A DNA stretch of 32,116 nucleotides, from the NCBI GenBank assembly GCA_022825745.1, contig JAJDWF010000069.1, forward strand, positions 1 through 32,116, in the 5' to 3' direction. This DNA is from Dehalococcoidia bacterium. Its GTDB lineage: Bacteria > Chloroflexota > Dehalococcoidia > Lucifugimonadales > UBA3495. Under the pieces are notes generated by a model that was given only the letters and a program-made list of their open reading frames with translations, was not told the DNA's origin and did not search any database. A program made the position numbers and the translations under genes. Of the stretch, positions 1-32,116 are shown in pieces (positions within the stretch are counted from its first letter, which is position 1; each line of letters begins with the position of its first letter).

Positions 1-407
1 GTTGCTGGCCGGATAGCCGCCGACGTGGGCCGGTTGAAGGGCTGGCCGCTCCAGCGCGGGGCCGGATGGTTCTTCTCGCCGATCTCCATCAGCTTTTCGC
101 CGGTGACGCTGAACTTCTGGATGGTGTGGATGCCGTCGTCGGCGGCCAGCAGGGTGTCGTCGGCCGCGCTGTAGTACAGGCCGTGGGTGCGGTTCTCGCT
201 GAAATGGCCCTGCCCGAAGGAACGCTCGAAATTGCCGTCCTTGTCAAAGACCATGATGGGGTGTTCGCCGCGGGTCAGGATGAACACGCGGTCGTCGCCG
301 TCCACGGCCACGCCGGGGCACTCGAGCAGCCGCATGCCGTCCGGCAGCTTCAGCCAGTCCGCAACGAAGGTGTACTGAAAATCTCCCTGCCCATAGGTTT
401 CAGGCAT
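1..407 (-). CDS. 6-bladed beta-propeller (NHL/PAL-like) protein, 3' end outside window
   Basis: The first 135 codons of a minus-strand gene that runs off the left edge. The translation begins MPETYGQGDF and has spaced propeller-blade patterns such as GVAVDGDDRVFILTRGEHPI, VFDKDGNFERSFGQG and HGLYYSAADD, then KFSVTGE. This is the layout of NHL-repeat proteins of the peptidyl-alpha-hydroxyglycine amidating-lyase type, common in uncultured environmental bacteria. No signal peptide is visible, so the product is probably cytoplasmic. The start at 407 is supported by a GGGAGAGG ribosome binding site a few bases upstream. The family call rests on repeat rhythm only; the catalytic half is missing and the substrate cannot be guessed. 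Confidence 0.7.
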   Translation of the reverse strand, partial: MPETYGQGDFQYTFVADWLKLPDGMRLLECPGVAVDGDDRVFILTRGEHPIMVFDKDGNFERSFGQGHFSENRTHGLYYSAADDTLLAADDGIHTIQKFSVTGEKLMEIGEKNHPAPRWSGQPFNRPTSAAIRPA

Positions 408-474
408 GATTCCTCTCCCTGTTCTAAGTGTGTGGTGGGTTTGATATGCAATGGCTATCTTACTTGCCGCCGCA

Positions 475-534
475 CTACTGGGCAATACACCCGCCGTAGA
501 TGATGATGGCTACCTTGCCGTCCATTCGGCCCAT
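475..534 (-). pseudogene. Remnant of a short-chain dehydrogenase N-terminus
   Basis: A 19-codon reading frame, MGRMDGKVAIIIYGGCIAQ then TAG, starts 12 bases after the hepT stop and keeps a good ribosome binding site (TAGGAGAGAAACAGC before the ATG). It matches the start of classical SDR enzymes, which read roughly GKVAIITGGxSGIG. The Rossmann glycine motif is broken and a stop follows at once. It looks like the 5' stub of a deleted SDR gene rather than a functional microprotein. The match is from memory of the family consensus. Confidence 0.45.
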
Positions 535-546
535 GCTGTTTCTCTC

Positions 547-903
547 CTACTGCTTCGGCGGCAGGTTTTCGTCGATGATGGCTTGTAGTTGCGGAACCAA
601 TGGCGGCAGATGCTCCTGAACGATGCGCCACAACGCGTCAAAATCCACCGTGTCGTACTCATGAATCAGCACGTTGCGCAAATCGGTGGTTTGACGCCAT
701 GGGACATGCGGATAGCGAGCGCGGAACTCCTCCGGAACGCGGCGGGCAGCCTCACCCAAAACTTCCAGAAGCCTCACCATAGCCAGCTCAAACATCCGAT
801 CCAAGTCCAAATCGGCCCGGCGACGACCTTCCGCCAGCTCCATCGCTTCCTTGCCGTGGTCGCGCATCTGCTGCACGGCCACCATGGGATCACGGCGCGA
901 CAT
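547..903 (-). CDS. hepT: HepT-like toxin (DUF86)
   Basis: An 118-residue helical protein with the HepT signature Rx4HxY at Arg76, His81 and Tyr83 (RNVLIHEY). HepT proteins are HEPN-fold toxins that act as RNases and are neutralised by a cognate MntA nucleotidyltransferase, which AMPylates the tyrosine of this motif. The gene lies directly downstream of an mntA-like gene and overlaps it by 14 bases, the usual order. A GGAGG ribosome binding site precedes the ATG at 903. Family assignment is strong; the activity of this copy is inferred. Confidence 0.88.
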   Translation of the reverse strand: MSRRDPMVAVQQMRDHGKEAMELAEGRRRADLDLDRMFELAMVRLLEVLGEAARRVPEEFRARYPHVPWRQTTDLRNVLIHEYDTVDFDALWRIVQEHLPPLVPQLQAIIDENLPPKQ

Positions 904-1198
904 AGATTTCCTCCGCTTCCTCCAGGACTTCCTGGCGGAAGTACGGGCTGAGGGACGCCGGAGTATGCAGGTCCACTTCCCGATGCAACAGGTCGATGAG
1001 TTCGTAGCGCATGTCGAAGAACTCGAACCCTTCGGTATAACCCGGCTCGTACTCTATCAGCACGTCCACGTCGCTCTGGGGAGTGAAGTCGTCGCGGATC
1101 ACCGAGCCGAACAGCGCCATGCGGCGGACGCGATGGCGCCGGCAGATCTCGGCGATTTCCTCGCGGGGTATGTCGATACGGGCCGGCATTTCGCTCAC
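890..1198 (-). CDS. mntA: MntA-like antitoxin nucleotidyltransferase
   Basis: A 102-residue minimal nucleotidyltransferase with the GSx10DxD motif: Gly31-Ser32, then Asp43 and Asp45 (GSVIRDDFTPQSDVDVL). A third acidic residue is at Asp76 in EVDLH. Known MntA proteins transfer AMP to their HepT partner. The GTG start at 1198 overlaps the stop of the preceding VOC gene as GTGA, implying translational coupling. An in-frame ATG at 1189 is the alternative start. The gene overlaps hepT by 14 bases. Confidence 0.87.
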   Translation of the reverse strand: MSEMPARIDIPREEIAEICRRHRVRRMALFGSVIRDDFTPQSDVDVLIEYEPGYTEGFEFFDMRYELIDLLHREVDLHTPASLSPYFRQEVLEEAEEIYVAP

Positions 1199-1572
1199 GC
1201 GGCGTTGCTGTCGTCCATGAACATGCCCACCACGTTGCCCTCGGTGTCGCGGAAGTTGGCGAAGTGTCCCACGCCGGGGATGGGCGTTCTCGGAGTGACG
1301 ATCTCACAACCGGCGGCGGTTACTTTAGCAACGTAGGCGTCCAGGTCGTCCACGTTGATCACCACCAGGGTTCCACCGAAATTGACCGCCGCCCCTCGGG
1401 AGATGAGCGCGCCGCCGATGCCGTAGGGTTCATCGTCCCCGCCGGTGTTCTGCAGGTAGTATTCCTCCGGCCCGTCCCACTTGCTGGACTGCCAGCCGAA
1501 CACGTCCGCATAGAACTTGTTGGCCCGCTCGGCGTCGTCGAAAGGCAGTTCAAAATGCACTACTTTGGGCAT
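1195..1572 (-). CDS. VOC family (glyoxalase/bleomycin-resistance-like) protein
   Basis: A 125-residue single-domain protein of the vicinal oxygen chelate superfamily: MPKVVHFELPFDD, AERANKFYADVFGW, then C-terminal GVGHFANFRDTEGNVVGMF. His6 and the glutamate of the DTEGN segment are candidate metal ligands. Members include glyoxalases, dioxygenases and resistance proteins, so the substrate is unknown. The ATG at 1572 is preferred over an upstream in-frame start at 1632 because the family begins at MPKV, a GGAG lies just upstream, and the longer start would run through the palindrome at 1607-1629. It overlaps mntA by 4 bases. Confidence 0.82.
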   Translation of the reverse strand: MPKVVHFELPFDDAERANKFYADVFGWQSSKWDGPEEYYLQNTGGDDEPYGIGGALISRGAAVNFGGTLVVINVDDLDAYVAKVTAAGCEIVTPRTPIPGVGHFANFRDTEGNVVGMFMDDSNAA

Positions 1573-1606
1573 GCTTGCTCCATTAGCGGTGTTGGCGGTT
1601 ACGGCA

Positions 1607-1629
1607 GGGGCGGGTTTAAAACCCGCCCC
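1607..1629. repeat. Perfect 11-bp-arm palindrome between GMC and VOC genes
   Basis: The arms GGGGCGGGTTT and AAACCCGCCCC are separated by one A. The element lies between the stop of the GMC oxidoreductase (1654) and the VOC start (1572), both on the minus strand. It has no T-run after it on either strand, so it may be a dispersed palindromic repeat or a Rho-independent-like hairpin. No second full copy was seen in the window. Confidence 0.6.
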
Positions 1630-1653
1630 CACACAGTCATCATTAGGCTTCGG

Positions 1654-3249
1654 TCAGGCGATGGCGGATGAGCCCTCGCCCTTGAGGTAGTCGGCGGTGC
1701 GCAGGGCCAGCGCCTGGATGGTGGTGGTGGGGTTGATGCAGGCGCCGGTGGTGAAGATGCTGCCGTCGATGATGAACAGGTTCGGCACGTCGTGGGCACG
1801 ACCCCAGCGGTCCACCACCGAGCGGTCGGGGTCGGTTCCCATGCGGGCGGTGCCCAGCAGGTGCCAGCCCGCGTTGCGCCGTAGACGCGACGAAATGACC
1901 CGCCTGGCTCCGGCGGCCTCCAGCACCTCGCTGGCGCGGGCGATGCCGTGGTCCAGCATGGCCCAGGTGTTGTCGCTAACCGTGTAGTCGATCTTGGGCG
2001 CGGGGATGCCGTCGCCGTCGGTGAGGGTCGGGTCGAGGGTTACACGGTTGTGTTCCTCGGGCAGGTCCTCGGTCATGATGACGATGCCCATCTGGTGGCG
2101 GTACCGCTCGGCAAAGTTTCCGTGGTGTCCCTCCCCCCATTCCACCTGCTGGCCGACCAGGCCGCCCAGGGCGAGCTGGAGGGGAGCGCCGCCGACGTTG
2201 GAAATCTGCATGTCGTAGCCGCGCACGAACCCCCGGCGCAGGTCGGTTTCGTAGAACTCCTGGCTGAGCATGGAGGAACCACGGGGGCCCTGGTCGGGTC
2301 CCAGATCTTCGTCGAACAGGCCCAGCACGTAGCCGCAGGGGTGGTGCATCAGGTTGCGGCCCACCTGCCCGCTGCTGTTGGCGAGGCCGTTGGGGAACAG
2401 GGCGGATCTGGAGTTGAGCAGCAGGCGGGAGGTGCCGACGCCGTTGCAGGCCAACACGACGACCCTGGCGTACTGAGCCTGCAAGTCGCCGTTGTGGTCG
2501 TAGTAGGCCGCGCCGGTCGCCCGTCCGTTTTCGTCCACCAGGATCTCGCGGACGCGGGCGTGGGTGATCAGGCGGGCGCCCTGCTTGAGCGCGCCGGGCC
2601 AGAAGATAATGTCGCTGCTGGACGACGAGCGCAGGTACTCTCCAACGTCGGGCTGCCGGCCGTCGTACTGCGTGGACGCCACCGCGTTGTCCGAAGACCA
2701 CCAGTGCCAGCCCAGCTTGTTGAAGGCGCGGGCCAGCATCTCGCCGCCTGGCCCGATGGGCAACGGCGGCGTCGGACGCGCCGGCTTGGGCGGATAGGCG
2801 GTGTCGCCCTGCAATCCGCTGACGCCGTGGGCGCGGTCGTTCTGGTCGTAGTAGGGTTCCAGTTCGAAGTAGTCCATGGGCCAGTCGTCGGCGACGCCGT
2901 CCAGGGACTTGAGGCGGAAGTCCGACGGGTGGAACCGGGGGAAGTGGGAGCCCCAGTGGATGGTGCTGCCGCCCACAGCGTTGTACATGTACGGCGCGAT
3001 GGGGGTGTCGTCCTCGTTGACCGGATAGTCCTCCGGCAACCCGCGGAAGTTGGGGTTGGGATGGAAGTCGGTCTGCCAGTGCAGTTGCGCCTGCGGTTCG
3101 CTGACCGGGAAGGCGTTGAGCGGCACCCAGCCGCCCTGCTCCAGGCACACCACCTTGACGCCGGCCTGGGTCAGGCTCCAGGTGAAGGCTCCGCCGGAAG
3201 CGCCGGCCCCGATGACGAGGACGTCGGCGATATCGTGTTTGCTGCCCAT
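1654..3249 (-). CDS. GMC family FAD-dependent oxidoreductase
   Basis: A 531-residue flavoenzyme of the glucose-methanol-choline family. The FAD dinucleotide motif is at Gly14-x-Gly16-xx-Gly19 (VIGAGASGG). The N-terminal GMC segment YNAVGGSTIHWGSHFPRF is near residue 90. The C-terminal catalytic pair is His463 (GWHLLGTARMG) and Asn506 (CINPTTTIQAL). Such enzymes oxidise alcohols or sugars with oxygen or an electron carrier. No signal peptide is seen. The ATG at 3249 follows GAGGG by about ten bases and places the FAD motif at the usual distance; a longer start at 3279 adds ten residues. The thiolase gene lies 45 bases upstream on the same strand, suggesting co-transcription and a role in alcohol or ketone catabolism. 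The substrate is unknown. Confidence 0.9.
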   Translation of the reverse strand: MGSKHDIADVLVIGAGASGGAFTWSLTQAGVKVVCLEQGGWVPLNAFPVSEPQAQLHWQTDFHPNPNFRGLPEDYPVNEDDTPIAPYMYNAVGGSTIHWGSHFPRFHPSDFRLKSLDGVADDWPMDYFELEPYYDQNDRAHGVSGLQGDTAYPPKPARPTPPLPIGPGGEMLARAFNKLGWHWWSSDNAVASTQYDGRQPDVGEYLRSSSSSDIIFWPGALKQGARLITHARVREILVDENGRATGAAYYDHNGDLQAQYARVVVLACNGVGTSRLLLNSRSALFPNGLANSSGQVGRNLMHHPCGYVLGLFDEDLGPDQGPRGSSMLSQEFYETDLRRGFVRGYDMQISNVGGAPLQLALGGLVGQQVEWGEGHHGNFAERYRHQMGIVIMTEDLPEEHNRVTLDPTLTDGDGIPAPKIDYTVSDNTWAMLDHGIARASEVLEAAGARRVISSRLRRNAGWHLLGTARMGTDPDRSVVDRWGRAHDVPNLFIIDGSIFTTGACINPTTTIQALALRTADYLKGEGSSAIA

Positions 3250-3294
3250 AATTGCAGTTCCCTCTTGTCGATAGTTCAACGGTGTTCGGCGGGC

Positions 3295-4494
3295 CTACTT
3301 GCGCTCGAAGACGGCCGCCACGCCCTGGCCGCCGCCGACGCACATGGTTTCGAGGCCCCATTGGGCGTCCTGGCGTTCCATCTCGTGGAGCATGGTGGTG
3401 AGGATGCGGGCGCCGGTGGCGGCGATGGGATGGCCCAGGGAGATGCCGGAGCCGTTGACGTTGAGGTTGTCCTCGTGGGGCAGTTGCCACTCGCGCAACA
3501 CCGCGAGCACCTGGGCGGCGAAGGCCTCGTTGAGCTCGATGAGGTCCATGTCGCCCAGGGTCATGCCAATCTTGTCCATGACCTTGTTGACGGCGGGCAC
3601 GGGGCCGATGCCCATGGTGGCGGGATGGCAGCCGGTGACGGCCCAGCCGCGCAGGTAGGCCATGGGGGTGAGGCCCAGCTCGTCCAGCTTGTCCTCGGCC
3701 ACCACCAGGCACACGGACGCGGCGTCGTTCTGACTGCTGGCGTTGCCGGCGGTGACCACGCCGTCGCGCATGACGGGACGCAGGCGGCCCAGCACTTCCA
3801 TGGTGGTGTCGGCGCGCGGGCCCTCGTCGGCGTCGAAGATCTTGGGGTCGCCGCGACGCTGGGGGATGCTCACCGGCACGATCTCGTCGGCGAACTTGCC
3901 GGAGTCCCGGGCGGCCACGGCGCGCTGGTGGCTGCGCAGGGCGTACTCGTCCTGCTCCTCGCGGGGGATTTCGTACTCGCGGGCCAGGTTCTCGGCGGTC
4001 TCGACCATGCCGCCGGGGATGGGGCCGAAGCGTTCGTCGGGCGCGATGGTGACGCGAGCGCGGGCCAGGCGGTCGTGGAAGGTGACGGAGCCGAAGCGGG
4101 CGCCCCAGCGGGACTCGTTGCTGTAGAACTCGGCGCTGCTCATGCTCTCCGCGCCGCCGGCGATGACCACGTCGGCGTTGTCGGTCTGGACCAACATGGA
4201 GGCGTTGAGGATGGCCTGGAGGCCCGAGGAGCAGCGGCGGTCCAGCTGGTAGCCGGGCACCTCAATGGGCAGGCCGGCCTTGAGTCCGGCCAGCCGGCCG
4301 ATGGCGGGGTTCTCGCCGGACGGGTACCCGTGGCCCAGGATGACGTCGTCCACCCGGGCGGGGTCAACGCCGCTGCGTTCCAGGGCGGCCTGGATGACGG
4401 TGGACGCCAGGTCGGCGGCCGGCACGTCGCGCAGCGCGCCGCCGAAATTGCCGACGGCAGTGCGGACGGGCGCGACAATGGCTACTCCTCTCAT
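3295..4494 (-). CDS. Thiolase (acetyl-CoA C-acyltransferase family)
   Basis: A 399-residue thiolase, the full length for the family. The acyl-accepting Cys88 is in [11 protein letters not shown], the NEAFAAQ motif is at about 322-328, His355 is in [13 protein letters not shown], and the second cysteine Cys385 is in [13 protein letters not shown]. All catalytic elements are present. Thiolases cleave 3-ketoacyl-CoA or condense acetyl-CoA, so degradative and biosynthetic roles cannot be separated here. The ATG at 4494 is chosen because AAGGAG lies eight bases upstream and the protein then begins at [15 protein letters not shown], as in homologues. It is the first gene of a minus-strand run with the GMC oxidoreductase. 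Confidence 0.93.
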
Positions 4495-4610
4495 AACGAC
4501 ACTCCTTGTCCGCTGCGTGCGGACGCTCGATGCAACAGGAAAATGGTGTCGGTATGATACTCGCTGCCCGCGCCGGTGTAAAACCAACGACGCCCGCTTG
4601 ACCACCGGCC

Positions 4611-4638
4611 ATTCATCCTGAGCCTGTCGAAGAACGAG
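4611..4638. repeat. Dispersed hairpin repeat, copy 1 (core CAGGCTCAGGATGA)
   Basis: Read on the minus strand, this intergenic element carries CAGGCTCAGGATGA at 4626-4613 flanked by partly complementary arms. The same 14-base core occurs at 17411-17424. I recall this core as a frequent intergenic repeat in environmental bacterial genomes; that is memory, not a search. It lies between the thiolase start and the tRNA promoter. Confidence 0.55.
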
Positions 4639-4657
4639 CGGCCAGCGGTCGGCCCTG

Positions 4658-4666
4658 TGCTACAAT
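4658..4666 (+). promoter_or_regulatory. Extended -10 promoter element of tRNA-Ala
   Basis: TGCTACAAT is an extended -10 (TGn then TACAAT at 4661-4666) 23 bases before the mature tRNA 5' end. No convincing -35 is visible. The similar TGCTAGAAT precedes the antitoxin gene at 29343, so this form may be typical of the organism. Confidence 0.5.
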
Positions 4667-4689
4667 CGATTGTGGCGACGCGCCAGCAT

Positions 4690-4764
4690 GGGGGCTTAGC
4701 TCAGTGGGAGAGCACCTGCTTTGCAAGCAGGGGGTCAGGGGTTCGAATCCCCTAGCCTCCACCA
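4690..4764 (+). tRNA. tRNA-Ala (anticodon UGC), CCA encoded
   Basis: It folds as a full cloverleaf: acceptor GGGGGCT with AGCCTCC, D stem GCTC/GAGC, anticodon stem CCTGC/GCAGG with loop TTTGCAA, and T arm AGGGG-TTCGAAT-CCCCT, then discriminator A and a genome-encoded CCA. The anticodon is TGC. The third acceptor pair is G-U (G3:U70), the alanine identity element. Its last 32 bases are repeated at 9174-9205, so this gene is the attachment site of the island that follows. It remained complete after integration. Confidence 0.97.
4733..4764 (+). repeat. Left attachment repeat (attL-like) inside tRNA-Ala
   Basis: These 32 bases, from the variable loop through the T arm and acceptor to CCA, are identical to 9174-9205. 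Including the six bases AGCAGG upstream and one mismatch (G4732 against A9173), the match is 39 nt. Confidence 0.85.
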
Positions 4765-4939
4765 ATGAAAGGGTGGTATCCTCTCGGGAGCACTAAGCAT
4801 GACGGCATTCAGTGGTTCTCGCCGGGGCAATCTCGTCTCGAAAATCTGATGCCAGCTCTTTATAACACGAAGCGGTGCCTAGATCGTGGAAACGTAGCCT
4901 CATCGGGCCAACCGAATAGAAAATGAGGAGGATACGATA

Positions 4940-7087
4940 ATGGGAGTCGAAATCATTGAAGGCACTAGCCACAAGCCTGCCTCGACTAGTGAATTGCTTA
5001 GAATTCTGCGCGATCAGGACGAAGTGTCTGGACAGTTGTTTACAGGATACCCGATAGTGGCTACCTCGGAAGGACCATATCCAATTGACGCGCTGATGGT
5101 CGCTGAGGATAAGGGAATCATTGTGTTCGATCTTATCGAAGGCACGTCCGAAGGCGATTATGGGTCGCGCCAAGACGACTCCGCTAACCTTATCGAAGCG
5201 CGTCTCAGACTGCACAGGGACCTTCTCGAAGGGCGCCGTCTTCGGATTCCCATACACACGATATCTTTTGCTCCTGGCATAAGCAATTTGCCCGAACCGA
5301 ACACGTACCCGATGTCCGGGATAGAAAATGTTGTTAATGTGCTGCAACGCTTCAGATGGGATGACCCAGACCAAGCAGTCTTTCAGTCCGCCCTTTCAAC
5401 AATTGAGAGTATTTCCACTATACGGCAAAGCCGTACTAGGCGCACCGTTAACGTGCCAAATTCAAGAGGCGCCAAACTAAAGAAATTAGAGGAATCAATC
5501 GCCACACTCGACAATCCACAAAGCAAAGCAGTTATCGAGACGGTTGCCGGCATACAAAGAATCCGCGGCTTGGCTGGATCCGGTAAGACAATTGTCCTGG
5601 CCCTGAAGGCTGCGTACCTCCACGCCAGAAATCCCGATTGGAGGATCGCCGTGACGTTTAACACCCGATCCCTCAAGGGACAGTTCCGCAGGTTGATCAA
5701 CAACTTCAGCTTAGAACAAACGAATCAGGAGCCCAATTGGGATAATCTCAGGATAGTAAATGCGTGGGGCGCTCCAGGAGGAGTCGAAAGAGACGGCATA
5801 TATTATGAATTTTGTCGTGTCAACGACGTTGAGTATTTGGATTTTCGAACAGCGAGAACACGGTACGGTCGGCAGAATCCATTTTCGTCCGCCTGCGAGG
5901 TTGCCTTTCGCGCGTCCCGCGACAGTACTCCAGTCTACGACGCTATTCTTATCGACGAAGCACAGGATTTCTCGCCGTGGTTTTTGCGACTTTGCTATCA
6001 ATTGCTAAGGAACCCTAAGAGATTAGTGTACGCATACGATGAGCTGCAGAACCTCTCTGGGGAATCACTACCTTCACCGGAACAGATCTTTGGTAGCCTG
6101 GACGAGGGGACGGCAGCAGTTGGTTTCAGCGAAACGGTCGGAGATGGTCCGAGGCGAGACATTATTTTGCAAAAGTGTTACAGAAATTCGCGACCGGTGC
6201 TGGTGACCGCGCACGCCCTCGGGTTTGGTATTTGCAGACAGCCACAAGCTCAGACCGATACCGGTCTAATCCAAATGTTTGACAATCCTATGCTTTGGAC
6301 AGATGTAGGGTATACGGTCGTATCCGGAGAATTGGAGGACGACAAGCGAGTCGTACTACAACGGACCCCTGATACGAGTCCAATGTTCTTGGAAGATCAT
6401 TCGAAAGTCGATGACTTGATCACCTTCATACCTTTCCGAAGTGAAGAAGAGCAGACCAATTGGCTAGTAGGTGCCATAAAGAAAAACCTTGAAGAAGACG
6501 AACTGAGGGCAGATGATATCGTAGTCATCAACCCTGATCCGCGCACTACACGAACGAATGTTGGTCCGATACGTAGACGGCTGTTCGCAATGGGGATCAA
6601 CTCTCATCTGGCCGGCGTTGATACTGATCCAGACACCTTTTTCCAATTAGATCAGGAATCTATTACGTTCACCGGGATTTTTCGCGCCAAAGGCAATGAG
6701 GCGGGGATGGTGTACATCATCAACTCTCAAGACTGCCACTCATCTGCTCCAAATTTAGCCAGCATCCGCAATCAGTTGTTTACCGCGATGACACGAAGCA
6801 AGGCTTGGATCCGGGTACTTGGATTCGGTGCGGAAATGCAAGAACTCATTCGGGAGTATGAAAAGCTGAAAGCTTCGAATTTTGAGCTCGATTTCACTTA
6901 TCCGAATGCCGAACAACGGAAGCAATTGCGTATCGTCCATAGGGACATGACGGTTGATGAGCGCAACCGTTTAGAGAACAGACAAAGAAGCTTGGCTGAC
7001 CTAGTTGGCGATCTCCAATCAGGTCACCTTCACGTAGAAGACATCGATCAAGATTTGCTTACCAAACTCAAGGAGTTACTGCAGTGA
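4940..7087 (+). CDS. Superfamily-1 (UvrD-like) helicase with nuclease-like N-terminal domain
   Basis: A 715-residue protein. The SF1 helicase motifs are in order: Gln194 (DNPQSKA), Walker A GLAGSGKT at 210-217, Walker B LIDEAQDF at 337-344, YRNSRP at 414-419, motif V FRAKGNEA at 581-588, and motif VI NQLFTAMTRSK at 611-621. The first 150 residues resemble a NERD/PD-(D/E)xK-type fold: IDALMV (Asp50), then GIIVFDLIEG where Asp64 would be the second acidic residue but the expected Lys is Ile66. Nuclease activity is therefore doubtful. A charged helical tail follows residue 640. A strong GAGGAGG precedes the ATG. It overlaps the DUF2290-like gene by four bases (GTGA). Codons are much A+T-richer than those of neighbouring host genes, suggesting horizontal transfer. 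The role is probably DNA processing in phage defence (inference). Confidence 0.85.
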   Translation: MGVEIIEGTSHKPASTSELLRILRDQDEVSGQLFTGYPIVATSEGPYPIDALMVAEDKGIIVFDLIEGTSEGDYGSRQDDSANLIEARLRLHRDLLEGRRLRIPIHTISFAPGISNLPEPNTYPMSGIENVVNVLQRFRWDDPDQAVFQSALSTIESISTIRQSRTRRTVNVPNSRGAKLKKLEESIATLDNPQSKAVIETVAGIQRIRGLAGSGKTIVLALKAAYLHARNPDWRIAVTFNTRSLKGQFRRLINNFSLEQTNQEPNWDNLRIVNAWGAPGGVERDGIYYEFCRVNDVEYLDFRTARTRYGRQNPFSSACEVAFRASRDSTPVYDAILIDEAQDFSPWFLRLCYQLLRNPKRLVYAYDELQNLSGESLPSPEQIFGSLDEGTAAVGFSETVGDGPRRDIILQKCYRNSRPVLVTAHALGFGICRQPQAQTDTGLIQMFDNPMLWTDVGYTVVSGELEDDKRVVLQRTPDTSPMFLEDHSKVDDLITFIPFRSEEEQTNWLVGAIKKNLEEDELRADDIVVINPDPRTTRTNVGPIRRRLFAMGINSHLAGVDTDPDTFFQLDQESITFTGIFRAKGNEAGMVYIINSQDCHSSAPNLASIRNQLFTAMTRSKAWIRVLGFGAEMQELIREYEKLKASNFELDFTYPNAEQRKQLRIVHRDMTVDERNRLENRQRSLADLVGDLQSGHLHVEDIDQDLLTKLKELLQ

Positions 7088-7758
7088 CGATGTTGCCAAG
7101 CCCAGATGAGATTTTGAAACAAATCAATGAAATCATCGGACATCTGATTGAAACCGGTTTAGCTGATCGTGAATATGGAGCTTTTCAGAGGGGCAGCGCT
7201 GGCAACATGGAAATCACTTTTCACGGGGCGGATCATGTCTCGATCGCGATGAAGGATCGTTTTTACGCAGAAATATATCAACACATGTTGGAGGCCGGAG
7301 CGTATAATGTCAAATTGCTAGACGGTGCGTTAATGCAAATGATGTATATATTTGCAAACGGAAATCTTCTGAGACACCGTTTAGCATTCTTTCCGTCTCC
7401 TAACTTAGAAGAGTTCCAAAACAATCCAGAGATTTATCTCTTAGATGAAATGTACGCCGATGTCGTGGAGAAGAATATTGTGTCGGTGCCTATCAGATTT
7501 GACTATGATGCAAGTGAGGAAGTATATCAAGAAATATCTCATCCTAAATCGCATCTAACACTGGGGCAATATGAGCATTGTAGAATACCGGTAACGGCAC
7601 CGCTTACGCCGGACCGATTTGTGGAGTTTATTGTTCGGAATTTTTACCACGTAGGGTTTACACAATACGCGAATGGCATCCCAACATTTACGGACGGATT
7701 TCCGAAATCCATATCCAGTGTTGAACGCAATGTTATTCATATCGCCGTTCCTACGTAA
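7084..7758 (+). CDS. DUF2290-like partner protein of the helicase
   Basis: A 224-residue soluble protein with no recognised catalytic motif. Its blocks GADHVSIAMKDRFYAEIYQ, LLDGALMQMMYIF, RHRLAFFPSPNLEEFQNNPE and HPKSHLTLGQYEHCRIPV, with FIVRNFYH near the end, resemble what I recall of DUF2290, a family of unknown function; I could not search to confirm. The GTG at 7084 is taken as the start because AAGGAG ends eight bases before it and the GTGA overlap couples it to the helicase; ATG at 7090 is the alternative. The tight coupling and shared A+T-rich composition imply the two products work together, perhaps as helicase and target sensor or effector. Confidence 0.72.
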   Translation: MTMLPSPDEILKQINEIIGHLIETGLADREYGAFQRGSAGNMEITFHGADHVSIAMKDRFYAEIYQHMLEAGAYNVKLLDGALMQMMYIFANGNLLRHRLAFFPSPNLEEFQNNPEIYLLDEMYADVVEKNIVSVPIRFDYDASEEVYQEISHPKSHLTLGQYEHCRIPVTAPLTPDRFVEFIVRNFYHVGFTQYANGIPTFTDGFPKSISSVERNVIHIAVPT

Positions 7759-8100
7759 ATGTAGAGTTGCAAGTTGCACTCGCCGGGACACCATGGTGTG
7801 GATGATGCCTCGCAGACTCATAGCATTCATGGGCGGGGCGAATCCTTGGCGACGCTGTTCGCCACCCAAAGCGCCATCTACGAGTGCCTCGGCTGTGGAG
7901 TGACTATGTGCTTGCGCCGGCCTTCGACAAGGGCGCGGCCGACTGCACCATCAAAACCTTCTTACCTCCCGATGTTCGAGCGGCAACGGGAGGCGGACTA
8001 TTGTGGCGACGCGGCTTTCGGAGGACCCGGAGCGGTCGGTGCTGCTGCTGGAGGCCGGGCCAGACTATCCCAACTTCAACCTGTTGCCCGACATGCTCAA
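7759..8100. pseudogene. Gene debris between DUF2290-like gene and methyltransferase
   Basis: This G+C-rich stretch has no intact gene. On the plus strand it reads as fragments in different frames, including GESLATLFATQSAIYECL near 7840-7893 and WSDYVLAPAFDKGAADCTIK near 7890-7950, which look like protein but match nothing I can name. From 8000 to 8100 it encodes an out-of-context GMC oxidoreductase N-terminus (ATRLSEDPERSVLLLEAG). It appears to be rearranged host-like sequence at the island's inner boundary. Confidence 0.6.
8000..8100 (+). pseudogene. GMC oxidoreductase N-terminal fragment, near-copy of 12039-12138
   Basis: About 100 bases align with the intact GMC gene at 12039-12138 with roughly eight mismatches and no gaps. 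The encoded IVATRLSEDPERSVLLLEAG and following GPDYPNFNLLPDML match IVAARLSEDPERSVLLLEAG and GPDYPDFNLLPEML. The start codon and glycine motif on one side and everything after the LPDML segment on the other are missing. The right breakpoint coincides with the methyltransferase stop codon at 8101. Confidence 0.8.
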
Positions 8101-8958
8101 TCAGTTCGGGCCCCCGCTCCTCGAACCACTTTGAATCGGCCTCCACGTAATGATCGCCTGCCGCCGCATATTCACGCCCTTAACGGTCAGACCCTCGCCG
8201 GACTCTTCCAGCAATTCATCCGCCGCCGCGCGCAGTCTTTCGTCTGCATCGGAGCCTTCCTCCACAAACAACCTTCGCCGAAGTTCCTCCAGTATTGAAC
8301 TGCGGTCTGTGCCCAATACCGGAATTACAGGACTGAGCATCGTCACGTCGGGGAATATATCCATCGCCCACATGAGATTCAGCAATTCCGGGACGCCCGG
8401 CAGCGGGGTGAATCTCTTGCCGTGCACGCGTTCGTAGAACGGAGCATACTGCGCACTGGGTGTCTCCATCATCTCCAGGATCACCACGCGGTCCCTGGCG
8501 CGTTCTTCCAACTTCCTTACGAATGGCGCGGCTTCCAACACGTGATGCAACGCCCAGGAGCAGAGGGTTACGTCCGCCGAGGGAACTTCCACATCCTCCC
8601 ACCGCTCATGGATGGCGGCCACGTTGGTAAATCCGAATTCTGCCACGCGGGTCCTTAGCAAATCCAGCGACTCGGCGGAGGAATCTATTACGGTCACCCG
8701 CTTGGCGCGCGTTGCCAGGGGCAGGGCAAAGCGGCCCGCGCCGCCGCCAACGTCCAGGACCTCGGCGCCTTCGCCCACGACTTTATAGAGGCCGTTGAGC
8801 GCGGGATCGTCGGTACGGTACGGATCCTGTGGCTCGGCGGCAAACACAGGACGGCTATGACCCTGCTCCTGTCCTTCCCTGCGCATATCTGCCATAGCCC
8901 GATCAAATGCCAAGACCTGCTCGCGCCATGCTTCAATAGCTGAGTTCACTTTCGTCAT
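8101..8958 (-). CDS. Class I SAM-dependent methyltransferase
   Basis: A 285-residue protein with SAM-binding motif I VLDVGGGAGRFALPLA near residue 68 and acidic VTVIDSSAESL about 20 residues later. ADVTLCSWALHHVLEAAPFV matches the post-motif region of class I methyltransferases. The substrate is unknown. The last residues (SGSRSGGPN) are low-complexity and end where the GMC fragment begins, so the C-terminus may have been created by rearrangement. The ATG at 8958 abuts AAGGAG with no spacer; the in-frame GTG at 8949 lies nine bases after it and may be the true start. It is transcribed towards the helicase operon, within the island boundaries. Confidence 0.8.
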   Translation of the reverse strand: MTKVNSAIEAWREQVLAFDRAMADMRREGQEQGHSRPVFAAEPQDPYRTDDPALNGLYKVVGEGAEVLDVGGGAGRFALPLATRAKRVTVIDSSAESLDLLRTRVAEFGFTNVAAIHERWEDVEVPSADVTLCSWALHHVLEAAPFVRKLEERARDRVVILEMMETPSAQYAPFYERVHGKRFTPLPGVPELLNLMWAMDIFPDVTMLSPVIPVLGTDRSSILEELRRRLFVEEGSDADERLRAAADELLEESGEGLTVKGVNMRRQAIITWRPIQSGSRSGGPN

Positions 8959-9166
8959 CTCCTTGAGATCCTATATGGTTGACGGGCCGATTCCTGCCAA
9001 AAGACTCCGGCACGCTCGAAAGTCGCGCTTCGCGGGATCGTGTACATGACCACATTGTACGATAGGTTGTACAATATGCGAGGGAGACGTGAGACATCAC
9101 GTTCAGACTAAGGCCAGTAACACGGGGACCGCGTTCTGCACGTTGCAGTTCGAGACTGTGTAAGGT
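8959..9166. other. Intergenic region with inverted repeat ATTGTAC-N8-GTACAAT
   Basis: No gene is visible. The 7-bp arms at 9054-9060 and 9069-9075 form a perfect dyad, and TGTAC also occurs at 9041-9045. TACAAT read on the minus strand could be a -10 for the methyltransferase about 95 bases away, so the dyad may be an operator. No good -35 was found. Confidence 0.4.
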
Positions 9167-9205
9167 AGCAGGAGGTCAGGGGTTCGAATCCCCTAGCCTC
9201 CACCA
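9167..9205 (+). repeat. Right attachment repeat (attR-like), orphan tRNA-Ala 3' fragment
   Basis: Bases 9174-9205 are identical to tRNA-Ala 4733-4764, and 9167-9172 match 4726-4731. The 5' half of a tRNA is absent, so this is not a second gene. The stop codon of the histidine kinase (TAG, minus strand 9195-9193) and its last four codons lie inside this repeat. Confidence 0.88.
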
Positions 9206-10617
9206 CTGCCGGGCGGCAAGGGGAGGCGGATTGTTGTGGTGGCGCCCTGGTTCGGGCCTTTGCTGGTTATGGTGATTTTGCCTCCGTGGGCTTCGACTAT
9301 GGCTTGGGTGATGGCCAGGCCCAGGCCGGTGCCGGTTAGACCATGGCGGCGAGACTGGTCGGTGCGGTAGAAGCGGTCGAAGACGTGGGGGAGGTCGGCC
9401 GAGTCGATGCCGATACCGTCGTCGGTTACGGAGATCGCCAATGTTTCGCCGTTATCGCGCTCCGCCCGGATTACGACATTTCCGCCGGCCTCGGTGCAGT
9501 GGATGGCGTTGCCGAGGACGTTGCCCAGGGCCTGGCTCATGCGCATCCGGTCCAGGTCAACGTGCGGCAGATCGTCGGGAACCTGTAGCGACAGGGCAAC
9601 CTGCCGGGCCTGGGATTGCGGATGCCAGCGCTCCATTTCCGCTCTGAGCAACTCGTAAACCGAAATCGGTTCCGGGGCAAGCCGCAACTCGCCGTGGTCG
9701 GTCTCCGCAAGCCAGTTCAGATCGGTCACCAGGCCGCGCAGCCGGTCCACTTCCTGGATGATGTGGTCGGACGCGCTCTCCGGCGTTTGCAGTCCGTCGC
9801 GCAGCCCTCTCGCCTCCAGCTGGATGACGCTCAACGGCGTGTTCAGCTCGTGGGAGACGTCGTTGATCAGGCGCCGGCGGAGCTCGCGCTGGGTTTCCAG
9901 GGCGGAGGCCATGCGGTTGAACGCCGCGCTCATCCTGCCCAGCTCGTCGGAGGACGTGACCGGCAGTTGAGTGGAATCCCCCTGGGCGACGGCCTGGCTG
10001 GCCTCGGTCAGGGCGGTCACGGGCGCCGTGATGCGCCTGGAGAGCCAGGCGGCCAGAAGGATGGCGACGCCGGCGGTCAGCAGCCCGCCAACCAGGGTGA
10101 TGTACAGGAGCGCGTTGAGAAAGCCGTGGGACTCGGACGACAGGAATTCCCGGTTGACGTCCACATGGACGTGGCCTACGGGCTGGTTGGCGGCGAGATC
10201 GAACACGGCCTGGCGATGCCCGTCCAGGGCGGGCGCGACGGTTCCGGGCGGCAGCGCGGACAGGTTGTCATGCACCACTCGGCCGTCGGCGTCAACGATG
10301 ATGACACGCACCTGGTCCTGGTGGCCCGACTCGGAGTGCTCTCCACCCCTTTCCTCCGAGCGTTCCCACTGCGGGGTTCCGGCGTAGTCGTAGCCGGCCT
10401 CCGACAGCGTCGCATCCACTGTTGCCCAGCCACTGGCGGCGGTATACTCCCGGCTCAGGTTCCGGGCCAGCCGGCTGGCCTCATCACCGCCAACCTGTTC
10501 CACGAACACGCCCAGGCGGGCCTGCGTCGCATAGTAGCCCACGCCAACGTTAACCAGGACGGTCAGGACGATGACGAAAACAATGGAACCCATGATGCGC
10601 CAGCGCAGCGACATCAT
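9193..10617 (-). CDS. Sensor histidine kinase (HAMP-HisKA-HATPase)
   Basis: A 474-residue membrane kinase. It has TM1 at about 8-30, an extracytoplasmic sensor region at 31-165, TM2 at about 168-192, and HAMP at about 192-245. The phospho-acceptor is His256 in NDVSHELNTPL. The ATP-binding N box is NVLGNAIHCT, and the G boxes are DDGIGI at about 400 and GTGLGLAI at about 429. All kinase residues look intact. Its ATG overlaps the response-regulator stop (ATGA), so the pair is translationally coupled. The C-terminal PPGSGGG tail and the stop codon are encoded by the complement of the tRNA-derived right attachment repeat. The sensor ligand is unknown; the lipoprotein upstream in the operon may take part in sensing. 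Confidence 0.92.
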   Translation of the reverse strand: MMSLRWRIMGSIVFVIVLTVLVNVGVGYYATQARLGVFVEQVGGDEASRLARNLSREYTAASGWATVDATLSEAGYDYAGTPQWERSEERGGEHSESGHQDQVRVIIVDADGRVVHDNLSALPPGTVAPALDGHRQAVFDLAANQPVGHVHVDVNREFLSSESHGFLNALLYITLVGGLLTAGVAILLAAWLSRRITAPVTALTEASQAVAQGDSTQLPVTSSDELGRMSAAFNRMASALETQRELRRRLINDVSHELNTPLSVIQLEARGLRDGLQTPESASDHIIQEVDRLRGLVTDLNWLAETDHGELRLAPEPISVYELLRAEMERWHPQSQARQVALSLQVPDDLPHVDLDRMRMSQALGNVLGNAIHCTEAGGNVVIRAERDNGETLAISVTDDGIGIDSADLPHVFDRFYRTDQSRRHGLTGTGLGLAITQAIVEAHGGKITITSKGPNQGATTTIRLPLPPGSGGG

Positions 10618-11291
10618 TCGTCCTCCACTGCGAACCGGTAGCCGGCCCCGTACACCGTGCGGATGGGCTGTCTGCCATTCCGGTTGATCTGCTTGCGCAG
10701 GCGGGCGATCTGGCTATCGATGGCACGGTCGAACCCGTCGAACTCGTCGTTGAAGGTCAGCGAGATCAACTGATCGCGGGTGAGCACCCGGTTGGGGTGG
10801 CGCATGAAGGTTGACAGCAGGGCGATCTGCGCCTGGCTCAGGGCCACGGGTTCCGCATCGACCGTCACGACCCCGGTGGTCTCGTTCAGCGTGATGCTGC
10901 CGGCGGTCAGGACCTGCTGGACTTTGCCCTGGACGCGACGCAGCACGGCCTCGGCGCGGGCGATGAGTTCATCGGGGTCGAAGGGCTTGACCACGTAGTC
11001 GTCGGCCCCGCTGTCGAGGCCGACGATGCGGTCGGCGTGGGCTTCCCGGGCGGTCAGCATGATGATGGGAACGTCGGACTCCCGGCGCAGGGTTTGGCAT
11101 AGTTCCACGCCGTCAAGACGGGGGAGCGCCAGGTCCAGGATTACCAGGTCGGGAGCCAGGTCGCGGGCCCGGGCCAGGCCGGATTCGCCGTCGTGAGTAA
11201 CCTCGGCGGCGAACCCGGCGCGCTCGAAATAGACCCTGACCCAGTTGGCGATCCTGGCATCGTCTTCGATTATGAGTACCGTGCGGCTCAT
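10614..11291 (-). CDS. OmpR/PhoB-type response regulator
   Basis: A 225-residue two-domain regulator. The receiver has acidic pocket IIEDD, phospho-acceptor Asp53 (LVILDLALP), a conserved Thr in MLTARE and Lys in VVKPFDPDEL. The C-terminal winged helix (VALSQAQIALLSTF to YGAGYRF) binds DNA. The second of two adjacent ATGs (11291) is preferred because GGAG then lies five bases upstream; the first ATG (11294) leaves only two. It is coupled to the kinase by a four-base overlap and follows the lipoprotein gene by about 27 bases. It is the cognate regulator of the kinase. Confidence 0.93.
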   Translation of the reverse strand: MSRTVLIIEDDARIANWVRVYFERAGFAAEVTHDGESGLARARDLAPDLVILDLALPRLDGVELCQTLRRESDVPIIMLTAREAHADRIVGLDSGADDYVVKPFDPDELIARAEAVLRRVQGKVQQVLTAGSITLNETTGVVTVDAEPVALSQAQIALLSTFMRHPNRVLTRDQLISLTFNDEFDGFDRAIDSQIARLRKQINRNGRQPIRTVYGAGYRFAVEDE

Positions 11292-11318
11292 CATATCTCC
11301 CGGGCGACCCGACCGGCT

Positions 11319-11861
11319 TTATCCGCCGCCGCCGTGTTCACCGCCGCCTTCCCGACCGTTGCCGTGCTCCCCGCTGCCGCCATGCTCACCGCCCGACCGG
11401 TCGCCGCTGCTGCCGCCGACCTCAGCGTGGGCGACCCAACCGGTGAAGGATGCCGCCGTCGCCGACAAGTTTACCGGCTGCGCCTGGCCGGGGGCCAGGT
11501 CCACCGGGGTGGTGGGGCCGAGTTCGGTGCCGTTGGACAGGTGGACTTCGACTCTGACGTTGCTCAGAACGTTGCCGGTGGTGTTCTGCACGGTTCCCTG
11601 GAAGGCGTTGCTGGCAGCGTCGTAGTTGAGGATGAGGCGGGCGCCGGCGCGAACGGAGTCGAAGGTTGCGTCCGGGGGCAGCATATTGGCGCTGTCCTCT
11701 TCGCCGCCGGGGCTGCTTTGGCTCACCACGGCGGCGCTGGACTCCCGACCCTCGCCGGCTCCGGTGTCGTTGGCGCAGCCGACCAGGATTCCGGCGGCTA
11801 GTATCACCGCCAGGATCGACCCGATCAGGAACGCTCTCTTCATCAGATGGTTGCGAATCAT
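11319..11861 (-). CDS. Secreted lipoprotein with His/Gly-rich tail, first gene of two-component operon
   Basis: A 180-residue protein with lipoprotein signal MKRAFLIGSILAVILAAG and lipobox LVGC. A beta-sandwich-like region follows (AFQGTVQNTTGNVLSNVRVE to VDLAPGQ), resembling FxLYD-type extracellular domains. The C-terminus is very rich in Gly, Glu and His (GGEHGGSGEHGNGREGGGEH), a possible metal-binding tail. The ATG at 11861 is chosen because AAGGAGG lies seven bases upstream. The regulator and kinase genes follow, so it may feed a surface signal, perhaps a metal, into the kinase. That role is inference; the family is not firmly recognised. Confidence 0.75.
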   Translation of the reverse strand: MIRNHLMKRAFLIGSILAVILAAGILVGCANDTGAGEGRESSAAVVSQSSPGGEEDSANMLPPDATFDSVRAGARLILNYDAASNAFQGTVQNTTGNVLSNVRVEVHLSNGTELGPTTPVDLAPGQAQPVNLSATAASFTGWVAHAEVGGSSGDRSGGEHGGSGEHGNGREGGGEHGGGG

Positions 11862-11954
11862 TTTCAATCCTCCTTTCGCGAATTTTTTGTTGGTACTCAC
11901 GATAGCGAGGAAATGTCGCAGAAATATGTCGCCGGCAGCGCGGGCCGGACGATG

Positions 11955-11960
11955 TACAAT
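11955..11960 (+). promoter_or_regulatory. -10-like TACAAT upstream of GMC gene
   Basis: TACAAT lies 33 bases before the GMC start and is preceded by TG. No clear -35 is seen. The divergent lipoprotein gene starts at 11861, so 11862-11993 is a shared control region. Confidence 0.4.
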
Positions 11961-11993
11961 GCGTCCATCCGACATAGGCGGGGAGTTTATCCC

Positions 11994-13544
11994 ATGAAGT
12001 ATGACCATATTGTTGTTGGGGGCGGGACGGCCGGGTGCATTGTGGCGGCGCGGCTGTCGGAGGACCCGGAGCGCTCGGTGCTGCTGCTGGAGGCCGGGCC
12101 GGACTATCCCGACTTCAACCTGCTGCCCGAGATGCTAAAGCTGGGCTGGGGCACGGTGAACCTGGAGGCCCGGGCCGCCGGCTCGCCGTTCAACTGGTCC
12201 TTCACCGGCACGGCCACGCCGGAGCAGGACGCCATGCCCGTGCCGCGCGGCCGGGTGCTGGGCGGCTCCAGCGCCATCAACGGGCAGACGTTCATCCGGG
12301 GCGCGCCCGAGGACTACGACACCTGGGAGTCGTGGGGCAATGACGGCTGGGGCTACGTGGAGTGCCTGCCGTACTTCCGCAAGCTGGAGAACGACGCCGA
12401 CTTTCACGATGACTTCCACGGCACCGAGGGGCCGGTTCCGGTGCGCCACCACATGCGAGAGACCTGGCCGCCGTCCCAAGAGGCGTTCTTCCAGGCCGCC
12501 ACCGGCATGGGCTACCCGTTCCATCCCGACGTGAACCATCCGGAGGCCACGGGCGTCAGCCTGCGGGCGGAGAACAACATCGACGGCGTGCGCATGAGCA
12601 TGGCCCTGGCCTACATCTCGTCGGTGCGCCACCGGCTGAACCTGACCATCCGGCCCAACGCGCAGGCGCGGCGCATCGTGCTGGAACATGACGGGGCCGG
12701 CTCGCCGCGAGCGGTTGGCATGGAGGTGGAGAGCGGCGACGAGGTGTTCGTGGTCGAGGGCGACGAGATTATCCTGTGCACGGGAGCCGTCGGGTCGCCG
12801 CAGTTGCTGATGCTGTCGGGCATCGGGCCGGCCGACCAGTTGCGGGCGCACGGCATCCCCGTGGTGGTGGAGTCGCCGGGCGTGGGACAGAACATGCGCG
12901 ACCATCCCAACGTGTCGGTGCGGTTCATGGTCAAGGACGGCGTTCCGCAGGACCCCAACGGCATGCGGGCGCTGCGGCTGCGCTACACCGCCACCGGCTC
13001 GGACACGCCCAACGACATGATCCTTTCGCCGGCGTCGCTGAACACCGTGGTGCGGGACGACAACCCGGCGCACACCGTCAACTGCGGGCTGTACCTGGCG
13101 GCCGGCAAGGGCGAGTTGCGGCTGGAGTCCGCCGACCCCCACGTGCAGCCCAGCATGGACTACCGCTACCTGGAGGAGGACTGGGACCGGCAGCGGCTGC
13201 GGGAGGCGGTGCGGCTCTGCGTGTCGCTGCTGCAGCACACCGCCTACGACGACATCATCGACGAGATTACCGCGCCGACGGCGGCCGACCTGGAATCCAA
13301 CGAGACGCTGGACGCCTGGCTGCGCCGCAATATCAGCACGTCGTATCACATCTCCGGCACGTGCAAGATGGGGCCGGACGACGACGCGACGGCGGTGGTG
13401 GACACCCGGCTGCGCGTGCGCGGCGTGGACGGCCTGCGGGTGGCGGACGCGTCAATCATGCCGGACGTGGTGCGGGCGAACACCAACGTGACGACGATGA
13501 TGATAGCCGAGCGGGTCGCGGACTTCATCAAGGCGAGGGATTAG
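11994..13544 (+). CDS. GMC family FAD-dependent oxidoreductase (choline-dehydrogenase-like)
   Basis: A 516-residue flavoenzyme. The FAD motif GGGTAG is at 9-14, the GMC signature GRVLGGSSAINGQTFIRG is at about 86-103, and catalytic His452 (SYHISGTCKMG) and Asn498 (NTNVTTMMIAE) are intact. It is closer to choline and alcohol dehydrogenases than the GMC enzyme at 1654-3249, which has the shorter HLLGT signature. The ATG at 11994 is preceded by GGGGAG at eight bases; the reading frame is open further upstream but lacks family similarity there. It ends by overlapping the convergent CYTH gene by 17 bases. A 100-base near-copy of codons 16-48 lies in the island debris at 8000. The substrate is unknown. 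Confidence 0.92.
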   Translation: MKYDHIVVGGGTAGCIVAARLSEDPERSVLLLEAGPDYPDFNLLPEMLKLGWGTVNLEARAAGSPFNWSFTGTATPEQDAMPVPRGRVLGGSSAINGQTFIRGAPEDYDTWESWGNDGWGYVECLPYFRKLENDADFHDDFHGTEGPVPVRHHMRETWPPSQEAFFQAATGMGYPFHPDVNHPEATGVSLRAENNIDGVRMSMALAYISSVRHRLNLTIRPNAQARRIVLEHDGAGSPRAVGMEVESGDEVFVVEGDEIILCTGAVGSPQLLMLSGIGPADQLRAHGIPVVVESPGVGQNMRDHPNVSVRFMVKDGVPQDPNGMRALRLRYTATGSDTPNDMILSPASLNTVVRDDNPAHTVNCGLYLAAGKGELRLESADPHVQPSMDYRYLEEDWDRQRLREAVRLCVSLLQHTAYDDIIDEITAPTAADLESNETLDAWLRRNISTSYHISGTCKMGPDDDATAVVDTRLRVRGVDGLRVADASIMPDVVRANTNVTTMMIAERVADFIKARD

Positions 13545-14064
13545 CGGCGACTACCAGATCCTCGTTGGAGCCGACGATGTGGTCGCCGAGGCACGGCTTG
13601 AAGAGGCGTTGGTACTCGGTTATCTGGAGGTCTATGTCGCGGCCATCCCGCGCCTGGACCTCCACCTCCAAGATTTGGCCGACAGTTTCGACGGTGTCCA
13701 GGTTGAAGACGACGTTGTCCTTGCGCCACAGTTCCCGTTGCTTGCGGACGATGGCGCTAATGCCGAGGGCGCCGGCCAGCACGTCGCCCATCATGGGATC
13801 ATCGGTTGACGCGGTTTGAAACCGGCTGGTGCGGGCGCCGGCTTCCTGTCCCTCGCAGTAGTAGATCAGCTCGCCCTTTCCGTGTTCAATGCGGAGCTTG
13901 AGCCGGCGCGTGCCATCGGCTGAGTCCGCGGACGGCGGGCGGTAGTAGTAGTCCAACTGCTCCTTGATCTCGACGAAACTGGCGCCGTGGTCGCGGAGCA
14001 GTTGGCGGGCGGTGGTGAAATCGTTGCAGTATGCTTTGAGTTCGCGGTTTAGGCGAAGGTGCAT
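13528..14064 (-). CDS. CYTH domain protein (CyaB / thiamine-triphosphatase-like)
   Basis: A 178-residue protein shaped like a CYTH triphosphate tunnel enzyme: RELKAYCNDF near the start, EIKEQLDYYYRPP, then RLKLRIEHGKGELIYYCEG and a late charged strand ILEVEVQAR. Family members are class IV adenylate cyclases or triphosphatases that bind triphosphates and divalent metal in a barrel. The canonical ExExK motif is only partly present (RELK), so activity is uncertain. The start at 14064 gives the usual N-terminus, though the ribosome binding site is weak. It converges on the GMC gene with a 17-base overlap. Confidence 0.75.
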   Translation of the reverse strand: MHLRLNRELKAYCNDFTTARQLLRDHGASFVEIKEQLDYYYRPPSADSADGTRRLKLRIEHGKGELIYYCEGQEAGARTSRFQTASTDDPMMGDVLAGALGISAIVRKQRELWRKDNVVFNLDTVETVGQILEVEVQARDGRDIDLQITEYQRLFKPCLGDHIVGSNEDLVVAANPSP

Positions 14065-14078
14065 GTTCTGTTACCTGT

Positions 14079-14978
14079 TCAGAAGCTTGGGGCAGCGGCT
14101 TTCAGGGCAGCGAGGCCGTCCGCGAGGGCGGGGTGTTCCAGGTTCAGGCGGCGCATGGTTTCCCGGCAATCCAGGCCCAGCCGGTCGGGGCGGACTGATG
14201 CGCCGGCGCGCGCCTGGGCATCCGCATCCATCGGTTGCACCAGGCTGGCGTCAAGGTCGAACGCATTGGCGACGGTGGCGGCGAATTCGTGCATGCTGAC
14301 CCAATCGCGGCCGGCTACGTGCAGGATGCCGGGGTAGTTGCCGGCCACGGTTCTCTCGATACCGTCCACCAGGTGCTCGACGTACACGGGGGTTCGGAGC
14401 ACGTCGGTGGGCGCATGGTAGGGTTGGCCGCCGCGCAGGTTCTCGATGAGCCACGGCGCGAAGTTGCGCTTGCCGGGATGGGGCCAGCCGTACACGATGC
14501 TGGTGCGGATGATGCTCCACGATTCGGCCAGCCACACCACCTCCTGCTCGGCCTCCCACTTGGTGCGACCGTAGTGGGCGGTGGGTCGCGGGGTTTCATC
14601 CTCGCGGTAGAACCCGCGCTGGCCGTCGAACACGCACTCGGTGGACACGAAAATCAGCTTGGACCCGTGACGCTCGCACAGCCGGACGACGGTTGACGTG
14701 GCGGACACGTTAACCGCCGTGGCGCGTTCGGGGTCCCGCTCCGCCGCGCCGATGTCGGCGATGGCGGCCAGGTGAATCACCGCCTCGGGCTGGGTATCGT
14801 CGAACAGTCCCTCAAGCGCGGTGGTGTCCGTCAACTCGACCTGATGCCAGGCATTGCCATCGTCGGCGGGCGGGCCGGACCAGCAGGTGCCGGAGACGGC
14901 GTGATCGGGCGACGCGCCGAGCCGGCGCATGACGTAGCACCCGATGAAACCGCTGGCCCCGATTACCAATATGCGCAA
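14079..14978 (-). CDS. RmlD-like NAD(P)-dependent sugar reductase/epimerase
   Basis: A 299-residue extended SDR. The Rossmann motif GASGFIG is at 7-13, catalytic Ser/Thr is at VSTECVF (112-113), and Tyr136 and Lys140 form YGRTK. The pattern fits dTDP-4-dehydrorhamnose reductase and related nucleotide-sugar enzymes. No other sugar-pathway gene is nearby, so the role is not fixed. The start is TTG at 14978, with AGGTG upstream; no ATG precedes the glycine motif. It is followed by the CYTH gene on the same strand 14 bases later. Confidence 0.85.
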   Translation of the reverse strand: MRILVIGASGFIGCYVMRRLGASPDHAVSGTCWSGPPADDGNAWHQVELTDTTALEGLFDDTQPEAVIHLAAIADIGAAERDPERATAVNVSATSTVVRLCERHGSKLIFVSTECVFDGQRGFYREDETPRPTAHYGRTKWEAEQEVVWLAESWSIIRTSIVYGWPHPGKRNFAPWLIENLRGGQPYHAPTDVLRTPVYVEHLVDGIERTVAGNYPGILHVAGRDWVSMHEFAATVANAFDLDASLVQPMDADAQARAGASVRPDRLGLDCRETMRRLNLEHPALADGLAALKAAAPSF

Positions 14979-15010
14979 AAATACACCTGCCCAACGCCGG
15001 CTCGTGGCGT

Positions 15011-15727
15011 TTATTCGCCTCGCAGCCGGCGGATCTGTTCCTCCAATTCTCGAACCCTGGCTTCGGCCTGGATGCGAGCCTCCCTTTCCTGGTTGAAGGA
15101 TTGCCGTACCGACTCGAAAGTGGCGACGGGTTCGCCGGTGGCGGGGTCGTACCAGACCAGATGCCCGTCCACCCAGCGCACGTCAACATTCAGGATGGCG
15201 CTGTGGCCCTGTAGGCTGCCGTCGGACAGTTCATCTATCGGGATAGGCTCGTATTGTCCACCCACCAATCGATCCCCTGCCAGCGGGGTACCGTGAAACT
15301 GGCCGGTCTTGTCAAAGCGCCAGTATTCAGGGATGTCCAAGGCGGCGTAGGTAATTCGCTTGTCCACGGTGTCCCGGCGGCCGGTTGACTCCGAGGCCAC
15401 TTCCAGCACGAAATCGGGCGGCTTGCCCTGTTCTGCTATCACATAGCCGTTGCGGGCGCGGAAGACTTCGGGGTAGGCGTTGAAGGACACCAGCATGTCG
15501 GGATAGGGCACGCCGGTCATGTCGGCAAGTTCGGCGGGCAGAACCGTCGTGAGGTAGCGGTCGCCACCCATCACGGTGGTGTCGAGGTTGCCGAGATATT
15601 GGGCCAGGAAATGAGCGCTGCCGGTGATGGTGAGATGGTCAAATACGGTCATCTTCTCGTCGGGAATAAAGGGAGTGTCCGGCAGTCGGTAGGTGGGGAG
15701 AGATTTGGGCGTTTTGGCGGTGGTCAT
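15011..15727 (-). CDS. Uma2 family PD-(D/E)xK endonuclease-like protein
   Basis: A 238-residue DUF820/Uma2 protein. It has PDMLVSF, the core PPDFVLEVASEST followed by RRDTVDKRITYAALDIPEYWRFD, which contains the Asp and the ExE/K-type active-site strand of the family, and a C-terminal coiled coil from about 205 (RQSFNQEREARIQAEARV). Uma2 proteins are abundant in Cyanobacteria and Chloroflexota; their biological role is poorly known and often linked to mobile DNA. The ATG at 15727 has TATAAT (minus strand, 15796-15791) about 64 bases upstream. Confidence 0.87.
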   Translation of the reverse strand: MTTAKTPKSLPTYRLPDTPFIPDEKMTVFDHLTITGSAHFLAQYLGNLDTTVMGGDRYLTTVLPAELADMTGVPYPDMLVSFNAYPEVFRARNGYVIAEQGKPPDFVLEVASESTGRRDTVDKRITYAALDIPEYWRFDKTGQFHGTPLAGDRLVGGQYEPIPIDELSDGSLQGHSAILNVDVRWVDGHLVWYDPATGEPVATFESVRQSFNQEREARIQAEARVRELEEQIRRLRGE

Positions 15728-15790
15728 GCTGAGCCTCGCCGGGTCCGGTGAGTGTGCGGTTGGCCTGCGATGCGACAGGCGCCGGATTGG

Positions 15791-15796
15791 ATTATA
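15791..15796 (-). promoter_or_regulatory. -10-like TATAAT for the Uma2 gene
   Basis: TATAAT on the minus strand, 64 bases before the Uma2 ATG, in the divergent region shared with the maleate-isomerase-like gene. No matching -35 was found. Confidence 0.4.
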
Positions 15797-15868
15797 CCCT
15801 GCTCAGCACAGCCTCGCAGGCGCGCCGCTCGGGTTTACGCGTAACGTATCCAGCGCAATTGCGGGCTG

Positions 15869-15874
15869 TATAAT
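15869..15874 (+). promoter_or_regulatory. -10-like TATAAT for the maleate-isomerase-like gene
   Basis: TATAAT lies 31 bases before the ATG at 15905. The 10-bp palindrome TTACGCGTAA at 15835-15844, 25 bases upstream, sits where a -35 or operator would be and may be a regulator site. Confidence 0.45.
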
Positions 15875-15904
15875 ACCCCGAACAACCGACGGGAGCATGG
15901 CAAA

Positions 15905-16729
15905 ATGACCGATTTGACCAACACGCGGCGCATCGGGGCGTTGGTGCCCGCCACCAACCCGGTGGTGGAACCCGACTTTTACCGGGTGGTGCCGCCGGAG
16001 ATTACGGTGCATTTCGAGCGGATGTGGAACGGCGCGTGGGGCAGCCAGCCGGACACGTCCACCGAGTCGGGGCACCGGCTGAGCATGAGCAGCGCCGAGG
16101 CCAACGAGGTCGAAACGGCGCTGTTCGGATTCGACATCACCAGGATGAACGAGGACGTGGCCCGGGGCGCCAGCGCGCTGTCCAACATCGGCCCCGACGT
16201 TCTGGTGTACGCCTGCACCTCCGGCACGTGGCACAAGGGATACATGGCCTACGATCGGTCCATGGCGAAGCTCATGGCGGATGCCAGCGGGGTCGAGTCC
16301 ATCACCGCCGTGGGCTCGTGCATCGAGGCGATGCGGCACATGGGCAGCCGCAAGCTGAGCATCGCCGGGCCGTACCGCAACTACCACCTGCGCAACCGGC
16401 TGAAGCCGCTGATGGAAGAGGCCGGGTTCGAGGTGCTGAGCGCGGACGGCGCGCCGTGGATGGAGGACTCCATGAACCCCCGGGAGATCGACATGGACCC
16501 GCCGCAGGCCATCGTCGATTTCGCCGCCGAGGTGGCGCAGGACGACGCCGACACCATCTTCCTGCCCGGCACGGCGTGGCGCGCGCTGGACGCGGCGGAG
16601 GAACTGGAGCGGCGCCTAGGCAAGACGGTGATCACCGTGAACCAGGCCACCATCTGGATGGCCCTGCGTCATCTGGGATGGACCAAGCCCATCGACGGCT
16701 TCGGCAGCCTGCTGCGGAGCCTGGAGTAG
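15905..16729 (+). CDS. Maleate isomerase / Asp-Glu racemase superfamily enzyme
   Basis: A 274-residue cytoplasmic enzyme of the maleate isomerase, arylmalonate decarboxylase and Asp/Glu racemase superfamily. RRIGALVPATNPVVEPDFYR at the N-terminus is the substrate-cradle strand. Cys104 in VYACTSGT is the first catalytic cysteine. The second, expected in a CTN-like motif about 118 residues later, is replaced by LPGTAWRAL (Gly222). That makes classical two-cysteine isomerisation unlikely, and a one-base or decarboxylase-like reaction more plausible. The ATG at 15905 has GGGAG upstream. No neighbour reveals the pathway. Confidence 0.83.
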   Translation: MTDLTNTRRIGALVPATNPVVEPDFYRVVPPEITVHFERMWNGAWGSQPDTSTESGHRLSMSSAEANEVETALFGFDITRMNEDVARGASALSNIGPDVLVYACTSGTWHKGYMAYDRSMAKLMADASGVESITAVGSCIEAMRHMGSRKLSIAGPYRNYHLRNRLKPLMEEAGFEVLSADGAPWMEDSMNPREIDMDPPQAIVDFAAEVAQDDADTIFLPGTAWRALDAAEELERRLGKTVITVNQATIWMALRHLGWTKPIDGFGSLLRSLE

Positions 16730-16761
16730 CCGGGCGAGGTTGGGGTTATCGTGGTGAAGCA

Positions 16762-17424
16762 ATGCTCGCCCTGACGCTGCTGGTGATCCACATCGCCGCC
16801 GGCAGTGTCGCGCTGCTGACGGCGTTGGCGGCGCTGGTGACCGCCAAGGGCGGCGCAATTCATGTCCGGGCCGGCCGGGTGTACGCAATCGGCATGACGC
16901 TGATTTTCCTCACCGCCGTACCGCTGGCCATACTGGGAGCCGACGTTTTCCTGCTGCTGATCGCCTTCTTCAGCTTCTACCTGATATTCGCCGGCTGGCG
17001 CTTTGCCCGCAACCGCAGCCGGCGTCCGCAGCCGGTGGACTGGGTCGCCGTCGCCATCATGGGACTGACCGGCCTGGCCATGTGGGGTTACGCCGTCGCG
17101 CTGGCACTATCGAGCAGCGGCCAGTGGGTGACCATGCTGGCGTTCGGAAGCATCGCGGTGGCGCTGAGCGTGGCCGACGGGCTGTTCTTCAACCAGGGCC
17201 GGAGCGGAAGGCGACGGCCGGCTCCCTATCTCCGCATCCAGCGGCATCTGACCAACATGATGGCCGGCACCATCGCCACCGTCACCGCCGTGATGGTGGT
17301 GAACGTGAGCATGGACCCGGTGTGGGTACCCTGGCTGTTGCCAACCGTGGTCATCACGCCGCTGATCGTGTGGTGGAATGTACGCACGGCGCGGCAGGCG
17401 CGTCCCTCGGCAGGCTCAGGATGA
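16762..17424 (+). CDS. DUF2306-like multi-pass membrane protein
   Basis: A 220-residue protein with about seven hydrophobic helices, starting LALTLLVIHIAAGSVALLTA and then GGAIHVRAGRVYAIGM, which matches the HxxxGRxY-type signature I associate with DUF2306. A conserved histidine in RIQRHLTNMMAG could bind haem or metal. Function unknown. The ATG at 16762 is the natural start: the frame upstream merely shadows the racemase-like gene. The last codons and the TGA stop are supplied by the dispersed repeat CAGGCTCAGGATGA, so the tail (ARPSAGSG) is repeat-derived. Confidence 0.72.
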   Translation: MLALTLLVIHIAAGSVALLTALAALVTAKGGAIHVRAGRVYAIGMTLIFLTAVPLAILGADVFLLLIAFFSFYLIFAGWRFARNRSRRPQPVDWVAVAIMGLTGLAMWGYAVALALSSSGQWVTMLAFGSIAVALSVADGLFFNQGRSGRRRPAPYLRIQRHLTNMMAGTIATVTAVMVVNVSMDPVWVPWLLPTVVITPLIVWWNVRTARQARPSAGSG

Positions 17425-17431
17425 GCGAGGG
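17404..17431. repeat. Dispersed hairpin repeat, copy 2 (core CAGGCTCAGGATGA)
   Basis: The core at 17411-17424 is flanked by complementary arms CCCTCG (17404-17409) and CGAGGG (17426-17431). It is identical over 14 bases to the core at 4613-4626 on the other strand, but the arms differ in sequence while staying complementary. The TGA in the core ends the membrane-protein gene. Confidence 0.6.
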
Positions 17432-17456
17432 AGAGGCAGTGATGGCGTGACGGCGT

Positions 17457-17462
17457 TATAAT
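17457..17462 (+). promoter_or_regulatory. -10-like TATAAT for the CDF-like transporter
   Basis: TATAAT lies 34 bases before the ATG at 17496, just after the dispersed hairpin repeat. The -35 is not obvious. Confidence 0.42.
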
Positions 17463-17495
17463 TGACCTGCACACAGAGGGGAGGGAGTAACTCTG

Positions 17496-18242
17496 ATGCA
17501 GCAACATGATGCTCTGCGGCGTACTGCGCTGATTCTGGTCGGGGTCGGCCTGGCGTGGAATCTGGCCGAGGCCGGGGCCGGCTTCTGGGCGGGCGTTCAG
17601 GCCGGCAGCGTGTCGCTGCTGGCTTTTGCCCTGGACAGCATAGTTGAGCTGTTTGCCGGCGGCGTGCTGGTGTGGCGGCTGCGGGCGGAAGGGGACGGGG
17701 ATGCCGCGGAAGCGGCGGAGCAAAAGGCGCGGCGGCTGATCGGATGCACCTTCTTCCTGCTGGCAGGTTACGTCGCCCTGCACTCCTTAGCCAGCCTGGC
17801 GGGATGGCTGCCCCGGCCGGAACCGAGTTTGGCCGGCATAATCATCGTAGTGGCCAGCGCGCTGGTGATGGCGGCGCTATACGTCGGCAAAATGCGCATT
17901 GCGGAGCGGATGCAATCGCGGGCGCTGCGGGCCGAGGCCATCGAAAGCCTGTTCTGCGACCTGCAGGACGTGGCCGTGCTGCTGGGAATCGGGCTGAACG
18001 CGCTCATCGGCTGGTGGTGGGCAGACCCGGTGGCCGGTTTGCTGCTGATACCCTTCTTCATCAAGGAAGGGCGGGAAAACTTCGCCGGCGATGAGCACGG
18101 TCACGCCCACGGTCACCATGATGACCATGACGATGAAGACGAGCATGAACAGGCACCTGCGTACCTGGCCCGCGTGGTCTGCTTCTGCTTGAACTGCATC
18201 TACGGGCTGCGGGCGTGCCGGGCGGCGTGCTGCCGGGCGTAG
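17496..18242 (+). CDS. CDF-like cation transporter with His-rich and Cys-rich tail
   Basis: A 248-residue membrane protein with about six helices arranged as in cation diffusion facilitators. DSIVEL at 47-52 and EAIESLFCDLQD at about 147-158 occupy the metal-site positions of TM2 and TM5, with Asp/Glu in place of the usual HxxxD. After TM6 a tail holds EHGHAHGHHDDHDDEDEHE at 200-218, a likely metal-binding stretch, then a cysteine-rich end (CFCLNCIYGLRACRAACC). The usual cytoplasmic CDF dimerisation domain of about 80 residues is missing. Export of Zn, Co or another divalent metal is plausible but unproven. GGGAGGGAG precedes the start. It converges with the alpha-E gene, one base apart. Confidence 0.75.
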   Translation: MQQHDALRRTALILVGVGLAWNLAEAGAGFWAGVQAGSVSLLAFALDSIVELFAGGVLVWRLRAEGDGDAAEAAEQKARRLIGCTFFLLAGYVALHSLASLAGWLPRPEPSLAGIIIVVASALVMAALYVGKMRIAERMQSRALRAEAIESLFCDLQDVAVLLGIGLNALIGWWWADPVAGLLLIPFFIKEGRENFAGDEHGHAHGHHDDHDDEDEHEQAPAYLARVVCFCLNCIYGLRACRAACCRA

Positions 18243-18243
18243 C

Positions 18244-18768
18244 TTACTGCTGGACGAAGCGGCGGTAAACCTCTTCCTCGGACAGGGCTTCCTGGTGGAA
18301 CCAGCTGTCGTCGATTACCTTGTACACGGCGTCCAGGCGTTCCAGGATTTCGTTGGTGAGGAGCAGCGCTTCCAGCGGCGATGCGGGCATTGCGCCGTCC
18401 CTTTCCAGCGTCATCACCGTCTCCGAGATAGCGCGGATCAGTTCCACCGTGCCCACGTGGGTGGCGTTGCTGCGGGCGGTGTGCAGGCTGTGGTAGATGG
18501 ACGACGCTTCGTGGTATCGCAACAGCATTTCCAGGGACTGGCCGGCGTCCTCGACGCGGATGCCCCGGATGGCGGCGGCGTTGCCCAGGGACTGTTGCAG
18601 CGTGAGCATATCGGCGCCGCTTTCCACCGCGATGCGGGCAAAGGTGTTGATCACCCGCGCGATGTTGTCGGCGCGTTCCAGCCAGCGGCCCAGCCAGATC
18701 AGGCTGTACACCCGGGAGTCGGTCAGCCACCGGTCCGAGCTAACGGATATTGACCTCGGTTCCACCAT
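18244..18768 (-). CDS. Short alpha-E domain protein (DUF403)
   Basis: A 174-residue helical protein with YSLIWLGRWLERADNIARVI, the N-terminal signature of alpha-E proteins, followed by ETVMTLERDGA. Alpha-E proteins usually have about 300 residues; this one has little more than half and ends at a clean stop with no downstream continuation in any frame that I see, so it is truncated or a minimal form. It is the last gene of an operon with a permuted ATP-grasp and a transglutaminase. Such genes are conserved partners in predicted peptide-synthesis or peptide-tagging systems (Iyer and Aravind). It starts three bases after the transglutaminase stop. Confidence 0.78.
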   Translation of the reverse strand: MVEPRSISVSSDRWLTDSRVYSLIWLGRWLERADNIARVINTFARIAVESGADMLTLQQSLGNAAAIRGIRVEDAGQSLEMLLRYHEASSIYHSLHTARSNATHVGTVELIRAISETVMTLERDGAMPASPLEALLLTNEILERLDAVYKVIDDSWFHQEALSEEEVYRRFVQQ

Positions 18769-18771
18769 AAT

Positions 18772-19677
18772 TCAATTGCCCTCCAGCAGCGCCAAAGCAT
18801 CGTCCACCGATACCGTCTCCCGGTCGAAAAAGACTTCCGCCGTGGTGAAGTTCAGCCAGCCCTCGCCCTTGGAAACGAACGACCCGGACACCGGCGGAAC
18901 CTCGGAGTAATCACGGCCCACCGCAAATTTCAAATAGTCCGTACCGTTCAGCTCCATAATCCCGCGCGTGGGGTCGGCCGGCAGCCAGCCGCGCTCGGGG
19001 TGGAGGAACTCCAGCCAGGCGTGGGTCTCACCGGGCTGACGGGTGAGCAGGCCGCTGACGTAGCGGGCCGGCACGCCATAAGCGCGCAGCATGGCCAATC
19101 CCAGGTGGGTCATGTCCTGGCAGACGCCGCTGCGGGATTGCAGCACGTCGGCGGCGGTGGTGTTCACCGACGTGTTGCCGCGCTCGTAGCGGATGTTGTC
19201 GTGGACCCAACGCACCACGCCGCTCACGGTTTCCAGCAGCGTGGTCGCCGAGCCGACGGCCTCCCGGGCCGCCGCCCGCACGGTTTCCGGGTCGGCCAGG
19301 AGCGAGGCGGTGAGGAACTCCTGCGCGTCCAGGCCGTAGGCGATGGACGCCAGCGGCGCGTCGTCAAGGACCGGCGCGTGGTCGTTCAGGCAGACGCGCC
19401 CCGTAGCCGCGATGATGAGTTCCCGGTGCGGCGCGGTGATCCGGATGCGGTTGACCACGTTGCCCAGGCGGTCGGGGTAGGTTATGCGGCGTCCTGCCGG
19501 TACGGTGGCCACTTCGGAACCTCCGCCGGCGGGAGTCTGATACCGGTCGTCGTAGGGAGACAGCCTGAGAAAATTGTCGTTCTGCACCACGACGTCCGAG
19601 TACTCGTATCTGGCGACGTAGGCGAAATGCACCGGGACCGGCTCCGGAGCTAGCGGACCACCCAGCTGGGTTTGCAT
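18772..19677 (-). CDS. Transglutaminase-like cysteine peptidase/amidase
   Basis: A 301-residue protein with a bacterial transglutaminase N-terminal beta domain (about 17-95) and a papain-like transglutaminase core. The catalytic triad is visible: Cys186 in SGVCQDMTHL, His219 in GETHAWLEF and Asp235 in PADPTRG. No signal peptide. The ATG at 19677 has AGGAGG close upstream and overlaps the ATP-grasp gene by 28 bases. In this gene set it is proposed to cleave or cross-link peptides formed by the ATP-grasp enzyme. The usual order is ATP-grasp, alpha-E, transglutaminase; here the last two are swapped. Confidence 0.88.
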   Translation of the reverse strand: MQTQLGGPLAPEPVPVHFAYVARYEYSDVVVQNDNFLRLSPYDDRYQTPAGGGSEVATVPAGRRITYPDRLGNVVNRIRITAPHRELIIAATGRVCLNDHAPVLDDAPLASIAYGLDAQEFLTASLLADPETVRAAAREAVGSATTLLETVSGVVRWVHDNIRYERGNTSVNTTAADVLQSRSGVCQDMTHLGLAMLRAYGVPARYVSGLLTRQPGETHAWLEFLHPERGWLPADPTRGIMELNGTDYLKFAVGRDYSEVPPVSGSFVSKGEGWLNFTTAEVFFDRETVSVDDALALLEGN

Positions 19678-21029
19678 GACCCTCCTGATGAGTTGTTGGT
19701 GACCCGGCTGTTGGCCTCGGACACGCGGGTCAGGCCGCCGGGGAAAACCGTGACCTCCCCGTGTCCGTTCTGCACCGCGAACACGCGCAGGTCAACGTAG
19801 CGCCCCTCAAACTCGCCACTCGACTCATCAAAAACAAGATGTTGGGAGAAGTCCAGCGTTTCCTGGGCGATGAACACCTGGGGCTGCTCGATGAGCTGCT
19901 GGGCCAGGCGGCTGCGGTAGCCCTTGTCCAGGTCGGGCAGGATGAATACCCCCAGCCCGCCGTAGCCCTGGCGGGTCTTCAGCACCAGGCTGTCCAGGTT
20001 TTGCAGTACGTACTCCCGGTTGGCCGGCGAACGCAGGTCGTAGCTGACCGCCTGGTCAAGTATGGCCGGCTCGCCCAGGTAGTGCTCGATCATGTCGGGC
20101 ACCCACAGGAACACGAGCTTGTCGTCGCAGGCGCCGGTTCCCATGGCGTTCACCAGGACAACTTTATGGTCCAGGTATGCTTCCGTCAATCCCGGCACGA
20201 ACAGCTCCAGGTCCTCGACGCGGCGGTAGATCAGGTCAACCTCAAAGTCGCCGCCCATGGCCCGCGCCCACACCCGGCCGTTGGCGCCAATGTACAGGTC
20301 GGAGCCTTCAACCAGCGTGATGCCGAACAGCTCCGACAGGTAGCGATGCTCGAAGAACGCCGAGCCGTACTTGCTGTCGGTCAGCAGCACGCACACCGGC
20401 GAATCCTTTTCGCACAAGGAGGCGAACATTTCCTGGTACGCGGCCCTGATGTCGTAGGGGATGATGTCGTAGCCGGCGGCCAGCTCCGGGATCGCGCCCA
20501 AGCCGATTTCGGCGCTTTTCATCTGGTAGGTGATGCCCGACGGTATCCGCAGGTTGTCCTCCAGGATGACGTAGCGCCCGTCGCCCATGTGGACCAGGTC
20601 GATGCCGTAGATGTGCACGAACACGTCCCGGGCCGGGCGGTAATCCAGCAGTTCCGGGTTGAAGTACTGGCAGGAATACATCACGTCGGGCGGCACCACC
20701 TCCTGCTCTCCGCAGTACAGGTCCAGCAGAAAACGGTTGATCGCTTTGAGCCGCTGGGCCACGCCGCGGGATATGACGTCCCACTCGCCCTCGGGAATCA
20801 GGCGTGGCATCCAGTCGGTGGGCACGGTGCGGAACTCCCGGGGGTCCAGCATGAACGTGAAGGCGTCCAGCGCGGCGCGGTGGTTGGCGTCGCCCCAGCG
20901 CCGTTGCAGTTCGGGAACGCCCAGCGAGTCGATGGCGTTCACCAGGTTCCGGTACACCGGCTTTACGGAACCGTCGGGGTTCAGGCACTCGTTGAGCGGG
21001 TGCCCGGCGGTTGATGTGTCAGTGAGCAT
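19650..21029 (-). CDS. Circularly permuted ATP-grasp protein (DUF404/DUF407)
   Basis: A 459-residue circularly permuted type-2 ATP-grasp. Recognisable blocks are FTFMLDPREFRTVPTDWMPR, VHIYGIDLVHMGDGRYVILE, EDNLRIPSGITYQM, and the late ATP-binding segment LVLKTRQGYGGLGVFI with RYVDLRVFAV. The family is predicted to form amide or peptide bonds with ATP, together with alpha-E and transglutaminase proteins. The ATG at 21029 is taken because family members start close to the NPDGSVKPVYR segment; the reading frame extends to 21164 without similarity. The divergent GlnR-like regulator and its box array lie immediately upstream, so this is probably the regulated operon. Confidence 0.88.
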   Translation of the reverse strand: MLTDTSTAGHPLNECLNPDGSVKPVYRNLVNAIDSLGVPELQRRWGDANHRAALDAFTFMLDPREFRTVPTDWMPRLIPEGEWDVISRGVAQRLKAINRFLLDLYCGEQEVVPPDVMYSCQYFNPELLDYRPARDVFVHIYGIDLVHMGDGRYVILEDNLRIPSGITYQMKSAEIGLGAIPELAAGYDIIPYDIRAAYQEMFASLCEKDSPVCVLLTDSKYGSAFFEHRYLSELFGITLVEGSDLYIGANGRVWARAMGGDFEVDLIYRRVEDLELFVPGLTEAYLDHKVVLVNAMGTGACDDKLVFLWVPDMIEHYLGEPAILDQAVSYDLRSPANREYVLQNLDSLVLKTRQGYGGLGVFILPDLDKGYRSRLAQQLIEQPQVFIAQETLDFSQHLVFDESSGEFEGRYVDLRVFAVQNGHGEVTVFPGGLTRVSEANSRVTNNSSGGSCKPSWVVR

Positions 21030-21114
21030 TGGCTTCCCATACTCGGACGGCGCATCGCAGCGCACGCCGGAAATTACAACGCATTGATCATCCCACAACC
21101 TTGTTGCGGCGGGG

Positions 21115-21171
21115 TTAACGATTTGTAACAATTTGTAACAAAAGCGTAACCGGTTCGTAATCACACGTTAA
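21115..21171. promoter_or_regulatory. Phased array of GTAAC boxes, GlnR/OmpR-type operator
   Basis: Six half-sites follow each other: TTAAC 21115-21119, GTAAC 21125-21129, GTAAC 21135-21139, GTAAC 21146-21150, GTAAT 21157-21161 and GTTAA 21167-21171. Start-to-start distances are 10, 10, 11, 11 and 10, placing them on one face of the helix. The actinobacterial GlnR operator consensus gTnAC-n6-GaAAC-n6 is close to this pattern. The array sits 25 bases before the GlnR-like gene and 85 bases before the ATP-grasp operon on the other strand. Confidence 0.7.
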
Positions 21172-21195
21172 TTCGCCGGCGGCAAGATGTAGGCA

Positions 21196-21900
21196 ATGCT
21201 TACCTACGGCAATCTTCAGTCAACGGCGACCGGTTCCAACCCGGCGCGGGTTCTTCTATTGGGAGAGGGCTGGGAGACCATGGGCGGCGTGCTGGCCGCG
21301 GTGGCCGACACCGGCGCCGTAGTCCTGATGGGGCCGGAGCCTGACTACCAGGCCAACATGGGCGCCGGCGCCGAATCGCCCAGCGTCCTGCTGATCTCAC
21401 CCGACGCAGACCTGGATACCCCCGACCGACGCGGCGACGAAACCGCGCCCCTGGTGCTGCGCTGCGTATGCGACGGCGAGATGGACGCGCCGGACCTCTA
21501 CGACGACTCCGACGACTTCGTAACCATCCCCTGCGCGCCGGCGGAGCTGATCAAGCGTATCCTGCGCCTGGCTCAACGCCACCGGGCGGCCAGTTCGTCG
21601 GCGGAATCAATCCACGTCGGCAGCATCGCCCTGAATCCCGCCACCTACCAGGTCACCGCCAACGGCCGGCCGGTGGATCTGGCGTGGCTGGAGTTTCAAC
21701 TGCTGCTGTTCCTGATGGAGAACGTGGGCAAGGTCTTCACCCGCGACCAGTTGCTCGCCAACGTGTGGGGCGTGGAGAACATCGGCGGCACCCGCACCGT
21801 GGACGTGCACATCCGCCGGCTGCGCTACAAGCTGGAGACGGGCAACGTCACCTACTTCCGCACGGTGAAGAACGTCGGCTACGGGATGATGGAGCCGTAG
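21196..21900 (+). CDS. Atypical (phosphorylation-independent) GlnR-like OmpR regulator
   Basis: A 234-residue orphan regulator. The C-terminal winged helix is intact (about 137-232): LAWLEFQLLLFLMENVGKVF, TRDQLLANVWG and GGTRTVDVHIRRLRYKL, then RTVKNVGYGM. This matches GlnR of Actinobacteria closely from memory. The receiver-like N-terminus has lost the phosphorylation apparatus: the acceptor Asp is Ser68 (SVLLISPDA) and the conserved Lys position reads Ile in TIPCAPAELIK. It has no kinase next to it. GlnR controls nitrogen metabolism genes; this copy, divergent from the ATP-grasp operon, may control it and itself. The ribosome binding site is weak (AGGC), so the start at 21196 is moderately sure. 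Confidence 0.84.
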   Translation: MLTYGNLQSTATGSNPARVLLLGEGWETMGGVLAAVADTGAVVLMGPEPDYQANMGAGAESPSVLLISPDADLDTPDRRGDETAPLVLRCVCDGEMDAPDLYDDSDDFVTIPCAPAELIKRILRLAQRHRAASSSAESIHVGSIALNPATYQVTANGRPVDLAWLEFQLLLFLMENVGKVFTRDQLLANVWGVENIGGTRTVDVHIRRLRYKLETGNVTYFRTVKNVGYGMMEP

Positions 21901-21906
21901 CCGTTA

Positions 21907-23136
21907 CTACCACTCCGCCGGCAGGCTGACTACGCCGCGGATGTTGAGCAGGTTGTGGTATTCCAGCTGGTCGGGGTCGCTGGCGAACTTGAAGGGCGGG
22001 AACTTGCGGGTGATGGCGCGGAACGCCTCCTGACCCTCCAGCCGCGCCAGGTTCGCGCCCAGGCAGTGGTGGATGCCGCCGCCGAAGGCCACGTGAGGGT
22101 TCGGGTAGCGGGTGATGTCCAGATCCTCGGGGTTCTCGAAGGCCATGGGGTCGCGGTTGGCGGCGTTGATGATGACCATCACCTTTTCGCCCTCGCGGAT
22201 CTTCTGGCCGGCCAGCTCGATGTCCTCCAGGGCGATGCGGGGCGCGCGCTTGACCGGCGAGTCGTAGCGCAGCAGTTCCTCGGTGGCGCGCACCAGCAGG
22301 CTGTCGTCCTCCTTGAGCATGTTCCACTGGTCGGGGTTGCGCATCAGGGCCATGGTGCCGTTGCCCACCAGGTTGATGGTGGTCTGGTGGCCGGCGATGA
22401 GCAGCAGCAGCGTGTTGCCCAGCACTTCCTCGCGGCTCAACTCCCCCTCGCGCTCGCCGATGGCCAGCACCGACAGCAGGTCGTCGGACGGCTCGCTGAC
22501 CCGCGTCTCCACCAGGGGGTTCACGTAGTCGTTCAGCGTGGTGATGGCCTCGTGGACGCGGGTGTGGCGGTCGGGCGATTCCTGGTCCAGCGACAGCAAC
22601 TGCCGGGACAGGGTGCGGATGAACTCCCGGTCCTCGGCCGGCATCCCCAGCCAGTTGGCGATGACCAGCACCGGCATGGCGTTGGCGAAGTCCCTGAGCA
22701 CGTCCATCTCGCCGCTCTCGGGGTCGAAGTCCTTGAGCAGGTCCTGGATGATGTTCTGCACCATGGCGCGGAAACGGTTGTCGATGTACTTGGGGTTGAA
22801 GACCGGGTGGACGGTGCGGCGCATCCGCAGGTGGTCGGGCCGGTCGCGGCGGATGAACCAGTTGTTCATGTAGTCCAGGTTGAACTTGTACTTGGGGAAG
22901 TCCTCTTCCGAAATCGGCGGGCTGGGCGGCTTGTCGTCGCGCAGGAACACCTCGGACGAGAAGTGCTCCTGGTGGCGCAGCGCCCACACCACCGCCTCGT
23001 AGGACGTTACGACCCAGGTGTCGAACTTGGCGTTCCAATAGACGGGGGCTTCCTCGCGCAGCATGGCGTAGTACGGATAAGGATTCCGCAGGTTCTCCGG
23101 AGAGAGCAGCTCGTCGTGAATCCGGTCTTTCAGCAT
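21907..23136 (-). CDS. Cytochrome P450
   Basis: A 409-residue soluble bacterial P450. The I-helix oxygen-binding motif is AGHQT at 248-252, with Gln where Asp/Glu is usual. ExxR is Glu287-Arg290 (EELLR) and the haem loop FGGGIHHCLG at 351-360 carries ligand Cys358. This type uses ferredoxin partners and hydroxylates small molecules; no redox partner gene is adjacent. The ATG at 23136 has GAGG seven bases upstream. The substrate is unknown. It converges on the GlnR-like gene six bases away. Confidence 0.93.
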   Translation of the reverse strand: MLKDRIHDELLSPENLRNPYPYYAMLREEAPVYWNAKFDTWVVTSYEAVVWALRHQEHFSSEVFLRDDKPPSPPISEEDFPKYKFNLDYMNNWFIRRDRPDHLRMRRTVHPVFNPKYIDNRFRAMVQNIIQDLLKDFDPESGEMDVLRDFANAMPVLVIANWLGMPAEDREFIRTLSRQLLSLDQESPDRHTRVHEAITTLNDYVNPLVETRVSEPSDDLLSVLAIGEREGELSREEVLGNTLLLLIAGHQTTINLVGNGTMALMRNPDQWNMLKEDDSLLVRATEELLRYDSPVKRAPRIALEDIELAGQKIREGEKVMVIINAANRDPMAFENPEDLDITRYPNPHVAFGGGIHHCLGANLARLEGQEAFRAITRKFPPFKFASDPDQLEYHNLLNIRGVVSLPAEW

Positions 23137-23177
23137 CGTAAAGCCTCGCTAACAAGGTTTGAGTTGCGCTAATTTAG

Positions 23178-23215
23178 CCGCAACGCCGTTGGAGTGTCAA
23201 CCAACGGCGCTGCGG
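23178..23215. terminator. Strong hairpin between the giant protein gene and the P450 gene
   Basis: The inner stem pairs CGCCGTTGG (23184-23192) with CCAACGGCG (23201-23209) around an 8-base loop. The outer stem pairs CCGCA (23178-23182) with TGCGG (23211-23215), and the two are separated by one A/C mismatch. It lies 25 bases after the stop of the giant gene. No run of T follows on the minus strand, so it is a terminator-like or mRNA-stabilising structure. Confidence 0.55.
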
Positions 23216-23239
23216 CGAGACAACTGCACGGGGAGATGA

Positions 23240-26200
23240 CTACTCGCAGGTCGTCACCCCTCCCGGCTTGTCCGCCACACCGTCCAGCCAGGCCGTGAAC
23301 GCCTCGTCGTCCGGGGCGCACAGCCCAGTGTTGGCGATGGCCAGCCGTTGCAGGTTGGTCAGGCCGGTGAACCCCGACGGCAGCGCCCCGCTCAACCCGG
23401 TGTTGTCGTGCAGCGACAACCGCGTCAGACCCGTCAGGTTGCCCAGGCTCGCCGGCAGCCCACCGCTCAACTGGTTCCGCGCCAACCCGATGATGCTCAG
23501 GTTGGACAGGCTGCCCAACTCGGCCGGTATCGCCCCGCTGAGGCTGTTGCGGTTCATGGCCAGCCGGGTGAGGTTGGACAAATCGCCCAACTCGACGGGC
23601 AGCTCACCGCTGATGCTGTTCCGGTCCAGCGACAGCACTTCCAGGCTTTCCAGCTTGCCCAACTCGGGGGCCAGCGTTCCCACCAGGTTGTTGTCCCGCA
23701 ACGCCAGGTGCGTTACCTCGCCGTCCTCGTTGACGGTGATGCCGTGCCACTCGCCCAACGGTTGGCCGCTCAGCCAGCCGTCGTTGTCGGTCCAGTTCCC
23801 GCCGTCCGTAGCGTAGTAGAAGTCCCGCAGTACCTCCACCGTGCTGTCGTCGTCGGTCACGATGACGGTCACGAACCCGACGGTTACGCCGTCGTAGTTG
23901 CCGCCGCCGGCGGTGTGGCTGACGATTGCCAGTTCGTCATCCCGGTCCTCGTCCTCGCCGGCGCTGACGGTTACGGTCTGCGCAGACTGCCAGTTGCCGG
24001 TAGTGAAAGTGAGGCTGGCCGGCTCCGCCGTAACGTCGCCGTTGTCGCTGGACACCGTGATGGTGACGTTCTCCGTGGGTTCCACGTCCAGCACGACCGT
24101 GTACGTCGCGCCGTCGTCGCCCTCACGGACGCCCAGGCTGCTCGCGCTCACCGTTACGCTGCCCGGCTCAGGCTCCGGTTCCTGCTGGGCCGGCTGCGGC
24201 GTGGGTTCGTCGTCGTCGGTTATGGACACGTTCACACCCGGCACCGTAACGCTGACATACGCGGATTCGGGATCGGCTCCGATGCCGTGGAAGATGAGAC
24301 CTGTACCGTCCTCGGTATCGTCGTCGTGGGGCGCGCTGACGGTTACGGTCTGCGCCGTGTTCCAATTGCCCGACGTGAAGGTGAGATCGGCCGGCTGCGC
24401 CGTCACTCCGTTGGCGAACAGGGTAATCAGCACGTCACTCACGGGCTGCGCGTCCAGCGCCACCGTGTACGTCGCCGACCCGCCCTCGTTCACGCTCAAG
24501 CTGGTCGGATGCACCGTCACCCCGGCGGTGTCGTCGTCGCTCACGCTGACGGACACCGACGCCACGTCAATCCCGGCGTACCCTTGGGCCCCGCTGACCG
24601 CGTGGCTGATGGTGGCGCTGTCGTCCACCGCGTCGTCGTCCTGAGACGCCCGGACGGTAACCGTCTGCGCCGTATCCCAGTTGTCCCGCGTAAACGTCAG
24701 GCTGGCCGGCTGCGTCGTAACGTCGCCGTTGCTGCTGCTCATCGCGATGACCACGTCGCCCGACGGCTGCCCGTCCAGCACCACCGTGTAGCTCGCCGAC
24801 CCGCCGCCCTCGTTGACCGATACCGGGTCGGCAGCGGTTACCGTTACGCCGGCGCGGTTGTTCTGGGCCGTATCTAGGCCGCCGCCGGGCTGGTCGGGCG
24901 CGATGAGTTGCACCACCATGTATTCGGGCTCGCCGTAGTAATGCGTGTGCAGGTCGTCGGGGAAGCGGATCCACAGCCCCTTGCCTTGCAGGTCCACGCT
25001 CCGCGCCCACAGCGACACCACCACCCGCGAGCTTGACACCCGCTCCACGCCCGTCACCACCACGCTGCGCGTCACGATGAACGGATAGCAGTTGTCGTAG
25101 TACTTCGCCTCGGAGCAGTCGTTCAGCCAACCCAGCTGCGACCGGTAATACCGGCCCTCAACCAGCCGCTCCCACTCCACACCCTGCACGTCCACCGTCA
25201 GCCGCGCCCCGTGCAGGTTGTCCTCCGTCAACTCCGAGGGCTCCGTCCGCACCAGCCGCGCTCCGAACGCCGGCGTCGTCTCCGACACCGATGCCGAGGG
25301 TTCCCCGTCCGGCGCCCGCGTCTTGGTCGCCACCACCCGCACTGTGTATTGCGTATCCGGCAGCAACGCGCCGATGGTGTACCGAGTGGGCCGAACATTC
25401 ACCGACGAGCCAAAGGCCGCTGGCGGACTCCATTCCAACCGGTAACCCGTGGCATCGTCCACCGGGTCCCAGGTCACCCTGACCTTCAGCGGGCCGGGCG
25501 TTACCCGCACGTTCTGCACCTGCCCCGGCGCCTGTTCGTCCACCGCCTTGACATCCGCAACTGCCGTTATCGTCCCGATGCTGGTGTGCGCCAGGGTGAA
25601 CTCCACCCGCAGCACGCGGTCGGTGTCGAAATCAGTGCCGTCGTAGGCCAGCCTGACCAGCATACGCTCGTCCGACACCCGGGTCACGTCGGCAATCGTG
25701 GTCGTGACGCCGGGCACGCCGGAGACGGTTACCGTCGCCCGGTCCAGACGCGGCGCCCACGGATCGTAGATCCCGGGCAGCAGGTCCACCGTCAGCACCG
25801 CCCCGTCCAGGTTGCCTTCGGTCAGCGGCGACGGATCCGTGGACGACACGATGGCATGGCCCGGCTGCGTCGTTACTCTGTATGCATCCGAGAAGTTGCC
25901 GTTGGCGGCGAAGTTGCTGTTGGCGCGAACCCGCACCATGTACTCGGTGTCGCCCAGCAGCCCGCTTATGCCGGCGCGGGTCGTTGACCCGCCGGGGACG
26001 TCACGAATGGTGACGTCGGACGCATCGCCGCTCCTTCTCACCGACACCCGATAGCCGTCGGCGTGGTCCACGGTCCCCCAGGTCACCGTCAGGCTGGCCG
26101 GCCCCGGCTCGGCGCCAACTCCCGTCACCTTGTCCGGCGTCGGCGCTTGTATCACCGTCACCGTGTCCGACGTGAGTGACGTCCCGGCCGCATTGGCCGA

Positions 26201-29017
26201 ACCATCCACCACCACCTGCAATGATATGGTAGTGACGAAGTTCCCGCTGAAGTCCAGCGTCAAGACCGCCCGCGTGTTGCTCACCCGGTTCACCGACGCC
26301 ACCGACAGCCCGGCTACGTTTTGCGGCAGCAGCCCGAAATCGCTGGCGTCAAGGCTCGATGCATACGTCGTCCCCACCAGGTCCACCGTCACCGTACCGC
26401 CGTTCAGTCCGCGTTCGGTCAGCGGCGACGGGTTGGTGGTGAAAAGCGTTGCGCTGATGTTTATCGTCGCCTGGTCAGCGTCGGCGGTGTTGCTGTATAG
26501 GCCCTGCCGGTCGGAGTTGTCCGCCCGGATACGGAAGTCGTACCTGGTGTTGAGTTGCAGACCGTGGCCCATATTAACCGTGAGACTCGTCGCGCCGCCG
26601 GGGGCCGTCGTGTTCCCTGTAGCTCCGTTTGTCGACCAGTCGCTGCCGGATACGTCGGGCCGCCACTCGACCTGGTACCCGGTCAGGGCCTTGCCGCCGT
26701 TGGACGGCGCGGTCCAGGACAGGGTAACGGCCACTTCCGATGTGGATGCCGTCGCCGAAAGGTTGCTGACTGCCCCCGGCTTGCCGGCGACTGTCACCGG
26801 CTCCGTATATGGGCTGCTCCCTGCCGGATTAATCGCGCGGACACGATACTCGAAGGGTTCGTGCAAGTTGCTCCTGACGGAATCGTCCATGGTATCTGTG
26901 GGACTGCCCTGGTCGTTTCCCGGCCACGATTGCGGGTGGACCCGAAGTTGGTAGCCGTACTCCGTGGCTGCAACGTTCGCCGGCGGGTCCCAGGTCAACC
27001 GGTCGGTGCCATTGTCGTCGTCATTGAGCGCAAAGGCCATGAAGTTCCGCGGCGCCTCCGGCACGATGTAGTTCGTCGTCGCGCTGGCCGTGTTCGACCA
27101 GGGGCCGCAGTTGGTTAAGGCCATAGTCTCGCAAGCCCGCACCCGGAACTCGTGCAGCGTGCCGGGATCCAGACCGGCGCGTTGTCTTGACCGGCTATTG
27201 AGATTATTGCTGCCTCCTGCATCCTCCCACTCGTCCGCGCCCGCGATCCTGAACTCGGGTTGGTACCACCCGAAAGTCCCGCCGGTGCCTGCGGCGGGCG
27301 CGTCCCATGTGAAATCAATGCGCGTCGTGCTATGCGTGGTCGCCACGACGTTCAGCACCTTGCCCGGCGGGTCTGTCGAAACGGCAGCATTCGTCGTCGC
27401 GGTGGCCGTGTCCGACCAGGGTCCGCAATTGATTTGCTCCATGGCGCAAGCTCGCACCCGGAACTCGTACATAGTGCCGCGAAGCAGATTGCCGCGCTGT
27501 CTTGAACGGCTATTGGGATTGTTGCTACCTCCGGCATCCTGCCAGTCCTCGGCCGCGACCCTGTATTGGGGTTCATACCACCCGAAAGCCGTTCCGCTAC
27601 CTTCGGCGGGAGGGTCCCACGTGAAATCAATGCGGGTCGCGCTAGCAGTGGTCGCCACGACGTTCAGCACCTTGCCCGGCGGCCCCACAGTAGCCCAGTT
27701 CGCATTGCTGGTGGTCGTGGCTGAGTTCACCGCTGCCACCCGGAAGCCGTACTCGACGTCTGCCTCCAGGCCGGTGACGTCGTATTGCAGGGGATCGGGC
27801 GGAGGGGTCAGAACCTCAGGGTTGCTCCAGGTGGTTTCGTCCGGTTTGCTCCATTGGACCAGGTAGTCGGTGATGGTGGCGCCGCCGTCGCTCACCGGAG
27901 CTGCCCAGGTCAGGCGCACGCTGGTGCTGCTCTGGCGCGTCGCCACCAGGTTCTGCGGCGCCGGCGGCGGATCCGCCGGGGCCATTGTTGCCTCGACCGA
28001 GCCGTCGCCGGGGTGGAAGAAGCTCACCCGGTCCTCGTTGTCGGCGCGGTGGCGGAAGTTGTAGGTGGTGCCGCCCATCAGCCCGTCGGCATCCGTCAGC
28101 GTCACGCTGGTTGCGGTGCCGACGGGCTTCGAGCCAATGGGGCCGTCGGTGCCCCAGTTGTTGTTGGAGTCCCGCCGCCACTGCACGATGTAGTTGGTGA
28201 TATCCTTGCCGCCGGTGTTGGTCGGTGCCGGCCAGGACAACGAGACCGACACTCCGGTTGTCGCCGCCGTCGCCGTCATGGTGCCGAGACCGGTGGGATA
28301 CGTGGCGATGTGGACCGTGTTGGAGGCGGCGCCGTCGCCCGCGATGTTGACGGCCCGCACCTGGTATTCGTAGGTCTTTAGCTGGTCGGGGGTGGTCGCC
28401 CCTTTGTCCACTCCGAAGGCGGTTCCTGTGGACATCGTCGAGGTCCAGTCTCCCCAGTTGGTTTCGCCTTGTTCCCGGGAGCGGTACTCATAGTCCGTTA
28501 TGGGCGAGCCGCCGCTATTGGGCGCGGTCCAGGTCAGCGGGTCGGTTCTCCTGTTTTGTGGCTTTTCGTAGTTCAGCACCGGCGCGGCGGGCGCCGTGGC
28601 CCCGTCGGGCGCGGCGGTGTGAGTGGTCAGCGTCGCGGCAGTGTCGCTGCGGTGGTTGCAGGCGCCATCCGAACAGGAGTGGACCTGAATGTCGTAATAG
28701 GTTCCCGCAGCGAGAGAGCTAATCGCTCGCGAAGTCGAGGAAGAACTGGGGCGGATCAGCTGATCATCAAGGTCGAAGCTTGATGCTGTACTGAGCTTCC
28801 AGCCGATCACGTAGTGGGTCACCCCGGAAGCGTCAGCAGGCGCGCTCCACACTACGGTAATCGACGAGGTGGAGTCTGCGGTCTTGGTAAGGTTCGTCGG
28901 CGGGTCAACGTGGTCGGCCTGCGCGGTGCGCTCCGGCGCGGCGACGAACACCGCCAGCAGGGCCAGCGCCAGCACACCGGCCAGGGGCAGCAGGGGCCAT
29001 CTCAGCGAGGGAGTCAT
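23240..29017 (-). CDS. Giant secreted FN3 / Calx-beta / LRR surface protein
   Basis: A 1,925-residue exported protein. It has a signal peptide at 1-34 (WPLLPLAGVLALALLAVFVA) and eight fibronectin type III domains to about 850. Three copies of a ~100-residue module beginning PSPLTE (about 856, 1056, 1254) follow, the first two each followed by an FN3 domain. Then come three Calx-beta-like domains (about 1389, 1497, 1620) with acidic SDDD/TDDDE calcium-type ends, and a plant-type leucine-rich repeat region from about 1726 (DGGNWTDNDGWLSG, then five to six LxxLxLxxNxLSGxLP repeats). It ends in DKPGGVTTCE with no visible sortase or dockerin signal. The ATG at 29017 is chosen for its signal peptide and the GGGAGGGGGCG upstream; an open frame continues through the poly-G tract. 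It is likely an adhesin or carbohydrate-binding surface protein. Confidence 0.87.
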   Translation of the reverse strand: MTPSLRWPLLPLAGVLALALLAVFVAAPERTAQADHVDPPTNLTKTADSTSSITVVWSAPADASGVTHYVIGWKLSTASSFDLDDQLIRPSSSSTSRAISSLAAGTYYDIQVHSCSDGACNHRSDTAATLTTHTAAPDGATAPAAPVLNYEKPQNRRTDPLTWTAPNSGGSPITDYEYRSREQGETNWGDWTSTMSTGTAFGVDKGATTPDQLKTYEYQVRAVNIAGDGAASNTVHIATYPTGLGTMTATAATTGVSVSLSWPAPTNTGGKDITNYIVQWRRDSNNNWGTDGPIGSKPVGTATSVTLTDADGLMGGTTYNFRHRADNEDRVSFFHPGDGSVEATMAPADPPPAPQNLVATRQSSTSVRLTWAAPVSDGGATITDYLVQWSKPDETTWSNPEVLTPPPDPLQYDVTGLEADVEYGFRVAAVNSATTTSNANWATVGPPGKVLNVVATTASATRIDFTWDPPAEGSGTAFGWYEPQYRVAAEDWQDAGGSNNPNSRSRQRGNLLRGTMYEFRVRACAMEQINCGPWSDTATATTNAAVSTDPPGKVLNVVATTHSTTRIDFTWDAPAAGTGGTFGWYQPEFRIAGADEWEDAGGSNNLNSRSRQRAGLDPGTLHEFRVRACETMALTNCGPWSNTASATTNYIVPEAPRNFMAFALNDDDNGTDRLTWDPPANVAATEYGYQLRVHPQSWPGNDQGSPTDTMDDSVRSNLHEPFEYRVRAINPAGSSPYTEPVTVAGKPGAVSNLSATASTSEVAVTLSWTAPSNGGKALTGYQVEWRPDVSGSDWSTNGATGNTTAPGGATSLTVNMGHGLQLNTRYDFRIRADNSDRQGLYSNTADADQATINISATLFTTNPSPLTERGLNGGTVTVDLVGTTYASSLDASDFGLLPQNVAGLSVASVNRVSNTRAVLTLDFSGNFVTTISLQVVVDGSANAAGTSLTSDTVTVIQAPTPDKVTGVGAEPGPASLTVTWGTVDHADGYRVSVRRSGDASDVTIRDVPGGSTTRAGISGLLGDTEYMVRVRANSNFAANGNFSDAYRVTTQPGHAIVSSTDPSPLTEGNLDGAVLTVDLLPGIYDPWAPRLDRATVTVSGVPGVTTTIADVTRVSDERMLVRLAYDGTDFDTDRVLRVEFTLAHTSIGTITAVADVKAVDEQAPGQVQNVRVTPGPLKVRVTWDPVDDATGYRLEWSPPAAFGSSVNVRPTRYTIGALLPDTQYTVRVVATKTRAPDGEPSASVSETTPAFGARLVRTEPSELTEDNLHGARLTVDVQGVEWERLVEGRYYRSQLGWLNDCSEAKYYDNCYPFIVTRSVVVTGVERVSSSRVVVSLWARSVDLQGKGLWIRFPDDLHTHYYGEPEYMVVQLIAPDQPGGGLDTAQNNRAGVTVTAADPVSVNEGGGSASYTVVLDGQPSGDVVIAMSSSNGDVTTQPASLTFTRDNWDTAQTVTVRASQDDDAVDDSATISHAVSGAQGYAGIDVASVSVSVSDDDTAGVTVHPTSLSVNEGGSATYTVALDAQPVSDVLITLFANGVTAQPADLTFTSGNWNTAQTVTVSAPHDDDTEDGTGLIFHGIGADPESAYVSVTVPGVNVSITDDDEPTPQPAQQEPEPEPGSVTVSASSLGVREGDDGATYTVVLDVEPTENVTITVSSDNGDVTAEPASLTFTTGNWQSAQTVTVSAGEDEDRDDELAIVSHTAGGGNYDGVTVGFVTVIVTDDDSTVEVLRDFYYATDGGNWTDNDGWLSGQPLGEWHGITVNEDGEVTHLALRDNNLVGTLAPELGKLESLEVLSLDRNSISGELPVELGDLSNLTRLAMNRNSLSGAIPAELGSLSNLSIIGLARNQLSGGLPASLGNLTGLTRLSLHDNTGLSGALPSGFTGLTNLQRLAIANTGLCAPDDEAFTAWLDGVADKPGGVTTCE
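27059..27682 (-). repeat. Tandem duplication of a 312-bp FN3 unit
   Basis: Two consecutive FN3 domains (beginning PPGKVLNVVATT, about residues 446 and 550) repeat at a period of exactly 312 bases. The segment CTTGCCCGGC occurs at 27671 and 27359, and the SRSRQR and ACxxxxxxNCGPWS segments align. It looks like a recent unequal-crossover duplication. Confidence 0.75.
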
Positions 29018-29049
29018 GACGCGCCCCCTCCCGAGCAGAACGGATATTC

Positions 29050-29062
29050 GGGGGGGGGGGGG
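29050..29062. repeat. 13-nt G homopolymer tract upstream of the giant gene
   Basis: Thirteen consecutive G bases on the plus strand, 33 bases upstream of the start codon of the giant surface-protein gene. It could be a slip-prone phase-variation tract or a sequencing/assembly homopolymer artefact. Confidence 0.85.
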
Positions 29063-29342
29063 CAATTAGCGCTGTGCCGTCGGCTGCTGCCGTTATTCAA
29101 CATTATCCGTATCTCCCTCAGCCAATATGCGGCCCGGCCCAACGGCCAATGTACACGCCGAAAATGTCATATCCGGTGAACGCCGGCGATTTTACCACGC
29201 AAACACACAAAAACCAGCATATTCCGACACCAATTCCCAAAAATCCCGGTGCCCCCCCGGTGGCAGGCGGGCGCGGCGCGGAGGTGTGGGAGGGCATGCT
29301 AGAATGGCGGCAAAGCGACGCCCGCCATCAGGAGCGACCACC
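29063..29342. other. Divergent intergenic region without genes
   Basis: About 280 bases between the giant gene's leader and the antitoxin gene. It holds an A-rich stretch near 29185-29245. An extended -10 TGCTAGAAT at 29297-29305, 38 bases before the antitoxin ATG, is the only regulatory element I can support. No small ORF with a ribosome binding site was seen. Confidence 0.4.
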
Positions 29343-29636
29343 ATGGCCACCAGGACCGTAAATGCCAGATTCACCGACGGGGTCCTCACCCCGCTGGAGC
29401 CGCTGGACCTCCCCGAAGGCGTCCTGGTCGAGCTGAATATCCAGACCCTCGACGACCCCGGCCCGGATTCACCGGTTCAGGCCACAGGGAAAACCGGGTT
29501 CACGGTTGTGCCCAATCGCAGCGGACTTGCCCCTGGGGTTGACGCCGGGAACCTCAAGGACGTGATCCACGATCTGGAAGACGAGGAATTTCTGGAGAAG
29601 CTTGCCCCATCATCGTGCCGGACCTTGACCTTCTGA
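29343..29636 (+). CDS. AF2212-like antitoxin (DUF104 type)
   Basis: A 97-residue protein beginning MATRTVNARFTDGVLTPLEP and LDLPEGVLVELNIQT, the characteristic swapped-hairpin N-terminus of AF2212-like antitoxins. A long acidic C-terminal tail follows. AGGAG lies eight bases before the ATG. Its last 22 bases overlap the PIN toxin gene, as expected for a toxin-antitoxin pair. The extended -10 TGCTAGAAT precedes it. Confidence 0.82.
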   Translation: MATRTVNARFTDGVLTPLEPLDLPEGVLVELNIQTLDDPGPDSPVQATGKTGFTVVPNRSGLAPGVDAGNLKDVIHDLEDEEFLEKLAPSSCRTLTF

Positions 29637-30040
29637 TATTCGCCTATAACGACGGGAGCGAATTCCATCGTGAAGCGGCAGAGTGGTGGGCGGAACTGGT
29701 CAACGGTACGGAAACGGTAGGGATGCCGTGGCAAGTATCCAACGGGTTCGTCAGACAGATGGCGAACCCTCGAGTGGTAGAGCGACCCTGGACTCCGGCT
29801 CAGGCAACCCTAGTGGTCGCGGGATGGTTCGGCAGTGACGCCATCGTGGCCCTCAACCCCGGCCCACGATACCTGGAAATTCTCGAAGAAATCCTTGCCA
29901 CAGCGGAAGCCACTTCGAGGCTGGTCGCCGACGCCACCATCGCGGCCTTGGCCATAGAAAACGACGCCGAGGTCCACACCAACAACGCCAGGGATTTCCA
30001 GAGGTTTCCCAGACTGCTCTGGCGGAATCCCCTTGCGTAG
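29615..30040 (+). CDS. vapC: PIN-domain (VapC-like) toxin
   Basis: A 141-residue PIN-domain RNase. The N-terminal PDLDLLIFAYN corresponds to the usual PDVNLLIYAYN strand with the first metal-binding aspartate (Asp3). Asp106 in VADATIAALA and Asp127 in NARDFQRF give the other acidic sites; the usual TxDxDF motif reads TNNARDF, so one Asp is Asn. The start is GTG at 29615; no ATG or better start is available and the antitoxin overlaps. VapC-type proteins cut specific RNAs when the antitoxin is lost. Confidence 0.83.
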   Translation: MPDLDLLIFAYNDGSEFHREAAEWWAELVNGTETVGMPWQVSNGFVRQMANPRVVERPWTPAQATLVVAGWFGSDAIVALNPGPRYLEILEEILATAEATSRLVADATIAALAIENDAEVHTNNARDFQRFPRLLWRNPLA

Positions 30041-30078
30041 GCTTTAGTACGACCACACTTTCCGTGCCCCGTAACCCG

Positions 30079-30462
30079 TCACCCCAACGCCTCTATCGCC
30101 ACCGGCCCGCCCCTTTCCACCGCAATGTTCAAATTGTGCCCGTCTAGGAGCAGCATACCTACCAACGGGGTCGTATCGGCCTCATCGGCCTCGATGAACC
30201 TAGCCGCGCCGTCCCACAGCACAGTGATGCCCCAAACGTCAAAGTCAACCTCGCTGCCGTCAGCCAGGGTCCCCGAGCTTATGCTGATGAAGGGAAGTCC
30301 CAGCTCCGCTACCAATGCCGGCGTCACGGTCAGGAACCCGTTGTAGCCGGTATCTATCACGGCGTTTATTTCTGTCGTCTGTCCCGCCGGGCCGCGCAGG
30401 GTAAGAGTCACGACGGCTTCATAGGCGGAGTTCACTACACCTTCTATCACCGGGCGCCCCAC
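30079..30462 (-). CDS. Retropepsin-like (clan AA) aspartic protease
   Basis: A 127-residue single-domain protein with the aspartic-protease motif AVIDTGYNGFLTV (Asp37-Thr-Gly) and, later, LVGMLLLDGHNLNI, the hydrophobic-hydrophobic-Gly partner. It is half the size of pepsins, so it should act as a homodimer like retroviral proteases. The target is unknown. The GTG at 30462 is the best start: the -10 TATAAT is 26 bases upstream and no good Shine-Dalgarno is visible, so translation may start from a short leader. Confidence 0.85.
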   Translation of the reverse strand: MGRPVIEGVVNSAYEAVVTLTLRGPAGQTTEINAVIDTGYNGFLTVTPALVAELGLPFISISSGTLADGSEVDFDVWGITVLWDGAARFIEADEADTTPLVGMLLLDGHNLNIAVERGGPVAIEALG

Positions 30463-30480
30463 CGAGACTGCAAACCAAAT

Positions 30481-30500
30481 TTAGGGAATTATATCCCTAA
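30481..30500. promoter_or_regulatory. Palindrome centred on the protease promoter -10
   Basis: TTAGGGA (30481-30487) and TCCCTAA (30494-30500) form a perfect dyad around ATTATA, which on the minus strand is the -10 hexamer TATAAT. A protein binding this palindrome would block the protease promoter. Confidence 0.6.
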
Positions 30501-30512
30501 CTACACAAAGCG

Positions 30513-30538
30513 AGGGGGCGGCTACTTGGCCGCCCCCT
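30513..30538. terminator. GC-rich hairpin at the end of the AT-hook gene
   Basis: The 10-bp arms AGGGGGCGGC and GCCGCCCCCT flank a 6-base loop. The hairpin overlaps the last codons and stop (TAG, 30524-30522) of the small minus-strand gene. A weak T-rich stretch follows on the plus strand only, so termination is plausible but not certain. Confidence 0.6.
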
Positions 30539-30686
30539 GATTTTCGTCGTCTTTGAGATAGTCCCACTGGTGGTCGGGTGGCACTCGCAGGAACGCCTCG
30601 GCCAATTCCTCGGGCGTGGCGTTGATGGGTTCCGGCGCAGACTTGGGTGGCCGGCCACGTCGGGGCGGCTTTTTGTCTTTGGGCAT
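30522..30686 (-). CDS. Small AT-hook-like basic protein
   Basis: A 54-residue protein beginning MPKDKKPPRRGRPPKSAPEP. RRGRPPK is the AT-hook core (GRP flanked by basic residues), which binds the minor groove of A+T-rich DNA. The rest (ATPEELAEAFLRVPPDHQWD) is a short acidic helix. GGAGGT lies six bases before the ATG, and TACAAT on the minus strand (30710-30705) is a likely -10 about 20 bases upstream of the start. An open frame continues upstream to 30767 but lacks a ribosome binding site there. It is a DNA-binding candidate of unknown role. Confidence 0.65.
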   Translation of the reverse strand: MPKDKKPPRRGRPPKSAPEPINATPEELAEAFLRVPPDHQWDYLKDDENQGAAK

Positions 30687-30704
30687 GGCGCACCTCCACG
30701 GCCT

Positions 30705-30710
30705 ATTGTA
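30705..30710 (-). promoter_or_regulatory. -10-like TACAAT for the AT-hook gene
   Basis: TACAAT on the minus strand, 18 bases before the ATG at 30686, close enough for a very short leader with its GGAGGT site. Confidence 0.42.
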
Positions 30711-30932
30711 CCGCACACCGCACGGGATTGATAGATTCACGATAGATAGTTGACAGACAATCGCCATCAGCGCACACTGCCCGCGCTAGGGTTGAGGGTT
30801 CAGCGGGACCTCCGTTGACCAACTGCTGTTGATTCTTCACCGAGGGGTAAACGTGCCTCTCTTGCGGGATCATCAGCGGAACCCGGCAACCCTAGCAAGT
30901 GGCCTCTCCGGTGGCCGCAAGGGAGGTGCCAG

Positions 30933-31373
30933 GTGGATGAGGACGACGTTCGTAGAAATGAACGAATCCGGCAGGACGAAGCCCGCAAATACGAGTTCAA
31001 GGGGTGCCTCAAAATCGTTCTGGTGATCCTGGTCGTTTCGCTGGCGATGGGCGCGTGCGCCGCGATTTTCTGTACGCCCGACCGGGCCAGAGCGCCACCC
31101 TACCCAACGCCGCGCCCCTATCTGTTCGAGCCGACGACTGCGCCCAGGGCAATCGCAACGGCGACAGCGGCGCCCACGCAGGCGCTCACCCGACTCGAAG
31201 CCTGTGTCCAGGTCTGGGAATACATCTACTACGTGGCGGATGGGTTCGTGATGGATGGGCTATCGCCGCAAGACGCCCTGGACACCGCCATCGTAGGAGT
31301 GATGCAGGCACATAACCTGACTGCGGACGATATGGACGGCTGCCTTGACCTACTGGAGCAGGCAGGGTATTAG
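30933..31373 (+). CDS. Membrane-anchored hypothetical protein
   Basis: A 146-residue protein: a charged cytoplasmic start (MDEDDVRRNERIRQDEARKY), one transmembrane helix at about 25-46 (LKIVLVILVVSLAMGACAAI), a Pro/Thr/Ala-rich stalk at about 53-86, and a small C-terminal helical domain with two cysteines (EACVQVWEYIYYVADGF, MDGCLDLLEQ). Function unknown. GGGAGGT precedes the start. The nuclease gene follows after six bases, so the two form an operon. Confidence 0.62.
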   Translation: MDEDDVRRNERIRQDEARKYEFKGCLKIVLVILVVSLAMGACAAIFCTPDRARAPPYPTPRPYLFEPTTAPRAIATATAAPTQALTRLEACVQVWEYIYYVADGFVMDGLSPQDALDTAIVGVMQAHNLTADDMDGCLDLLEQAGY

Positions 31374-31379
31374 GACGGC

Positions 31380-31889
31380 ATGAAACCACCCCTGTTGGCC
31401 GTGTCCCTGGCGGCTGGCATCCTCGCCATGCTGGTCTCCGTTGGTGCGTACCACCCGCCCGCGCCCACTGTCTGCTCGGCAGACACCTACGACCGGAGTG
31501 AATGGGGCGATTACCCGAAGGCGGATCCCCGCGCCGCGCCCAGGTGGACGCAACCGGCAGACAACGTACTATCGCCCACTATTACCCAGGATCACCACGT
31601 CGCCCTGAAAGACGCGCACACCGCCGGCGGGTGCAACTGGCCGGAGACCAAGAAAGACCAGTTTTCCAGCGACCCGGCCAATCTCAACCCCACCACCAAG
31701 TCGTTCAATTCGAGCAAGGGCAGCCGGACTCCCGACCAGCTCATCGGCACTGCCGCCGGCATCATCGACACCCCGGCTGAGCAATGCGCGTATGCCGACC
31801 AGCACCGGGCCGTCAAGGGGAAGTACGCTCTCACGATGACGACAAGCGAACGGCGAACCGTTCGGGAGTGGTTGGCGCTGTGCCAGTGA
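31380..31889 (+). CDS. Secreted HNH-type nuclease (DUF1524/GmrSD-like)
   Basis: A 169-residue protein with an N-terminal hydrophobic signal (PPLLAVSLAAGILAMLVSVG). Its core is like DUF1524 HNH nucleases: Asp71-His72-His73 in QDHHVALKDAH, TAGGCNWPETKKDQF, then Asn101 in PANLNPTTKSFN and SSKGSRTPDQ, the NLxxxxxxxNxxKG pattern. Such proteins are usually secreted DNases. Five cysteines suggest disulfides. AGGA lies five bases upstream of the ATG. It probably shares an operon with the membrane protein; together they could handle DNA outside the cell. Confidence 0.75.
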   Translation: MKPPLLAVSLAAGILAMLVSVGAYHPPAPTVCSADTYDRSEWGDYPKADPRAAPRWTQPADNVLSPTITQDHHVALKDAHTAGGCNWPETKKDQFSSDPANLNPTTKSFNSSKGSRTPDQLIGTAAGIIDTPAEQCAYADQHRAVKGKYALTMTTSERRTVREWLALCQ

Positions 31890-32071
31890 GGAATGTGTCT
31901 GGCCACACGGCGCCACTTCCGCTACAATCACCGCTCAAATAGGAAGCCCCAGCGCCGCAAACGCCAGGGCCAATGACACGGAGACCTTAAACCGTTATCA
32001 GGTGCATGATTGCACCCGGGCCGGTCACTGTCAAGCGCGGCGTGGGGCCTCCTCAAACCAGGAGGTCCACT
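31890..32071 (+). promoter_or_regulatory. Leader region with promoter and SD-sequestering hairpin
   Basis: TACAAT at 31923-31928 is a likely -10. About 140 bases follow before the next ATG. They contain GGTGCA-TGAT-TGCACC, a perfect 6-bp hairpin, and at 32045-32068 a 9-bp stem GGGCCTCCT/AGGAGGTCC (one G-U pair). In that stem the Shine-Dalgarno AGGAGG (32060-32065) pairs with CCTCCT (32048-32053). No known riboswitch consensus was recognised. Confidence 0.55.
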
Positions 32072-32116
32072 ATGAAATGGGAACTCAGGACACCCTCTGA
32101 CTGGCCGGAAAATGTG
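32072..32116 (+). CDS. Start of an unidentified gene, 3' end outside window
   Basis: ATG at 32072 opens a frame MKWELRTPSDWPENV that runs off the right edge. AGGAGG lies six bases before it, a canonical ribosome binding site. Too short to identify. Confidence 0.55.
   Translation, partial: MKWELRTPSDWPENV

Follow-up and report, generated by a model that had tools for sequence, protein, structure and literature searches.

Judged from its operator sequences and their distribution, the region between the regulator gene P0001 and a divergent ATP-grasp operon is probably a regulatory island that serves both sides within a GlnR-type nitrogen regulon of the class Dehalococcoidia. It lies in a window (the whole stretch of DNA analysed) of 32,116 nucleotides from a Dehalococcoidia bacterium. 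A class-wide GlnR-type regulon in Dehalococcoidia appears reasonably probable, with two GlnR-family proteins, one of them aspartate-less and itself a target, and with a recruited Anbu-type module and a conserved membrane protein of 27-49 residues. The following features were located in the window.

4690-4764, plus strand: tRNA-Ala (TGC), the sole match in the window in Rfam and tRNA scans
18244-18768, minus strand: P0004, alpha-E domain protein (PF04168)
18772-19677, minus strand: P0003, transglutaminase-like protein (PF01841, PF08379), overlapping the ATP-grasp gene
19650-21029, minus strand: P0002, circularly permuted ATP-grasp protein (PF14403, PF04174)
21087-21092, minus strand: -10-like hexamer GATGAT for the ATP-grasp operon, 10 bp past GCAAC
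21103-21129, minus strand: putative operator ladder facing the ATP-grasp operon, GTTAC (21129-21125), TTAAC (21118-21114) and GCAAC (21107-21103), 11-bp steps
21125-21134, no strand assigned: 10-bp tandem duplication GTAACAATTT at the junction of both ladders, copies at 21125 and 21135, from sequence comparison of L009 with L020
21135-21172, plus strand: putative operator ladder facing the regulator gene, GTAAC-aaaagc-GTAAC-cggttc-GTAAT-cacacg-TTAAT, four boxes, 11-bp steps
21183-21188, plus strand: -10-like hexamer CAAGAT, exactly 10 bp past box 4 of the plus ladder
21196-21900, plus strand: P0001, GlnR-like aspartate-less OmpR-family regulator, 234 aa

Operator ladders and promoter geometry

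The sequence-only reading had described one array of six related boxes at steps of 10, 10, 11, 11 and 10 bp. All boxes are present (TTAAC at 21115, GTAAC at 21125, 21135 and 21146, GTAAT at 21157 and (G)TTAAT at 21167/21168), but the phasing as a single array does not hold: the boxes make up two ladders that diverge, and within each the step is strictly 11 bp. The six-box array was rejected because its first boxes lie in 11-bp register on the minus strand and are kept at ATP-grasp operons unlinked to the regulator. The 10-bp steps are apparent only, since the first two boxes belong to the opposite-strand ladder and a 10-bp tandem duplication is present, which is missing from the close relative G009 (ATP-grasp 98% identical). 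Box 1 of the minus ladder (about 21140-21136), which overlaps the plus ladder, is degraded, and no good first box was found for it in the window. A register of the minus ladder with GTGGG as fourth box scored slightly higher, but was discarded because no -10 hexamer follows it at the fixed spacing, whereas one follows the GCAAC register in all relatives.

The arrangement matches the GlnR operator of Actinobacteria, gTnAc-n6-GaAAc-n6-GtnAC-n6-GAAAc in a-b-a-b order (PMC10704036), as had been proposed: four boxes a-b-a-b, of the types GTnAC and G(a/t)AAC, are separated by 6-bp spacers. It differs in box 2, which is mostly (G/T)T(A/T)AC here and not GAAAC.

The frequency of a simple two-box pattern in the window was not above chance, and significance was therefore assessed with a weight matrix of 54 positions, whose training set was limited to 16 promoters of amt and glutamine-synthetase genes from other genera. 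The 54-mer at 21135 (+) ranked first among 64,126 window positions with 31.8 bits. The minus-strand ladder, which overlaps this site, took ranks 2-4 with scores no higher than 15.4. The best unrelated site in the window scored 8.2, and when the window was replicated 30 times by a first-order Markov model, the scores peaked at 14.0.

An xAxxxT hexamer was found exactly 10 bp past box 4 in 34 of 36 non-redundant ladders, against at most five of 36 for any other offset; the spacing had played no part in choosing these ladders. Of the two ladders that deviate, L097 conforms once its reading is moved on by one box. For the ATP-grasp promoters with a ladder, the 10-bp spacing holds in 12 of the 13 listed, and the 13th (L114) has TATAAT in the set of 36. 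No promoter was found by a sigma-70 scan of the region, and none of the TTGACA type, as expected for an activator-dependent promoter. The fixed distance from box to -10 hexamer points, as far as sequence can tell, to an activator that sits over the -35 region.

According to the proposed mechanism, GlnR-family dimers would each occupy two 5-bp boxes set 11 bp apart, in a-b-a-b order along one face of the DNA. With the last box ending 10 bp before the -10 hexamer, the bound protein would be positioned where sigma would read the -35 element, and would recruit RNA polymerase. Of the back-to-back overlapping ladders, one would drive the GlnR-like gene, making P0001 itself a regulon target, and the other the ATP-grasp/transglutaminase/alpha-E operon. 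The regulator transcript, read from the ATG at 21196, is predicted to be almost leaderless; most P0001 orthologues have longer leaders.

Conservation and further targets

Beyond the host, 12 genomes of the same genus contain a P0001 orthologue, which in two of them is present only as a broken or split copy; a few other genera have one too. The plus-strand four-box ladder was present in 20/20 of the orthologues with upstream DNA examined, down to about 41% protein identity. The ATP-grasp operon adjoins the P0001 gene divergently in only five genomes (G000, G002, G005, G006, G009). In G001, G003, G004, G008, G012, G015, G019 and G022 it is unlinked to the regulator, yet has its own ladder. A lack of conservation upstream of orthologous operons had been named as grounds for abandoning the idea of an operator; the boxes proved conserved before regulator orthologues and ATP-grasp operons, even where the two lie far apart. 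No clear ladder was seen at six of about 19 ATP-grasp orthologues (G025, G028, G032, G035, G054, G068), so the link of the ATP-grasp operon to the ladder is lineage-specific. No ladder accompanies the second ATP-grasp paralogue, which is 38% identical (e.g. at G000:C3).

The recent 10-bp tandem duplication in the window copy might suggest that the boxes are AT-rich repeats free of constraint, or that they serve replication or recombination. Given their position-specific conservation across genera, the fixed -10 spacing and their restriction to defined promoters, this explanation can practically be dismissed.

Targets were sought by a pattern search of 49 relatives, with gene context and Pfam checks, and a small membrane protein was added by a profile search. 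Among the targets returned by the pattern search were amtB, glutamine synthetase, the P0001 gene and the ATP-grasp operon; the further arrays that the sequence-only reading had proposed to look for near such nitrogen genes do exist. The host genome has the amtB ladder with the glutamine synthetase gene downstream within the same cluster. Operators at amtB, glutamine synthetase and nitrate assimilation genes are the mark of a GlnR regulon, and the first two are present here. A ladder is probably also present at a nitrate-reductase-like operon, an uncertain assignment from sequence: in G010 it precedes a molybdopterin oxidoreductase gene adjoining a nitrite-reductase-like gene, the site sequence is identical in G001, and there is no -10 hexamer at the usual spacing.

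When the amtB promoters of the relatives were scored, 26/29 had the ladder; the scores ranged from 33 to 59, whereas 1000 random sequences gave at most 2.4, and some of the sites overlap the training set of the matrix. An apparent miss in G014 (L251) arose from a contig end that had shifted the scored slice; the ladder is visible in L077. In a phylum-wide comparison, the ladder was found at 7/7 amtB promoters from outside the family but within the class or order, and at 0/22 from other Chloroflexota classes, a contrast that acts as an internal control of the method. Small single-contig genomes of the class also have ladders at amtB. The amtB ladder is far more widespread than P0001.

The amtB ladders of the class members G339, G323 and G354 (L311, L313, L315) exceed four boxes, with about six in G339 at 11-bp steps. 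At L069 (G000:C124), the interval from amtB to the glutamine synthetase gene contains two small ORFs similar to a HicB/HicA pair.

A ladder also precedes the gene of a conserved single-span membrane protein of 49 aa (MLAIAAGAAFVGLFALWVIVPRFILRR...APQAAD; site G000:C108:15830-15883, minus strand; loci L287, L267, L277, L270, L283, L284 and L263), for which no Pfam match was found. This ladder and that of amtB would drive their genes in the host in the same way. In other genera, a 27-aa version of the membrane protein is located between the ladder and amtB (L079, L080, L253).

Activators of the PhoB type also use 11-bp direct repeats, which in Pho box promoters occupy the -35 region and end just before the -10 hexamer, and several OmpR-family regulators are encoded in the class genomes. 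The ladder might then be served by PhoB or another regulator of this family in answer to phosphate or another stress. This is very improbable: the ladders differ from the Pho box in sequence, their boxes being the GTnAC/GAAAC of the GlnR consensus, and in their nitrogen target set of amtB, glutamine synthetase and related genes. Moreover, no phosphate gene with a ladder was seen, and the gene adjoining amtB encodes a GlnR-like protein and not a kinase-paired regulator. Control by nitrogen, read from the operator and target set of GlnR outside Actinobacteria, is well supported by these sequence comparisons. The earlier proposal of such control is strengthened by the ladders at amtB and glutamine synthetase in a Dehalococcoidia host, and must be narrowed for the ATP-grasp module by the six orthologues without a clear ladder.

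Two GlnR-like proteins and the candidate binder

P0001 has the DNA-binding domain of the OmpR/PhoB family (PF00486, E 1.2e-21), and its best solved relatives by sequence are the GlnR structures 8hih and 8hig, in line with the GlnR-like winged helix first ascribed to it. In a Foldseek search PhoP came first, 8hih 5th and 8hig 9th. The predicted model consists of a receiver-like N-terminal half of low confidence and a confident winged helix. The recognition region of GlnR type, GGTRTVDVH[IV]RRLR, is present in P0001, and the recognition sequence GGTRTVDVHIRRLR is common to P0001 and a more canonical GlnR-like protein and equals that of GlnR.

The receiver does lack both the acceptor Asp and the conserved Lys, as first noticed. 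Ser68 occupies the acceptor position, and the column holds S, A, G or C, never D, in 19/19 orthologues, where GlnR has Asp50 for dimerisation. None of the 19 members matched Pfam GlnR_1st (PF21695), even with E allowed up to 1. For these two reasons, P0001 was not filed as GlnR. A quick tree with long branches placed it beside actinobacterial GlnR at 83% SH-aLRT. By its sequence, P0001 is likelier a divergent aspartate-less GlnR paralogue, with its gene under the regulon.

Within the degenerate receiver, Cys90 is invariant in 19/19 orthologues and Cys113 is conserved in 18/19, hinting at redox or metal sensing. The orthologue in G009 (L020, G009:C6:12102-12802) is split into two frames near residue 171 by a frameshift, as a pseudogene or through a sequencing error.

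The more canonical GlnR-like protein (C33 protein, L131) is encoded at G000:C33:28613-29365. It keeps the acceptor Asp, lacks the Lys and matches GlnR_1st weakly (E 6e-4, 20.1 bits, under the curated cut-off of 27). Such proteins were found across the order, and in seven class genomes and G061 the gene immediately adjoins amtB on the same strand. Its own promoter has no ladder, and it is therefore not autoregulated by one.

The sequence-only reading had paired the ladder with the adjacent regulator. The ladder is indeed kept at the orthologues of that gene, but the canonical protein is the closer fit to GlnR and occurs in genomes without P0001. In the complete genome G003, which has no P0001, amtB and the ATP-grasp operon are still preceded by ladders. 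Because of this genome, and because the canonical protein is more GlnR-like and stands beside amtB, we infer that the C33 protein is the likelier general binder of the ladders. P0001 may bind the same boxes.

P0001 could instead be a dedicated, autoregulating binder that controls the ATP-grasp operon, leaving only amtB and glutamine synthetase to the canonical protein. Its divergent position beside the operon in the five genomes named above, the ladder always found at its own gene and the identity of its recognition-helix region with that of GlnR would agree with such a division. We consider it unlikely: G015, like G003, has no P0001 orthologue and keeps the ladder at the ATP-grasp operon, while G007, G011, G013 and G053 have the regulator and its ladder and no P0002 orthologue was found in them. 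The reach of the amtB ladder far beyond that of P0001 also speaks against P0001 as the dedicated binder.

Relation to known systems

In actinobacterial GlnR, a winged helix of the OmpR family is joined to a receiver that is degenerate and unphosphorylated; the targets of GlnR include amtB, glutamine synthetase and genes for nitrate and nitrite assimilation, and glnR is autoregulated in mycobacteria (PMC10704036, PMC3662644). The system described here shares the winged helix, the operator and the target set with the regulon of Streptomyces, Mycobacterium and Amycolatopsis. Unlike there, the host belongs to the Chloroflexota (Dehalococcoidia), a second, aspartate-less paralogue is present and itself a target, and an ATP-grasp/transglutaminase/alpha-E operon is among the targets. 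These three names are absent from the main text of the paper on the M. smegmatis GlnR regulon. A literature search of partial coverage returned no report of a GlnR regulon in Chloroflexota/Chloroflexi, Dehalococcoidia or Dehalococcoides. GlnR has been described as an actinobacterial regulator; if our reading is true, a class-wide nitrogen regulator can be named for the environmentally important, mostly uncultured Dehalococcoidia. The nitrogen-control network, apparently uncharted, is now testable, and the paralogue without the Asp is a natural experiment on the role of this receiver residue in GlnR.

ATP-grasp, alpha-E and transglutaminase proteins form an Anbu-associated peptide-synthesis module (Iyer et al. 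2009, cited in PMC5666114), and the same three families are united here in one operon (18244-21029). Compared with the module as outlined in that source, this operon has no Anbu peptidase gene, its next gene being a convergent cation-efflux gene, and it has predicted control by a GlnR-type ladder. Anbu reportedly rises in Pseudomonas putida under nitrogen limitation (Hervas 2008, cited in PMC5666114), an independent hint of a nitrogen link of the module. If true, this poorly understood module would be tied to nitrogen shortage, in agreement with the rise of Anbu in P. putida.

Convergent to the regulator, a cytochrome P450 gene was found at 21907-23136 (minus strand) of the window, which is 95-99% identical across the genus, far above the regulator.
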